Source: Brevundimonas sp. A19_0
Lineage (GTDB): Bacteria; Pseudomonadota; Alphaproteobacteria; Caulobacterales; Caulobacteraceae
Length of the DNA: 64,000 bases
Direction of reading: 5' to 3'
NCBI RefSeq assembly: GCF_017744255.1
Contig: NZ_JAGHQP010000005.1
Coordinates: forward strand, 62,001 to 126,000
A program made the position numbers and the translations under genes. This document shows, piece after piece, positions 1 through 64,000 of this stretch (position 1 is its first letter; the number at the start of each line of letters is the position of its first letter). The notes below the pieces were generated by a model. The model had not been told where the DNA came from. It saw only the letters and a program-made list of their open reading frames with translations, and did not search any database.

Positions 1-123
1 GGCGTGCCCGAACTGCTGCGCGCGGCCTGGGCTGAAGTCCGCCGGACGCGTGGCGAGATCGAGGACGAGGACGCCCTTTCGGAGGACGGGGTGTCGCCCA
101 CGACGGAGGAATGGACACCTTGA
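1..123 (+). CDS. obgE: Obg/CgtA GTPase, C-terminal end (partial)
   Basis: Only the last 40 codons are in the window, ending at the TGA at 121-123. The tail is acidic and ends in a short Trp-Thr-Pro motif, as seen in the variable C-terminus of alphaproteobacterial Obg GTPases, which act in ribosome assembly and stress control. The GTPase domain is outside the window, so the name rests on the tail and on the position directly upstream of proB, a common alphaproteobacterial order. It overlaps the proB start by 13 bases, suggesting translational coupling. Confidence 0.65.
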
Positions 124-1268
124 CCCGCAAACGGCCGCTTCAGGCCGCCAAGACGATTGCCGCCGCTGACCGTATTGTTCTGAAGATCGGCTCCGCCCTG
201 CTGGTGGACCGCAAGTCCAATACGGTGGACATGGCGCGTCTGAAGGGCCTGGCCGCCGACATCGCCGACTGGCGCGAGGAGGGCAAACAGGTTCTGGTGG
301 TCTCGTCCGGTGCCGTCGCGTTGGGGCGTCGACGCCTCGGCTCGCGGGCGAGGGGCGGGGGCCTGGAAAAGAAACAGGCCTCGGCCGCCGCCGGTCAATC
401 CATGCTGATGCATGCCTGGGAGTCGGTGTTCGACCCCTATGACATCGTCACCGCCCAGATCCTGCTGACCCGCGACGATACCGAGGTCCGCCGCCGCTGG
501 CTGAACGCGCGCGCCACGGTCGGTGCCCTGCTGGACATGGGCGCAGTCCCGATCGTCAACGAGAACGACACCATCGTGACCGAGCAGATCCGCTATGGCG
601 ACAACGACCGTCTGGCGGCCCGCGTGGCCCAGCTGATCGGCGCGGACCTTTTGATCCTGCTGTCCGACGTGGACGGGGTCTATACCGCCGACCCGCGCCA
701 GAATCCGGATGCGGAACACATCCCCTTCATCGCCGAGCTGACCCCCGAGATCGAGGCCATGGCGACCGGCGCCAACGCCGCCGCCGGTGTCGGCACCGGT
801 GGCATGGCGACCAAGCTGATGGCCGCCCGGATCGCGGGCGAGGCCGGGTGTGCCACCCTGATCGCGGCCGGCCGCTCGAAGAAGCGCGGCTCGCAGCACA
901 TCGAGGAAGGCCGTCGCTGCACCCTCATCGCGCCCTCGACCACGGTGCGGGCCGCCTACAAGCAGTGGATCGGCGGCTCGCTGGCCACGCGCGGCCAGAT
1001 CGTGGTCGACAGCGGCTGCCTGAAGGCGCTGGGGCGCGGCAAGTCCCTGCTGGCCGCCGGTGTCGTCGCGGTCGACGGCAATTTCGGCAAGGGCGATCCG
1101 GTCGAGGTGTTCGACGATACGGGGGCCGAGATCGGCCGTGGCCTCGTGCGCTACGACGCCTCCGATGTGACGAAGATTGCCGGCCTCAGATCCCCGGACA
1201 TCAAGGCCGCGCTGGGCTATCCCGGCGGTCCGGTGGTGATCCACGCCGACGACCTGGCCTTGCGCTGA
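111..1268 (+). CDS. proB: Glutamate 5-kinase (ProB)
   Basis: Phosphorylates glutamate with ATP to gamma-glutamyl phosphate, the first and feedback-controlled step of proline synthesis, in the cytoplasm. The 385-residue product has the amino-acid kinase fold: VLKIGSALL near residue 24, VSSGAVALG near residue 64, the substrate loop VNENDTI near residue 148, and [13 protein letters not shown] near residue 183. A C-terminal PUA domain (about 285-375) follows, as in full-length bacterial ProB. The ATG overlaps the end of obgE. proA follows after 65 bases in the same orientation, so the two enzymes whose intermediate is channelled are made together. Confidence 0.96.
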
Positions 1269-1333
1269 CGAAGCCCGAACCGCCCCTCAGGGGTTGAAAC
1301 TGACGGAGACGGACCGACCTTAAAGGAATGACC

Positions 1334-2635
1334 ATGACCCAGACTGCGGAGATCGCACCCGACACATCCACCGGATCCACCCTCGAAGCCGAGATGCTGG
1401 CTCTGGGCCGAAAGGCCCGCGCCGCAGCGCGCGAGCTGGGCCTCGCCTCGGCCGAGACGCGGACACGCGCCATCGCCGGGATGGCCAAGGCGCTCAAGGC
1501 CCGCTCCGCCGAGGTGCTGGAGGCCAATGCGGTGGACCTCGAGGCCGCCAGGGCCAAGGGCATGGCCTCTGCCATGATGGACCGGCTGGCGCTCGACGAA
1601 AAACGTCTGGGCGGGGTGATCGAGGCTCTGGAGAAGATCGCGGCCATTCCCGACCCCGTCGGCATCGAAACGGCCCGCTGGACGCCTGACAACGGGCTCG
1701 ACATCGCCCGGGTGCGCACGCCGATCGGCGTGCTGGCCATCATCTATGAAAGCCGCCCCAATGTGACGGCCGACGCTGCGGCCCTGGCCGTGCGCGCCGG
1801 CAATGCGGTGATCCTGCGTGGCGGCTCGGAATGCCTGCGCTCGAACCTCGCCATTCACGCCGCCCTTGCCGAAGGGCTGAAGCACGCCGGCCTGCCGCAG
1901 GAGTGCGTGCAGATCGTCACCACCCGCGATCGCGCGGCGGTCGGTCACATCCTGCAAGGCCTGGACGGGTCCATCGACCTGCTCATCCCGCGGGGCGGCC
2001 GCTCGCTGGTCGAGCGTGTGCAGACCGAGGCGCGCGTCGCCGTCCTCGGCCACCTCGAGGGCGTCAATCACGTCTATGTCGACGCCAGTGCCGATCCGGA
2101 CATGGCGCGCGAGGTGGTGCTGAACGCCAAGATGCGCCGCGTGTCGGTCTGCGGGGCCGCCGAGACCCTGCTGGTCGACAAGGCCGGGGCCGAGAAACTG
2201 CTGCCCGGCATTGCCGAGGCCCTGACCGGGGCCGGCTGTGAGCTGCGCGCCGACCCTGCCGCCCGCAAGATCATCCCCGACGCGACCGAGGCCACTGAGG
2301 CCGACTGGCCCACCGAATATCTGGCCGCCATCATGGCCGTGAAACTGGTCGACGGCGTCGGCGGCGCGCTCGAGCACATCGCCCGCTACGGCTCGGGCCA
2401 CACCGAGGCGATCGTCGCCTCCGACGATGCGGTGATCGAGCGCTTCCTGTCCCAGGCGGACGCCGGCATCGTGCTGGCCAATGCCTCGACCCAGTATGCC
2501 GACGGCGGCGAGTTCGGCTTCGGCGGCGAGATCGGCATTTCCACCGACCGACTGCACGCGCGCGGCCCGGTGGGCGCCGAACAGCTGACCAGCTTCAAAT
2601 ATGTGGTGCGCGGCAAGGGCCACGCCCGGCCCTGA
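1334..2635 (+). CDS. proA: Gamma-glutamyl phosphate reductase (ProA)
   Basis: NADPH-dependent reduction of gamma-glutamyl phosphate to glutamate semialdehyde, the second step of proline synthesis. The protein is an aldehyde-dehydrogenase-fold enzyme of the usual size, with YESRPNVTADAA, a RGG(S/K) nucleotide-binding stretch, the catalytic cysteine in RRVSVCGAAE (about residue 275), and the conserved end GPVGAEQLTSFKYV. An in-frame ATG lies at 1328, but the purine-rich AAAGGA at 1322-1327 is only correctly spaced (6 bases) for the ATG at 1334, which is preferred. It is co-oriented with proB and followed by nadD. Confidence 0.96.
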   Translation: MTQTAEIAPDTSTGSTLEAEMLALGRKARAAARELGLASAETRTRAIAGMAKALKARSAEVLEANAVDLEAARAKGMASAMMDRLALDEKRLGGVIEALEKIAAIPDPVGIETARWTPDNGLDIARVRTPIGVLAIIYESRPNVTADAAALAVRAGNAVILRGGSECLRSNLAIHAALAEGLKHAGLPQECVQIVTTRDRAAVGHILQGLDGSIDLLIPRGGRSLVERVQTEARVAVLGHLEGVNHVYVDASADPDMAREVVLNAKMRRVSVCGAAETLLVDKAGAEKLLPGIAEALTGAGCELRADPAARKIIPDATEATEADWPTEYLAAIMAVKLVDGVGGALEHIARYGSGHTEAIVASDDAVIERFLSQADAGIVLANASTQYADGGEFGFGGEIGISTDRLHARGPVGAEQLTSFKYVVRGKGHARP

Positions 2636-2726
2636 GACCAGCACTCAGGCCTCGCAATCAGGTCGAGACAAGCCGGGACGGGGATGTTAGGGCAGCGCTG
2701 AGCATAAGCCCCGCCGAGACCCGTCC

Positions 2727-3395
2727 TTGAGCTTCTTTCACGCCGGCCCTGCCCCCCGGACCTCCGGGCCCCGCCCCGGCGGCCTGAACGACGGGCTGCT
2801 GCTCTATCCGGGCATGCGGGTCGGCCTGTTCGGCGGCTCGTTCAATCCCGCGCATAAGGGCCATGTCCATGTGGCCGAGACGGCCCTGCGTCGTCTGGGC
2901 CTGGACCGGGTCATCTGGCTGGTTTCGCCCCAGAATCCGCTCAAGTCCTCGACCGAGACAGCCCCCCTCGCCGAGCGGATGGCCTCGGCCCGCCACTGGG
3001 CCGACCGGGGCGACGGCGCCCGCCACATGGTCATTTCCGACTTTGAATCCCGCGTCGGCACCACCCGTACCATCGACACATTGCGGGCGCTCACGGCCCG
3101 ATATCCGGGCGTGAAGTTCGTCTGGCTGATGGGGTCGGACAATCTGGCCAGCTTCCATCGCTGGCGGGGGTGGACCGATCTGTTGTCCCTGATGCCGATG
3201 GCCGTCGTCGCCCGCCCCGGAAGCCTGCTGGAGAGCCGTTCAGCCCCGGCGGCGCTCCGCTATCGGCGCTACCGCATCCACGCCCATGAGGCCCTGACCC
3301 TCGCCGACCGCGAGGCCCCGGCCTGGGTCTATCTGACGGCGCCGCTCAACCGGGCCTCGTCGACCGAGATCCGTGCGGCGGCCGGCCGCTCGTGA
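2727..3395 (+). CDS. nadD: Nicotinate-nucleotide adenylyltransferase (NadD)
   Basis: Transfers AMP from ATP to nicotinate mononucleotide to give deamido-NAD. The nucleotidyltransferase signature GLFGGSFNPAHKGHVHVAE sits near residue 33, and the C-terminal SSTEIRA matches the family's ISST-x-IR motif. The longest frame starts at a TTG (2727). An ATG at 2814 lies three residues before the signature and is the alternative, but neither start has a clear Shine-Dalgarno sequence. A 20-30 residue N-terminal extension before the motif is plausible for alphaproteobacteria. It is followed by rsfS and rlmH, a conserved order. Confidence 0.93.
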   Translation: MSFFHAGPAPRTSGPRPGGLNDGLLLYPGMRVGLFGGSFNPAHKGHVHVAETALRRLGLDRVIWLVSPQNPLKSSTETAPLAERMASARHWADRGDGARHMVISDFESRVGTTRTIDTLRALTARYPGVKFVWLMGSDNLASFHRWRGWTDLLSLMPMAVVARPGSLLESRSAPAALRYRRYRIHAHEALTLADREAPAWVYLTAPLNRASSTEIRAAAGRS

Positions 3396-3477
3396 CCGCC
3401 CCGGCGGGATGTGCTAGGCTGGCGCCTGATCTGTCACCGACTGGAGTATTCCGCTGACCCCCTCGCCCGCGCACGAC

Positions 3478-3900
3478 GTGCACGCTGACGACACGCCTTC
3501 CGCCGAGACCGACGGCCCGGACAGTCCCGGCGCCCACTCTGCGGAACTTCCGACCGGAAGCACCCCGCTCGAAAACGCCCTCCTGGCCAAGCTGGACGAG
3601 GACAAGGCGCAGGACATCGTCCTGATCGACCTCAAGGGCAAAAGCCCGATGTCCGACACCATGATCGTGGCTTCGGGCCGCTCGCATCGCCACGTCAGCG
3701 CGCTTGCCGATCACCTGCTGCGGACGCTCAAGGATCACGGCCTCGGCCGGGTCAAGGTCGAGGGCCTGCCGCACTGCGACTGGGTGCTGATCGATGCCGG
3801 TGACGTCATCGTCCACCTGTTCCGGCCCGAGGTGCGGACCTTCTACAACATTGAAAAGATCTGGGCGGTCGATGCCGCCCACCGCACGGCCCGCGTCTGA
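3478..3900 (+). CDS. rsfS: Ribosomal silencing factor RsfS
   Basis: Binds uL14 on the 50S subunit and blocks subunit joining, slowing translation in starvation. The core (about residues 32-132) contains KAQDIVLIDLKGKSPMSDTM, the ASGRSHRHV segment, GLPHCDWVLIDAGDVIVHLF, and the end RTFYNIEKIWA, all diagnostic for the family. The first 30 residues are low-complexity and not conserved. A GTG at 3478 opens the listed frame. A GGAG at 3442-3445 lies before an upstream in-frame non-ATG codon, so the true start may be slightly earlier. It lies between nadD and rlmH. Confidence 0.92.
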   Translation: MHADDTPSAETDGPDSPGAHSAELPTGSTPLENALLAKLDEDKAQDIVLIDLKGKSPMSDTMIVASGRSHRHVSALADHLLRTLKDHGLGRVKVEGLPHCDWVLIDAGDVIVHLFRPEVRTFYNIEKIWAVDAAHRTARV

Positions 3901-3927
3901 TCCCTTGCCGGTCCGGGGACGGCCTTC

Positions 3928-4392
3928 GTGAAACTCTCGATCGTCGCCATTGGCCGCGCGGGGCGGGGTCCCGAAGCTGAACTCGCCAGCGACTATGCCG
4001 AACGCGTGGGTCGCACCGGCCGGGCGATCGGCCTCGGCCCCTGTGATCTGGTGGATCTCGAACCGAAAAAGTCGGGCCCGATACCCGAGGCCGCAGCGTT
4101 GCTGGCGGCCACGGCCGGGGCGCGCCTGATCGCCTGTGACGAGCGCGGGCGGACCTTCTCGTCCCGGGCCTTCGCCGAGCTGATCCGCGACATCCGCGAC
4201 GGCGGAGAGCGCCATCTGGCCTTTGTCATCGGTGGCGCCGACGGTCTGGACGCCAGCGTGCGGGACGCGGCCTCGATGACCCTGGCCTTCGGGCCCCAGA
4301 CCTGGCCCCACGCCCTGGCCCGCGCCATGCTGGCCGAGCAGATCTACCGGGCGACCTCCCTGCTGGCCGGCACCCCCTATCATCGGGACTGA
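3928..4392 (+). CDS. rlmH: 23S rRNA pseudouridine-1915 N3-methyltransferase (RlmH)
   Basis: SPOUT-class methyltransferase that methylates pseudouridine 1915 in helix 69 of 23S rRNA on the assembled ribosome. The 154-residue length is standard. The trefoil-knot motifs are present: LIACDERGRTFSS, FVIGGADGLD, and the C-terminal AEQIYRATSLLAGTPYHRD. The gene starts with GTG. It follows rsfS after 27 bases and is followed after 5 bases by the EnvC-like gene, so this is one transcription unit. Confidence 0.95.
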   Translation: MKLSIVAIGRAGRGPEAELASDYAERVGRTGRAIGLGPCDLVDLEPKKSGPIPEAAALLAATAGARLIACDERGRTFSSRAFAELIRDIRDGGERHLAFVIGGADGLDASVRDAASMTLAFGPQTWPHALARAMLAEQIYRATSLLAGTPYHRD

Positions 4393-4397
4393 GGGCG

Positions 4398-5471
4398 ATG
4401 TGGCGCGCCCTCCTCATCGTCCTGCTGGCCTGCGGTCTGGTCGGGGGGCCGGTCTCGGGCCAGACCCCGACCCGTGCCGATCCGGAAGCCGTCGCCCAGC
4501 TTCAGGCCCGCTATCGCGACGCGGTCATCCGCTCGCGGCGGCTGGAGGCCGATGTTGCCGCACTGGATCGTCGCATTGCCTCGACCGAAGCCGCCCTGGC
4601 TCGCCAGCCGGTCGAGGGCGACCTGACCGTCCAGCTCCAGCGCCGCCAGCTGGATGCAGCGGGTCGGCTCGAGGCCCGGGCCCTCGAGGACCTGGCCCTC
4701 GCCCGGGGGCCGCTGGCACGGGTGCTGGGCGCGCTCCAGACCCTGACCCGGCACCCGCCGCCGCCGCTGCTCGTCTCCTCAGACGAGGCGGTCGACACGG
4801 TGCGCGCCGCTGTCCTGATGCAGGCGCTGGTCGCGCCGCTTGAGGCCCAGGTGGAAAAGGCCGACCGGCGCCGCGATGCCGTGGTCGCGGAACGCCGGGC
4901 CCTGGCCCTTAAAAGCGAGCAACTGTTCGTCAGCGAAAGCCAGACCGGCGACCGTCGCGCCAGTCTGGATGCGCGCCTGTCCGCGGATCGCGCGCGGCGG
5001 GCCAGTCTTCGGGCCGAGGCGGCCCGGGCTGGCCGCGAGGCAAGGGCACTGGAAGCCCGGCTGCGGTCCTCGGGCGCCAGCGTCCCGACCGTCGCCGTCA
5101 ACCAGGCACCGGCCCTGCGCCTGCCCGCCGGCCGCGACAGCCTGATGGCGCCCGTCGAAGGGGCGCCGGTCGAGCGGTTCGGGCGCGGATCGACCGGCTG
5201 GCAATGGCGGGCCGCGGGCCAGCCCGTGGTCGCGCCCCTGTCCGCCGAGGTCATCCATGCGGGTCCGCTGGAAGGCTGGGGTCAGGTGGTCATTCTGGAT
5301 GCCGGGCCCGGCTGGCGGGTCGTGCTGTCGGGGCTGGGCGCGCTGGACGTCGCTACCGGTCAGCGCGTCGAGACAGGCCAGCGGCTGGGGCAGGGCAGCG
5401 AGGCCCTGCCGGTCCTGCTGGAACTGCGCCGCGAGGAACTGCCGGTCGATCCCTCGCCCTGGCTGGACTAG
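4398..5471 (+). CDS. EnvC-type murein hydrolase activator (degenerate LytM)
   Basis: Predicted periplasmic activator of cell-wall amidases during division. A signal peptide (about residues 1-22) is followed by a long Arg/Ala/Leu-rich coiled coil (about 28-235, with a short break) and a C-terminal LytM/M23-like domain (about 250-357). The zinc ligands of active M23 peptidases are missing. The His-x3-Asp site is replaced around the WQWRAAGQP segment, and the His-x-His site reads LSGLG, while the fold motifs (GWGQVVILDAG, LLELRREELPVDPSPWL) remain. EnvC and NlpD are also catalytically dead. It is followed by ctpA and a polysaccharide deacetylase, the usual envC-ctpA-yibQ cluster. Confidence 0.85.
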   Translation: MWRALLIVLLACGLVGGPVSGQTPTRADPEAVAQLQARYRDAVIRSRRLEADVAALDRRIASTEAALARQPVEGDLTVQLQRRQLDAAGRLEARALEDLALARGPLARVLGALQTLTRHPPPPLLVSSDEAVDTVRAAVLMQALVAPLEAQVEKADRRRDAVVAERRALALKSEQLFVSESQTGDRRASLDARLSADRARRASLRAEAARAGREARALEARLRSSGASVPTVAVNQAPALRLPAGRDSLMAPVEGAPVERFGRGSTGWQWRAAGQPVVAPLSAEVIHAGPLEGWGQVVILDAGPGWRVVLSGLGALDVATGQRVETGQRLGQGSEALPVLLELRREELPVDPSPWLD

Positions 5472-5608
5472 GCCCGGCCCGGTGACACAGATTTTATATC
5501 CCGGCTGGGGTTTCGCCTCGATTTGGTCCCGGGTTCCACTATTTGATAAGGCCCATGTCGGACGCTCGGGTCCCTTCCCGTCGTCACCGCCAAAGGAAAG
5601 ACGAACGT

Positions 5609-6973
5609 ATGCGTAAACTGCTGCTTGTCGGATGTGCGGCCCTGGCTCTGGGTGGCGGCGCTGCGGCCATGGCCCAGAACGCCCGCAACAACTCGACCTT
5701 CGAGGCCATCCAGCTGTTCGGCGACGTCATGGCGGTGGTCAAGCAGGCCTATGTGGTCCCGGTCGACGACAAGAAGCTGGTCGAGGCGGCCCTGAGCGGC
5801 ATGATGACGGCGCTCGACCCCCACTCCAGCTATCTGGCGCCGGCGGGCTTCGGCGAGCTGCGCGAGCGCACCGAGGGACAGTATTCCGGCGTCGGCCTGA
5901 CCATTTCGGCAGAGGGGGGCTTCGTGAAGGTCATCTCGCCGATGGACGGCGGTCCCGCTGCCCGGGCCGGGGTCCAGGCGGGCGATGTCATCTCTTCGAT
6001 CGAGGGCATGACCGCAGCCGGCCTGTCGGTGTCGGAAGTGTCCGAGAAACTGCGCGGGGCGGCGGGCACGGACGTCCGCGTCACCTTCCTGCGCGACGGC
6101 GCCGACCCGCTCGAGGTCACCCTGACGCGCGAGATCATCAAGATCGAGTCCGTGACGGGCCGGGTCGAGGGCGATTTCGGCTATGTCCGTATCTCGACCT
6201 TCAACGAGAACACCGGCCGCGAGCTGAACGAGGTCATGGCCCGCCTGCAGGGCGAGAACCCGAACATCAAGGGCTATGTGCTGGACCTGCGCAATAACGG
6301 CGGCGGCCTGCTGACGGCGGCCATCGCCGTGTCGGACGCCTTCCTCGAGCGCGGCGAGATCGTCAGCCAGCGTGGCCGTCGCCCCGAGCAGATCGAGCGC
6401 TATTCGGCCCGTCCCGGTGATCTGGCCAACGGCCTTCCGGTCGTCGTGCTGGTCAACTACGGCTCGGCCTCGGCGTCGGAAATCGTCGCTGGCGCGCTCA
6501 AGGATCACCAGCGCGCGACCATCGTCGGCCTGACCAGCTTCGGCAAGGGATCGGTCCAGACCGTCATCCCGATGCGCGGCGGACAGGACGGGGCCGTGTC
6601 GATCACCACGGCGCGCTACTACACCCCGTCGGGCGCCTCCATCCAGAAGATCGGCATCGAGCCGGATCTGGAAGTCTCGCGCTCCTTCGCCGAGGCGGGC
6701 ATCGTCGCCCGATCGAACTTCATCTATTCCGAGGCGGCCTATTCGACCGCGCTGGACGCCTCGATCGGCGCCGAGCGCAAGGGCCCCCACGTGCCGGTCG
6801 AGGCGCCGGGCGAGGACTATCCCGACGACAAGGACTATCAGCTGGAGCGTGCCTTTGACGTGCTGCGTGCCGGTGGGGACCTGACCGAACTGGCCGCGGC
6901 TCCCGAGGGGATCGTCGTCACGCCGCCGGGCACCGAACCCGCCCAGATGGCGGCCACCTCCACCCCGGAATAG
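5609..6973 (+). CDS. ctpA: C-terminal processing peptidase, S41 family (CtpA)
   Basis: Periplasmic serine protease that cleaves C-termini of envelope proteins. After a signal peptide ending at AMA-Q (about residue 22) come an N-terminal helical region, a PDZ domain (about 90-170) and the S41 core. The catalytic serine is in NYGSASASEIVAG (about S288) and the lysine in SFGKGSVQT (about K313). An upstream ATG exists, but the ATG at 5609 has AAAGGAAAG eight bases before it and begins directly with the signal peptide. The tail from about 400 is acidic and proline-rich. It lies between the EnvC-like gene and a divergent polysaccharide deacetylase. Confidence 0.94.
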   Translation: MRKLLLVGCAALALGGGAAAMAQNARNNSTFEAIQLFGDVMAVVKQAYVVPVDDKKLVEAALSGMMTALDPHSSYLAPAGFGELRERTEGQYSGVGLTISAEGGFVKVISPMDGGPAARAGVQAGDVISSIEGMTAAGLSVSEVSEKLRGAAGTDVRVTFLRDGADPLEVTLTREIIKIESVTGRVEGDFGYVRISTFNENTGRELNEVMARLQGENPNIKGYVLDLRNNGGGLLTAAIAVSDAFLERGEIVSQRGRRPEQIERYSARPGDLANGLPVVVLVNYGSASASEIVAGALKDHQRATIVGLTSFGKGSVQTVIPMRGGQDGAVSITTARYYTPSGASIQKIGIEPDLEVSRSFAEAGIVARSNFIYSEAAYSTALDASIGAERKGPHVPVEAPGEDYPDDKDYQLERAFDVLRAGGDLTELAAAPEGIVVTPPGTEPAQMAATSTPE

Positions 6974-7098
6974 GGCAAGGGTCCACGATCCCGTCATGGT
7001 GAATCGGGCGTTAGGCTTTCTTAACCGGCGCCCGGCATCATGGGGCAAGGTGGCCTGAACCGCGTTCGCGGGCCGGGCCGTGATGCCGACCGGGTCCG

Positions 7099-8298
7099 AT
7101 GTCTGAGTCCAGTTTCGCCAAACGCCAGTCGCGTCTTGCCCGCCGGGCCGGCACACCGCCGCCGCGGATGGATTTCGCCGCCGTGCGCAAGCGGGCCATC
7201 GCCTTCTTCCGTCGTCCGCCGGTGGCCGTCGCCTCGGCCGGGCTGCTGGTGCTGCTGAGCGCCGGGCTGTTCGTCGCGGTGCTGGGCGACCCCCGGGCGG
7301 GCCTGCCGTCCGCCCGTGTCGACCTCAAGCGCGAGGCGGCCGTGGAGCGCGTGCCGACCGGCATGGAGGCCTTTACCCTCGGTGCCGACGCGGCCTGGCT
7401 GGATCTGGGCGCCGACCCCGACACGCTCGGCACCGAGGCCGTCATCACCCTGCCCGACGGCGCCAGCGTCTCAGGCTCGGGCGAGGGCATCACCGCCCCG
7501 CGTCTGGCCGCCACCTCGCCCCTGCCGCGCGCCCCCATCGACGGCCTGAGCCGCCCGGGACCCGCCGGCCCGCTGCCGGTCATCTCCGCCGACGGACGCA
7601 CCCCGGCCGAGGCCTATGCCCGTCCGTTCCGGGCGAACGGCAAGCCGCGCGTGGCCCTGATCGTCGGTGGCCTCGGCCTGAACGCCACGACCACCCGCGC
7701 CGCGATCGAACGCCTGCCCCCGGAAATCACCCTCAGCTTCGTCCCCTATGCCGACGACCTCCAGGCCTGGATCGACCTGGCCCGCGCGCACGGCCACGAG
7801 GTGATGATCGAAATCCCGATGGAGCCGACCGGCTATCCCGACAACGATCCGGGCCCCTACACCCTGCTGGCGGACGGCGGCCCCGACGATGTCGCCAGCA
7901 AGCTGCCCTGGCTGCTGGGCCGGGCCAGCGGCTATTTCGGGGTGACCAACTATCTGGGCGACCGCTTCATGACGTCCGACGCGGCGTTCGGCAGCATGCT
8001 GGGCACGCTGCGCACCCACGGTCTGGCCTTCATCGACGACGGCCAGGCACGCCGCCGGCCCGGCGCCTGGTCGCGCGCCAGTGCCGACCGGGTGATCGAC
8101 GAGACCCAGACTCCTGTCGCCATCATGGGCCAGCTGAATGCGATCGAGGCCATGGCCAAGCAGCGCGGCGATGCGCTCGGCACCGGCTTCAGCTATCCGG
8201 TGACGGTCGAGGCCGTGGCCCGCTGGGCGGCCGGGCTTGAGGCCCGTGGCCTGCAGCTGGCGCCGGCCAGCGCCATGACCCGCCGGCCGGGGCGCTAG
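7099..8298 (+). CDS. Divergent polysaccharide deacetylase family protein (YibQ-like)
   Basis: A basic N-terminus is followed by one transmembrane segment (about residues 38-58), a low-complexity periplasmic linker, and a divergent polysaccharide deacetylase domain (about 180-390). Recognisable parts are RVALIVGGLGLN, the TLSFVPYADDLQAWIDLARAHGHEVMIEIPMEP stretch, GVTNYLGDRFM and FIDDG. The family (DUF610) is regularly encoded next to envC and ctpA and is thought to act in the periplasm on envelope glycans. The substrate is unknown. rppH begins 8 bases downstream, so the two are probably co-transcribed. Confidence 0.88.
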   Translation: MSESSFAKRQSRLARRAGTPPPRMDFAAVRKRAIAFFRRPPVAVASAGLLVLLSAGLFVAVLGDPRAGLPSARVDLKREAAVERVPTGMEAFTLGADAAWLDLGADPDTLGTEAVITLPDGASVSGSGEGITAPRLAATSPLPRAPIDGLSRPGPAGPLPVISADGRTPAEAYARPFRANGKPRVALIVGGLGLNATTTRAAIERLPPEITLSFVPYADDLQAWIDLARAHGHEVMIEIPMEPTGYPDNDPGPYTLLADGGPDDVASKLPWLLGRASGYFGVTNYLGDRFMTSDAAFGSMLGTLRTHGLAFIDDGQARRRPGAWSRASADRVIDETQTPVAIMGQLNAIEAMAKQRGDALGTGFSYPVTVEAVARWAAGLEARGLQLAPASAMTRRPGR

Positions 8299-8305
8299 GC
8301 AGCGG

Positions 8306-8788
8306 GTGAGCGTGCGCGACCTGTCCCTCTATCGGCCCAATGTCGGTGTCGTCCTGTTCAACGCGGAAGGCCTTGTCTGGCTTGGCCGCCGCATCGGGAC
8401 GCCCGATCCCTGGAACTGGCAGTTCCCGCAAGGGGGCGTCGACAAGGGCGAGGACCTCGAGGCCGCCGCCCGCCGCGAACTGTTCGAGGAAACCGGAGTC
8501 CGCTCGGTTGAGTGGCTGGGCCAGACCGACGACTGGCTGACCTATGACTTCCCGCCCGAAATCCTGAACGGCCCCATGAAGCGCCGGGGCAACATCGGCC
8601 AGAAGCAGATGTGGTTCGCCTACCGGTTCACGGGACAGGATGCGGAGGTCGACCTGACGGCCCATGGCGAGCAGGAGTTCGACGCCTGGCGCTGGGCCGA
8701 CCTGTCCGAAGCGCCCGGCCTGATCGTGCCCTTCAAGCGCGCCGTCTATGAAGAGGTCTGCGCCGCGTTCGCCCGGTTCGCCGCCTGA
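8306..8788 (+). CDS. rppH: RNA pyrophosphohydrolase (RppH, Nudix)
   Basis: Removes pyrophosphate from the 5' end of triphosphorylated RNAs and so starts mRNA decay. The 160-residue protein has the Nudix box GGVDKGEDLEAAARRELFEETGV with all metal-binding glutamates, preceded by the family-typical PWNWQFPQGG. The C-terminal EFDAWRWADLSEAPGLIVPFKRAVYEEV is characteristic of RppH. A GTG start lies 8 bases after the deacetylase stop. Its 3' end overlaps the convergent DUF1272 gene by 43 bases. Confidence 0.95.
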   Translation: MSVRDLSLYRPNVGVVLFNAEGLVWLGRRIGTPDPWNWQFPQGGVDKGEDLEAAARRELFEETGVRSVEWLGQTDDWLTYDFPPEILNGPMKRRGNIGQKQMWFAYRFTGQDAEVDLTAHGEQEFDAWRWADLSEAPGLIVPFKRAVYEEVCAAFARFAA

Positions 8789-9021
8789 CAGCCCTGCGGC
8801 TTCAGCACGCGTTTTGTCGACGCCGGGTATTTGGCCATCAGCCGCGCTGGTCGGATCGGGCGTGGGACGAAGCCGCCGCCGCAGTTCGGGCACACGCCCT
8901 TCAGCGGTCCATCCACGCAATCTGCGCAAAACGTGCATTCGAAGGTGCAGATGCGGGCCGCCGCATTGTCAAACGGCAAGTCCCGGTCGCAGCATTCACA
9001 GTTGGGTCTGAGCTGGAGCAC
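8746..9021 (-). CDS. DUF1272 zinc-binding small protein
   Basis: A 91-residue protein. It begins with LRPNCECCDRDLP and continues with CTFECTFCADCVDG and VCPNCGGGFVPRPIRP, giving four Cys pairs that fit one or two zinc-binding sites. This is the DUF1272 family, of unknown function. Its 3' end runs 43 bases into rppH on the other strand. It is encoded alone, with no recognisable operon partner. Confidence 0.85.
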   Translation of the reverse strand: MLQLRPNCECCDRDLPFDNAAARICTFECTFCADCVDGPLKGVCPNCGGGFVPRPIRPARLMAKYPASTKRVLKPQGCQAANRANAAQTSS

Positions 9022-9063
9022 GTGATTTTCAATCCTCTCCTCGTGGGGGAGCGGGCGTGAGCA

Positions 9064-9906
9064 TCAAGTGTCGGGATCGACCATCAGGCCCCGCTGGGGG
9101 TCCTCACCCGGTACGACATTGATGATCATATCGAGCCACGCCCCGTCCCGGTCGGGGTCCTCGCCGATCACCCGGCTCACCACCATGGTCAGCCGCTGAT
9201 CCGGATCTCCGCCATAATAGCGTTGCGCCGAGAGCCCGCCGCCCTCCACGGGCGCGCCTGCCTTGTGCCAGCCCTCGGCCTCAAGCTGCGCAATCACCGC
9301 ATCGCCCTCCGGTCCGTGGCCATAAAGCTGAATCTGGCAAGTCGGATGGTGGAAGCTGACAAAGGCAACGACGCCATGACGGTCACTCAGACGGTCCGCG
9401 ATGATGGCGGTGAAGCCCAGGGAGCTGAACGACGGCGCCCGCAGCATCTCGGGCAGAGGAAAGAACTGCGCCGGCGATCCGGGCGCATAGCCAGCGTCAA
9501 ACGCAGCCTGCCTCAGCCCATCCATAGAATAGGGTGCGTCGCTGAAAAACCAGCCGCAGAAGTCCTCGATCCCGTTACGGATGGCCGCTTCGACGCTGAC
9601 GGGCGGCGGCGGGTCGGGGCGCTCGACCGGTGGCCGGGTGTCCTGGCTCCGGTCGCGCAGGGCATCTTCCGCCCCGGCGATGACGGCGGCAGCGACCGCC
9701 TCTTCGGGTGTCACGAGGGCGGCCCGGGGGCAGGATCGGGGAATGTGGATCACCTGACCCCCGCCGCCGGGCCCTACGCCGGGCTGATAGATCGCCATCG
9801 CCGGGCGGCAGCCCTGGGCGTCCAGAGCCGGTTCTCCCAACGCGGTGCAGCCGCCAAGCGCGGCGAGCAGGGAGAGGCCGGCGACGCCAGCAAAGATCCG
9901 GCTCAT
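9064..9906 (-). CDS. Hypothetical lipoprotein
   Basis: A 280-residue predicted lipoprotein. The N-terminus has a signal peptide with lipobox ALGGC, giving acylated Cys20. A Pro/Asp-rich linker (about residues 85-105) separates the anchor from a C-terminal globular domain with single cysteines. I do not recognise the family. Its ATG overlaps the stop of the upstream exported protein gene (ATGA at 9903-9906), so the two are translationally coupled and probably act together in the envelope. Confidence 0.7.
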   Translation of the reverse strand: MSRIFAGVAGLSLLAALGGCTALGEPALDAQGCRPAMAIYQPGVGPGGGGQVIHIPRSCPRAALVTPEEAVAAAVIAGAEDALRDRSQDTRPPVERPDPPPPVSVEAAIRNGIEDFCGWFFSDAPYSMDGLRQAAFDAGYAPGSPAQFFPLPEMLRAPSFSSLGFTAIIADRLSDRHGVVAFVSFHHPTCQIQLYGHGPEGDAVIAQLEAEGWHKAGAPVEGGGLSAQRYYGGDPDQRLTMVVSRVIGEDPDRDGAWLDMIINVVPGEDPQRGLMVDPDT

Positions 9907-10448
9907 GGCGTCTCAGGCCCGTAGGTCACCGCCCGCATGCCCTCGGACGCGCTGGGATCGTCGAAAAAGGCGACCGAGGAGGTGGGCGTGGCGTACAGAT
10001 TGCGCACACCCTCGTACGAGCGAGGATAGCGCACCCGGGCGTAGATTTCTCCGGACCCGCCCGGCACGAGGCTGATTTCCGCACTGGTCAGGGTGGGGTC
10101 CTCCGAGCGGACGAAGTGGTGCGCGCGGCCGAAACGGTCCAGATAAAGGTCTCCCGACGCAGGAAGCCTGGCCAGCAGGCTCTCGCCCTGAGTCCTGGCC
10201 CGCCGATCCCGGCGCGACGTAGACCCGGAAAGGGCTGCCTTGATCGCGTCCGCGACCTGGCCGCAGAAGCGTTCGGATTGCACATGCAGTCTCAAGTCCG
10301 GCTGACCGTCCCACGACAGAAGGAACCAGTCGACAGGTGCGGGCGGCTGTGGCGGTTCTGCGACGCAGCGTGGCGCGTCCTGTCCGGCAGCCGCCGGAAC
10401 CGGCAGGACCGTCATGAGAGCAAGGATCAGGGCACCTGAAATGCGCAA
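9903..10448 (-). CDS. Hypothetical exported protein
   Basis: A 181-residue predicted secreted protein of unknown function. An ATG at 10475 is available, but AGGAGG at 10455-10460 sits six bases before a TTG at 10446-10448. Translation from this TTG gives a clean signal peptide (MRISGALILALMTVLPVPAA), so the TTG is preferred. The mature part has a CVAEPPQPP start, one further cysteine (FCGQVADAIKAAL) and a beta-rich region. It is coupled by an ATGA overlap to the downstream lipoprotein gene. Confidence 0.65.
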   Translation of the reverse strand: MRISGALILALMTVLPVPAAAGQDAPRCVAEPPQPPAPVDWFLLSWDGQPDLRLHVQSERFCGQVADAIKAALSGSTSRRDRRARTQGESLLARLPASGDLYLDRFGRAHHFVRSEDPTLTSAEISLVPGGSGEIYARVRYPRSYEGVRNLYATPTSSVAFFDDPSASEGMRAVTYGPETP

Positions 10449-10475
10449 TGGCCGCCTCCTTCCGGAAGCGGCCAT
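10446..10475 (-). promoter_or_regulatory. Inverted repeat covering the ribosome binding site
   Basis: An 8-bp perfect inverted repeat (ATGGCCGC at 10448-10455 and GCGGCCAT at 10468-10475) with a 12-base loop lies between atpC and the next minus-strand gene. The Shine-Dalgarno sequence of that gene lies in the loop and stem edge. There is no clear T-run, so it may work as a weak terminator of the atp operon or as a translation-limiting hairpin. Neither role is shown. Confidence 0.3.
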
Positions 10476-10509
10476 AAGGCTTCTTCAGACGAAACGCGTC
10501 AAGCGGGAA

Positions 10510-10779
10510 TCAGCCCGCCGCCACTTCCGAGGCGCGCTCGGCCAGGATGGTCAGGCCGGCCGGGGTCACGTCGGCAAAGCCGCCCTCGACCTCGAACTGG
10601 CGACGGCTGTTGCCGTCCAGCACGGTGACGGTGCCTTCGCGCAGGGCCGTCATGAAGGGCGCGTGGTCGGCCAGCACGCCGAAGTCACCCTCGACGCCGG
10701 GCGCGTCCACCTGGTCCACGAGGCCTGAAAAGACCTCGCGTTCCGGCGAGACGAGGGAGAAGGAGAGCTTGCCGGCCAT
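10510..10779 (-). CDS. atpC: ATP synthase F1 epsilon subunit
   Basis: Central-stalk subunit that couples rotation and inhibits ATP hydrolysis. The 89-residue product is the N-terminal beta-sandwich only: LVSPEREVFSGLVDQVDAPGVEGDFGVLADHAP is the family core. The C-terminal helical hairpin of longer epsilon subunits is absent or very short, as is common in Caulobacterales and relatives. It is last in the atpHAGDC operon, 2 bases after atpD. Confidence 0.93.
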   Translation of the reverse strand: MAGKLSFSLVSPEREVFSGLVDQVDAPGVEGDFGVLADHAPFMTALREGTVTVLDGNSRRQFEVEGGFADVTPAGLTILAERASEVAAG

Positions 10780-10781
10780 GA

Positions 10782-13263
<2,482 letters not shown>

Positions 13264-13297
13264 TCGGCGTTCCTCTAGCTCCTAGCTGTGGCGGCGA

Positions 13298-14851
<1,554 letters not shown>

Positions 14852-14908
14852 TTAGCGTTCAGTCGTGAGGGGCGGGCAATCAGTAGGCGGGGCGGTGGGC
14901 TGTTCGGC

Positions 14909-15466
14909 CTATCCGGCCCGCTTGAGGGCGAATTTCATCTGGTCCAGCTTGGTCTTCAGCGAGGCGTCGTACAGACGCGAGCCCACCTTGACCTTCAGTC
15001 CGCCCAGCAGCGACGGATCGACGCGGGCTTCAAGTTCGGGGTCCTTGCCGAGCGCCTTGCGCAGCGAGGCCTTGATGGCGTTCATCTGGGCCGCGTCCAG
15101 CGGCGCGGCCGAAACGACCTCGGCCGACACCAGTCCGGTGCGGATGGCATACAGTTTGTCGAAGCCCGCGATCACGGCCGTCAGGTCAGCCGAGCGGCCG
15201 TTCTGGGCCAGCAGGCCGAGGAATTTGCGGGTCAGGCCGTTGAAGCCGGCCTTGTCGGCGATGGCGGTCAGGCCCTTGACCTGGTCTTCATCGCTGATCA
15301 CCGGCGATGTGGCCAGGCGGCGCAGGTCCGCGCTCTCGCCCCAGGCCTTGCGCAGCGACTTCAGGTCGGCGCGAACGGCATCCAGCGCCTGACCTTCGTC
15401 AGCGAGGTCAAAAAGGGCCTGCGCGTAGCGTGCGCCGACAGTCGTAGTCCTGAAATCGTCAGCCAC
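14909..15466 (-). CDS. atpH: ATP synthase F1 delta subunit
   Basis: Peripheral-stalk subunit that links F1 to the Fo b subunits, 185 residues. The N-terminal VGARYAQALFDLADEGQALDAVRADLKSL and the C-terminal RVDPSLLGGLKVKVGSRLYDASLKTKLDQMK are typical of OSCP/delta. It is the first gene of the atp operon. The 250 bases up to terC, which points the other way, must hold the promoters of both units. I see no confident -35/-10 pair there. Confidence 0.95.
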   Translation of the reverse strand: MADDFRTTTVGARYAQALFDLADEGQALDAVRADLKSLRKAWGESADLRRLATSPVISDEDQVKGLTAIADKAGFNGLTRKFLGLLAQNGRSADLTAVIAGFDKLYAIRTGLVSAEVVSAAPLDAAQMNAIKASLRKALGKDPELEARVDPSLLGGLKVKVGSRLYDASLKTKLDQMKFALKRAG

Positions 15467-15717
15467 TCGTCAAGGTCCGCGATCAAAAAGCGTTTGGGTC
15501 GCAACCGGCGGTGACGGATCACCCCGATCAAAGGCTCGAAATGCTTGAAGAAAGCACAACGGGGCCCCGTCTTTCGACAGAGGTCCCGGTTCAGCCGGGC
15601 GCCTGATAGCACGGGCCTTTCCCCCCCGCAACCGAGGCGGTGCGCCACACACTGACGCCTTGTCGCAGCCGGGCGAGCCTCTATAGATCGCCTGTACCCA
15701 TCAACCGGATCTTGTTC

Positions 15718-16575
15718 ATGCTCGACAGCATTACGCCCCTTCTCTCGGACCCTGCGGCCTGGGCGGCCCTCGTGACCCTGATCGTCATGGAGGTGGTGCT
15801 GGGGATCGACAATCTGATCTTCATCTCGATCCTGTCGAACAAGCTGCCCGAACATCAGCGGTCGCGCGTGCGCCGGATCGGCATCGGTCTGGCCCTGGTC
15901 ATGCGACTGGGCCTGCTGTCGATCATCGCCTGGCTGGTCGGTCTGGTTCAGCCGGTCATCACGGTGTTCGGCAATGAGTTCTCGTGGAAGGACCTCATCC
16001 TGATCGCGGGCGGCCTGTTCCTGATGTGGAAGGCGACCAAGGAAATCCACCACACGGTTGACCCGGCCCCCAGCCACGACATGCTGGACAAGAAGGGCAA
16101 CGCCAAGGACGTCGTCATCTCGAACGCCGGCGCCGCCATCTTCCAGATCATCCTGCTGGACCTGGTCTTCTCGATCGACTCCATCCTGACCGCGGTCGGC
16201 ATGACCGAGCACCTGCCCATCATGGTCGTGGCCGTGCTGGTGGCGGTCACCGTCATGCTGCTGGCCGCCGATCCGCTGGCCAACTTCATCAACAAGAACC
16301 CGACGGTCGTTATGCTGGCGCTGGGCTTCCTGCTGATGATCGGCATGGTGCTGATCGCCGACGGCTTCGGCTTCCATGTGCCCAAGGGCTACATCTATGC
16401 GGCCATGGCCTTCTCGGCCGGGGTCGAGGCGCTGAACATGCTGTCGCGGGGCTCCGAGGCCAAACGCTCTGCGGCCGAGGATGCCGCCCGCGCCCGGGCC
16501 GAGGCGACCGCTGCCGAACAGCGCGCCGTCGTTGCCGAGGCCCGTGCCGCCGCCGAGGCGGACCGCAAGAGCTAG
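15718..16575 (+). CDS. TerC family integral membrane protein
   Basis: A 285-residue multi-pass membrane protein. The TerC signature is clear: [16 protein letters not shown] near residue 23, then [22 protein letters not shown] near residue 140, with acidic residues inside the membrane helices. Members are linked to tellurite resistance or to metal (Mn) handling during membrane protein insertion. A GTG 78 bases upstream is in frame, but the ATG at 15718 begins exactly at the family start. The C-terminus is a charged Ala/Glu/Arg-rich helix. Its stop overlaps that of priA within one CTAG. Confidence 0.9.
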
Positions 16576-18740
16576 AGGAAGCTGTAGGGGTCGACGTCGA
16601 CCGCCAGCCTCACCGAGGACGGCAGTTTCACGCGCGACAGCCACGCTCTGAGAAAGGCCTGGATGTCGACATCCCGGTCGGCCCGGACCAGCAGGCGCTT
16701 CCGGCGGCGACCCCGCACCAGCGCCAGCGGCGCATCGGCCGGGCCATAGACCTCCAGCCGCTCGGCATTGGGGATGGCTCCGGCCAGCAGCTGGGCGGCC
16801 TTTTCGACGGCATCCGCCTTGTCGCCCGACAGGATCAGCGCCGCCAGCCGCCCGAACGGGGGCAGGGCGGCCATCCGGCGCTCTTCGGATTCGGTCGCAA
16901 GGAAGCTGTCCCGGTCCCCCGCCGCCAGCGCCTGCAGCACCGGATGCTCGGGCGTCCAGGTCTGCAGCAGGGCGCGGCCCGGCCGCTCGGCCCGTCCGGC
17001 CCGGCCCGTGGCCTGCATCAGCAGCTGGAAGGTGCGCTCGGCGGCGCGCAGGTCACCGCCTCTCAGCCCCAGATCGGCATCGACCACACCGACGAGGGTG
17101 AGGTTGGGAAAGTTGTGCCCCTTGGCCGCCGCCTGGGTGGCCACCAGAATGTCGATCTCGCCCCGCTCCATCGCCTCGACCAGTTCGCGGGCCGACCGCC
17201 CGTCCGGCGTGGTGTCGGACGAGAAGATGGCCGTACGCGCGTCGGGGAACAGGCTGCGGACCTCCTCCTCGACACGTTCGACCCCGGGGCCGACCGGCAC
17301 CAGACTGTCCTTCGCTCCGCACGACGGACAGGTCTCGGGCTTGGGCATGGAAAAGCCGGTCAGGTGACAGACCAGCCGCCCGGTATAGCGGTGTTCGACC
17401 AGCCAGGAATCCGTGTCCGGCGCCGTCATCCGGTGTCCGCAGGCCCGGCACAGCACCACCGGCGCATAGCCCCGCCGGTTCAAGAACAGCAGGGTCTGCT
17501 CGCCCCGCTCCAGTGTTTCGGCCATGGCGGTGCGCAAGGGCGGGCTCAGCCAGGTCTGCGGCTCGGGCGGATCGGCGCGCAGGTCCACGAGCGCGATGTC
17601 GGGCAGCACCGCCGTTCCGTGTCGCGCCGTCAGCCTCAGTTCGCGGTACCGCCCCTGTCGCGCATTGCCGAGGGTCTCCAGCGACGGCGTGGCCGAGGCC
17701 AGCACCACGGCGGCGCTCTCGAACCGGGCCCGCGCCACGGCCAGATCCCGCCCCTGATAGATCAGGCCGTCTTCCTGCTTGTACGAGGCGTCGTGCTCCT
17801 CATCGACGACCAGCAGCCGCAGGTTCGGAAACGGCAGGAACAGGGCCGAGCGCGCACCCACCACGATCCGGCAATCGCCTGCGGCCACTGCATCCCAGAC
17901 CTGTCGCCGTCGCGGTCCCGTCAGACCTGAATGCCATTCCGCCGGCGCCGCCCCGAACCGCGCGGCGATCCGCGAAATCACCGCCTGGGTCAGGGCGATC
18001 TCGGGCAGCAGGATCAGCACCTGGGCGTCAGGCTGGACCTCCAGCAACTGTCCCACGGCTTCCAGATAGGCCTCGGTCTTGCCCGAGCCCGTCACCCCGT
18101 CCAGCAGGAAGGCGGCGAACTGTCCGGCCACCGCCGCCTCGCCGATCTGCCGCGAGGCCTCGGCCTGATCCGGGTTCAGACTGACCGGGGCATGGTGCGG
18201 GTCGGGGGCGGGGAAGGGGGCCGCGCGCTCCGCCGGCCGGACCGTGATCACCCCCTCGTCCACCAATCCCTTGACCACCCCGGCCGATACGCCGGCCATG
18301 CGGCCCAGTTCCGCGGCGCTGGACACCGCCGGCCCGTCGTCGAGCGCCTGCAGCACGGCCGCCCGCGAGGGGGTCAGCCGCACGGGCGCCTTTCCGGCCA
18401 CGCGGATCAACTGCATGGGCGGCTTCGGCGGCGCATGCCGCAGGGCCTTCAGCGCCAGGGCCGCCATCTCGCCGGGCGGCGACAGGGTCCAGCGCGCGGC
18501 CCACTCCAGAAAGTCCAGCGTCGCCGGGGGCAGGGGCGACAGGTCCAGCACGCCTGCCACCGGCTTCAGCCGCCGGTTGGTGGCCGGAACCTCCCGGACC
18601 TCGGACACCACGCCCGTGATCCGGCGCGGCCCCAGCGGCACGGTCACCAGCTGGCCGCGCGCCACGGCCATGTCGTCGGGCACGACATAGTCAAAGGCCT
18701 CGTCGACCGGCAGGGGAATCAGGACCGAGGCGACTTTCAC
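16572..18740 (-). CDS. priA: Primosomal replication helicase PriA
   Basis: 3'-to-5' helicase that restarts stalled replication forks. With the GTG at 18740 the protein is 722 residues, near the family length. An N-terminal 3'-DNA-binding domain ([16 protein letters not shown]), a Walker [10 protein letters not shown] near residue 215 and the DEEH box [15 protein letters not shown] are present, then the C-terminal helicase motifs ([33 protein letters not shown]). The zinc-binding insert keeps CRACG and CPSCG, but the second CxxC pair reads APDT and another reads CHLTG, so several of the usual eight cysteines are lost. Thirty bases separate it from the divergent transaldolase gene. Confidence 0.95.
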
Positions 18741-18770
18741 CGCCCGACCCACTGGTCTAGAACCGCCCAC

Positions 18771-19424
18771 ATGAAACTGTTTCTCGATACCGCCGACGTC
18801 GCCGTCATCAAGGACATGCTGCCCACGGGCATGGTCGATGGCGTCACCACCAATCCGTCCCTGATCGCAAAGTCGGGTCGCAACATCGCTGAGGTCATTG
18901 CCGAGATTTGCGCCCTCGTCGAGGGGCCCATTTCGGCCGAGGCCGTCGCGACCGACTTCGAGACCATGGTCAAGGAGGGTGAGAAGCTGGCCGGCATCGC
19001 CTCCAATGTGGTGGTCAAACTGCCGCTGACCTGGGATGGCCTCCGCGCCACGCGGGCCTTTGCGGACAAGGGCATCCGCACCAATGTGACCCTCTGCTTC
19101 TCGGCGGCCCAGGCCATGCTGGCGGCCAAGGCCGGCGCCAGCTTCATCTCGCCCTTCGTGGGTCGCCTTGAGGACCACGGCGCCGACGGCATCGGCCTGC
19201 TCGAGGAAATCCGCACCCTCTATGACATCCACGGATTCGAGACCGAGGTGCTGGCCGCCTCGCTGCGCAACCCCCGCCACGTCTCGGCGGCGGCGCTTGC
19301 GGGGGCCGATGCGGCGACCCTGCCGGCCGACACCTTCAAGGCGCTGGTCAAGCACCCGTTAACCGACAAGGGGCTTGATGCCTTCCTGGCCGACTGGGGC
19401 AAGACCGGCCAGAGCATTCTGTAA
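18771..19424 (+). CDS. Transaldolase / fructose-6-phosphate aldolase family
   Basis: A 217-residue Schiff-base aldolase of the small transaldolase (TalC/FSA) type. The start [36 protein letters not shown], the catalytic lysine segment [33 protein letters not shown] and [16 protein letters not shown] are all family hallmarks. It likely acts in the non-oxidative pentose phosphate pathway. Whether it works as transaldolase or as F6P aldolase cannot be decided by eye. It is divergent from priA, with 30 bases between the start codons. Confidence 0.92.
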
Positions 19425-19470
19425 GACGGCGCGTCGCCTTGCCCGGCCGGCGCGCCAACCGGGGCCGACC

Positions 19471-20178
19471 GTGACCGAGACCGCCGACCTGTTCGACGAC
19501 GCTGCCGATGACGAGGGCCTGCGCTGGCCCGAGGTCCGCGCCTGGCTGCAGGGGCATGCCGAAACCGTGGCGGGCGATCGCGCCCTGCTGCAGGAACTGG
19601 GTCTGCGCCCGCATGGCCCCAATGTCGTGGACTTCGGCGCGGCCGCCCTGTCGCGGGTCGAGGCCGTCGCCGCGCGCGAGGCCGGGGCCCGCAAGGCAAT
19701 TGAGGCCGTCGCCCGCGCCAATTTCGCCGCCCAGGCCCAGACCCACGTCGCCGTCCTCGACCTGATGGAGGCCCGCAACCCCTCCGATCTGGCGCGCCGT
19801 CTGGATGCCGCGGCCCAGGCCCGCTTCGGACTGGCCGGTGCCTCGATCGTTCTCGAAAAGCCCGGCGGCATCCCCTTCGGCTGGCGCGCGCTCGAGCCCG
19901 GCGGCGTCGACGGCCTGCTGGGCCGCAATGGCCTGCACCGGCTGGGCATGGGCGGCCAGGGACTGGGCCTGTTCGGGGCCGCCGAGGACGAGGTCCGCTC
20001 GATCGCCCTTGTCCGCATGGCCCCGCACGTCGGACCGAACGGGGCGGCGCGTCCGGCGCTCTGCGCCTTCGGCTCGCCCGATCCCGAGGGCTTCACCCCC
20101 GACATGGGCTGCGAACTGGCGGCCTTCCTGACCCGGGTGATCGAGCGCATGGCCGAGCGATGGCCGATCCTCAGCTGA
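19471..20178 (+). CDS. DUF484 family protein
   Basis: A 235-residue cytoplasmic protein of the DUF484 family, which has a GAF-like fold and unknown role. An N-terminal helix-rich region with RWPEVRAWLQGHAETVAGDRALLQELGLR is followed by the GAF-like part that ends in MGCELAAFLTRVIERM. The GTG at 19471 is chosen because the frame before it overlaps the transaldolase gene. It overlaps the xerC start by 19 bases. The DUF484-xerC pair is conserved across proteobacteria. Confidence 0.85.
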   Translation: MTETADLFDDAADDEGLRWPEVRAWLQGHAETVAGDRALLQELGLRPHGPNVVDFGAAALSRVEAVAAREAGARKAIEAVARANFAAQAQTHVAVLDLMEARNPSDLARRLDAAAQARFGLAGASIVLEKPGGIPFGWRALEPGGVDGLLGRNGLHRLGMGGQGLGLFGAAEDEVRSIALVRMAPHVGPNGAARPALCAFGSPDPEGFTPDMGCELAAFLTRVIERMAERWPILS

Positions 20179-21095
20179 CCGCGCCCGCCGGGGCGGCCCT
20201 CGACGCCTGGCTGCACCATCTCGCGCACGAGCGCCGCCTGTCGCCCCGCACGCTGGAGGCCTATGGCCATGCCGGGCGGCGCTATCTGGCCTTCCTGTCC
20301 GGCCATTTCGGTGGAGAGGTTCGCATTGCAGATCTGGGACGGGTTCGTGCCTCGGACCTGCGCGCCCATCTGGCCGAGCGCCGATCAGGTCCGCATCCCC
20401 TGTCAGGCCGCTCGCTCAGTCAGGCCCTGTCGGCCATCCGCGCCTTTCACGGCTTTCTGGAGCGCCGCCTGGGGGTTGAGGCGCCCGAGCTGGCCCTCGT
20501 CCGGGGCCCCCGCATCAAGGCCACCCTGCCACGCGCGCTCAAGGTCGATCAGGCGCTCGACCTGATGACGGCCACCGGTGACGATCCCGAAATCCCGCCG
20601 TGGGAGGCCGCCCGCGACCGGGCTGTGCTGATGCTGCTGTACGGCTGTGGACTGCGGATTTCCGAGGCCCTCGGCCTGACTGATGCCGATGTCCCCCTGG
20701 GCGAGACCCTGCGCATCACCGGCAAGGGGTCCAAGACCCGCATCGTGCCCGTCCTGCCCCCGGTAGCCGAGGCCGTCGCCGCCTATCGTCATCTTCGGCC
20801 ATGGACCGAGGGCCCCGACCGCGCCCTGTTCCTCGCCCGACGCGGCGGCAAGCTCAGCCCCCGTCAGGTGCAGGCGGCCGTCCAGACCCTGCGCCGCCGC
20901 CTCGGCCTGCCCGAGAGCACCACGCCCCACGCGCTCCGCCACAGCTTCGCCACCCACCTGCTGGGCGCTGGAGCGGACCTGCGCAGCCTGCAGGACCTGC
21001 TGGGCCACGCCAGCCTGTCGACCACCCAGAAATACACCGCCGTCGATGCCGCCCGCCTGATGGGTGTCTATTCATCCGCCCACCCGAGGGGGTAG
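20160..21095 (+). CDS. xerC: Tyrosine recombinase XerC
   Basis: Resolves chromosome dimers at dif together with XerD, at the division septum. The 311-residue length is normal. The N-terminal SAM-like DNA-binding domain (about 12-110) is followed by the catalytic domain with Arg in YGCGLRISEAL, the HALRHSFATHLLGAGADLRSLQDLLGHASLSTTQKYT block (His-x2-Arg, His and the nucleophile Tyr). It overlaps the DUF484 gene by 19 bases. XerC rather than XerD is inferred from the neighbour. Confidence 0.9.
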   Translation: MADPQLTAPAGAALDAWLHHLAHERRLSPRTLEAYGHAGRRYLAFLSGHFGGEVRIADLGRVRASDLRAHLAERRSGPHPLSGRSLSQALSAIRAFHGFLERRLGVEAPELALVRGPRIKATLPRALKVDQALDLMTATGDDPEIPPWEAARDRAVLMLLYGCGLRISEALGLTDADVPLGETLRITGKGSKTRIVPVLPPVAEAVAAYRHLRPWTEGPDRALFLARRGGKLSPRQVQAAVQTLRRRLGLPESTTPHALRHSFATHLLGAGADLRSLQDLLGHASLSTTQKYTAVDAARLMGVYSSAHPRG

Positions 21096-21143
21096 GGTCC
21101 CGGCCAGCCCGGCGTCAGATCGGGCGAGCACAGGGAGGCAAGG

Positions 21144-22082
21144 GTGACCGGTCTGGATCGGCGGACCCTGATCGTGTCGGCGGCAGGGCTGGCGTTGGCG
21201 GGTCCCGCACGCGCGGCGCAGGATCCCGAACCCCGGCTGCTGACCAACATCCTGACGCGGGTGGCGGCCGAGGTCGAGCTGAACAGGCGTGGCCGCTATC
21301 CGCTGGTGCTGGACACCGGCGCGGGCCGGACTGTGCTGGCCGATACGGTCGCGCGCGAGCTCGCCCTGCCGGAAGGGCCGCCGGTTCTGGTCCACGCCAT
21401 CACCTCGGCCGAGGTCCTGCCGACCGTGCGGCTGGCGCACCTCGATTTCGCAGGCCGCAGGATCAATGATCTGATCTGCCCGGTGGTCAGCCGCGAGTTG
21501 CTGGCCGCCGATGGCCTGCTGGGGCTGGATGTCCTGTCGCGCTACCGGATCAGCCTCGATCTGGCCCGGCGGCGGGTCTCGATGCGGCCGTCCGGCACCG
21601 ATGTGTTCGAGGGCAGTCCCGCCTTTGCCTCGCCGTCACGCCTGACCCGCGAGGGGGTGCGCGCCGAGATCGGGCGGTTCGGCCAGCTGATCCTGCCGAC
21701 AGCGCGCGCCGGCGGGGTGAACCTGTCGGCCTTCATCGACACCGGCGCCCAGTATTCAATCGGTAATCTGGCTTTGCTGGACGCGCTCAGCGCCGGGCGC
21801 GCCCAACAGCCGGGTCGCGATATCGAGGTCTATGGCGTCACCGGTCAGGTCCTGACCGCCCGCGAACGCGAGGTGCAGGGACTGGAGATCGCCAATCGCG
21901 ACCTCGGCCCCACGACCCTGTTGTTCGCCGATCTGCACGCCTTTGAGGCGCTGGACCTGATCGCCGCCCCGGCCCTGCTGATCGGGGCTGACATCCTCTA
22001 CCGTTTCCGGCGGGTCGAACTGGATTACGGCCGCAGACGCATGACCCTGAGCGGGCTCAGGCCGCCGCTGTCCGTTCGCTAG
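21144..22082 (+). CDS. Bilobed retropepsin-like aspartyl protease, exported
   Basis: A 312-residue predicted periplasmic protein. It begins with a twin-arginine-like signal (LDRRTLIVSAAGLALAGPARA). The mature part has two similar halves: LVLDTGAGRT near residue 53, closing with LLGLDVLSRYRISLDLARRRV, and AFIDTGAQYS near residue 197, closing with LIGADILYRFRRVELDYGRRRM. Each half carries an Asp-Thr-Gly catalytic triad, so the protein could form a complete pepsin-like site in one chain. Substrate unknown. It uses a GTG start. Its stop shares a CTAG with that of lpdA. Confidence 0.82.
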   Translation: MTGLDRRTLIVSAAGLALAGPARAAQDPEPRLLTNILTRVAAEVELNRRGRYPLVLDTGAGRTVLADTVARELALPEGPPVLVHAITSAEVLPTVRLAHLDFAGRRINDLICPVVSRELLAADGLLGLDVLSRYRISLDLARRRVSMRPSGTDVFEGSPAFASPSRLTREGVRAEIGRFGQLILPTARAGGVNLSAFIDTGAQYSIGNLALLDALSAGRAQQPGRDIEVYGVTGQVLTAREREVQGLEIANRDLGPTTLLFADLHAFEALDLIAAPALLIGADILYRFRRVELDYGRRRMTLSGLRPPLSVR

Positions 22083-23497
22083 GACTGCATCGTCCAGCCT
22101 TCCACGCCCATGGCCGCCTGACGGACGGCTTCCGAGCGGGTCGGGTGGGCGTGACAGGTGCGGGCGATGTCCTCCGACGATCCGCCGAACGCCATGCACA
22201 TGGCGGCCTCGTGGATCATCTCACCGGCCTGCGGGCCCAGGATGTGGACGCCCAGCACCTTGTCGGTTTCGGCGTCCGCCAGCACCTTGGCATAGCCATC
22301 AGTCTCGTGGTTGATCTTGGCGCGGCTGTTGGCGGTGAACGGGAATTTCCCGACCTTGTAGGCGACGCCCGCGGCCTTCAGCTGGTCCTCGGTCTGGCCG
22401 ATCCAGGCCACTTCCGGGCTGGTGTAGACCACGCCCGGCACCAGATTGTAGTCCACGTGCCCGGCCTTGCCGGCGATGGTCTCGATGGCCGCGACCGCGT
22501 CCTCCTCGGCCTTGTGGGCCAGCATCGGGCCGTGGGTCACATCGCCGATCACCCAGATGCCGTCGGTGCCGGTCCTGAAGTGGTCGTTGTCGAGGAAGCC
22601 GCGCTTGTCGGTCGACAGGCCGACCGTTTCCAGGCCCAGACCTTCGGTGTAGGGGCGCCGCCCGATGGCGACCAGCACCACATCGCCCTTGAGAGTCTCG
22701 GCCTCGCCGCCCTTGGCCGGTTCCACCGTCAGCTCGACGCCGGACTTCGAGGTCTTGGCACCCGTGACCTTGGCGCCCAGCTTGAACTTCATGCCCTGCT
22801 TGGTCAGCACGCGCTGGAAGGCAGTGGCGACATCGCTGTCCACGCCCGGGGTGATGCGGTCCAGATATTCCACCACGGTCACCTCGGCGCCCAGACGCCG
22901 CCAGACCGAGCCCAGCTCCAGGCCGATGATCCCGGCGCCGACCACGATCAGCTTCTCGGGCACCTTGTCGAGCGCCAGCGCCCCGGTGGAGTCGATCACC
23001 TTCCCGGCTTCGAAGGCCACGCCGGGCAGGGGGGTGGGCTCCGAACCCGTGGCGATCACCACATTGGCGGTGTTCAGGGTGGTGGTCGTGCCGTCGGCGG
23101 CCTCAACCTCGACCACGCCCTTGCCCTTCAGCCGGCCGCGGCCCTTGATCCAGTCGACCTTGTTCTTCTTGAACAGGAATTCGATGCCCTTGGTCAGGGC
23201 GGTCACGCTCTCCTGCTTCTGCTTCATCATCTGGTCGAGGTTCAGCTTGGGCGACACCTCGATGCCCAGACCGGCAAACTCGCGCCCGGCCGCCTCATAC
23301 AGTTCCGAGGCGTGCAGCAGGGCCTTGGAGGGCATGCAGCCGACATTCAGGCAGGTCCCGCCCAGGGTGTCGCGCATCTCGATGCAGGCGGCCTTCAGCC
23401 CCAGCTGCCCGGCGCGGATGGCGGCATTATAGCCCCCCGGGCCTCCACCGATGATGACGACGTCATAGGCGGTGTCGGATTGGGATGCCTGGGCCAT
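22079..23497 (-). CDS. lpdA: Dihydrolipoamide dehydrogenase (E3)
   Basis: FAD-dependent E3 component that reoxidises lipoyl groups of 2-oxo-acid dehydrogenase complexes with NAD. The 472-residue protein has the Rossmann motif VIIGGGPGGYNAA, the redox disulfide GGTCLNVGCMPSKALL, the NAD-binding VVGAGIIGLELGSVW, and the C-terminal HAHPTRSEA containing the catalytic His-Glu pair. No other complex subunit is adjacent, so the complex it serves cannot be read from context. Confidence 0.96.
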   Translation of the reverse strand: MAQASQSDTAYDVVIIGGGPGGYNAAIRAGQLGLKAACIEMRDTLGGTCLNVGCMPSKALLHASELYEAAGREFAGLGIEVSPKLNLDQMMKQKQESVTALTKGIEFLFKKNKVDWIKGRGRLKGKGVVEVEAADGTTTTLNTANVVIATGSEPTPLPGVAFEAGKVIDSTGALALDKVPEKLIVVGAGIIGLELGSVWRRLGAEVTVVEYLDRITPGVDSDVATAFQRVLTKQGMKFKLGAKVTGAKTSKSGVELTVEPAKGGEAETLKGDVVLVAIGRRPYTEGLGLETVGLSTDKRGFLDNDHFRTGTDGIWVIGDVTHGPMLAHKAEEDAVAAIETIAGKAGHVDYNLVPGVVYTSPEVAWIGQTEDQLKAAGVAYKVGKFPFTANSRAKINHETDGYAKVLADAETDKVLGVHILGPQAGEMIHEAAMCMAFGGSSEDIARTCHAHPTRSEAVRQAAMGVEGWTMQS

Positions 23498-23623
23498 GGG
23501 GTTCCTCGGTCGGGTCAGGGGCGCGGCGCGGAACAGGGGAGGGCCGCGCCGGATCGGTCGGCCCCCGCTCTAGCGCGCCTGTCGCGGGAATCAACCGTCA
23601 AGACCGATGTGGGGATGGTCGGC

Positions 23624-24148
23624 TCAGACCGAAAGCTGTCCCGGCACACGTTTGCGCCGTCGTGTCCGGCTGACCACGACGATCAGTATGCCCAGCAGCA
23701 CCAGCGCGCCCAGCACCAGCCAGGTCGGGTCGACGCCCAGATCCGCGCCCAGCCCGCCGGGGGCTGCCGCCGGGCCGCCCTCGGTGATGGTCGACTGGGC
23801 CATCGGCGAATTCGGATCGACCTTGCCGCCCATTTCGCTGCCGCTTCCGAAGCCGCCGCGGTCGATGGCGAGGCGCAGGACAGCATCGGCCAGGAAGCCG
23901 AGGAAATAGGCGACGGCCGCTCGGGGATTGCCGGATCCCAGCAGGCCTGCGGCCACCAGGTACAGGACGACCGCGCCGACCCACAGCGCGATCACCGGCA
24001 GGTCCATACCGACCTGGGCCTCGGCCCCGGCCCGGGTCGCGGCCGTGTCCATGCCCGCGCCCTCGAGGAAGGGCGACAGGAAGGGCCAGGCCAGCCAGCC
24101 CGCATAGGCCAGTACCGCCAGAACAAGCAGGATACGCAGGATCTTCAT
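23624..24148 (-). CDS. Hypothetical membrane protein
   Basis: A 174-residue protein with three predicted membrane segments: about residues 4-26, about 48-70 and about 143-160. A Gly-rich linker (about 98-138) separates the second and third. It ends in a basic tail (SRTRRRKRVPGQ). Not recognised. It lies alone between lpdA and a divergent lipoprotein gene. Confidence 0.6.
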   Translation of the reverse strand: MKILRILLVLAVLAYAGWLAWPFLSPFLEGAGMDTAATRAGAEAQVGMDLPVIALWVGAVVLYLVAAGLLGSGNPRAAVAYFLGFLADAVLRLAIDRGGFGSGSEMGGKVDPNSPMAQSTITEGGPAAAPGGLGADLGVDPTWLVLGALVLLGILIVVVSRTRRRKRVPGQLSV

Positions 24149-24279
24149 GACCGGTCCTTTCGCATGACGGCGTTAACCCTACACCGGAAATCGCGGATTA
24201 CCGAGAGTGCGTCGCCGTGCTTGACCCGGGCGACCGGATCGCGTTGGCATGGCGACCAAATCCGTCCGGGAGTTGTCTG

Positions 24280-24750
24280 ATGCGTCTGATCCTGTCCTCG
24301 CTGGCCGTTCTGGCCCTCGCCGCCTGCTCGTCCGAGACCGAGGCGCCGGCCCCGGCGGAGCCTCCCCCTCCCGTGGAACTGGGCGGCGTCAATCTGGACC
24401 AGCCGCTCCGCGCGCTCGGCACCGAGCCCTTCTGGGGCGTCGATGTCACCGCCAATGAGCTGCTTTATTCGGGGGTCGACCGGCCCGAGCGTCGCGCGAC
24501 CCACGACGGCCCCGAAGTGATGGGCACCGTCGCCACCTGGCAGGGCACGACGCCGGACGGGGGTGCGATGACCCTGACCCTGATGGCCACCGAATGTTCG
24601 GACGGCATGAGCGACCGCACCTATCCCCTGACCGCCCGCCTGCAGGTCGGGGATGAAACCCTGAACGGCTGCGCGGCCTCGACCTCGGCGATCGAGACGG
24701 TCGGCGAGTCCGGACGGGTCATCGACGCGCCGGCCGATCCCGCCTCTTAA
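24280..24750 (+). CDS. COG3650-type lipoprotein
   Basis: A 156-residue lipoprotein. The ATG at 24280 starts a signal peptide with lipobox LALAACSS. The mature part has RALGTEPFWGVDVTANELLYS and ATECSDGMSDRTYPLTARLQVGDETLNGCA, the two conserved blocks of the COG3650 family, in which two cysteines probably pair. Function unknown. A longer frame from an upstream GTG would bury the signal peptide and is not used. Confidence 0.78.
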   Translation: MRLILSSLAVLALAACSSETEAPAPAEPPPPVELGGVNLDQPLRALGTEPFWGVDVTANELLYSGVDRPERRATHDGPEVMGTVATWQGTTPDGGAMTLTLMATECSDGMSDRTYPLTARLQVGDETLNGCAASTSAIETVGESGRVIDAPADPAS

Positions 24751-24786
24751 CGGTTCCCACATCGACGGTATGGCAGGGTTGCGGTC

Positions 24787-25932
24787 ATGACCGCGACACC
24801 GCCTGTCCTCCATGCCCCGGCCGACATCCGCCCGCTCACGGCGCTGCGTTTCCTCGCGGCGGCATGGGTGGTCGTCTATGCCTTCTGGCCCGACCTCAAT
24901 GTCGGCGTCCTGCCCCATGCCGTGGCCAAGGGCTATCTGGGGGTCGAGGTGTTCTTCGTCCTGTCGGGCTTCATCCTGTGCCACGTCTACCTCGAGGCGT
25001 TCGGCACGAAGCGCTCGGACTACGGCGGCTTCCTCTGGGCGCGGCTGGCGCGGGTCTATCCGCTGCATCTCTTCACCCTGTTCGGCGTGATCGCGCTGGG
25101 GCTGGCGGCCACGGTCGCCGGCATGTCGCTCAACGCCAACATGCTCGACTGGGCCTCGCTTCCCGCCAACCTGGCCATGGTCCACGCCTGGGGCCTGTCG
25201 CCCGAGGCCGCCTTCAACCACCCCTCCTGGTCGATTTCGGCCGAGTGGTTCGCCTATCTGGCCTTCCCGGTCTTTGCCGCGGCCGCCTGGCGCATGCGGC
25301 ACCGCCCGTGGATCGCCCTCTCCGCGACCGCTGCCTTCATCCCGGCCATCTATCTGGCGTTCGAGGCCCTCGCCGGCTTCCCCCTGACCCAGGCCACCAT
25401 CCGCTGGGGCGCGCTCCGGATCGTGCCGTGCTTCGCCTACGGGTGCGCCCTGTACCTGATCTACCGTCGCGGCCCGATCACCCGGCCCGGCCTTCTGGCC
25501 GGCGTCGCGGCCCTCGGCCTCATGGCGGCCGCTGCCCTCGGCGCGCCCGACGCCGTGATCGTTCTGGGGGCCGGCCTGATGATCCTGGGCCTCGCCGCCC
25601 TGCCGAACAGCCGCGCAGGGGTCATGGCCTCGGCCCCGGCCGTCTACCTCGGCGAGATCAGCTATTCGGTCTATATGGTCTGCATTCCGGTCAAGCTGGT
25701 GACCGTCAATCTGGCCGCCCGCCTGACCGGCAGCGGCGATGCCGGACTGGCCTTCCCCGTCTGGATTGCGCTGGTCCTGAGCGTGCCGGTCGTGGCCGCC
25801 GTCACCTACCATCTGGTGGAAAAGCCGGCGCGCGGCTGGCTGCGCGCCCGGCGACCGGGCCACAAGCGCGCCCTTCCGCCCACAGCGAATTCCCCTGTCG
25901 AGGGGTTTCAGGGCTCGAAAACTATCGTATAG
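24787..25932 (+). CDS. Acyltransferase 3 family membrane protein (OafA-like)
   Basis: A 381-residue multi-pass membrane acyltransferase. The N-terminus has the family motif IRPLTALRFLAAAWVVVYAF, then GYLGVEVFFVLSGFILCHVY, the RLARVYPLHLF motif, and a HPSWSISAEWFAYLAFPVF motif. It ends in the FHLVEKPAR-like YHLVEKPARGWLRAR. Such enzymes add acyl groups to surface polysaccharides or lipids from the cytoplasmic side. The substrate is not evident, since no polysaccharide cluster is adjacent. Confidence 0.9.
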   Translation: MTATPPVLHAPADIRPLTALRFLAAAWVVVYAFWPDLNVGVLPHAVAKGYLGVEVFFVLSGFILCHVYLEAFGTKRSDYGGFLWARLARVYPLHLFTLFGVIALGLAATVAGMSLNANMLDWASLPANLAMVHAWGLSPEAAFNHPSWSISAEWFAYLAFPVFAAAAWRMRHRPWIALSATAAFIPAIYLAFEALAGFPLTQATIRWGALRIVPCFAYGCALYLIYRRGPITRPGLLAGVAALGLMAAAALGAPDAVIVLGAGLMILGLAALPNSRAGVMASAPAVYLGEISYSVYMVCIPVKLVTVNLAARLTGSGDAGLAFPVWIALVLSVPVVAAVTYHLVEKPARGWLRARRPGHKRALPPTANSPVEGFQGSKTIV

Positions 25933-25966
25933 GCCGAAGCAGTCTCAACAGCGCAGAGCAATCCGC

Positions 25967-26503
25967 ATGCTGAAACGCGTCTCCGCCCTCTTGGTTGCCC
26001 TTGTTCTTGGAACCAGCCTAATCACCGTCACTCCCGGACGGGCCCAGGATGTCTACTGGCAGTGTGTAACCTTCGCGCGGCTCGCGTCCGGCATCGATAT
26101 CTACGGTGACGCCTGGACCTGGTGGCGTCAGGGGACCGAGCGCTTCCGCACCGGCAATCAGCCCGAGACCGGCGCGGTTCTGGTCTTCCAGCCCCACGGC
26201 CGCATGACCCGCGGTCACGTCGCCATGGTCTCCGAAGTTCTGACCGATCGCGTCATCCGCGTCACCCACGCCAACTGGGGCGGCAGCCGCGGCAAGATCG
26301 AGGAGAACGTCACCGTCGTGGACGTCTCGGCCAACGGGGACTGGAGCGCGGTCAAGGTCTGGTACGCCCCGATCAACGACCTCGGCTCGAGCGTCTATCC
26401 GATCTACGGATTCGTCTACAAGGAGCCCCTCTCCAGCGCGACCCCGCTGCGTCAGGCGGCCCTGCCGGAGACCGCCTCGGAGTTCGGCTTCGGCCAGCCG
26501 TGA
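25967..26503 (+). CDS. Exported CHAP-domain amidase
   Basis: A 178-residue secreted protein. A signal peptide ends at GRA-Q (about residue 26). The CHAP domain follows, with the catalytic cysteine in YWQCVTFARLASG (C33) and the histidine in MTRGHVAMVSEV. The ITHANWGGSRG-like segment VTHANWGGSRGKI is typical of the family, which cleaves peptidoglycan peptide or amide bonds. The cysteine lies only six residues after the signal cleavage site, so the mature enzyme is little more than the catalytic domain. Confidence 0.88.
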   Translation: MLKRVSALLVALVLGTSLITVTPGRAQDVYWQCVTFARLASGIDIYGDAWTWWRQGTERFRTGNQPETGAVLVFQPHGRMTRGHVAMVSEVLTDRVIRVTHANWGGSRGKIEENVTVVDVSANGDWSAVKVWYAPINDLGSSVYPIYGFVYKEPLSSATPLRQAALPETASEFGFGQP

Positions 26504-26510
26504 GGGCGGC

Positions 26511-27302
26511 ATGACCCGCCCCATCACCTATGCCGGCTATCTGGCGCTGGATGACCTGCTGGCGTGCCAGCACCCGCTGTCGGACCAGCATGACGAAATG
26601 CTGTTCGTCATCATCCATCAGACCAAGGAACTGTGGCTCAAGCAGATCCTGCACGAGCTGGCGCTGGCCCAGCTTCTGGTGCGCGCGGGTGATCTGGTCC
26701 CCGCCTACAAGAGCATGGCCCGGATCAGCCGTATCCAGGCGGTCATGACCCAGAGCTGGGATATCCTGGCCACCCTGACGCCGGCCGACTATCTGCGCTT
26801 CCGCGGCGTGCTGGGCACCAGCTCCGGCTTCCAGAGCGACCAGTTCCGCCGGGTCGAGGCCATGCTGGGCCTCAAGGACGCCCGCTTTCTGGCCTGGCAC
26901 GAGGACCGGCCCGAGGCCCATGCCGCGCTCAAGGCGGCGATCGAGGCCCCCAGCCTCTATGACGACGCCCTGCACCAGCTGGCCCGCGCCGGCTTCGACC
27001 TGCCGCCCGAGGTGCTGGAGCGCGACATCAGCGCCCCGTACGCGCCCCATCCGGCGGTCGAGGCCGCCTGGCTGGCGGTCTATCGTGAGCCCGAACGCTA
27101 CTGGCCGCTCTACCAGCTGGCGGAAAAGCTGGTTGACATCGACGACGCCCTGCTCACCTGGCGGCACAAGCACGTCGTGACCGTCGAGCGCATCATCGGC
27201 CGCAAGACCGGCACCGGCGGCACCGATGGCGTCGGCTATTTGACCGAAACGCTGAAGCGCCGCTGCTTCCCCGAACTCTGGTCGCTCCGCACCGCCCTCT
27301 GA
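26511..27302 (+). CDS. kynA: Tryptophan 2,3-dioxygenase
   Basis: Haem enzyme that opens the indole ring of tryptophan to N-formylkynurenine, the first step of the kynurenine pathway. The 263-residue protein has the conserved start YLALDDLLACQHPLS, DEMLFVIIHQTKELWLKQ with the haem-pocket His, LRFRGVLGTSSGFQS, and the C-terminal haem-ligand region WRHKHVVTVERIIGRKTGTGGTDGVGYL. No other kynurenine-pathway gene is adjacent. It starts 8 bases after the CHAP gene. Confidence 0.95.
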   Translation: MTRPITYAGYLALDDLLACQHPLSDQHDEMLFVIIHQTKELWLKQILHELALAQLLVRAGDLVPAYKSMARISRIQAVMTQSWDILATLTPADYLRFRGVLGTSSGFQSDQFRRVEAMLGLKDARFLAWHEDRPEAHAALKAAIEAPSLYDDALHQLARAGFDLPPEVLERDISAPYAPHPAVEAAWLAVYREPERYWPLYQLAEKLVDIDDALLTWRHKHVVTVERIIGRKTGTGGTDGVGYLTETLKRRCFPELWSLRTAL

Positions 27303-27380
27303 TCGCTCTGCGGGGCCGCAACCCTTGGGGCCGTCCCGGCATTTCTCCTGCGGGGAGAGATGCAGAAACAGGAGGTCACC

Positions 27381-27863
27381 ATGGCCCGACTGGATATCTC
27401 ACAGGATCCTTCGCACGACCTCGGCGTGCTCAACCGCCTGATCGAGGTAACCCGCGACAGTGCCGCCGGCTATCGGGACGCCGCCCGCGACAGCCGCGAT
27501 CCCGAGCGAGCCGCCGTCTATGGCCGCTGCGCCGATCATCGCACCGAGCTGGTTGATCGGCTGCGAAGCGCTGCGCAAGATCTCGGCGGTGCGCCCGACG
27601 AAGGCGGGACCCTGCTGGGCAAGGCCCACCGCGCCTTCATGGACGTGAAGCACGCCCTGCTGCGCGACGACGATACCCTCGAAGGATCGATCCGCAACGG
27701 CGAGGCCTGGCTGGTCGATACCTGGGAGGCCGCGCTCAACGATCCCGACCTTGGCGAGCCGGTGCGCGAGGTGATCCGCAGTGGCTTCGAGATGATCGAT
27801 CCACACCCGGGCGACCGAGAGGATCATCTGCTGCCCCCGAACGATCAGCCGATGGCGGGCTAG
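27381..27863 (+). CDS. DUF2383 / PA2169-type ferritin-like protein
   Basis: A 160-residue helical protein of the DUF2383 (PA2169) four-helix-bundle family, often stress-related. Seen here are the start LGVLNRLIEVTRDSAAGYRDAARD, DHRTELVDRLRSAAQ, and the DDDTLEGSIRNGEAWLVDTWEAAL helix. The ATG at 27381 follows AGGAGG with a 7-base gap and is preferred to the ATG at 27360. Followed by a bidirectional hairpin terminator. Confidence 0.82.
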   Translation: MARLDISQDPSHDLGVLNRLIEVTRDSAAGYRDAARDSRDPERAAVYGRCADHRTELVDRLRSAAQDLGGAPDEGGTLLGKAHRAFMDVKHALLRDDDTLEGSIRNGEAWLVDTWEAALNDPDLGEPVREVIRSGFEMIDPHPGDREDHLLPPNDQPMAG

Positions 27864-27878
27864 GTGTCAGCAGCCACG

Positions 27879-27912
27879 AAAAAGGGCTCCGGCGCGAACC
27901 GGAGCCCCTTGT
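27879..27912. terminator. Bidirectional intrinsic terminator
   Basis: A perfect 9-bp stem (GGGCTCCGG at 27884-27892 and CCGGAGCCC at 27899-27907) with a 6-base loop lies between two convergent genes. A five-A run on its left is a U-run for the minus-strand transcript of the gene at 27929. The plus side has only a short T tract. Confidence 0.8.
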
Positions 27913-27928
27913 CTGGCCAGTCGGTGAC

Positions 27929-28417
27929 TTACTGGTCGACCACCCACTCGCGATAGGCGGCGATCACGTCATTGGGGTCCATGTTGACCTCGCTGTCTTC
28001 GGGGATGATCCCGTTGCAGGCGATACCCATGAAGGTGCCATTGTTGCTGTTCTCGGCGACCGCCTCCCACGGCGAGTCGTCGTCGATCGCGCCCATGAAG
28101 CCGCCGCTCACATCATAGCCGGCGGCGCCCGGGGTCCGGTAGGTCGAGTTCGCACAGTTGAACTCATAGACCATGTCGAGGCGGGCAATACCGCTCTGGG
28201 CCACCTCGTCGGGCGTGGCGCCCATGATGATGGTGATGCTGGCCGTATCGCCCGACTTGCGCACCGAACCGCCCGAGGCGATCGTCAGGGCATCGGTATC
28301 GGCGTCAACGATGTAATAGGGGGCCGAAAAGGGCGGAGCCGACTGGGCGTGGGCGCCCGCGATCCCGAGGGTGGTGGCCGCCAGTGTACCGGCAGCAATG
28401 GCGATGGCGAGGCGCAT
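27929..28417 (-). CDS. Hypothetical exported protein (paralog of 28528)
   Basis: A 162-residue secreted protein with a signal peptide ending at AHA-Q (about residue 24). The mature part is beta-rich with two cysteines (FNCANSTYRTP and GIACNGIIPEDSE), probably a disulfide. A weaker second copy is encoded just upstream at 28528, sharing the PYY start, KSGD/KSGN, the I-ARLDMVYEF/F-ARLDMAYRF block, and ACNG-IPEDSE. Unknown function. Confidence 0.7.
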   Translation of the reverse strand: MRLAIAIAAGTLAATTLGIAGAHAQSAPPFSAPYYIVDADTDALTIASGGSVRKSGDTASITIIMGATPDEVAQSGIARLDMVYEFNCANSTYRTPGAAGYDVSGGFMGAIDDDSPWEAVAENSNNGTFMGIACNGIIPEDSEVNMDPNDVIAAYREWVVDQ

Positions 28418-28527
28418 GATGATCTCCTGAACAGGCGTCTGGCCGAATTCATAACCCGGCTTTTCGAAATCCGACAGGGGGAAGGCGCTCGGCGTCAGGT
28501 TCGGTCACCTTCCCGCATCGCCCAGGC

Positions 28528-28926
28528 CTACTGTTGCGAAATGAAGTCGCGATAGTCGCTCACGATCCCCTGCGGTGTCCCGGCCAGCTCACTGTCCTCC
28601 GGCACCATGCCGTTGCAGGCCAGCGCCAGGATCACGCCGGCAGTGGCCTCCGGATTCACGGCTTCCCAGGGCTCGCTGTCATCGTTGACCGCGCCCACGA
28701 AGTTGCCGTCGGCGTCATAGGCGGCGAACAGGGGCGTCTTGTAGGTTCCGGCCTGACAGTCGAACCGGTACGCCATGTCCAGTCGCGCGAAACCGGTGTC
28801 GGCCAATGTCGCCGGGCTGCTGCCCGTGATCACTGTAATGGTGGCAAAATTGCCGGACTTTTGCACCGTGCCGCCAGCGACAAAGACCAGGGCGTCATTG
28901 GTGATGCTGATCAGATAATAGGGCGT
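28528..28926 (-). pseudogene. Truncated paralog of the exported protein at 27929
   Basis: The open frame from a GTG at 28866 gives 112 residues, but similarity to the neighbouring exported protein continues upstream in the same frame to about 28926 (TPYYLISITNDALVFVAGGT versus APYYIVDADTDALTIASGGS). No ATG, GTG or signal peptide precedes that point before an in-frame stop at 29038-29040, and the rplS terminator lies in between. The copy has therefore lost its signal peptide and start. It could be a remnant, or use an unusual start (a CTG lies upstream). Confidence 0.55.
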
Positions 28927-28991
28927 ACAGGCGGGACGACGTTCAACAAGTCGCGCACCCGCCCTGTCAGATTGTGTCAGGCCCGGACAGC

Positions 28992-29021
28992 AAAAAGGCC
29001 CCGGATCGCTCCGGGGCCTTT
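28992..29021 (-). terminator. Intrinsic terminator of rplS
   Basis: A perfect 10-bp stem (AAGGCCCCGG at 28995-29004, CCGGGGCCTT at 29011-29020) with a 6-base loop lies 22 bases after the rplS stop. On the minus strand it is followed by five T residues. Confidence 0.88.
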
Positions 29022-29043
29022 CCTGTCCTTGCGGACTTCAATC

Positions 29044-29469
29044 TTACGCTTCGGTTTCCGGGGCCTCGGCCTTGCCGGTTTCCGGAACGGCGACGCCCTT
29101 GGTCGGACGGACGGTCTGGCGCTCGGCGATCCGGGCCGACTTGCCGCGACGGTCGCGCAGGTAATAGAGCTTGGCCCGGCGCACGATACCGCGGCGCTTG
29201 ACCTCGATGGATTCGATGTTCGGGGACAGGATCGGGAATTTCCGTTCCACGCCCTCGCCGAAGCTGATCTTGCGGACCGTGAAGGTCTCGTTCACGCCGC
29301 CACCCGAGCGGGCGATGCAGACGCCTTCAAAGGCCTGGACGCGCTCGCGCTCGCCTTCCTTGATCCGCACATTGACGCGCAGGGTGTCGCCGGGCTGGAA
29401 AACCGGGATCTCGCGGGCTTCAAGCAGGCGGGCTTTTTCTTCGGCAGCAAGCTGCTGGACGATGTTCAT
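29044..29469 (-). CDS. rplS: 50S ribosomal protein bL19
   Basis: Large-subunit protein at the subunit interface. The core [45 protein letters not shown] and the end [25 protein letters not shown] are unmistakable. The 141-residue product has a C-terminal acidic/Thr-rich extension beyond the usual 115 residues, as in related bacteria. It follows trmD and ends in a strong terminator. Confidence 0.97.
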
Positions 29470-29520
29470 GTCACTCTCCGTCGGGCTTTTGCGCCCTTTA
29501 GCTGTCAGTTGGCGAGACGA

Positions 29521-30237
29521 TCAGCCTCGCGGGGGGGTCTTGTCCGCAAACGCCGCCCACAGGTCGGGCCGTCGCTCGCGGGTCGTCTGCTCCCGCTGTT
29601 CCTCGCGCCACCGTGCGACCTTTTGATGGTCACCCGACAGCAGGACCTCGGGAATGTCGTGCCCCTCGAACGTCCGCGGTCGCGTGTACTGCGGATGCTC
29701 CAGAAGCCCGTCCTCGAAACTCTCACTCTCCAGACTGGCCGCCTGGCCGAGGACGCCGGGCAACAGTCTTACGCACGCCTCGATCGCCACCATTGCCGCC
29801 GCCTCGCCACCGGCAAGGACCGCGTCGCCGACCGCGACCTCCTCGAACCCGCGCGCGTCAAGCACCCGCTGGTCCACCCCCTCGAACCGGCCGCACAGCA
29901 CGACGAGACCGTCGGCCGTGGCCCAGTCCTTCACCCGCGCCTGGGTCAGGGGCCGCCCCCGGGCGCTCATGTACAGAAGGGGTCGTTTGGGGCCATCCAG
30001 ACTGTCGAGAGCCCGGGCGACCACATCGGCCTTCAGCACAGCTCCGGGGCCGCCACCCGCAGGGGTGTCGTCCAGGAAGCCGCGCCTATCGTCGCTAAAG
30101 GCCCGGATGTCAACCGTTTCGAGGCTCCAGAGCCCGCGCTCGCGCCACGCCGTGCCGATCAGCGACACGCCGAGCGGCCCCGGAAACGCTTCCGGAAACA
30201 TGGTCAGGACGGTGACGGGCCAGGGCACGACGCTCAC
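29521..30237 (-). CDS. trmD: tRNA (guanine-37-N1)-methyltransferase (TrmD)
   Basis: SPOUT methyltransferase that makes m1G37 and prevents frameshifting. Motifs: [24 protein letters not shown] near the start, [51 protein letters not shown], and the C-terminal [15 protein letters not shown] and [17 protein letters not shown]. The GTG at 30237 overlaps the upstream lipoprotein stop as GTGA and gives 238 residues. A GTG 21 bases earlier is less likely. rimM and rpsP, its usual upstream partners, are not adjacent. Confidence 0.95.
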
Positions 30238-30680
30238 GACACCCAGGTCTGTTCGCATTCGCCGACGGTCCAGCCGGCAAAGCCCGAGATCACCCTGCAG
30301 CGCACGCCCATACCGGCCAGCGGGCCGTGCATGATCCCGCTCCGGATCGACGCGCCGCGTCCGTCATAGATCGGCCGGCCAAAGCTGACCCATTTCTGCC
30401 GCTCCCGCGGATCGCCGCCGGCCTGTTCGTCATAGGGCTCGAACGCCAGACCAAAGTGGCTCCAGTCGCACTGCGGATCAAAGCCCGGATCGAACTTCAC
30501 CGGAGGCGGCAGCCGGTCGGTGGTGTTGAAGCCATAGTGCTCCTTCGCCACCGCCGCGATCACGGCGCAGTCGTCACCGGTCCCGCCGCTCGAGGGGATC
30601 TCGGGGGCGGGGGTGGTCGCGCAGCCTGACAGGGCGACGGCGGTGCCCAGGGCGAGTATCAGGACAGTTGAGTGGATCAA
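30234..30680 (-). CDS. Hypothetical lipoprotein (paralog A)
   Basis: A 148-residue lipoprotein with lipobox ALSGC. The mature part has [14 protein letters not shown], a [12 protein letters not shown] motif and [19 protein letters not shown]. The neighbouring gene upstream encodes a related protein (CAAISEVAKSQYEF, TCDWESHGLA, QCRV...WRLVREC), so these are a tandem duplicate. It overlaps the upstream gene (ATGA) and trmD (GTGA). Not a family I can name. Confidence 0.7.
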
Positions 30681-31087
30681 TGGCGATATTCCTCAATCGG
30701 GCACTCACGGACGAGGCGCCACCCCTCCCCGTCACGGCGCACCCTGCATTGTCGAGCGTAAAGGTGAGGACCGCTATAGACAGCCCTGACGACCATTACG
30801 TCGCCTTCCTGTCGAGGCTTTTCGAATACGAACAAGCCCTCCCATGCGTCCAAATCCTCATATCCAATAATACGCGTGGCCAAGCCATGGCTCTCCCAGT
30901 CGCATGTGGTTCCGTAGCTCTCGCTATAGAGCGGCAGAGGTCTATCCAGACCAAATTCGTACTGGCTCTTCGCAACCTCTGAGATGGCGGCGCATCGATC
31001 CGCGTCAGAGAAGACCGATCCGGTAATGCTCGCGCACCCACCCGCGGGGGAGATCAGGCAGGCGAATGCGGCGAGCGCGATCCTCAT
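30677..31087 (-). CDS. Hypothetical lipoprotein (paralog B)
   Basis: A 136-residue lipoprotein. The ATG at 31087 begins a signal peptide (MRIALAAFACLISPAGGC) one base after the stop of the upstream ThDP enzyme. The mature domain is related to that of the downstream lipoprotein, with four similarly placed cysteines. Function unknown. Codon choice is less GC-rich than in the flanking genes. Confidence 0.68.
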   Translation of the reverse strand: MRIALAAFACLISPAGGCASITGSVFSDADRCAAISEVAKSQYEFGLDRPLPLYSESYGTTCDWESHGLATRIIGYEDLDAWEGLFVFEKPRQEGDVMVVRAVYSGPHLYARQCRVRRDGEGWRLVRECPIEEYRH

Positions 31088-31088
31088 C

Positions 31089-32774
31089 CTATCCCTTTCG
31101 CATCCCGCTGATGGTGCGGTTCGGCGCAATGTCCTCGGCCGAGGTGATCAGATGGACCAGTGCCGGAACCTGACGGGCCCGTGCAGTCTCGCGGGCGGTC
31201 TGCAGGGCGCCGGCGAAATCTTCGGTGGTCTCGCAACGGATGCCAAAGGCGCCGAAGGCCTCGGCCCATTTGACGAAGTCGGGGTTCTTCAGGTCGGTGG
31301 CGATCACCCGTTCGGCGCCCGGATAATGGCCCTCCTGGTGCATGCGGATGGTGCCATAGGTCGAGTTGTCGACCACGATCACCACGGGGTTCAGGCCGTG
31401 CTGGACGGCGGTGGCCATCTCCTGACCAGTCATCATGAAGTCGCCGTCGCCCGCCACGCAGACCACCTCGCGGTCGGGATGGACGGCCTTGGCCGCCAGC
31501 GCTGCCGGCCAGCCATAGCCCATGGCGCCTGACGTCGGCGCCAGCTGGGTCCGACACGCCCGGTGGCGATAGAAGCGATGCAGCCAGGCGGCAAAGTTCC
31601 CGGCCCCGTTGGTGACGATGGCATCGGCGGGCATGACCTCGCCCAGATGCTTCATGCACAGGCTCATATTGACTGCGCCGGTCACCTCGACCGGGGTCGA
31701 GAAGGCCTCGAAGTCGCTGTGGGCGGTCTCGCCCTGATCATGCCAGGTGCGGCCCGGCTCCAGTTGCGACAGGGCCAGCGCCGCCAGACTGTTGTCGGCC
31801 ACGGCGGACGTCAGCGTCGGCCAGACGCGGCCCAGCTCCTCGGGCCCCGGATGGATGTGCACCAGCACCCGGGCCGTGTGGTCGCGGTCGAACAGGGTGT
31901 AGCCCTGGGTCGGGTTCTCGCCCAGCCGGGCCCCGATGGCGATGATCAGGTCGGCCTCACGGGCCCGCGCCATCAGCTTGGGATTGCAGCCCAGCCCCAG
32001 ATCGCCCGCATAGTTGGGACGGTCGTTGGCGATGATGTCCTTCCGCCGGAACGAGCCGGAGATCGGCAGGCCCAGCGCCTCGGACCAGGCCGCCAGCGCA
32101 TGGGCCGCCTCGTCGGTCCAGCCTGAGCCGCCGACGATCAGCAGCGGCCGTTCCGCCTTGGCCAGCCGGCTCTCGATCTCGCGCAGGGTGGCGGGGTCCA
32201 GAGCCGCGCGCGCCGGGGTGACGGGTCGGACGGGCGCCGGTCCGCCGTCGTCATGCAGGATATCCTCGGGCAGGGCGATGACCACCGGTCCCATCCGCCC
32301 CTGCAGCGCCGTGGCGATGCCGCGCTCGACGATTTCGACGGTGCGTTCCGGGGTCTCGATCTCGGTCGCCCATTTGGCCAGCCCGCCGAACACCTCGCGA
32401 TAGTCGACCTCCTGAAACGCCCCGCGCCCCCGGTCGGTCAGGGCGATCTGGCCGACGAACAGGATCATCGGCGTGGAGTCCTGATGCGCTGTATGCACGC
32501 CAATCGACGCATGGGTCGCGCCCGGCCCGCGCGTGACCATGCAGACGCCGGGCTTGCCGGTCAGCTTGCCATAGGCCTCGGCCATATTGGCGGCGCCCGC
32601 CTCGTGTCGACAGGTGATGACCCGGATCTGGTCACGCACATCGGCCAGCGCATCCAGCACCGCCAGATAGCTTTCGCCGGGCACGCAGAAGACGGTGTCG
32701 ATGCCGTTGGCGACCAGGGTCTGGACCAGCCGGTGGGCGGCGCTTGTACGGGCGGTATGGGGGCTTTGACTCAT
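31089..32774 (-). CDS. Acetolactate synthase-like ThDP enzyme
   Basis: A 561-residue thiamine-diphosphate enzyme with all three domains of the IlvB/acetolactate synthase family. The catalytic glutamate is in ITCRHEAGAANMAEAYGKLTG near residue 58. The ThDP/Mg motif is VCVAGDGDFMMTGQEMATAVQHGLNPVVIVVDNSTYG. No small regulatory subunit is adjacent, and several residues of true anabolic IlvB are not confirmed by eye, so catabolic acetolactate synthase, oxalyl-CoA decarboxylase-like or glyoxylate carboligase-like activity is possible. Confidence 0.8.
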   Translation of the reverse strand: MSQSPHTARTSAAHRLVQTLVANGIDTVFCVPGESYLAVLDALADVRDQIRVITCRHEAGAANMAEAYGKLTGKPGVCMVTRGPGATHASIGVHTAHQDSTPMILFVGQIALTDRGRGAFQEVDYREVFGGLAKWATEIETPERTVEIVERGIATALQGRMGPVVIALPEDILHDDGGPAPVRPVTPARAALDPATLREIESRLAKAERPLLIVGGSGWTDEAAHALAAWSEALGLPISGSFRRKDIIANDRPNYAGDLGLGCNPKLMARAREADLIIAIGARLGENPTQGYTLFDRDHTARVLVHIHPGPEELGRVWPTLTSAVADNSLAALALSQLEPGRTWHDQGETAHSDFEAFSTPVEVTGAVNMSLCMKHLGEVMPADAIVTNGAGNFAAWLHRFYRHRACRTQLAPTSGAMGYGWPAALAAKAVHPDREVVCVAGDGDFMMTGQEMATAVQHGLNPVVIVVDNSTYGTIRMHQEGHYPGAERVIATDLKNPDFVKWAEAFGAFGIRCETTEDFAGALQTARETARARQVPALVHLITSAEDIAPNRTISGMRKG

Positions 32775-32875
32775 GCCCCTGCTGCTAGCAGATCACAGCC
32801 TGTCTTGACCATCGCCAGGGCGTGCAACCCGCCGTGCAGATCGGCGTTTGAGCTTGGCAATAACGGAGCTTGACC

Positions 32876-33013
32876 ATGCGCAAGATCATCACCCTCGCCC
32901 TCATCGCCTCGGCCCTCGCCGTTTCGGCCTGCAACACCATCTCCGGCATCGGTCGCGATGTCGAAGCGGTCGGCGGCGCCGTCACCAACAGCGCCGAAGA
33001 CGCCAAGAACTAA
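32876..33013 (+). CDS. Entericidin A/B family lipoprotein
   Basis: A 45-residue lipoprotein: a signal peptide (MRKIITLALIASALAVSAC) followed by NTISGIGRDVEAVGGAVTNSAEDAKN, which is the entericidin family pattern. Members are small envelope lipoproteins linked to stress lysis in enteric bacteria, and the role here is unknown. Its TAA stop overlaps the convergent truA stop by two bases. Confidence 0.85.
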   Translation: MRKIITLALIASALAVSACNTISGIGRDVEAVGGAVTNSAEDAKN

Positions 33014-33759
33014 CCCTCGACCTCATAGTCGACCCGGTCGAGGTACAATCCCTCGGCCGGGGCCACGGGCCCGCAGGCGGCCCTGTCGCGCGCCGCCAGC
33101 ACCCGCGCCACATCCTCGACGGCCCAGCGGTCCAGCCCGACCTGCACCAGCGTGCCGGTCATCGAGCGCACCTGCCGGTGCAGGAAGCTGCGCGCCGCAA
33201 ACACCAGATGCACCTCCTCGCCGACCCGTGTGACCCGCGCCACGTCCAGGGTCTTGAGCGGCGAGGCCGACTGGCAGTTCACATCCCGGAAGGTCGTAAA
33301 GTCGTGCAGGCCGACCAGCGCCTGCGCCGCCGCCTGCATGGCCTCTGCATCCAGGGGTTTGCGCACATGCCAGACCCGCCCGCGGTCCAGCGCCGGCGGG
33401 GCCGGGCGGTTCAGGATCCGGTACAGATAGCCCCGCCCCGTCGCCGAGAACCGCGCATGCCAGTCGTCCGACACAGGCCGGCATGCCAGCACCGCCACCG
33501 GCTCCTCCGCCATATGGGCGTTCATGGCGTTCATGACCGTCTGCGCCGGCCAGTCGCGCGTCAGGTCGACATGCACCGTCTGGGCCGTGGCATGGACGCC
33601 GGTGTCCGTCCGCCCGGCCGCCGCGATCCTGACGGCTTCTCCGCTGAAGGCCAGAATGGCGCGCTCCAGCGTCCCCTGCACGGTCGGCAGATCGGCCTGG
33701 GCCTGAAAGCCGCAATAGCCCGACCCGTCGTATTCCACCGTCAGCCGGTAGCGCGGCAT
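33010..33759 (-). CDS. truA: tRNA pseudouridine(38-40) synthase (TruA)
   Basis: Isomerises uridines 38-40 in the anticodon arm. The 249-residue protein has MPRYRLTVEYDGSGYCGFQAQ at the start, the catalytic aspartate in AAGRTDTGVHATAQ, RFSATGRGYLYRILNRPAPPAL, HDFTTFRDVNCQSASPLKTL, and the end SFLHRQVRSMTGTLVQVGLDRW. It follows fmt after 12 bases. Confidence 0.96.
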   Translation of the reverse strand: MPRYRLTVEYDGSGYCGFQAQADLPTVQGTLERAILAFSGEAVRIAAAGRTDTGVHATAQTVHVDLTRDWPAQTVMNAMNAHMAEEPVAVLACRPVSDDWHARFSATGRGYLYRILNRPAPPALDRGRVWHVRKPLDAEAMQAAAQALVGLHDFTTFRDVNCQSASPLKTLDVARVTRVGEEVHLVFAARSFLHRQVRSMTGTLVQVGLDRWAVEDVARVLAARDRAACGPVAPAEGLYLDRVDYEVEG

Positions 33760-33771
33760 GGTGTTTCTCCC

Positions 33772-34725
33772 CTACCGCTCGCCGCGCGGCGGCTCGCTGC
33801 CTGAGGGGAGGACCGTTCCTGCCGGAATGGCGAAACCGCGCAGCATCTCCTCCGCGTTCTGGGCCGCCTTGCCCGGGCGCTGCACCCGCTCCAGTCGCAC
33901 CGCGCCATCCCCGCAGGCGATCGTCAGGGCGTCATCCAGCACCGTGCCCGCCGGGCCCGACCCATCGGCCAGACCGGACATCATCGCCTTGATCCGCACC
34001 GGCCCCTCGTCGCTGTCGACCTCGAACCAGGCCCCGGGGAAGGGCGACAGGCCGCGGATATGGGCATCCACTTCGCGCGCTGACCGGGTCCAGTTGATGC
34101 GCGCCTCGGTCGGACTGATCTTCTTCGCATAGGTGGGCTCGCCGACCTGTTCGACCGGCTGCCCGCCGCCGCGTTCCAGCGCCGCCAGCGCCCGGGGCCA
34201 CAGGCCCGCCCCGATGTGGGCCATCCGCTCCGACAGGCTGGCCGCCGTGTCGCGCGGGCTGATCGCCACCGTCTCGGACAGCAGCACCGGCCCCTCGTCC
34301 AGCCCCTCGGACATCTGCATGATCTGCACGCCGGTCCGGGCGTCGCCCGCCATGATCGCCCGCTGGATCGGCGCGGCCCCGCGCCAGCGCGGCAGCAGCG
34401 ACCCGTGCAGGTTCAGACAGCCCAGCGGCGGCGCCTCCAGCACCCCGGGCTTCAGGATCTGACCGTAGGCGACCACGCAGGCGGCATCCAGATCGAGGCT
34501 GCGGAACGTCTCGATGGCCTCGGCCGCCTTCATGCTTTCGGGGGTAAAGACCGGCAGGCCCAGGGTCTCGGCGAACGCCTGGACGGGGGAGGGGGTCAGC
34601 TTCATGCCCCGCCCGCGCGGCTTCGGCGGCTGCGAATAGACCGCCACCACCTCATGGCCCGATGCGACCAGTTCGGCCAGCGAGGGCACGGCGAACGCGG
34701 GCGTTCCCATGAAGGCCAGACGCAT
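33772..34725 (-). CDS. fmt: Methionyl-tRNA formyltransferase
   Basis: Formylates initiator Met-tRNA. The 317-residue protein has the start [43 protein letters not shown], the [24 protein letters not shown] catalytic block with the conserved Asn and His, and the C-terminal OB-like domain (about 205-310). It is encoded with def, separated only by a small membrane protein gene: deformylase and formyltransferase as a pair. Confidence 0.96.
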
Positions 34726-34787
34726 GAAAAATTACCTCGGGTGAGCCAGACGGGGAGCCGACGGGAGCGGCAGACCGGGGAGTGTGA

Positions 34788-35048
34788 TCAATCCCAGCGC
34801 GTGAAGACGCCGCCGCCCTCGTCCCACTCGCCACCGGTGTCGAGCGTGTCGTCAAAGTCCAGCAGCCGGTCGATGATGACGCCCGCGATCACGCCCAGCG
34901 CGCCCACGGCCAGCAGGGTCGCGACACTGCCGATGCCGATCTTCTCCGACCGGGTCAGGCGGCGCCGTCCGCTGGGATCGACGATCCGGTCCCGCGAGCG
35001 CTTCAGGGGGGTGCGTTTCGGGGTGCGTTTCGGGGCGCGTCGGGTCAT
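34788..35048 (-). CDS. Small hypothetical membrane protein
   Basis: An 86-residue protein: a very basic N-terminus (APKRTPKRTPLKRSRDRI), one membrane helix (about residues 38-60) and an acidic Asp/Gly-rich tail. It lies between def and fmt, starting in a one-base TGATG overlap with the def stop. Function unknown. The strong charge difference suggests the basic end is cytoplasmic. Confidence 0.65.
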   Translation of the reverse strand: MTRRAPKRTPKRTPLKRSRDRIVDPSGRRRLTRSEKIGIGSVATLLAVGALGVIAGVIIDRLLDFDDTLDTGGEWDEGGGVFTRWD

Positions 35049-35602
35049 CAGGCAGCCATCCGGGCGAGCTTCTTGACCTTGGCCACAGCCCGCTCGCGCT
35101 TCAGCCGTGACAGATGGTCGATGAACAGCACCCCGTTCAGGTGGTCCATCTCGTGCTGGATGCAGACGGCATAGAGGCCGTCGACCTCTTCCTCGACGGT
35201 CTCGCCATTGTAGTCGAGATACCGGATACGGGCGCGGGCCGGGCGCTGGACCTCGTCGAAATACTCCGGCACCGACAGGCAGCCCTCCTCGTACGGAGCC
35301 GTCTCGTCAGAGGTCCACAGGATCTCCGGATTGACGAAAAAGCGGGGATTCTTGCGGTCGGCGTCCCCGGCGTCCTCGGCCACGTCCGGCTTGTCGGCCA
35401 GATCCATGACGATCACCCGGCGCAGGTCGCCGATCTGCACGGCGGCCAGGCCGATGCCCGGCGCGGCGTACATGGTCTCGAGCATGTCATCCATCAGGGT
35501 GCGAAGCTCATCGGTGACCGGCCCCTCGACCGGCTCGGACACGCGCTTCAGAACCGCCAGATCAGCGGCATTGTCGATGGTCAGGATACGTCGGATGGCC
35601 AT
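35048..35602 (-). CDS. def: Peptide deformylase
   Basis: Removes the formyl group from nascent proteins. The three metal-site motifs are [24 protein letters not shown] and [17 protein letters not shown]. The ATG at 35602 gives 184 residues and the family start [12 protein letters not shown] much longer frame extends upstream but is not family sequence. First gene of the def-fmt-truA run on the minus strand. Confidence 0.96.
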
Positions 35603-35722
35603 GGGGTCGAGGTAGGCTCGATACCCCGAAAGGTCAAGATTTCCGGGTGTCGCGCCCCTTCGCCGGCTTGCGTGAAGGCCGCCCTGCACCAATAGTATGA
35701 TGATCAGCTTCGAGGACATCCC

Positions 35723-35977
35723 ATGGCCACCGTCCGGAAAACCATCACCCTGAGCGACAGCCAGGACGCCTGGATCAAGGCCGAGGTCGCGCGTGGCGCC
35801 TTCACCAATGACAGCGAATACGTTCGCGATCTCATCCGCCGCGATCAGGAAGGCCGGAACCGTCTGTCGGCCCTGAAACAGGCCATTGCCGAAGGTCTCG
35901 ACAGCGGCGTCAGCGACGCCTCGCTCGACGACATCTGGACTGCCGCAGAGAAACGGCATGCCGCTTCCCGTGGCTGA
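35723..35977 (+). CDS. parD: ParD-type antitoxin
   Basis: An 84-residue ribbon-helix-helix antitoxin ([40 protein letters not shown]). The N-terminal RHH binds DNA for autoregulation, and the C-terminal Asp-rich region would wrap the toxin. It overlaps parE by 20 bases. It lies at the edge of the core region, upstream of def. Confidence 0.88.
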
Positions 35978-36320
35978 TCTGCGGATCAGCCACCGCGCCG
36001 CCAGCGATCTGGCAGACATCGCCGACTACACGATTTCCACCTTTGGCATCGAGCAGGCCCGGCGCTACCGCGATCAGCTGCAAGCCTGTCTGAACTCGAT
36101 TGCAGACAATCCCTTGCTCGGCCAGAGCGCCCACGAGCTGTCGCCGGGTCTGCGCCGCATACGCCAGCAGGCGCACGTCATCTTCTACCGACCGACGCCC
36201 CGGCCCCTTCTGATCGTCCGCGTCCTGCATCACAGCATGGACTTCGAACGCCACCTCCAGGGTCAGACCGCGACCGGGGGCAAGGGCCGCGGCCGCAGGT
36301 CATCGCCGATGGCGACATAG
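35958..36320 (+). CDS. parE: ParE/RelE-family toxin
   Basis: A 120-residue toxin of the ParE type (DNA gyrase inhibitor family). Core: [81 protein letters not shown]. The ATG at 35958 inside parD is preferred. The last 20 residues ([20 protein letters not shown]) go past the family end and run 58 bases into the convergent thioesterase gene, suggesting the ancestral stop was lost. Confidence 0.85.
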
Positions 36321-36664
36321 GTGAAGACGCCCTCGGTGACCCGTTCCGACCGGGCATGGGCCTGGTTGCGGGGCCGCTTCCACGCCTCGACCCGCACCCG
36401 GATCGAGCTGCGTCCGGTCGAGACGATCTCGGCATAGATGGACACCTCGTCGCCCACCGACACCGGCTTGTGGAACACCATCCCGTCCAGGGCGATGGTC
36501 ACGCAGCGCCCCTGGGCCCGCTCGAACGCGGGCGTGGCCCCCGACAGGTCCATGTGCGCCAGCAGCCAGCCGCCGAAGATGTCGCCCTCGGGGTTGGTGT
36601 CCGCCGGCATGGCGATTACCCGGCCGACGGGCATCCCCGCGGGCAGTTCGGCCTCATCGTTCAT
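36263..36664 (-). CDS. Acyl-CoA thioesterase, YciA-like hotdog
   Basis: A 133-residue hotdog-fold thioesterase (MNDEAELPAGMPVGRVIAMPADTNPEGDIFGGWLLAHMDLSGA, then CVTIALDGMVFHKPVSVGDEVSIYAEIV). The catalytic Asp-His region is present. The ATG at 36664 fits the family start. An upstream ATG at 36724 would add 20 residues. Releases fatty acids from acyl-CoA, substrate chain length unknown. Last core-type gene before the island. Confidence 0.87.
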   Translation of the reverse strand: MNDEAELPAGMPVGRVIAMPADTNPEGDIFGGWLLAHMDLSGATPAFERAQGRCVTIALDGMVFHKPVSVGDEVSIYAEIVSTGRSSIRVRVEAWKRPRNQAHARSERVTEGVFTYVAIGDDLRPRPLPPVAV

Positions 36665-36900
36665 CTGGACGGTCCGTCTGGAAGGGCGGGTCTGGAAACC
36701 CGGATTGACTGGCGCACCCGACATGCGGCGTAAGCCTATTCGGGCAGGTTCGTTATCGGTCGGTCGAGCGTTGAAAGAAAGGAATAATTCCGTCTTCAAT
36801 GTCCGCAGATGTTCGGTCTCATTCCACTGAAACCGTGACGCCTGTTAGGGTAAATGCTAGGGTGCAAGCTGCTAGGGCTCGCGGGTGAAAGGTCGGTCAG

Positions 36901-38091
36901 ATGAAAGGCGGTGCGAACAAGCTTACGGCCCGCACGGTCGCGTCTGTCAAGGATCCAGGACGCTACAGCGACGGCCAGAACCTCTATTTGGTTGTCGATC
37001 CCAGTGGAGCCAAGCGCTGGGTGTTTATGTTTCGGTGGAGGCGGCCGGGCCAGCCCGGGCCAGGCAGATCCCGGGAGATGGGGCTCGGCTCGATCCATCG
37101 GGTGGAGCTGAAGCGAGCCAGAGAGTTGGCGAGTGAGGCGCGACGTCTTCTAGGCGAGGGAATTGACCCGATCGCGGCCCGCCAGAACCAGAGGGATGTG
37201 CCCACATTTCAAGAAGCGGCCGAAGAGTGGATTCAGGCCAGCAAAGCCTCGGTCCGTTCGGACAAGAGCCATGCCCGTTGGACCCGGGCGCTGCTTGGTT
37301 ACGCCAAAGCCCTTGGGCCCTTACCGGTGAATGCCGTTGGCACGCAGGACGTCGTGGCGGCCCTGAAACCCATCTGGATCGATAAGCAGAGCTCGGCGGA
37401 AGTCGCGCGCGGCTACATCGAAAAGGTGCTGGATGCGGCCAAGGCCAGCGGGCATCGAACAGGCGAAAACCCTGCGCGCTGGAAGGGTCATCTCGACCTT
37501 CTGCTACCTCGACCCGTGCTGACGACGCGCCACCATGAGGCGATGCCCTACGCCGACGTTCCAGTCTTCATGGAGCGGTTGCGCAGCCAGACTAGTACTG
37601 CAGCGCGTGCGCTGCAGTTTTCCGTGCTCACCGCCAGCCGGCCAGGAAATGTTCGCAAGGCGAAGTGGTCAGAGGTTGATCTGAGCAAGGCGATCTGGAC
37701 CATTTCCGACACGCACATGAAGGCCGGACGCGTTCACCGTGTGCCGCTGCCTGAGGCATGTCTTGAGATCCTTCTGGCCCTTCGGGAGGTGTACGGGGCT
37801 GAGGCGGACACGCTGATCTTCCCCGGTGAAAAAGAAGGTCGACCGCTCTCCAACATGACCTTCAAGAAGCTCATGGAGCGAATGGGTGTGAGGGGGACGC
37901 CGCACGGGTTCCGCAGCTCCTTCCGCGATTGGGTCGGCAACGAGACCTCTCATCCGCGCGAGCTGGCAGAGGAGTGCCTGGCGCACGTTATCGGAAATGA
38001 GACAGAACAGTCCTACCGACGCGGTGATGCTTTGAATCGACGACGTATCGTCATGTCAGACTGGGCTGCACACTGCGGCTCGGCCCGCTGA
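36901..38091 (+). CDS. P4-type tyrosine integrase
   Basis: A 396-residue phage-type integrase of the P4/DUF4102 family. An N-terminal DUF4102 arm-binding part (LTARTVASVKDPGRYSDGQNLYLVV) precedes the core. Catalytic residues: Arg247 in TASRPGNVRKAKW, His335/Arg338 in TPHGFRSSFRDW, His362 in CLAHVIGNETEQ and Tyr372 in SYRRGD. It probably mediates insertion of the island that follows. Confidence 0.93.
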   Translation: MKGGANKLTARTVASVKDPGRYSDGQNLYLVVDPSGAKRWVFMFRWRRPGQPGPGRSREMGLGSIHRVELKRARELASEARRLLGEGIDPIAARQNQRDVPTFQEAAEEWIQASKASVRSDKSHARWTRALLGYAKALGPLPVNAVGTQDVVAALKPIWIDKQSSAEVARGYIEKVLDAAKASGHRTGENPARWKGHLDLLLPRPVLTTRHHEAMPYADVPVFMERLRSQTSTAARALQFSVLTASRPGNVRKAKWSEVDLSKAIWTISDTHMKAGRVHRVPLPEACLEILLALREVYGAEADTLIFPGEKEGRPLSNMTFKKLMERMGVRGTPHGFRSSFRDWVGNETSHPRELAEECLAHVIGNETEQSYRRGDALNRRRIVMSDWAAHCGSAR

Positions 38092-38226
38092 TCCGGAATT
38101 CACTGGGGGGCGGGTGCCTGCGAAACGAACGCTGTCTCCACCAGCCGGACCGGTCGTGATTGCATCAATCGCGATGATGCACCAAAAGTGTTCGACATTC
38201 GGCGGCTGTCGATCCATTTTTGTGGC

Positions 38227-38826
38227 ATGAAAGCGCATGCTGCACAAAAATCGGTATTAGTTGAGGTGGCTGAAATTGCGGCCGGCCACCCTTTGAGAAA
38301 GAGCGTCGATGAGCTCCCTGCTGGAGACGTTGGCGTCATCCAGATGCGAAACGTCGATCCGGAGGCCGGGATTGATTGGGCAGGCGTCTCCAAAGTGGAG
38401 CTGCCGCCCGCAAGGCGTGTCGACTTTCTCGGCCAAGGCGATGTGATATTTTCTACCCGAGGTGCTCGCACCTATGCGGTCGCCTTGGGGGAGGTGCCAC
38501 TGCCGGCGGTTTGCTCGCCGCACTTTTTCGTCTTGCGTCTCCGGGCCCGCGAAATCGACCCTGGGTTTCTGGCTTGGCAGATCAACCAGACTACGGCGCA
38601 GGAATACCTCAAGCGCGAGGCGACAGGTTCGCACATCCTGAATATCCGCCGCGAGGTGATTGAGCGACTGGAGATCGTGGTCCCGTCGCTGGCCCGTCAG
38701 GTCGCGATCGTCGCCTTCGCGGAGGGTGCCGCGCGCGAGAAGCGCCAGCTCTCCGCCCTGATCGAAAACCGCCAACACCAAATGAACGCGCTTGCCGCCG
38801 CGCTACACCACAGCATCGAGGATTAA
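38227..38826 (+). CDS. Single-TRD HsdS-like protein
   Basis: About 199 residues with one target-recognition domain of the type I S subunit (GDVGVIQMRNVDPEAGIDW, FLGQGDVIFSTRGARTYAVAL, TGSHILNIRREVIERLEIVVPSLARQ) and a C-terminal coiled coil (EKRQLSALIENRQHQMNALAA). Full HsdS proteins have two such halves. This one has one. It lies 5 bases before hsdM. An ATG at 38188 exists but the ATG at 38227 is closer to the domain. A dimer could act as a specificity subunit. That is inference. Confidence 0.75.
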   Translation: MKAHAAQKSVLVEVAEIAAGHPLRKSVDELPAGDVGVIQMRNVDPEAGIDWAGVSKVELPPARRVDFLGQGDVIFSTRGARTYAVALGEVPLPAVCSPHFFVLRLRAREIDPGFLAWQINQTTAQEYLKREATGSHILNIRREVIERLEIVVPSLARQVAIVAFAEGAAREKRQLSALIENRQHQMNALAAALHHSIED

Positions 38827-38831
38827 AGCCA

Positions 38832-40349
38832 ATGGCCGACGCCATCACCCAGGACGAAGTCAACAAGGCCGTTTGGGCCGCCTGCGATACATTTCGGGGC
38901 ACCGTCTCGCCCGATATCTACAAGGACTACGTCCTCACCCTCCTGTTCCTGAAGTACATCAGTGACGTCTGGAAGGATCACTACGACAAGTACGAGACGG
39001 AGTATGGCGACGCGCCGGAGCTCATCACCGAGCTGATGCGGAGCGAGCGCTTCGTCCTGCCGGAAGGGGCGAGCTTCTACGCCCTTCATGACCGGAGGCA
39101 CGAACCCGGTAACGGCGAGCGGATCGACAAGGCGCTCCACGCGATCGAGGACGCCAACATCGGCAAGCTGCGTGATGTGTTCCAGGACATCAGCTTCAAC
39201 TCGAACAAGTTGGGCGAGGAGAAGCAGAAGAACGACCTGCTCCGCCACCTGCTGGAGGATTTCGCCAAGCCCGAGCTGAACATGCGCCCGTCGCGCATCG
39301 GTACGCTCGACATCATCGGCAACGCCTATGAGTTCCTGATCAAGAACTTTGCGTCGGATGCGGGTCGCAAGGCCGGCGAGTTCTACACGCCGCCCGAGGT
39401 GTCCGAGCTGATGGCGGACATTATGGACATGGCCGAAGGTGAAGAAGCCTGTGATCCCGCCTGTGGCTCCGGCTCGCTGCTGATGAAGTGTGGGCGCCGC
39501 GTTCAGGCAAAGCACGGGTCGAAGAAATACGCCCTCTACGGCCAAGAATCGATCGGCAGCACTTGGGCCCTCGCCAAGATGAACATGTTCCTGCACGGCG
39601 AGGACAACCACCGAATCGAGTGGGGCGACACCCTTCGCAATCCCAAGCTCCTCGACAGCGACGACACGCTGAAGCACTTCGACGTGGTGGTGGCGAACCC
39701 GCCGTTCAGTCTGGACAAGTGGGGCCATGAGGCTGCTGGGAGCGATCGTTTCGGTCGGTTCCGGCGCGGGCTGCCGCCGCGCACCAAGGCCGATTACGCC
39801 TTCATCCTGCACATGGTGGAGACCATGAAGCCCCGGACCGGCCGCATGGCCGTCGTGGTGCCGCATGGCGTTCTCTTCCGGGCCGCCGCCGAAGGTGCGA
39901 TCCGCCGCAAGCTAATCGAAGAGAACCTGCTCGAAGCCGTGATCGGCCTGCCCGAAAAGCTGTTCTACGGCACGGGCATCCCTGCCGCGATCCTGATCCT
40001 GCGCAAGGCCAAGTCGGACCGGAACGTGCTCTTCATCGACGCCTCGCGCGAGTTCAAGGCGGGTAAGAACCAGAACCAGCTGACGGTCGAAGGCGAGGAC
40101 AGCAACGTCCGCAAGATCGTGAACACTTACAAGGCGCGGGTCTCCGTGCCGAAGTACGCCCACCTTGCCACGCCGGAAGAGATCGCCGGCAACGAGTGGA
40201 ACCTCAACATCCCCCGGTATGTCGACACCTTCGAGGAGGAGGTCGAGATCGATCTCGTCGCCGTACGCGCCGAACGACTTCGGCTCAAGGAAGAGCTGGC
40301 CGAGCTTGAGCGGAAGATGGACGGTTACCTCACGGAGCTCGGCTACTGA
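38832..40349 (+). CDS. hsdM: Type I methyltransferase HsdM
   Basis: N6-adenine methyltransferase and core of the type I complex, 505 residues. N-terminal helical domain (ANKAV...FLKYISDVW), then GEFYTPPEVSELMADIM, the SAM-binding DPACGSG at 208-214, and the catalytic NPPF at 289-292. It ends in a coiled region that contacts HsdS. It overlaps the RhuM gene by one base (TGATG). Confidence 0.95.
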   Translation: MADAITQDEVNKAVWAACDTFRGTVSPDIYKDYVLTLLFLKYISDVWKDHYDKYETEYGDAPELITELMRSERFVLPEGASFYALHDRRHEPGNGERIDKALHAIEDANIGKLRDVFQDISFNSNKLGEEKQKNDLLRHLLEDFAKPELNMRPSRIGTLDIIGNAYEFLIKNFASDAGRKAGEFYTPPEVSELMADIMDMAEGEEACDPACGSGSLLMKCGRRVQAKHGSKKYALYGQESIGSTWALAKMNMFLHGEDNHRIEWGDTLRNPKLLDSDDTLKHFDVVVANPPFSLDKWGHEAAGSDRFGRFRRGLPPRTKADYAFILHMVETMKPRTGRMAVVVPHGVLFRAAAEGAIRRKLIEENLLEAVIGLPEKLFYGTGIPAAILILRKAKSDRNVLFIDASREFKAGKNQNQLTVEGEDSNVRKIVNTYKARVSVPKYAHLATPEEIAGNEWNLNIPRYVDTFEEEVEIDLVAVRAERLRLKEELAELERKMDGYLTELGY

Positions 40350-41383
40350 TGGCCGGCGAGATCATCCAGTACCAGACGGAGGATGGCGTCACGGTCATCC
40401 GCCTTCAGGCCCGTGACGGCAACGTCTGGCTCAGCCAGGCGGAGATCGCGGAGCTGTTCCAAGTGACGCCGCAGGCGATCACACAGCACATCCGCGCGAT
40501 CTATGAGGACGGCGAGCTGGAGGAAGCGGCAACTTGTAACGATTACTTACAGGTTCGAACTGAGGGCACCCGGGAGGTGTCTCGGCGGATCGCGCACTAC
40601 AGCCTGTCTATGATCATGGCGATCGGCTTTCGCGTGCGCTCGCTACGCGGCGCTCAATTCCGTCGCTGGGCGGCCGCCGCCCTGAGTGAGTATCTGGTCA
40701 AGGGCTTCGTCATGGATGACGCCCGGCTGAAGGACCCAGAGACCGACTATTTCGAAGAGCTGTTGGCCCGCATCCGGGACATCCGGGCGTCGGAGAAGCT
40801 GTTCTACAAGAAGGTCCTCGACATCTACGCGACCGCGGCGGACTACGACCCCAAGGCGGAGACCAGCCAGCAGTTTTTCCAGACGGTGCAGAATAAGATG
40901 CACCACGCGGCGCACGGCCAGACTGCGGCTGAAACGAAGATGGCCCGGGCCGACGCTTCCAAGCCAATGATGGGCATCACCAGCTGGCCCGGCGAGAGCC
41001 GCGGGCAACTCCCAACCCGCGTCGATGCCCAGGTGGCCAAGAACTACCTAGAGCCCGAGGAGATGGAGACGCTGAACCGCATCACCGTCGCCTTCCTGGA
41101 ATTCGCCGAGGCCATGGCGAAGAACCGCAAGCCCATGCACATGGTCGATTGGATCACCAAGCTCGACGACTTCCTCAAGCTCGGCGACCACCCCCTGCTG
41201 GCTGGTGCCGGCAGGATCCAAGCGAAGGTCGCCGCCAAAAAGGTCGATGCCGAGTACGACGCCTGGCACGCCCGCGCCATCAACGCGCCCAGCGTGGTGG
41301 AGCAGCACTTCGTGGAAGCGATTGGCAAGGCGAAGGCTATCGAGGCGGGCCGGCCGAAACTGGCGAAGGGGGGCAAGTCGTGA
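40349..41383 (+). CDS. RhuM family protein
   Basis: A 344-residue RhuM protein (VWLSQAEIAELFQVTPQAITQHIRAIYEDGELEEAATCNDYLQVRTEGTREV..., then AIGFRVRSLRGAQFRRWAAAALSEYLVKGF). The N-terminus looks like a helix-turn-helix. It is often encoded inside type I RM operons and may be a regulator or accessory factor. Function unproven. It starts at the hsdM stop and ends overlapping the hsdS GTG. Confidence 0.85.
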   Translation: MAGEIIQYQTEDGVTVIRLQARDGNVWLSQAEIAELFQVTPQAITQHIRAIYEDGELEEAATCNDYLQVRTEGTREVSRRIAHYSLSMIMAIGFRVRSLRGAQFRRWAAAALSEYLVKGFVMDDARLKDPETDYFEELLARIRDIRASEKLFYKKVLDIYATAADYDPKAETSQQFFQTVQNKMHHAAHGQTAAETKMARADASKPMMGITSWPGESRGQLPTRVDAQVAKNYLEPEEMETLNRITVAFLEFAEAMAKNRKPMHMVDWITKLDDFLKLGDHPLLAGAGRIQAKVAAKKVDAEYDAWHARAINAPSVVEQHFVEAIGKAKAIEAGRPKLAKGGKS

Positions 41384-42624
41384 GCCCGCCTTCTAAAGAG
41401 CCAGGCCTCCCCGACGGGTGGCGTTCACTTCCGCTGCGTGACGTGGCATCGGAGAAAATCGTCTACGGGATTGTACAAGCCGGACCGCACGATCCAAACG
41501 GCGTGCCGTACCTGAAGAGCTCTGATGTCGGCGGCAGGATAGCCCCGGAGGGACTTCAAAGGACGAGTCTGGCAATCCACGCCAAATTTGGCAGGTCGAA
41601 AGTTGTCCCTGGCAACATCGTGATCTCCCTGCGGGGGAACACGGGCGCGACTAGTGTCGTGCCCCCTGACTTGCGGGAAGCAAACTTGACCCAAGGGACT
41701 GCCCGGATCGCGGTGTCGAAGGAACATAGTTCAGAGTTTGTTCGGCAACAGATCGCTGGCGCATCGACACAGAGGCTGATCAATGCGGCCACAAAGGGAA
41801 GTACCTTCGTGGAGATCACGCTGGACGACCTGCGGAAGGTCGAAATCCTGTGCCCGCCACTGCATGAGCAGCGACGGATCGCTGACATCCTGTCCACCTG
41901 GGACGAAGCCATCGAGACGGTTGAAGCTCTTGTCGCCAACGCCCGCGAGCAGAAGAGGGCGCTCATGCAGACGCTGTTAACCGGCCATACCCGCCTGCCG
42001 GGATTTGCCGATGACTGGAGCTGGACCAAGTTTTCCGACGCCTTCAACCGGGTACGCGACAAGAACGACGTGGGCGACACGAATGTTCTGACCATCTCAG
42101 CTCAGCACGGGCTTGTCAGTCAGACTGACTACTTCAACAAGGTTGTCGCGAGCGACGACGTCCGGGGCTATACCCTGCTTAGGCTTGGCGATTTCGCGTA
42201 CAACAAGAGCTATTCCGACGGATATCCGCTCGGTGCTTTTAAGCCGCTCGAGCGCTATGATCGGGGCATCGTGTCCAGCCTCTACATCTGCTTCCGCTTG
42301 GCGAGCGCGAACTATGACCACGACTTCATGCGGCATTACTTCGAGGCCGGCATGTTCAACCGCGAAGTCGCGGCCATCGCTCAGGAGGGCGCTCGCAACC
42401 ACGGGCTGCTGAATGTCAGCGTCGTCGACTTCTTCGACACCTCGCTCCACACACCCGGCCGTGATGAACAGGTCGCCATTGCTGCCGTCATCAACAATGC
42501 CGAACGCGCGGAACAGATGCTGATCAACCAGTGCGACGCCCTTCGCAAAGAGAAGGCTTCCCTGATGCAACAGCTGCTGACCGGCAAGCGGCGGGTTGAG
42601 CTTACCGAAGGCGAGGCTGCCTGA
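41380..42624 (+). CDS. hsdS: Type I specificity subunit HsdS
   Basis: DNA sequence recognition subunit, 414 residues. Two target-recognition domains: about 5-190 (GWRSLPLRDVASEKIVYGIVQAG..., closing with STFVEITLDDLRKVEILCPPLHEQRRIADILSTWDEAIE) and about 205-380 (DDWSWTKFSDAFNRV..., closing with ARNHGLLNVSVVDFFDTSLHTPGRDEQ). Coiled-coil spacers lie between and after. The GTG at 41380 overlaps the RhuM stop by four bases. Confidence 0.92.
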   Translation: MSPPSKEPGLPDGWRSLPLRDVASEKIVYGIVQAGPHDPNGVPYLKSSDVGGRIAPEGLQRTSLAIHAKFGRSKVVPGNIVISLRGNTGATSVVPPDLREANLTQGTARIAVSKEHSSEFVRQQIAGASTQRLINAATKGSTFVEITLDDLRKVEILCPPLHEQRRIADILSTWDEAIETVEALVANAREQKRALMQTLLTGHTRLPGFADDWSWTKFSDAFNRVRDKNDVGDTNVLTISAQHGLVSQTDYFNKVVASDDVRGYTLLRLGDFAYNKSYSDGYPLGAFKPLERYDRGIVSSLYICFRLASANYDHDFMRHYFEAGMFNREVAAIAQEGARNHGLLNVSVVDFFDTSLHTPGRDEQVAIAAVINNAERAEQMLINQCDALRKEKASLMQQLLTGKRRVELTEGEAA

Positions 42625-43694
42625 TGCCTCTCATGACCTTCGAACAGGCGATCACCGACTCTGAGCGGTTCGCCAAGCGTCACTTGCTCCTCGGCAACGG
42701 ATTCAGCATCGCCTGCCGAGCTGACATCTTCCACTATGGCTCGCTTTACGCCCAGGCGGACTTCTTACATATCCCAGAGGTTCAAGCGGTCTTCCAAGCC
42801 TTGGCAACGCAGGATTTTGAGGCCGCCATTCGCGCGCTTGAAAACGCCGCGCGCATCCTTCCGTCCTATGACCCCCATGGCGCAGCTGCGGCGGCGAAGA
42901 TGCTGGAGCATGCCGCTGCGTTGAAGGAAGTTCTCGTTCAAACGATCGCCGGCAACCATCCCAACATCCCGTCTGACATAGCTGACCAGCGGTTCTGGGC
43001 TTGCCGTCGCTTCCTCGCTCACTTCTTGGCGGGGCCGAAGGCCGGGCAAATCTTCACCCTCAACTACGATCTCCTCCTCTACTGGACGCTGATGCACGAC
43101 GACATGCCGTTCGGAGACCCAGTAGCGCTCGTAACGAACGACGGTTTCGGGAACGACGAGGACGATCCCGACGCCGACTACGTGGTCTGGCAAGGTGAAA
43201 CCGGAGCCCACGACGCGAAAGTTCACTTCCTGCACGGGGCGCTCCACCTCTTCGATTCCGGCTCAGAGCTGAAGAAGTACACGTGGGTTCGAAAGCAGGT
43301 ACGGCTGATCGAGCAAGCCCGTGAGGCGATCGCAGCCGATGCCTATCCGCTATTCGTAGCGGAGGGTACGAGCGCGCAGAAGAAGGCGAAGATCCGGCAC
43401 AACGCCTACCTGTATCAGGGCTTCAAGCAGTTTACGGCCAACGTCAAAGTCGGAACGCACTGTCTCTTCATCTACGGCCACTCACTGGCGGAAAACGACG
43501 ACCACATCCTGACCCGCATCGGCCGAGGCCGATTCCCCAAGCTCTACGTCGGCATCTATGGCGATGAAAACTTGCCCGACAGCCAGCGCATTATGGCGCG
43601 GGCCAATGCGCTCACCCGGCTCCGTACCGCTGCTTATCCTCTCGAAGTGGCCTTCTACGACGCTGCTTCCGCCAATGTCTGGGGGGCTCCATGA
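42624..43694 (+). CDS. DUF4917 family protein, SIR2-like motifs
   Basis: A 356-residue protein of the DUF4917 family. It has the motifs of SIR2-like NAD-binding folds in the right order: LLLGNGFSIA (24-28), IFTLNYDLLLYW (N147, D149), HFLHGALHLF (H204), LFIYGHSLAENDDHIL (G285-D292). In antiphage SIR2 proteins the Asn and His are catalytic for NAD cleavage. Here the role is inference from motifs and from location inside the type I RM operon, where it overlaps hsdS and hsdR. Confidence 0.72.
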   Translation: MPLMTFEQAITDSERFAKRHLLLGNGFSIACRADIFHYGSLYAQADFLHIPEVQAVFQALATQDFEAAIRALENAARILPSYDPHGAAAAAKMLEHAAALKEVLVQTIAGNHPNIPSDIADQRFWACRRFLAHFLAGPKAGQIFTLNYDLLLYWTLMHDDMPFGDPVALVTNDGFGNDEDDPDADYVVWQGETGAHDAKVHFLHGALHLFDSGSELKKYTWVRKQVRLIEQAREAIAADAYPLFVAEGTSAQKKAKIRHNAYLYQGFKQFTANVKVGTHCLFIYGHSLAENDDHILTRIGRGRFPKLYVGIYGDENLPDSQRIMARANALTRLRTAAYPLEVAFYDAASANVWGAP

Positions 43695-46600
43695 ACCGCG
43701 CCCCCGACACTGCGGAGATCTACTCTTCCCACGTGCCCGCCCTCGCGACTCTAATCGCGATGGGATGGGGCTACATGTCCCCGGCCGAGTGCATAGCGGC
43801 GCGAGGCGGCAATCAGGGCGTACTGCTCCTGCCCGTGCTCGTCGAAGAGCTGCGTGCGCGGACATTCGACTACAAGGGCAAGACCTATCCGCTGTCGACC
43901 AACGCCATCGACCAGATCGTGCGGGAACTGGCCTCACCGGCCCTGAACGAAGGCCTGCTGACCGCCAATGAGCGCCTCTACAACGCCCTGACCCTGGGTG
44001 TGACGGTCACCGAGTTCGTTGACGGCAAGCGCCACAGCGTAACGGTGCCCATCATCGACTGGCAGCACCCTCTGGCCAACCGTTTCACGGCCACTGAGGA
44101 AGTGGAGCTGCTGGCCACAGGCGGCGTCCACACACGGCGGCCGGACATCGTTGGTTACGTCAACGGCATTCCCCTGCTGGTCATCGAGGCCAAGCGGCCC
44201 GACAGCGGAAACCCGAACAAAGCGATGGTTGATGAAGGCATCAGCCAGATGATCCGAAACCAGGGTCAGGACGAGATCCCACGCCTGTTCGCCTATGCCC
44301 AGCTGCTGCTGTCCATCGGCATGACGGACGGACGGTACGCCACGACCCGGACGCCGAAGAAGTTCTGGGGGCGCTGGCGCGAGGAGGTTCTGGACGAGGC
44401 CCACTTCAAGCGGATCAAGAACCAGGCGCTGGAGACAGATCCCCGCGACGCCCTGCTGCGCGACAGGCTCTCGGACGTGAAAGCCCACTTCGTCAGCCTG
44501 TGGAGTGAGGAGCAGGAAGTCACGGGTCAGGACCGGCTGTTGATCAGCCTATGCTCGCCTGAACGCCTGCTCGACTTCACCCGGTCCTTCATGCTGTTCG
44601 ACCGGAAGGCCGGGAAGATCGCCGCCCGTCACCAGCAGTATTTCGGGATCAAGGCGCTGCTGGAACGGGTTCGTACCCAGCGCCCCGATGGCGGTCGTGA
44701 GGGCGGCGTCATCTGGCACACCACCGGCTCCGGCAAGAGCTTCACGATGGTGCTGCTGTGCAAGGCGCTGATCCTCGATCAGGCGCTGAAGAACTGCCGG
44801 ATCGTCGTGGTGACCGACCGGCGCGATCTGGAAAAGCAACTGGCCGGCAACTTCCTGACCGGTGGCGCCTTCGGCTCCGGGCTGGCCGACAAGGAGGGCG
44901 CCAAGGCCAAGGCCTCGTCCGGCCGCGATCTCGCCCGCCGCATCGGCAAGGGAACCGAGCGGATCATCTTTACCATCATCAACAAGTTCGCGAGCGCCTC
45001 GAAGCTCCCGGAATGCCACAACGCCAGCCCCGACATGATCGTGTTGGTCGACGAGGGACACCGAAGCCAGGGCGGCGAGAACCACGAGCGGATGCGTCAG
45101 GCGCTTCCCAACGCCAGCTATGTGGCCTTCACTGGGACCCCGTTGCTCAAGGACGACAAAACCGCCGGAAAGTTCGGGCGCATCATTCACGCCTACACCA
45201 TGCGCGACGCCGTAAGTGACGGCGCTGTGACGCCCCTGCTGTACGAAGAGCGACGGCCGGTTCTGGATATCAACGACGCAGCGATCGACAACTGGTTCGA
45301 GAAAATTACGCTCGGCCTTTCGGAGAAGCAGCAGAGTGACTTGAAGGCGAAATACGGGAAGAAGGGGCCGGTGTACGGGTCAGGGAACCGGATTGACCTG
45401 ATCGCCTGGGACATCGCCGTCCACTTCAAGACCAACTTCAAGGATCTGGATCTGGGCCTGAAGGGGCAGATTGCGACAGACAGCAAGCTGTCGGCGATCC
45501 GCTACAAGAAGGCTCTCGACGCGACCGGCCTCGTCAGCAGCGCCATCATCATTTCCTCGCCCGACACCCGCGAGGGTCACGAGGAGGTGGATGAGGCCGA
45601 CCTGCCGGAGGTGCTTCAGTGGTGGAAGGACAACGTGCCCGGCGACGCCGAGGCCTACGAGCGCCAGATGATTGAGGACTTCTCGACCGAGGGTCGGCCC
45701 GATCTGCTTATCGTTGTCGACAAGCTTCTGACCGGGTTCGACGAGCCACGCAACGCAGTGCTCTACATCGACAAGCCGCTCAAACAGCACAATCTGATCC
45801 AGGCGATCGCCCGGGTGAACCGCCTGCACGAGCAGAAGAAGTTCGGGCTTCTGATCGACTATCGCGGCATCCTGAAGGAGCTGGATTCGGCGCTCACCGA
45901 GTACCAAACTTTGGCCGATCAGACCCAGGGCGGGTTCGACATCGAAGACATCGAAGACCTCTACGCCAACGTCAGCACCGAATACAAAAAGCTGCCTGCG
46001 CTTCACGATGCGCTCTGGGCGATCTTCGCCAGCGTGCGCAACCGAAGTGACATCGAGCAGTACCGGCAGGTGCTGGTGCCAAGGCACGCGGCAGACAAGG
46101 CGGGACATTCCACCGACGTCCATCAGAAGGTCCGTGAAGACTTCTACGAGGCGTTGACCGCGTTTGGCATGGCGCTTCGGACCGCCCTGGCGACCCGGTC
46201 ATTCTTCGAGGATGGGGCGTTCTCGGAGGCCCAGATCGCGACCTACAAGCGGGACCTGAAATTCTTCTCCAACCTGCGTCGGATGGCGAAGCAGGATGCC
46301 CACGAGACCGTCGATTTTAGCGCCTACGAGGACCAGATCCGCAAGATCGTCGATCGGTATGTCATCGGCGAGGACGTCGCCTCCGACGGCAACGTGCTGG
46401 TCGTCAACGAGTTGGCGAAGGAGATTGCGCCGGCGGAGTGGAGTGAGGAAAAGACCCGCAACGAGACTGACATCATCCGCACCCGGCTGACGCGCACCAT
46501 CGAGCAGGATCTGGTCGACGATCCGTTTGCGCAACGGCACTTCTCAGAACTGCTGAAGGCCGCCATCGCAGAGGCGTCAGCCCTGTTCGACCACCCCCTC

Positions 46601-46966
46601 AAACAGTACGCGCTTTTCAAGGATGTTGAGGAACAGGTCGGCCAGAGGAAGGTGGATGGGACGCCAAGCGCTCTAAACGGCAACCGCCACGCCACGGCCT
46701 ATTTTGGCATCATCCGGCTCGCTGTTGGCGACGGTCTCGCGCTTGGCCCAGACGTTGATAGCTTCACCACCGCCGCCGTCGACATCGACCACATCGTCCA
46801 AACCGCTGTCGCGGAAAACTCGCTCAACCCTGCAAGCGTTGAAGCCGCAATCCGCAAGGCGGTTCTGCCGAGGCTGTTCTCCCTGACCGGCCTCGATCTG
46901 GCGCGAGCGATCACCGATCAGGTTGTCGAGGTGACGCGGGCGGGGCTCACCCGGGACGTCGGTTGA
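43691..46966 (+). CDS. hsdR: Type I restriction endonuclease HsdR
   Basis: ATP-driven translocase and nuclease of the complex, 1091 residues. N-terminal PD-(D/E)XK nuclease: RRPDIVGYVNGIPLLVIEAKRP (D152, E166, K168). SF2 helicase: HTTGSGKSFTM (Walker A near 346-350), LVDEGHRSQ and FTGTPLLK, then the second lobe (KLLTGFDEPRNAVLYIDKPL, IQAIARVNR). A helical C-terminal region meets HsdM. It overlaps the DUF4917 gene (ATGA). Confidence 0.95.
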   Translation: MNRAPDTAEIYSSHVPALATLIAMGWGYMSPAECIAARGGNQGVLLLPVLVEELRARTFDYKGKTYPLSTNAIDQIVRELASPALNEGLLTANERLYNALTLGVTVTEFVDGKRHSVTVPIIDWQHPLANRFTATEEVELLATGGVHTRRPDIVGYVNGIPLLVIEAKRPDSGNPNKAMVDEGISQMIRNQGQDEIPRLFAYAQLLLSIGMTDGRYATTRTPKKFWGRWREEVLDEAHFKRIKNQALETDPRDALLRDRLSDVKAHFVSLWSEEQEVTGQDRLLISLCSPERLLDFTRSFMLFDRKAGKIAARHQQYFGIKALLERVRTQRPDGGREGGVIWHTTGSGKSFTMVLLCKALILDQALKNCRIVVVTDRRDLEKQLAGNFLTGGAFGSGLADKEGAKAKASSGRDLARRIGKGTERIIFTIINKFASASKLPECHNASPDMIVLVDEGHRSQGGENHERMRQALPNASYVAFTGTPLLKDDKTAGKFGRIIHAYTMRDAVSDGAVTPLLYEERRPVLDINDAAIDNWFEKITLGLSEKQQSDLKAKYGKKGPVYGSGNRIDLIAWDIAVHFKTNFKDLDLGLKGQIATDSKLSAIRYKKALDATGLVSSAIIISSPDTREGHEEVDEADLPEVLQWWKDNVPGDAEAYERQMIEDFSTEGRPDLLIVVDKLLTGFDEPRNAVLYIDKPLKQHNLIQAIARVNRLHEQKKFGLLIDYRGILKELDSALTEYQTLADQTQGGFDIEDIEDLYANVSTEYKKLPALHDALWAIFASVRNRSDIEQYRQVLVPRHAADKAGHSTDVHQKVREDFYEALTAFGMALRTALATRSFFEDGAFSEAQIATYKRDLKFFSNLRRMAKQDAHETVDFSAYEDQIRKIVDRYVIGEDVASDGNVLVVNELAKEIAPAEWSEEKTRNETDIIRTRLTRTIEQDLVDDPFAQRHFSELLKAAIAEASALFDHPLKQYALFKDVEEQVGQRKVDGTPSALNGNRHATAYFGIIRLAVGDGLALGPDVDSFTTAAVDIDHIVQTAVAENSLNPASVEAAIRKAVLPRLFSLTGLDLARAITDQVVEVTRAGLTRDVG

Positions 46967-47691
46967 TGCGGTTGACGCTGCGCTATGGTGCCAGGTCCGC
47001 TGACTACGATGTGAGGGATAACCCGGGGCTGACGGCCAGGCTTCGCATCCATGTGGAGCCTACGGGCACGCTGGTGGTCGAAGCTCCGGTCGGTACTCCG
47101 GAGACCGAGATCCGGGCAGGCGTCCAAAAGCGTGCACGGTGGATCATGGACCACATTGAGCGATTTGAGGACTTCCGTCGGCACGCACTACCCCGCGACT
47201 ATTGCAGCGGCGAGACGCACTTCTATCTCGGTCGCCGCCACAAGCTGAAGGTCCTTGTAGAGCCAAACTCCCGCCGTTCGGTCCGCTTGGTCGCCGGCAG
47301 GCTCGAAGTGACAGCCGCATCTGATGACGCAGATGATGTCCGGCTTCTTCTCCAGCGGTGGTACCGCCAGCGGGCGCTTTCGTACTTCAACGTCAGGACG
47401 GCGCGGCTGGCGGCCAATCTGCCGTGGGTTTCCGTCCCGCCCCCGGTAAAGCTTCTGAAGATGAAGCGGTACTGGGGCAGTTGCTCTCCGCGCGGCTCCA
47501 TCACGCTGAACCCCGCTTTGATCAAGGCCCCCGTTCATTGTGTGGAGTACGTCCTTCTTCACGAGCTTTGCCACCTCTCCGAGCACAACCACAGCCCCCG
47601 CTTCTATGGGCTGCTGGACCGACACATGCCTGGCTGGCGAGAGGCTAAGGAGGAGTTGGACGGATTGTCGGAAATGCTGCTGGCTACCTAA
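46966..47691 (+). CDS. YgjP-type M48-like metallopeptidase
   Basis: A 241-residue zinc protease-like protein. Conserved: RYWGSCSPRGSITLNPALIKAPVHCVEYVLLHELCHLSEHNHSPRFYGLLDRHMPGW, with the HExxH zinc site at H199-H203. The N-terminal half has the ILSIRPDGRVRVSAP-like strand (LRIHVEPTGTLVVEAPVGTPE). Family DUF45. Such genes often close type I RM operons. Role unknown. It starts in a TGATG overlap with hsdR. Confidence 0.85.
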   Translation: MRLTLRYGARSADYDVRDNPGLTARLRIHVEPTGTLVVEAPVGTPETEIRAGVQKRARWIMDHIERFEDFRRHALPRDYCSGETHFYLGRRHKLKVLVEPNSRRSVRLVAGRLEVTAASDDADDVRLLLQRWYRQRALSYFNVRTARLAANLPWVSVPPPVKLLKMKRYWGSCSPRGSITLNPALIKAPVHCVEYVLLHELCHLSEHNHSPRFYGLLDRHMPGWREAKEELDGLSEMLLAT

Positions 47692-47721
47692 CTCCGAGAC
47701 GCGTGAGGCGGGGCGGCCTGC

Positions 47722-48078
47722 CTAGGTCACCAATCTGCCCCTCAGTTGGCCGTCGCGCTGATAGCCCCAGAGCGATTTGTCGGGTTTGAACCACCGGTCG
47801 ATCTCAACGGGTAGCCCCAGTTTGCCGCGCAGTTGACGAAGTTCGGCGAGATCTACGTCGCCCATCTCGACGAAGCCGAGGCCGAGGTCGGCCACACCCC
47901 AGGCGGTGGTCTCGTCCGGGCTGATGGCGGCGAGTAGCCATGTGGCGCCCGCGTCCGGGGTGAACAGCTTGACCACCGGCACGGGATCGAAGGCCTCGCC
48001 ATGGGCGAGGGCCTGCTCGAGGCGGTCCCACGCAGCGACCAGTATGGTTTTTTGGAGTTTGGTGAAGCGGAAGGTCAT
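47722..48078 (-). CDS. DUF2958 family protein
   Basis: A 118-residue protein with the family core DPVPVVKLFTPDAGATWLLAAISPDETTAWGVADLGLGFVEMGDVDLAELRQLRGKLGLPVEIDRWFKPDKSL. DUF2958 proteins are typical of conjugative plasmids and integrative elements, and function is unknown. Convergent with the RM operon. Confidence 0.85.
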   Translation of the reverse strand: MTFRFTKLQKTILVAAWDRLEQALAHGEAFDPVPVVKLFTPDAGATWLLAAISPDETTAWGVADLGLGFVEMGDVDLAELRQLRGKLGLPVEIDRWFKPDKSLWGYQRDGQLRGRLVT

Positions 48079-48092
48079 CGAGGGGGCCTCGG

Positions 48093-48920
48093 CTAGGAAC
48101 AGGTGGATGCCCGGGCGTCGTGGGCTCGGGCCATGAGTTGCCCGCCGAGCGCTTCCAAACGCGCGGTGGTCGTTGGGTGGCGGTCAGGGTGATTGGCGAT
48201 AAAGCCGAGGTCGGCGGCTCCCCGGACGGCGCCCGCGAACATGCCAGTCATGATGAAGGCGGCGGGGCTGGCCCCTACTCTGACCAGAGCGTCGAAGGCG
48301 ATGGTGAGGCTGTCCGTGTTGAGAACCAGGGTCCGCGCCTGATCCAGCGCAGAGACGAGGTCGCGTGGCTCGTCCGTTGGCAGGGATAGACCCTTGGACA
48401 CGGCGGCGACGCGGTCATCGCCCTCCCACTCCATAGGCTCGAAGGTGTGGGCGGGGTCTCCGCTCAGCAGGGCTCGGCGGATGAAGATGCTGGCGACCTC
48501 GAGGGCTTCGGTCTCGGCCGGTGAGGCATTGAGGAGGGCGGCCAGATGAATGGCTTCCTGTTGGGCGGTTCTGCGGTCGGTTTTGCGGAGGATGCTGATG
48601 ACGGCGAGCCCGGCGATGAAGCCGTGGCCGGTTCGCTGGGGACGGTACCCGTCCGTGACGCGAATAAGCCGCGGGCGGCCCATGCCCTGCGCCCAGTCGG
48701 TCAGGAGGCGACGAAGGAGGTCAGCGGGTGCCAGGGTCCCGGTCTCGAGCAGGGTGTGGGCGGTGTGGATCATCACCGCCTGTGCGTCGGGCCAGTCGGC
48801 TGCTGTGGTGCAGCCCATGAAGCGTCGTGCCTCCCGCGCTCCCCGGGCTGCGCCGAGGAGCGCTCCCAGGGCGCGGTCACGCCCCGGGTCGCCTTGCGGG
48901 AAGAGAGGAAGCGCCCCCAT
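48093..48920 (-). CDS. Degenerate ADP-ribosylglycohydrolase-like protein
   Basis: A 275-residue protein whose layout follows the ADP-ribosylglycohydrolase (DraG/ARH) fold: DRALGALLGAARGAREARRF at the start, ADWPDAQAVMIHTAHTLLETGTLAPADLLRRLLTDWAQG in place of the family WTDDTQ region, and the C-terminal ALDQARTLVLNTDSLTIAFDALVRVGAS. The metal-binding Asp triplets are changed (PDAQ, NTDSLT), so catalysis is doubtful. It overlaps the upstream PD-(D/E)XK gene (TGATG). Could be a binding protein for ADP-ribose. Inference. Confidence 0.62.
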   Translation of the reverse strand: MGALPLFPQGDPGRDRALGALLGAARGAREARRFMGCTTAADWPDAQAVMIHTAHTLLETGTLAPADLLRRLLTDWAQGMGRPRLIRVTDGYRPQRTGHGFIAGLAVISILRKTDRRTAQQEAIHLAALLNASPAETEALEVASIFIRRALLSGDPAHTFEPMEWEGDDRVAAVSKGLSLPTDEPRDLVSALDQARTLVLNTDSLTIAFDALVRVGASPAAFIMTGMFAGAVRGAADLGFIANHPDRHPTTTARLEALGGQLMARAHDARASTCS

Positions 48921-49885
48921 CAGATCAGGTCGTGGATGGGGGAGAAGTCGACGTACCGGGTCGTGATGGCGCGGGCCATGTCGGGGGCGCCGGCCAGGGC
49001 CAGGGCCGCGATGGCATCTTCCAGCGGCAGGTTGATGAAGCTGGCCTTGCCGGTAGTCGTGGGTGCGAGGTGGGTCCGGTACTGGCTCACGGCCCGCTGG
49101 ACCTGGTCGTTCAGTCGGGGTGCGATCACCACCACCGCGCCGGCGTCATAGAGGCCCGCGTCGATCATCGACTGTCCGAGCATATGAAGCCGCCACATCT
49201 GCTGGATGGGGTTGCGGCGCAGGGCCGGGTCGTCCGGATCGATGAAGAGCTCGCTCGAGGCGCTCAGGGAGTCGTAGCGCTCGCGCATGCGCGGTTCGGG
49301 TTCGCCGCAGCTTTCCGAGTATTTGATCTCGATGGCGATGAAGGCCTTGCGTCCGTCGTCCAGTCGCAGGGTGATGAAGCCGTCAAAGGCGGTGGCGTCG
49401 TCGGTGAAGGTCGGGTCGCCCCGTCCCGGGGAATGTTCGAAGGAAACAGAGCAGACACGGCCGGCCAGGTCCGGCAGGGCTTCGCGGACGAATGCCTCGG
49501 CGAGGTTCCGGTCCAGTTTGATCGGCCCGAGCAGGTTCAGGGCGAGGGGCGTGGAGGAAAGGAGGTTTTCGTAGAGCCGCCGCTCTTCGAACATCGCCCC
49601 CGGCTCGCGGTATGCGAGCTCACGCCGGGCCAGGCGTTGGATGTCACGGTTGAGGAAGTTGGCGCCCGCTGCGCCGTCGAAGACGCTGACGAGATGGCCC
49701 ATCTTGCGACGGCGGCCGGAGGCGGTGGTGTAGGTCCCGATCCCCCAGCCTGCGGCCTCACGATGAAGTGCCTGCAGAAGGCGGGCGCAGGTGCGAAAGC
49801 GGCTGTCTGCGGGATGATTGACCTTGTGCGCCTTCAGGTAGGCTTCCGGCACGAGGGGCAGGCGGTCAGGGGGAAAGAGGTCCAT
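48920..49885 (-). CDS. PGN_0703-like PD-(D/E)XK nuclease
   Basis: A 321-residue protein. The nuclease core is SPGRGDPTFTDDATAFDGFITL followed by KAFIAIEIKYSES (Asp ... Glu-Ile-Lys), the pattern of PGN_0703-like restriction enzymes. The downstream NPIQQMWRLHMLGQSMIDAGLYDAGAVVVIAPRLN segment also fits. Function in vivo unknown, probably defence. Encoded in one unit with the degenerate ADP-ribosylglycohydrolase. Confidence 0.78.
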   Translation of the reverse strand: MDLFPPDRLPLVPEAYLKAHKVNHPADSRFRTCARLLQALHREAAGWGIGTYTTASGRRRKMGHLVSVFDGAAGANFLNRDIQRLARRELAYREPGAMFEERRLYENLLSSTPLALNLLGPIKLDRNLAEAFVREALPDLAGRVCSVSFEHSPGRGDPTFTDDATAFDGFITLRLDDGRKAFIAIEIKYSESCGEPEPRMRERYDSLSASSELFIDPDDPALRRNPIQQMWRLHMLGQSMIDAGLYDAGAVVVIAPRLNDQVQRAVSQYRTHLAPTTTGKASFINLPLEDAIAALALAGAPDMARAITTRYVDFSPIHDLI

Positions 49886-50129
49886 GGCTTCCTCGTCGTT
49901 GCTGAGGAAGCGGATTCATCTGCACCCGCCCAGAACCACACCGAGCACCCCACCTTGATCTCGGGTCGAATTGTTCCCTGAAAGGCGGGGCCCTTCTTAT
50001 AGGGCCCTAGGCAGATCCAGGCAGTTAGAGGTTAGGTTAGATGCAGCGTCGGCGGGGGTCTTTAAAATAGCACAGGGTCAAGACGGTTGCGACGCGATTA
50101 GGGCCTCACTCCGCGAGGGATTGTCTCGG

Positions 50130-50417
50130 TCAGCGTCTGAGGTGGTCGCAATCGGGAAGGGCATCGGGGTGGCGATGAACGCGCAAGACAGCGGCTTTGA
50201 AAGCATCAAGTCCGCGATCCGTGGACCGCTTCTCCCCGTCGATATAAATCTTGCCCGTGTTCGGCCAGAAGTTAATCGGCCCGAACTTCAACTGAGCAGG
50301 ATGGGGGCGATAGAGTGGGTCCAGACCCGCCTTCTCAGCCCAGGTTACGGCTTCCGTCATCCGAGGCGTATCGCCGGGACGGTGTAGGGGGAGGTAGTAG
50401 CGATCGGACTTCGGCAT
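50130..50417 (-). CDS. Hypothetical protein
   Basis: A 95-residue protein (ATG at 50417), MPKSDRYYLPLHRPGDTPRM at the start, with QLKFGPINFWPNTGKIYIDGEKRS in the C-terminal half. The sequence has normal composition and looks coding, but I do not recognise it. Longer upstream starts are possible. Confidence 0.5.
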   Translation of the reverse strand: MPKSDRYYLPLHRPGDTPRMTEAVTWAEKAGLDPLYRPHPAQLKFGPINFWPNTGKIYIDGEKRSTDRGLDAFKAAVLRVHRHPDALPDCDHLRR

Positions 50418-50673
50418 ATGACCCTCGTAAGTTGTTGGGGTCATATAGAGCCGAGGCAAAGGTCCGGCGTAGGCAGAGGGCCTCATCCTTGTTGAGCGGT
50501 AACGTCCATCCCACAGGGGAATCCGTTGGCCAAAAGGCACGCAAAACAGTGCCCCCATTTGTGCAAGTTATGTTCTCATAGAAGCCAAGATAGCGGCGCT
50601 CATCTCGTTCCGTTCTGACCTCAATGGGACGGCGCGAGGCTTGGTCTGGGGGCCTTTGCGGTTGAGGCGGCAA
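50335..50673 (-). CDS. Doubtful hypothetical frame
   Basis: A 112-residue frame from a TTG whose middle part (GFYENITCTNGGTVLRAFWP, then DSPVGWTLPLNKDEALCLRR) looks protein-like. Its 3' part overlaps the better-supported gene at 50130. It may be a fragment or non-coding. Nothing else is seen in 50,418-50,705. Confidence 0.3.
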   Translation of the reverse strand: MPPQPQRPPDQASRRPIEVRTERDERRYLGFYENITCTNGGTVLRAFWPTDSPVGWTLPLNKDEALCLRRTFASALYDPNNLRGSYAEVRSLLPPPTPSRRYASDDGSRNLG

Positions 50674-50705
50674 CGACCGGGTCAGGTAAGGGTGAGGCCC
50701 CGGCT

Positions 50706-51224
50706 TCAGGCGGCGGCCAGCCGGATCGTTGAGAACTCATCGGCAGCGAAATCTCGGCACCGCCAGCTCCCGGCGTCGTCAGCGTGAGGAACTTGCAGTT
50801 CATCCAGAAGGCAGATGACGTAGCTGAATCGTCCAGGGGCCCGTCTGTTCCAGAAGAGAAGCGCGACCGGGACCCCTCCGATGTCTTGGGTCGCTTTGAG
50901 GGCGGCCCATTCGATGTCGGTGACGCCAAACCGGTGAGCGTCGCCAGCCTGGCGGCGGGGTGTGTATGTCTTGACGTCGATTAAAAGGCTGCCGCCGCCG
51001 TGTAGCACCAGGTAATCCGGGCGATGGGCCGCGAGAAGCTTCAGGGACGTGCTGTGATGGTCTGGCGACTGGCCGAGGTCGATCCAGGCGACGCCAGCCC
51101 GGTCGAAAACCTTGCTGGCCGCGAACTCTCCGGCCATTCCGGCCGTCTCGATATCTTTGTCGTCCATGGCCAAGCGCACGAGAATTTCGTCGCTGGCTGT
51201 GAGGGAAGGAGATGTCACTGTCAT
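50706..51224 (-). CDS. Putative PD-(D/E)XK nuclease-like protein
   Basis: A 172-residue protein (ATG at 51224). After a helical N-terminus (ETAGMAGEFAASKVFDRAG) comes HRPDYLVLHGGGSLLIDVKTYTP, which has the Asp ... Asp-x-Lys arrangement of PD-(D/E)XK folds, and a conserved ALLFWNRRAPG segment. The longer frame upstream is not typical coding and is excluded. Possibly a nuclease or a sequence-degenerate DNA-binding relative. Confidence 0.6.
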   Translation of the reverse strand: MTVTSPSLTASDEILVRLAMDDKDIETAGMAGEFAASKVFDRAGVAWIDLGQSPDHHSTSLKLLAAHRPDYLVLHGGGSLLIDVKTYTPRRQAGDAHRFGVTDIEWAALKATQDIGGVPVALLFWNRRAPGRFSYVICLLDELQVPHADDAGSWRCRDFAADEFSTIRLAAA

Positions 51225-51325
51225 GGCCCATGATACCCCGTCCGGGTCCTCGGAAGCGATATCTTTCGTCTGCACCCCGCCCCGCGGATAGCTCTGGATG
51301 CTCCTCGCTGGCTGCGGCGGCGCGG

Positions 51326-52501
51326 TCAGTACCGAGGCGCGGGGTCCGGGCAAGCGATCTGCGATACGCCATCGAGTCTCATGAGGGTGGCGAGGTCTTC
51401 GGGCGGACTGAGGATGACGTAGTTTACGCCGTTCCGATCCTTGGTCGAGCCGTACCTGATTGCATCGAACCCGGCCGACCTGGCGCAGTCGGCGACAAAT
51501 CTGGAGAACAAGTACTGACGTTTCACCCATCCCTCACCAGTGCGCGGCGCCATGAGCAAGGCGGAGTTCGCCAAGGCATTGAACAGCTCGGAGTCGACTG
51601 CATCGCCATCTGCGTCGATGAGGTCGAGGATCTTCAGCGGAGGAAGAATGGTCACTCGGCCGACCAGACAGTCCTCTCCGGGTACGCCGAGTTCTGCCGC
51701 CGCGACGGCTTCCGAATTGGCCAGATAGAGCATGGGGGCGCCGGCGTGGTTGAAGCGGCCTTCGCCAGTGTGGGGCGCGGGAGCGGGGCCGTAGGTTGCC
51801 GGATTGGTTGGATCCTGACCCTGCTTTGCGACATCCAGAGTTCGCCTCGCGCGGTACATTGGGCGATCCTGCACACTAGCGCTTACCCGCAAGGCTTCGG
51901 CCCGGATCTCCGCCAGAACCGTCTGTGCGAAGGGATGCTCGAGGATGAGGAACGGTGTTGCTGCGCCCAGCGCAGAGAGGGTGGCGATGTCTTCCTCCAT
52001 CGCTTCGACATCGCTGATACGGTGCTCGAATAGATAGATGTTCGCCGGGCCGTAGCGCTGACACCTCGGACATCGGACCAGGCGCCGGAGCGTCGAATAC
52101 TCCAGCGGCCACCAGGCCCCGGCCAGACGGGCTTCGTCTACGGCCCACAGGGCGTCAATTGACAGCATGTCGCCGCCGTCGCGCCGGAAGCTCACGTCTG
52201 GCCATTTTTCTTGGAAATCGGCGTAACAGAAGTCACAGCAGCCGATGCTGGACGTGAAGGCCGAGTCTAGTTCGTCCGAGAAGGCGTCGTTGAATGCATC
52301 CGCGTCCTGCTCGGATACGGGCAAGAATGGACCGAAGACGAACGGCACGAGGACGCCGTCCTCGAAGCTGCACGGGCTGGTGATGTTGCGCAGGTTAAAG
52401 ACCTCCCATCGCGGTGGCGACCCGGTCCCCGATAAGAGCCTTTCACACGATCGCCAAGCCGCCGCAGCCGTCAGAGGCCCCGCTGCAACGGCGCCGGTCA
52501 T
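51326..52501 (-). CDS. RES-domain protein with zinc-binding N-terminus
   Basis: A 391-residue protein. The N-terminal half has two CxxC pairs (C89/C92 and C144/C147), probably a zinc site. The C-terminal half is a RES domain: PMYRARR near residue 217, GEGRFNHAGAPMLYLANSEAVAAAEL (246-271), and YLFSRFVADCARSAGFDAIRYGSTKDRNGVNYVIL. RES toxins degrade NAD and usually have an Xre-type antitoxin. None is adjacent here. It lies about 200 bases from the transposon's left end. Confidence 0.78.
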   Translation of the reverse strand: MTGAVAAGPLTAAAAWRSCERLLSGTGSPPRWEVFNLRNITSPCSFEDGVLVPFVFGPFLPVSEQDADAFNDAFSDELDSAFTSSIGCCDFCYADFQEKWPDVSFRRDGGDMLSIDALWAVDEARLAGAWWPLEYSTLRRLVRCPRCQRYGPANIYLFEHRISDVEAMEEDIATLSALGAATPFLILEHPFAQTVLAEIRAEALRVSASVQDRPMYRARRTLDVAKQGQDPTNPATYGPAPAPHTGEGRFNHAGAPMLYLANSEAVAAAELGVPGEDCLVGRVTILPPLKILDLIDADGDAVDSELFNALANSALLMAPRTGEGWVKRQYLFSRFVADCARSAGFDAIRYGSTKDRNGVNYVILSPPEDLATLMRLDGVSQIACPDPAPRY

Positions 52502-52703
52502 CCCTGACCGGTCCGGTGCGGCGGAGACCCACGATCAGCAGTCCGGCGCGCCGGCTAATGCGGGAGCGCCGCTGTTCCAGCCATGCCCCGTCCACCAGCA
52601 GGTTTCAGTGTGTTGTGCGCCATCCAAATGCACCCGCCCCGCTACGCCATCGACGCTGCACGGCGACCGCCGCTGTTGAGCAAGGGTTCCCGGGAGGTGC
52701 GTC

Positions 52704-52711
52704 GATGTCTG
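52704..52711. repeat. Target site duplication, left
   Basis: GATGTCTG immediately outside the left inverted repeat. The same 8 bases lie outside the right repeat at 63435-63442, in direct orientation. Confidence 0.9.
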
Positions 52712-52735
52712 CGGCTATGGGTAGCAAACACACCT
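52712..52735 (+). repeat. Terminal inverted repeat, left
   Basis: 24 bp beginning CGGCTATGGGTAGC and ending ACACCT. It matches the reverse complement of 63411-63434 without mismatch. The sequence just inside (TTGACG, 52735-52740) resembles a -35 element, but I see no well-spaced -10. Confidence 0.92.
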
Positions 52736-52778
52736 TGACGGACGAGACCGTGAGAAGCCGTGTCTTTATGTTGAGGGC

Positions 52779-53285
52779 ATGGCAAGTTCGATCATCCCTT
52801 TCGGCACCGAGCACTCTGTCGCCCTTCACACCCTCGTCCGTAAACGCGCCGAGCTGGACGGGGAGTTGGAGCAACATCAGGGACTCGTCCGCGACCTTCA
52901 GAAGACGATCCAGAACCTGGACGCGGTCCTTGTCCTGCTCAAGCCGGACATCGACATCGGTGAAATCGCCCCGAAGCGAGCCCGGCCAGTTCACGCTGCT
53001 GCGCCGGGAGAGATCACCGGCATAGTCGTCGATTGTCTGCGAGAAGCTGACGGACCGGTGACGTCGAGAGAGTTGGCTCGCGCCGTCGTTGAAGTGCGGG
53101 AACTCGACCCCGAAGACAGGACTCTGGAAGTCACGATGGCCAGACGTGTTCGAGCCTGTCTGAGGCCCTTGCGGCTAGCCGGACGAGTTCGCGCCGTGCC
53201 TATGGCGTCGGGACCGCAGGGCTGGGTTTTGGCGACCAAGCAGTTCGAGCAGCCGGTTACCGTCCCGCTGGAGCTGACTCGATGA
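52779..53285 (+). CDS. Coiled-coil / winged-helix protein at the left end
   Basis: A 168-residue protein. N-terminal coiled coil (LVRKRAELDGELEQHQGLVRDLQKTIQNLDAVLVLL), a KPDIDIGEIAPKR linker, and a C-terminal winged-helix-like part (ITGIVVDCLREADGPVTSRELARAVVEVRELD..., VRACLRPLRLAGRVRAVP). The gene starts 43 bases inside the left repeat and reads inward. A similar protein is encoded at the other end (62805-63368). It overlaps the next gene by ATGA. Confidence 0.75.
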   Translation: MASSIIPFGTEHSVALHTLVRKRAELDGELEQHQGLVRDLQKTIQNLDAVLVLLKPDIDIGEIAPKRARPVHAAAPGEITGIVVDCLREADGPVTSRELARAVVEVRELDPEDRTLEVTMARRVRACLRPLRLAGRVRAVPMASGPQGWVLATKQFEQPVTVPLELTR

Positions 53286-53482
53286 ACAGCATCTCCTTCT
53301 TCCACGGAAACCAGCTCTGCCAGATCGCGCCAGAGCGCGATGGTCGGGGGTTCATCGGACTCCGGAACGGACGAGTCGTCGCGACCGCGGCTGACCGAGC
53401 CAGCGTGGCTCGGGCGTTGATCAAGGCGACGTGCTGGCGAAAGGGCCTGAGAGATGAGGCGGCGGGCGCGCCAGGCACCTGA
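53282..53482 (+). CDS. Small hypothetical protein
   Basis: A 66-residue protein (NSISFFHGNQLCQIAPERDGRGFIGLRNGRVVATAADRASVARAL). Coupled to the upstream winged-helix gene by an ATGA overlap. Not recognised. Confidence 0.55.
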   Translation: MNSISFFHGNQLCQIAPERDGRGFIGLRNGRVVATAADRASVARALIKATCWRKGLRDEAAGAPGT

Positions 53483-53590
53483 ATCGCCAAACGCGGAACG
53501 ACCACATCTTGAACGCCATCCGCTGAAGTCCGCGCTCGCGGCGCAACCGATTATTCGTTGCTGTCGCCGCCAACCGTGCTAAACGACGGC

Positions 53591-53935
53591 ATGGTCCGGT
53601 CGGAGAACAGGCACAGCATCATCGCGGCGCTCTTTGCGCTGTTCGTCGCCGTGTTCGTTCTGATCCCGACCGTCGATGCTGCGGCCTGCGCCGTGGAACT
53701 GGAACCCGCTCATGCGGCGGCGTCGGTCGCCGACGACGGTGGTGATCTGCCGTCTGATTCCGACGACCATGCCATCTGCTCACACGGCCACTGTCATCAC
53801 AGCGGCACCGCGATGCCGTCATCGACCCAATCCGTCGCGGTGACGGCGATAGTCGCTCCGAACCTGCTGCGCCCGACTGACGAGCCCTTGGCGTCTCGCG
53901 AGCCCGGCGGCCTGGAACGCCCTCCCAGAGCCTGA
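53591..53935 (+). CDS. His/Cys-rich periplasmic protein (CopL-like)
   Basis: A 114-residue protein with an N-terminal hydrophobic export segment (IIAALFALFVAVFVLIPTVDAAAC) and a short Cys/His cluster HAICSHGHCHHSG near residue 65, typical of small metal-binding proteins found before czc/cop efflux genes. The ATG at 53591 is preferred to an upstream TTG-like start. It lies 57 bases before czcC. Probably a metal-binding or regulatory accessory. Confidence 0.65.
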   Translation: MVRSENRHSIIAALFALFVAVFVLIPTVDAAACAVELEPAHAAASVADDGGDLPSDSDDHAICSHGHCHHSGTAMPSSTQSVAVTAIVAPNLLRPTDEPLASREPGGLERPPRA

Positions 53936-53992
53936 CGATGTCCTGCGCCTTTCGGCGCGCGTCAATCGTCTGGAACTTCTGGGATATGGAAC

Positions 53993-55246
53993 ATGTCACC
54001 CCTGAAATCTGGCCGATCGCGTCTCGCGATCGGCTGCGCCGTGGTCGCGATGGCGACCGCCGCGATCGGCCCCGCCTGGGCCGATCCTGTGCCCTCATAT
54101 GAAAAATTGCTTGAGCGCATCGGGCTCACACCGGGCGCGCTAGAGGCGGAGGCCTTGGTGGATGCGGCCGAAGCCCGCGCTCGTCAGGCCGGCGTGAGGC
54201 CGAACCCGGAACTCAGTCTCGAAGCTGAAAACGCTCTCGGAACCGGCCCCTTCTCGGGTTACGGGAACGCCGAGACGACCTTGTCCGTCAGCCAGGACTT
54301 GGAACTCTGGGGACGGCGGGGCGCAAGGGTCGGGGTGGCCCAAGCTGAAGGCAGAACGTCCCTTCTCCGGCGCGATCTCGCCACCCTGGATGCCGCTGGC
54401 AGGCTCGCGCTGGCCTATGCCGAGGCCGAAGCCGCCGACCGGCGTTTCGTCCTCGCTCAGGAAGCCCTCGACCTGACGATCGCGGACGCTCGCGCATTGA
54501 TGATCCTGGTGGAAGAGGGGCGCGAGCCCTTGTTTCGCGGCATTCAGGCCCAGAGCGAGGCAGCGGCGGCGAGGGCAGCGCTTGACGAAGCCGAGGCTGA
54601 ACGGGACGCCGCCTTCGCAAGACTGACCGCCGTGGCGATGCTGCCGAACCCGGCGACTTCGATCGAATATAGCCTGCTGGACCGCGAGCCCCCTGCCGTC
54701 GTCCCGACATCCTCGGCGTCACCGGAGGTGAGGGTGGCGGAGGCCGAACGCGACGCCGCTGAAAGCCGGATCGAGGTGGAGCGGGTGCGAGCACGACCGG
54801 ACGTTCGGGTCTCGGTCGGCGTCCGCCGCTACGAGGCTGAAGACGCGACCGCTCTCACGTTTGGCCTCAGCATGCCCTTGCCCCTCTTCGACCGGAACCG
54901 GGGCAACTACGATGCCGCACAGGCCGAGTTCCGCGCCGCCGACGCCCGCGTGATGGCCGCGCGGCAGACGACTCAGGCGGACCTAGCCGGCGCCGAAGCC
55001 AGGCTTCGGTCGGCCAGCAGTCGCGTGTGGGCCACCGACGCAGGGGTGACCGCCGCTGAGGAGGCGTATCGCCTCTCACGGATCGGATTTGACGCCGGTC
55101 GCATCTCGCAACTCGAACTCAGTTCATCTCGCGCGGCGCTCATCGCCGCCCGCAACGCCGCCGTGGACGCTCGCCTCGCGCGCGTTCGGGCGGAAGTCGA
55201 TCTAGCGCTCCTGCAAGGACGCGCCCCGTTTGGAACATCGCTATGA
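53993..55246 (+). CDS. czcC: Outer membrane efflux protein CzcC-like
   Basis: A 417-residue TolC-type outer membrane channel. Signal peptide ending at AWA-D (about residue 31), then two OEP repeats with long helices (LALAYAEAEAADRRFVLAQEALDL, RIEVERVRARPDVRVSVGVRRYEAEDATALTFGLSMPLPLFDRNRG, YRLSRIGFDAGRISQLELSSSRAAL). The set belongs to a heavy-metal RND pump. It overlaps czcB by ATGA. Confidence 0.9.
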   Translation: MSPLKSGRSRLAIGCAVVAMATAAIGPAWADPVPSYEKLLERIGLTPGALEAEALVDAAEARARQAGVRPNPELSLEAENALGTGPFSGYGNAETTLSVSQDLELWGRRGARVGVAQAEGRTSLLRRDLATLDAAGRLALAYAEAEAADRRFVLAQEALDLTIADARALMILVEEGREPLFRGIQAQSEAAAARAALDEAEAERDAAFARLTAVAMLPNPATSIEYSLLDREPPAVVPTSSASPEVRVAEAERDAAESRIEVERVRARPDVRVSVGVRRYEAEDATALTFGLSMPLPLFDRNRGNYDAAQAEFRAADARVMAARQTTQADLAGAEARLRSASSRVWATDAGVTAAEEAYRLSRIGFDAGRISQLELSSSRAALIAARNAAVDARLARVRAEVDLALLQGRAPFGTSL

Positions 55247-56430
55247 AAAGCACGCCCAAGATCAACAAGACCTGGCTGATGGCCGGGGTCGCCGCCGTCG
55301 TCGTCCTGAGTGGCGCGGGGCTCTATGCCATGGTCCGCTCACCCGCCGAGGCTCCAGCAGCGGAGGGGGAAGCCGAACATTCCGAAGCGGAAGGCGAGCA
55401 CGCCGAGGAAGCGGGCGGCGAAGAAGGCGTCGTCGTCCTGACGGCGGCCCAGATCACCGCCGCCAACATCGCTATCGTCGCCGTGACCGGCGGCGGGGGC
55501 GGCGAAACCCGACTGTCGGGCCGGGTGGAACCGATGATCGACGCGAGGGCCGTCGTGGCGGCGTCCGTCGGCGGCCGGGTCGAGCGCGTGCTGGTGGCAC
55601 CGGGTCAATCCGTGCGCGCGGGACAGCCCTTGGCCATTCTGGTCAGTGGCGATGCCGCCAGCCTTCGGGCCGACGCCGACGCTGCGGAGGCCAATGCGAT
55701 AGCCGCCGAACAAGCGCATAGTCGCGAAGAGAGCCTGGCCGATCAGGGTGTCGTGGCCCGCCGGGACGCCGAGGTCGCTCATGCCCAGGCGCTCAGCGCC
55801 CAGGCGGCGGCCCGCGCCGCCCGCGCGCGCGCCTCGGCCGCCGGCTCTCCCAATTCCTCGGGTCGACTCAGCGTCGTCAGCCCCATCAGCGGGATCGTGA
55901 CCAGCGTTCAGGTCGGGCCGGGTGGCTTCGCCGCCCAAGGTGGCGTCATCGCGGAGGTCACCAATCCTGCGCGGGTCGAGATCGTCTTCACGGCGCCTCC
56001 CGCACTCGCCGCGCAGGTTCGCGCGGGTTCGACCATGCGCGTGCAGGGACCGGCGGGCGAGTTCGACGCCGTCGTCACCGGCGTCGCCGCCGACGCAGGC
56101 GAGGAAAGCGGAGCCACGATCATCCGCGCCCGACCGGCGGGCGGGGGTCTGCCGCCGGCAGGATCGGCCGTCTCCGGCATTGTGGTCACGGGCCAGTCCG
56201 TAGGCGGCCTCACGGTCCCGTCCGACGCCGTTCAGACGGTGGAGGGCGCGAACGTGGTGTTCGTGCGCACCGCGACGGGCTTTCGCGCCGCTCCCGTCCT
56301 GGTCGGCAGGCAGGCCGGCGGCCGGACCGAAATCCTGAGCGGCCTCACCGGCACCGAGCGCATCGCCGGAACCAACGCCTTCCTCCTGAAAGCCGAACTC
56401 GCCAAGGGCGAGGCCGAGCACGGCCACTAG
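55243..56430 (+). CDS. czcB: RND efflux membrane fusion protein CzcB-like
   Basis: A 395-residue periplasmic adaptor. One N-terminal membrane segment (about 11-31), a Glu/His-rich linker (GEAEHSEAEGEHAEEAGGEEG), a barrel/lipoyl/hairpin core (GGRVERVLVAPGQSVRAGQPLAIL; hairpin about 145-200; TSVQVGPGGFAAQGG), and a His-ending tail (GEAEHGH). The acidic/His linker could bind the transported metal. Links CzcC to CzcA. Confidence 0.91.
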   Translation: MKSTPKINKTWLMAGVAAVVVLSGAGLYAMVRSPAEAPAAEGEAEHSEAEGEHAEEAGGEEGVVVLTAAQITAANIAIVAVTGGGGGETRLSGRVEPMIDARAVVAASVGGRVERVLVAPGQSVRAGQPLAILVSGDAASLRADADAAEANAIAAEQAHSREESLADQGVVARRDAEVAHAQALSAQAAARAARARASAAGSPNSSGRLSVVSPISGIVTSVQVGPGGFAAQGGVIAEVTNPARVEIVFTAPPALAAQVRAGSTMRVQGPAGEFDAVVTGVAADAGEESGATIIRARPAGGGLPPAGSAVSGIVVTGQSVGGLTVPSDAVQTVEGANVVFVRTATGFRAAPVLVGRQAGGRTEILSGLTGTERIAGTNAFLLKAELAKGEAEHGH

Positions 56431-56441
56431 GGAGCGAGAGC

Positions 56442-59400
56442 ATGTTCAGCGCAATCATCGCGGCATCCGTCCGCTTCCGTTGGTTCGTCATCCTGGCGGT
56501 CAGCCTCGTGGCGGCCCTGGGTCTGTTCGAACTGACCAAACTGCCCATCGACGCCGTTCCCGACATCACCAATAGACAGGTCCAGATCACCACGGTCGCT
56601 CCCGCCCTGGCGCCCGAGCAGATCGAGCGGCAGGTCACCTATCCGTTGGAAACTGCTCTCGCCGGCATCCCCGGCCTGACCAGCACGCGATCGCTGTCGC
56701 GCAACGGCTTTAGCCAGATTACCGCGATCTTCACCGACCAGACCGACATCTATTTCGCGCGTCAGCAGGTGGCCGAACGGCTCGCCGCCGCGTCCGAGGG
56801 ACTTCCTGAAGGCGTGGAGCCGGGGTTGTCGCCGATCACCACCGGCCTCGGCGAAGTGTTGATGTGGACGGTCGATTACATCCCCTTCAACACCGAGAAT
56901 CTTGCCAGCCCCGGCCAGCCGGGCTGGCAGGCGGGCGGCGTCTATCTGACACCCGAGGGCGAGCGACTGACGACGCCCGAGGAGCGCGCGACCTATCTCC
57001 GCACCGTCCAGGATTGGATCATCGCGCCGCAGATGCGCACGACCGCCGGCCTGGCCGGCGTCGATACCATCGGCGGCTACGTCAAGGAGTATGCCGTCAG
57101 GCCCGATGCCGCTCGGTTGTCCGCCTATGGTCTTGGCCTCGGCGATCTGGTCGAGGCGGTCGAACGCGCCAACACCCAAGCAGGCGCAGGCTATATCCAG
57201 CGTGCGGGCGAGGCTTTGGTCGTCCGCACGGACGCCTTGGCGCTGACCATCGACGATCTGGCCCAGGCCCCCGTGGTCAATCGCGGCGGTCTGGTCGTCC
57301 GGGTCGCCGACGTCGCGACGGTCGAGATCGGGCAGGCTCCACGTTTGGGCGGCGCCAGCCGCGACGGACATGAAGCGGTCCTTGGCACCGCCTTGATGAT
57401 CGCCGGCGGCAACAGCCGCACGGTGGCCCAGGCGGCGGCCGAGCGGCTGGCGGTGGTGGACGACAGCCTGCCTCCTGGCATCGTCGCCCTGCCGGTCCTG
57501 AACCGCAGTGAACTGGTGAACTCGACCATCTCGACCGTCGCTCGGAACCTGACCGAGGGCGCGCTGCTGGTCATCGTCGTCCTGTTCCTGCTGCTGGGCA
57601 ACATCCGGGCGGCCACCATCACGGCCCTGATGATCCCGCTGTCGTTCCTGTTCGCCGTCATCGGCATGAATAGGTTCGGCATCAGCGGCAACTTGATGAG
57701 CCTGGGCGCGCTGGACTTCGGCCTGATGGTCGATGGCGCCGTCGTGGTGATCGAGAACACCCTGCTGATGCTGACGCAGCGACGGGCTCAACTCGGCCGG
57801 ATGCTGACCCGACACGAGCGGCTGGACGTGGCGGTTCAGTCCGCGCGCCAGATGGTGAAGCCGGCCGCCTTCGGTCAATTGATCATCCTGCTGGTGTTCG
57901 CGCCGCTGCTGCTTCTGGAGGGGGTCGAAGGCAAGACGTTCCAACCGATGGGCGCCACCGTCATGCTCGCCCTCGTCGGAGCCTTCATCTTCTCCTTTAC
58001 CTTCGTGCCCGCCATGACTGCCTTGCTGGTGCGCGATCCGAAGTCCGTTCACCTCGGCGGCGACGGTCAGGTCGAGGAGCACGAGACCTGGCTTCTCCGC
58101 TTCGCCCGGCGGTTCCTCCAACCAGCGATCCAGGCGGCTGTGTCACGGCCGAAGATCGTGCTGATCTCCGCCGTGGCGGCCCTCGCCGTCGGGCTCACCT
58201 CCTTCATGGCGCTGGGCCGGGAATTCATCCCGACGCTCGACGAGGGCGACATCGCCATGCAGGCGTTGCGCGTGCCGTCCGCGTCCTTGGAGCAATCCTT
58301 GGCGATGCAGATGGCGTTGGAGCGCGCCATCAAGGCCCAGCCCGAGGTGGAGACCATGTTTTCGCGCACCGGCACGGCCGAGGCCGCCGTGGACCCTATG
58401 CCGCCCAACATCTCCGACAGCGTCATCGTGCTGAAGGACCGCAAGGATTGGCCCGATCCGGGCCTGGAGAAGGACGAACTGATCGAGCGGATCGAAGGCG
58501 TGGCCGCCCAGCAGATCGGCAACAATTTCGAGTTCAGCCAGCCGATCGAACTGCGCTTCAATGAACTGATCTCCGGCGTCCGCACCGACCTCGCCGTCAT
58601 GGTCTATGGCGACGACTTCGACACCCTTCAGCGGGTGGCGGACCAGGTCGCGACCGCGCTGCGGGAGACGACCGGGTCAGCCGACGTTCGTGTCGAGCAG
58701 GCGTCCGGCCTGCCCACCCTGACCGTCAGCGTAGATCGAACCGCCGCCGCCAGCTACGGCCTGTCGGCCGCAGACGTCAGCGAAGCGGTCTCGGCCGGCA
58801 TCGGCGGCGCCGAGGCCGGACGCATCTTCGAGGGCGACCGGCGGTTCGACGTCGTCGTCCGCCTGCCCGACGACGCCCGCAACGACCCGGCGGCCCTGGC
58901 GGCGCTTCCCATCGTATCCGACACCGGCGTGATCGTGCCCCTGTCTTCGGTCGCGCGGATTCAGACGGCGGAGGGTCCGAACCAGATCAGCCGCGAGAAC
59001 GGCAGCCGCCGTATGGTGGTCCAGGCCAACGTGCGCGGTCGCGACCTGGGGGGCTTCGTCACCGACGCCCAGAGCCAGGTCGCGGAGATCGACCTTCCGG
59101 CCGGGGTCTATCTGGATTGGGGCGGGCAGTTCGAGAACCTAAAGCGAGCCGAGCAACGCTTCGGCCTCGTCATTCCGATCGTGTTCGTCCTGATCGGGGT
59201 GCTGCTGTTCCTCGCCTTGGGATCGTTCGCGGAGGCCGGTCTGGTCTTCGCCTGCGTCCCCCTGGCTTTGGTGGGCGGCGCCCTCGCGCTGCTGCTGCGC
59301 GGAATGCCGTTCTCGGTCTCGGCGGCGGTCGGCTTCATCGCCGTGTCAGGGGTCGCCACCCTGAACGGACTGGTGCTTATGCAGGCCATCCGCCAACGCC

Positions 59401-59663
59401 TGAACGAGGGCCTGCCTGCCAAGGTGGCGGCGATCGAAGGAGCCGCCAGCCGACTGCGCGCGGTGCTGACGACCGCTTTGGTTGCGATCGTCGGCTTCAT
59501 CCCGATGGCTCTGGCGCACGGAGCCGGAGCCGAGGTGCAGAAGCCGCTCGCAACGGTCGTGATCGGGGGCCTTTTGACGGCGACGGCGTTGACCCTGCTC
59601 GTGCTGCCGACGTTCGCCGCCAAGGCGGTTCGGCATCGTGCTTCGGAAGGACTGGAAGATTGA
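56442..59663 (+). CDS. czcA: Heavy-metal RND efflux pump CzcA-like
   Basis: A 1073-residue inner-membrane proton/metal antiporter of the HME-RND family. Twelve membrane helices with two large periplasmic loops. N-terminal [36 protein letters not shown] is typical. The fourth helix motif reads [19 protein letters not shown], the DFGxxxDGAVxxxEN pattern of the zinc/cobalt/cadmium subgroup rather than the copper/silver one. Substrate within that group cannot be fixed by eye. It overlaps the CDF-type gene at the stop. Confidence 0.93.
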
Positions 59664-60256
59664 GCAAACTGACCTCGGCGGACCATCAACAGCGGCGCAC
59701 GTTGCTGATCGTCCTGATCCTCAACGCCCTGCTGTTCCTGGGTCTCGGCATCGGCGGCATCATGGCCGACTCCAGCGCGCTGCTGGCCAACGCCGTCGAC
59801 AACGCCTCGGACTCGATCGTTTACCTGATCAGCTTTGTGGCGATCGGACGCGCCGCGTCCTGGAAACAGGGCGCGGCACGCCTGTCCGGTATCCTGTTGC
59901 TGGTCTTCGCCGCCGGCGTGCTGATCGACGTCGGCCGGCGCTGGTGGTTCGGCACAGAGCCGGTCGGCTGGACGATGATGGGTCTGGCACTCGTCGCTGC
60001 GATCGTGAACTTGATCTGCCTGGTGCTCCTGCGACGGGACCAGTCCGGCGACGTCAACATGGAAGCGGCCGAGACCTTCAGCCTGAACGACTTCGCCTCG
60101 AACGGCGGCATCCTCGTCGCCGGTGGTCTGGTCATGTGGCTGGATCAGGCCTGGCCCGATCTGGTCGTCGGCATGCTGGTCGCGGCGATCGCCGTGAAAG
60201 GCGGCATCGGAATTCTGCGCAGCGCGTCGGACAAGGACAAGGGCCCCTCGCAGTGA
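59660..60256 (+). CDS. Small CDF-type cation transporter
   Basis: A 198-residue membrane protein with six predicted helices. The second holds [32 protein letters not shown], the CDF pattern with two Asp residues, and a later helix has [10 protein letters not shown]. There is no C-terminal cytoplasmic metal-binding domain. It begins with a TTG overlapping the czcA stop (TTGA), so it is translationally coupled to the pump. Likely moves divalent metal from cytoplasm to periplasm. Confidence 0.82.
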
Positions 60257-60585
60257 CGATCAAGGTCGGGCTCTACTACAGTCTCGCGGCCATTGCCGAG
60301 ATCGCTGGTTGCTTCACTTTCTGGATGTGGCTGCGGCAGGATCGCTCGGTCTGGTGGATCGTGCCGGGAATTCTCTGCCTCGTGGCTTTCGCCTTCTTCC
60401 TCACTCGGGTGGAAGTTGATGCCGCCGGCCGCACCTACGCCATATACGGCGGCGTCTACATCGCGGCGTCGCTGCTTTGGCTATGGCTGGTCGAACGTCA
60501 ACCGCCCGATCGCTGGGACCTGCTGGGTGCGGTCGTGTGCCTGATCGGTTCAGGAATTATCCTGCTATCGCACCGCCCGACATGA
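60253..60585 (+). CDS. YnfA family (UPF0060) membrane protein
   Basis: A 110-residue four-helix membrane protein ([75 protein letters not shown]). The family sits in the drug/metabolite transporter superfamily and often accompanies metal resistance genes. It uses a GTG in a GTGA overlap with the CDF gene. Last gene of the efflux unit. Confidence 0.88.
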
Positions 60586-60712
60586 AGGGGGGCTAGGCCA
60601 CCGAGCCCGCAGCCAATTGAGTCGAAGCCGGTCACCGGGTCTGGCGAGTGCCCATCGGTCGGTGCGTTGGCCGAGCTGCCCAAATCTCCGGCGGAAACCA
60701 CCGGAACATGGA

Positions 60713-61081
60713 TCAATCCTTCTTCGGAGCTTCCACCAAGGCTGCGATCAGCTCTGGCGTCAGCCGAACCTGCGGAACATTGCCAACCAGCTCTGGTGGC
60801 AATGTGAATTCCCCTGTGAACTGAGGCTTGAAGGGGATCAGGTCGATCCCAAGCACGTGCATGAATTGCAGCATGAAGGTCGCCGGGAAAGTCCCCCGGC
60901 TGATCTTGTTGCGAACGCTGACCTCGGTCTCTTCGATCCCTATCGCCCGCATGCGCTCCGCAATGTCGCCATAGGTGAGATTCTGGCGCCGCTGCTCAAC
61001 CCGCAATAGCGTTCGCGCCTTTTCCCGCCAAGCGTCCTCGGGATCATCAACGTCGGCGGGGTTTCCAGCGCGCTTAGCCAT
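60713..61081 (-). CDS. DUF6471 family putative regulator
   Basis: A 122-residue protein with the DUF6471 pattern WREKARTLLRVEQRRQNLTYGDIAERMRAIGIEETEVSVRNKISRGTFPATFMLQFMHVLGI, which reads like a Cro-type helix-turn-helix. It is divergent from the transposase gene across a 99-base spacer that holds an inverted repeat. An autorepressor and transposase repressor is a reasonable guess, not shown. Confidence 0.75.
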   Translation of the reverse strand: MAKRAGNPADVDDPEDAWREKARTLLRVEQRRQNLTYGDIAERMRAIGIEETEVSVRNKISRGTFPATFMLQFMHVLGIDLIPFKPQFTGEFTLPPELVGNVPQVRLTPELIAALVEAPKKD

Positions 61082-61125
61082 GACCGTTCATGCCATCACT
61101 CCTCGGACCGATCAACCAATGCGAC

Positions 61126-61147
61126 TTATCGCTCGTCAACGCGATAA
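61126..61147. promoter_or_regulatory. Operator-like inverted repeat
   Basis: TTATCGC (61126-61132) and GCGATAA (61141-61147), perfect 7-bp arms with an 8-base spacer, between the divergent DUF6471 and transposase genes. A candidate binding site for the DUF6471 protein. Confidence 0.5.
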
Positions 61148-61180
61148 AACGCGCACATATGCGACACACTTCTTGACGCC

Positions 61181-62833
61181 GTGACGCCGACCGAGATTGC
61201 CGAACTCTCGGAGGATGACGCGCGTGCGCTGTTTCGTCGGTATCGATTCGCCGAGAATGGCGGGGAGCCGTCCTGCAATCGCTGTGGATGCCCGGCGGCC
61301 TGGACCTATCAAGATGGGAAGCTCTACAAGTGTAAGCAGTGCCTGAGGCAGTTCACCCTGACCACCAACACGCCGTTCGCCTACCGCAAGCTGCCGTTCA
61401 AGACGATCCTGCTGATCCTGGCGCAGTTCAACGTGGCCTATCAGGGCCGCAGCGCCCTTGAGATCAAACGCGACCTGCGGGCCAAGGTGAAAAACTACAA
61501 GACGATCTTCGTCTGGCTGCACAAGATCAGATGCGCAATGCAGGCCTTCGAGCGGCGCACGATCCTGCGCGAAGAGATCGAGATCGACGGCAAGGAGTTG
61601 AAAGGATACATCCGCCCCAAGAACGTGCGCAACGAGAAGGATCACTACCGTTTTCCATATGGCGCGCCCGACAGAACGTTTCATGTGACGCTGGCTCGCC
61701 AGCGGGGTGGTCCTGCCCGCGCATGGATCGCGAAGCAGGAGCATCACCCCATCCCGCCGTTCATCGACGTGGTGGACCCAAACGCCGTCGTGTTCGCCGA
61801 CGGCGGCCCCTGGGGTCAGATTCGTGATCATTGCGCGCTGAAGCGGGTGATCCACGACCACCACTTCTATACGCCGGAGGCCTGCACTAACTGGGCCGAA
61901 AGCGGCTTCCGCGTCCTTGAGGGCATGCGGCTGATCTATCGTCGCATCCTCGGCAATTGCCTCGACCTCTACACGGCTCAGCTTACGTGGCGCTTAAGCC
62001 ACACGGGCGTCGGTCCGGACGACGCCTTCGCCGCGCTCCTGGGAACGATGATGACACCAGGCCGCTCGCCAATGGCTGGCTATTTCCTCAAGAAGAAGGC
62101 GGGCGGTTCCAAGCGCCGTTGCAAGATCATCAACGAGGACGGCGCGCCGATCGAGTGGAGTTCACCGAGCGCCGAGGAGCGGCGGCGGGAGCGCAAGGAG
62201 GCCAAGCGCGCCAGCGGAGAAATCGAAACCCCCCGCGTCGCTGATGCCCGATCCGCGAAGCGTTGGCGCGACGGATTCGAGTTCGTATCGGCGGGCGAGT
62301 TCATGGACGATCCCAAGCGAATGCCCCTGAGCCCAGGCGTTTACGGCTTGTTCCTTCGGAACGGCGAACGGCTCTTCAACCTCGCTGGTTATTTCCCTGA
62401 TCCGGAACTTCCGGCGTGGGACTACGGGGTGTGGCGTAACGGATACGTTGGCGAAGGCTACTCTCTGCGCGAGAGGGTGACCGCGCATCTCCTCGGAAGC
62501 ATTGGGGGCTCGCCGTTCCGTCAATCGGTCTTCGCCATCCACTGGGTCGCGGGGACCGGCGAACTCGGCGACCTCAAGAGCCGTTCCGCAAGCGAAGCGG
62601 CCTTGAGCGAATGGCTGCGCCGCGAAGTCGTGATCGGATACAAGGTCTGCGGCTATCACAAGACGGTGGAGAAGGAGATGCTGAAGCGCACCGCCGCGCC
62701 GTTGAACATCCGAGATCGCGATCCATCGCCGTTCGGTCGCCTGCTTTCCAGCCTGCGCCAACGCTTCCGCGAGGCGGTGGTCGCCGCGTGGGAGCCGCCG
62801 CCGCCTACCAGCCGTCCTCGCCAGCGGCGCTAG
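61181..62833 (+). CDS. IS1595/ISXO2-like transposase fused to a GIY-YIG-like domain
   Basis: A 550-residue protein starting with GTG. N-terminal zinc ribbon: SCNRCGC (C32, C35) and KCKQCLRQF (C51, C54). ISXO2-like DDE domain: EIEIDGKELKGYI (D136), VVFADGGPWGQ (D207), TNWAESGFRVLEGMRLIYRRI (E240). After a charged linker (330-370), residues 384-512 look like a GIY-YIG nuclease: GVYGLF (386-388), GYVGEGYSLRERVTAHL (Y422, R432, H436), EKEMLKRTAAPLNIRD (E498, N509). IS1595 transposases are usually about 300 residues. The extra domain is unusual. Confidence 0.82.
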   Translation: MTPTEIAELSEDDARALFRRYRFAENGGEPSCNRCGCPAAWTYQDGKLYKCKQCLRQFTLTTNTPFAYRKLPFKTILLILAQFNVAYQGRSALEIKRDLRAKVKNYKTIFVWLHKIRCAMQAFERRTILREEIEIDGKELKGYIRPKNVRNEKDHYRFPYGAPDRTFHVTLARQRGGPARAWIAKQEHHPIPPFIDVVDPNAVVFADGGPWGQIRDHCALKRVIHDHHFYTPEACTNWAESGFRVLEGMRLIYRRILGNCLDLYTAQLTWRLSHTGVGPDDAFAALLGTMMTPGRSPMAGYFLKKKAGGSKRRCKIINEDGAPIEWSSPSAEERRRERKEAKRASGEIETPRVADARSAKRWRDGFEFVSAGEFMDDPKRMPLSPGVYGLFLRNGERLFNLAGYFPDPELPAWDYGVWRNGYVGEGYSLRERVTAHLLGSIGGSPFRQSVFAIHWVAGTGELGDLKSRSASEAALSEWLRREVVIGYKVCGYHKTVEKEMLKRTAAPLNIRDRDPSPFGRLLSSLRQRFREAVVAAWEPPPPTSRPRQRR

Positions 62834-63368
62834 TCGTCCCGTTCCCGCGCTGTCGCGACTTAAGCGCCCATCGAGGCGGCTGTCCCCCATCTTTTACCAA
62901 ACCCCGCTGAGCGCGCTTCAACGCCGCGTTGATGGCTCCGTATGCCTGAACGTAGGCGGGACCGTCATCGACGCTCAGATCGTGGCGCTCGACGACGCGA
63001 TCCAGCATCTCTCGAACCGTCAACCAGTCTCCGTCCTCTCGCAACACGTCGAAGGCCGCGTCCGCCCATCCGTGCGGCGGACGGTTAGGCCCCCGGCGGA
63101 GCGGCCTGATCAGCTTTTCTTGTTCGGGAGCCCATTCCGGATCGAACATCTGGATAACGTAGACGATGTGCGGAAGCGCCTCCCTGATTTCTTCAGCCCT
63201 CGTTTCACGCTCGGCGGCTTCGGCTGCGAACGCCTCTCCGCCGCGCCACTTCTTCTGCCTCAGTTTGGGCGGGTTCTCTATCCAACGCAGTTCGCCACCC
63301 AGCCGGCCATAGAGGCGCTTCAGATGGCTGGTCAGTTGCTTTCCGCTGTTCTTTCGCCCCAGCGCCAC
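62805..63368 (-). CDS. Winged-helix-like protein at the right end
   Basis: A 187-residue protein (GTG at 63368, AGGGG before it). Basic N-terminus, a Glu/Arg-rich helix, LPHIVYVIQMFDPEW, and a C-terminal winged-helix-like part (WADAAFDVLREDGDWLTVREMLDRVVERHDLS..., NAALKRAQRGLVKDG). Its layout parallels the left-end protein at 52779 (LREADG-T-RE-A-VVE, FDP/KPD). It reads inward from 42 bases inside the right repeat, and its 3' end overlaps the transposase by 29 bases. Confidence 0.7.
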   Translation of the reverse strand: MALGRKNSGKQLTSHLKRLYGRLGGELRWIENPPKLRQKKWRGGEAFAAEAAERETRAEEIREALPHIVYVIQMFDPEWAPEQEKLIRPLRRGPNRPPHGWADAAFDVLREDGDWLTVREMLDRVVERHDLSVDDGPAYVQAYGAINAALKRAQRGLVKDGGQPPRWALKSRQRGNGTTSAAGEDGW

Positions 63369-63410
63369 GCGAGCCCCTCAGAATGACGAGCCAAGGACTT
63401 ATTCGAGCTT

Positions 63411-63434
63411 AGGTGTGTTTGCTACCCATAGCCG
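63411..63434 (-). repeat. Terminal inverted repeat, right
   Basis: 24 bp, the exact reverse complement of the left repeat at 52712-52735. Ends in GCCG at the outer edge. Confidence 0.92.
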
Positions 63435-63442
63435 GATGTCTG
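63435..63442. repeat. Target site duplication, right
   Basis: GATGTCTG, identical to 52704-52711 and in direct orientation, as produced by insertion with an 8-base stagger. Confidence 0.9.
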
Positions 63443-63527
63443 ATCCAAGCGCTTTGCTGACATGCGCAACCTCCGGGTTGGATGCACGTCGGTTGTGACC
63501 CACATCTGCCTATGCCCGCGGTGGCGC

Positions 63528-63975
63528 TCACCAGCCCGCTTTGTCGATCAGCGTGCCGAGGGCGTAGCCGGTGAGGCTAATGAATATGTCATCCAAGGCG
63601 GCTTTCCGGGGCGTGTCCGCCGCCGTGTAGCACTGCCTGATGCGCTCGCAGTCGCGCTCGCAGCCCCCCTCCGTTGCAGCTCGCGAACGGAACGCAACCG
63701 GCCGCCGCCAATGCGAAAGTCGCGCCGGCTACGCCCACATCGAGTTCCTGAATCTCGTGAGAGTCCATGAAGCCTCGCGTCTGGGACTGCTCAAATCTCT
63801 GCCGTTCGACCGCAATTACCTCGTCCACCTCCGACCATGTAGTGGCGCGAAGGTCTCTGTAGTGGCGATTGCAACCGAGGCCGGAATCATCCGCGGCGTC
63901 CTCGCCTTCGATCCAGGCAAGCTCCTCGATCCGGATTTCTCGTACGAACTCGAGCTCAAAGATCGGCTCCGCCAT
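63528..63975 (-). pseudogene. Frameshifted hypothetical gene
   Basis: From the ATG at 63975 a frame encodes MAEPIFELEFVREIRIEELA... to GCVPFASCNGG. At a run of six G residues the coding character moves to another frame, which continues as CERDCERIRQCYTAADTPRK and ends TLIDKAGW at a TGA at 63528. G/C at third positions is high in that second frame and low in the first frame past the run. One G fewer would restore a single 148-residue protein. It may be a real frameshift, a base-call error in the homopolymer, or programmed slippage. Family unknown. Confidence 0.5.
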
Positions 63976-64000
63976 CGCAGGTCCTCAAGTGGTTCTCTGC

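Follow-up and report, generated by a model that had tools for sequence, protein, structure and literature searches.

A predicted IS1595-type transposase joined to a conserved GIY-YIG domain in cargo-carrying transposons of Brevundimonas

Introduction

In Tn7, a transposon with large cargo, TnsA serves as a second nuclease beside the DDE transposase TnsB, and fused TnsAB proteins are also known. The nuclease fold of TnsA differs from that of the GIY-YIG superfamily, whose motifs follow the order GIY, YIG, an Arg/His helix, Glu and Asn. Elements of the IS1595 family (ISXO2-like) encode a transposase of about 320 aa with a zinc ribbon and a DDE domain, end in terminal inverted repeats (TIRs) and generate 8-bp duplications, and some of them reportedly carry passenger genes. 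Duplications of 8 bp are also given for the IS1016 group and Merlin in the accessible part of one source (PMC10045372).

GIY-YIG nucleases have been described in mobile elements of other kinds. According to the available portion of their description, Tsy transposons encode a tyrosine recombinase, an HTH protein, TnsF and a separate GIY-YIG nuclease, whose removal impaired transposition but did not abolish it (PMC10293859). The casposon MetPsy-C1 likewise encodes a GIY-YIG nuclease, suggested in the excerpt at hand to repair its termini (PMC4046053). By analogy, the separate Tsy nuclease would be the closest precedent for the domain reported here. In the literature searched, which comprised papers other than preprints and most subscription articles and was in part accessible as excerpts, we found no description of an IS1595-GIY-YIG or DDE-GIY-YIG fusion; in the one paper that names both IS1595 and GIY-YIG, the mentions stand apart.

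Results and Discussion

Domains of the fused transposase

The window, i.e., the whole stretch of 64,000 nucleotides from Brevundimonas sp. A19_0 that was analysed, contains at positions 61181–62833 (forward strand, GTG start) an ORF of 550 aa. A preliminary description had read it as an IS1595-type transposase with a zinc ribbon, DDE residues and a GIY-YIG-like nuclease domain added at the C-terminus, and our profile searches bear out both halves of this assignment. Pfam matches above the curated cut-offs were obtained on the forward strand for Zn_ribbon_IS1595 (PF12760; residues 9–57, 61205–61351; E 1e-6), DDE_Tnp_IS1595 (PF12762; residues 129–271, 61565–61993; E 7.3e-8) and GIY_YIG_2 (PF20815; residues 422–527; E 1.1e-8, and 1.8e-9 for the isolated C-terminal part). 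The NCBIfam model NF033547 (IS1595) aligned over positions 2–214 of its 215 (E 1.7e-15), its 57.5 bits lying below the cut-off of 75. The profiles thus confirm the prediction of an IS1595-type transposase joined to a conserved GIY-YIG domain, the protein reaching 550 aa as compared with the length typical of the family.

The GIY-YIG domain occupies approximately residues 366–530 (62276–62770, forward strand), with Y388, Y422, R430, H436, E497 and N509 as its landmarks. PF20815 was matched in all seven fused proteins that we recovered (see below), and in all of them GVY (386–388), Y422/G424, R430, R432, H436, E497 and N509 are invariant, which reproduces the superfamily order of GIY, YIG, Arg/His, Glu and Asn and holds down to about 40% identity. 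The spacing between the first two motifs is extended, as had been proposed, yet GVY and YVG are separated by 33 residues and not 34, and the invariant glutamate is E497, not E498. In the DDE domain, D136, D207 and E240 are invariant in all seven proteins and presumably form the catalytic triad.

We considered whether the added domain might bind DNA or hold the complex together, through end or target contact, with its nuclease chemistry unused. Pfam recognizes no further added domain on the transposase besides GIY-YIG, which would suit such a role. Even at about 40% identity, however, the hallmark residues do not vary, and four free-standing PF20815 proteins share the Tyr, Tyr, Arg, Glu and Asn of the fused domain at aligned, invariant positions, so that a non-cutting role appears improbable.

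Single-sequence structure prediction gave no usable model (pLDDT 37). The C-terminal 206 residues modelled with ten aligned rows reached moderate quality (pLDDT 56, pTM 0.57), with a strand and helix order compatible with the reference order of the GIY-YIG fold and the strand at YVG unformed. As a check on the C-terminus, which the preliminary description had asked of structure prediction, the outcome was mixed. In a second-look structure aligner the top seven rows were all GIY-YIG nucleases, the best being the UvrC N-domain (Z 5.6–5.9) and R.Eco29kI (Z 5.0–5.1 over 124 residues), ahead of an unrelated row at Z 2.5, all values being below 8; Foldseek's own list, in contrast, contained no GIY-YIG entry and nothing at E <1. 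A PDB sequence search with the C-terminal profile gave no match. The comparison of this predicted model agrees with the profile result, and taken alone its weight would be modest.

The transposon in the window

The gene belongs to a larger context, namely a 10.7-kb cargo transposon delimited by its borders. This unit transposon lies at 52712–63434, has intact ends and, on sequence grounds, is a complete element of IS1595 type. Comparison of relatives revealed a sharp right border, 20 bases of which recur inverted 10.7 kb away; a border immediately beyond the DUF6471 gene (see below) is thereby ruled out. The two 24-bp TIRs (52712–52735 and 63411–63434) match perfectly and are flanked by 8-bp target-site duplications, GATGTCTG, at 52704–52711 and 63435–63442. 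Like the IS1595 family, the element combines a zinc ribbon, a DDE domain, TIRs and 8-bp duplications, the latter being present in all seven fused copies. The Pfam matches, conservation, selection and matched ends together rule out that the gene is a solitary IS or that its motifs match by chance.

Each end holds an inward-reading gene. The left one (52779–53285, forward) encodes a putative HTH-type protein of 168 aa without a Pfam match, and the right one (62805–63368, reverse) a related protein of 187 aa with a HARE-HTH match below the cut-off. The cargo, all on the forward strand, consists of a small ORF of 125 aa without a Pfam match (53558–53935), an outer-membrane efflux protein (OEP, PF02321; 53993–55246), a membrane-fusion protein of HlyD/CusB type according to Pfam (55243–56430), an RND efflux pump (ACR_tran, probably of heavy-metal type; 56442–59663), a cation-efflux protein (PF01545; 59660–60256) and a YnfA/UPF0060 membrane protein (60253–60585), the starts of the last two being approximate. 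Divergent from the transposase lies a DUF6471 gene (60713–61081, reverse; PF20075, 1e-22), a family on which we found no paper in the literature searched and which may act as the element's regulator. Repeated GCGA-type motifs between DUF6471 and the transposase (61110–61177) are conserved in relatives and are possible operator sites. Among the 10 scanned window ORFs of the element, Pfam gave no match to TnsC/TniQ and none to Phage_integrase.

At 61177/61178, in the stretch separating DUF6471 from the transposase, alignment with four close relatives revealed a segment of about 88 bp that they possess and the window copy does not, and which covers the region where their transposase gene probably starts. 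Their frame is open further upstream and would add about 13 residues if a TTG start, which is our choice, were used; the start of the window ORF is uncertain. This loss at the gene start suggests that the window copy may be weakly expressed or inactive, and intact transposase copies that retain the segment exist in relatives.

Distribution and cargo of fused elements

The search for the same fusion in other elements, proposed in the preliminary description, was productive, since six further copies were found, all within the 131 genomes of Brevundimonas; the full-length fused protein is thus present in seven of these genomes, the window's own included. Four of the relatives share 83–93% identity with the window protein and two (G001 and G014) about 40%. 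Identical 24-bp TIRs with perfect 8-bp duplications occur at five different sites (window, G033, G077, G129 and G012), the elements measuring 12,997 bp in G033, 12,893 bp in G077 and 10,960 bp in G129, and being split over two contigs in G012. The elements of G001 (12,847 bp) and G014 (17,294 bp) have related TIRs, identical at 23 of 24 positions between their own ends, and 8-bp duplications as well. Each of the five close-copy genomes has the 16-base tip once per strand, and it is absent from the other 126 of 131, which include G001 and G014, whose tips diverge. As all seven copies have TIRs and 8-bp duplications, each represents an insertion at a different site. A domesticated transposase at a fixed locus is ruled out by these seven sites.

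The core common to all seven elements consists of the fused transposase, DUF6471 and two related HTH-type genes, one reading inward from either end. With these genes and a size of 10–17 kb, they differ from the IS1595 family as described. Their cargo varies. G033, G129 and G012 align with most of the efflux stretch of the window (OEP, HlyD, RND, cation-efflux, YnfA), and G001 carries an efflux set by reading of its ORFs, whereas G077 encodes universal-stress and glycosyltransferase proteins. In G014 (L088, 8975–15352), a scan that left out a 1312-aa ORF revealed HerA-like and SbcC-like ATPases and a calcineurin-like phosphoesterase, a defence-like set. Efflux and defence-like genes are carried here by a mobile unit, and no description of a unit of this kind was found in the literature searched. 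By reading, the fused element of G014 adjoins phage structural genes.

Beyond the genus, a sample of the class (385 genomes, our own included, with at most three candidates scored in most of them) yielded no further listed match joining both halves. In a sample of the phylum (398 genomes, C-terminal profile, at most seven candidates scored) only our own genome, G129 and one weak 47-residue match were obtained. A pattern scan of genome contigs returned three records, all among the seven fused copies. In plasmids, 21 records matched the transposase part at <60% identity, none over 80% of the query, and no match to the C-terminal part was found; phages gave no match, and viral contigs gave four matches to the transposase part and none to the C-terminal profile. 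A decayed remnant of fused type was detected in G519 (L094/L138), from another genus of the family, where it lies in comM; one tip survives, together with fragments of a fused-type linker and C-terminus (E about 5e-7). As seen in these sampled sequences, the fusion would be known from one genus plus this remnant, and rare copies elsewhere are possible.

Selection and origin of the fusion

Among the five close copies, mean dN/dS was 0.101 for the GIY-YIG part, 0.097 for the DDE part and 0.187 for the linker. The similar values of the first two indicate that purifying selection constrains the added domain as tightly as the transposase core, showing, at the level of sequence, a GIY-YIG domain that is selectively maintained with its hallmark residues. 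This bears on the notion that the fusion is incidental, i.e., that a nuclease gene was joined by read-through and retained merely as part of the ORF. Such an origin would fit the confinement of the fusion, as seen, to one genus and the decayed G519 remnant; yet a domain dN/dS of 0.10, equal to that of the DDE part and below that of the linker, largely refutes it and leaves it highly improbable.

In a tree of 29 rows, the seven fused proteins form one clade (support 100/100) on a long branch, at a place where, as the tool warns, long branches meet. Because of this single clade, the GIY-YIG domain was apparently fused to the transposase C-terminus once, and a single event is supported by the sequences.

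Unfused relatives and element size

Unfused transposases show 31–36% identity over their length, in frames of 319–364 codons from stop to stop, and their elements carry 8-bp duplications and end in a similar tip of the CGGCATTAGGTAGCAAACGCACC type. Ends could be paired for 13 such elements of 2.5–7.6 kb from Alphaproteobacteria, one of the duplications having a single mismatch. L131, which possesses both tips without a matching duplication, was left out of these complete elements, and L048 and L135, being the same element, were counted once. Homologues of the end-HTH gene occur in all 13 unfused and all seven fused elements, and DUF6471 homologues in 11 of the 13, making DUF6471 a near-constant companion of these transposases. 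In contrast, GIY-YIG profiles (E up to 1, ORFs of at least 50 codons) matched all seven fused elements and none of the 13 unfused ones. As the ends of the unfused relatives are of the same kind and are likewise flanked by 8-bp duplications, the GIY-YIG domain is not required for transposition as such. Fused and unfused elements have their ends and accessory genes in common, so that the added nuclease is open to study by deleting it or changing single residues.

The sizes of the seven fused elements (10.4–17.3 kb, the length of G012 being the sum of its two contig pieces) do not overlap with those of the 13 unfused ones (Mann-Whitney p 2.6e-5). As the fused copies form one clade, this link amounts to one evolutionary event and may be coincidental.

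Insertion sites

We found that comM holds seven of the 20 unfused loci (L039, L043, L119, L120, L121, L126 and L128, with the comM match on one side only in L119, L121 and L128) and none of the seven fused copies; L121, L122, L123, L124, L128, L131 and L134 enter this count only. Six of the seven lie at or beside the LDELPEF codons, probably the Walker B motif of comM, and the three unfused loci found in Brevundimonas (L119, L120 and L121) are all in this gene. The accessible text on Tsy reports comM, at its Walker B motif, as a hotspot for other transposons (PMC10293859), and with Tn6022 and Tsy among those targeting it, the unfused IS1595-type elements have apparently converged on it independently. 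As far as that text goes, Tsy resembles the fused element in encoding a GIY-YIG nuclease and shares the comM target with the unfused relatives. It differs in using a tyrosine recombinase and no DDE transposase, in keeping the GIY-YIG protein separate and in having no inverted repeats detected by its authors.

Five fused copies are inserted within REP-like repeats or at their margin. Segments of the empty-site sequence of G129 have matches in 125 of 130 genomes of the genus, that of G129 among them, and this repeat is common to the flanks of G077, G129, G012 and G001; the flanks of G033 and G014 resemble one another (E 5e-34), with two copies seen. Four elements (G129, G077, G033 and G014) are inserted inside the repeat stretch, that of G012 at its margin and that of G001 about 30–40 bp from it. 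For the window site there was no REP-like match within the window, comparison with 130 other genomes gave short partial matches in two, and no empty site was found in relatives. The dispersed repeat (L143–L152), parts of which match 125 of 130 genomes, carries a CCCTCTCCC...GGGAGAGGG hairpin. Hairpins with a stem of at least 7 bp within 50 bp of the site were present at 6/7 fused and 4/13 unfused sites and at 9% of 3000 random positions drawn from the flanking DNA of the fused copies, in tests of motif and hairpin that were chosen after the sites had been seen.

These sites raise the question of whether the GIY-YIG domain itself selects or nicks the target, recognizing REP-like palindromic repeats and having moved the preference of the element from comM to the repeats in Brevundimonas. 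The repeat of G129 shared by four flanks and so widespread in the genus, the hairpins near six of the seven fused sites as against 9% of random positions, and the presence in comM of seven of the 20 unfused loci, the three found in the same genus among them, and of no fused one would all agree with this. On the other hand, the window site is not a repeat, the decayed fused-type remnant of G519 lies in comM, hairpins accompany some unfused sites too, surviving insertions are biased to intergenic DNA, and the tests were picked with the sites in view. We therefore consider target selection by the domain rather unlikely, although action at the target is probably the second possibility to weigh. 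A strict rule assigning fused elements to REP-like repeats and unfused ones to comM was ruled out by the window site and the G519 remnant, the latter indicating no strict link between fusion and the targeting of repeats.

What the GIY-YIG domain may do

The added domain may alter how the element cuts itself out or how it picks its landing site. The preliminary description conjectured that a second nuclease could process the ends or resolve joints and thereby give a transposition mode different from that of usual IS1595 elements. The reading that we favour, with reserve, is that the fused GIY-YIG is a selected domain in a mobile IS1595-type transposon and most likely makes an additional cut during transposition. 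The element moves by its DDE transposase, which acts on the 24-bp inverted repeats and duplicates 8 bp of target, as the sequences show. The GIY-YIG domain could make its additional cut within the transposition complex, e.g., at the element ends in the strand that is not transferred, and this extra cut might free a large cargo element cleanly from its donor, a part played in Tn7 by TnsA alongside TnsB. The comparison with TnsA/TnsB and TnsAB is a proposed analogy; the scanned ORFs of the window element have no TnsC or TniQ match.

More speculatively still, the protein could combine two nucleases in one polypeptide, cleavage and joining of the transferred strands being the task of the DDE domain, and cleavage of the other strand, or opening of a palindromic target, that of the GIY-YIG domain. 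Such an arrangement would have arisen independently of TnsAB, to similar effect and with a different nuclease fold, and would let an IS1595-type element excise cleanly with 10–17 kb of efflux or defence-like genes and insert them into scattered REP-like repeats. The system bears on how DDE elements handle the second strand and on how small IS-type systems scale to cargo.

A further role would be an attack on rivals or empty sites, through a homing-like cut of the uninserted target or the cutting of competing elements. Many GIY-YIG proteins are homing or restriction enzymes, as stated in the available part of one source (PMC1564403), and one copy (G014) has the HerA-like and SbcC-like cargo. 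Fusion to a transposase nevertheless favours action within the transposition complex, and cutting a high-copy repeat would probably harm the host, which makes such an attack quite improbable.

Free-standing PF20815 proteins

PF20815 was detected in six of 289 genomes of the class, our own included. In the five others it occurs in frames of 183–313 codons, too short for a fusion. These free-standing proteins belong to the same family as the fused domain and have its Tyr, Tyr, Arg, Glu and Asn aligned, and a gene of the type seen in G072, from the same genus, is a possible source of that domain. In G072 (L033, 1471–3493), the free-standing PF20815 gene adjoins an ORF weakly resembling tyrosine recombinases (Pfam E 0.048).
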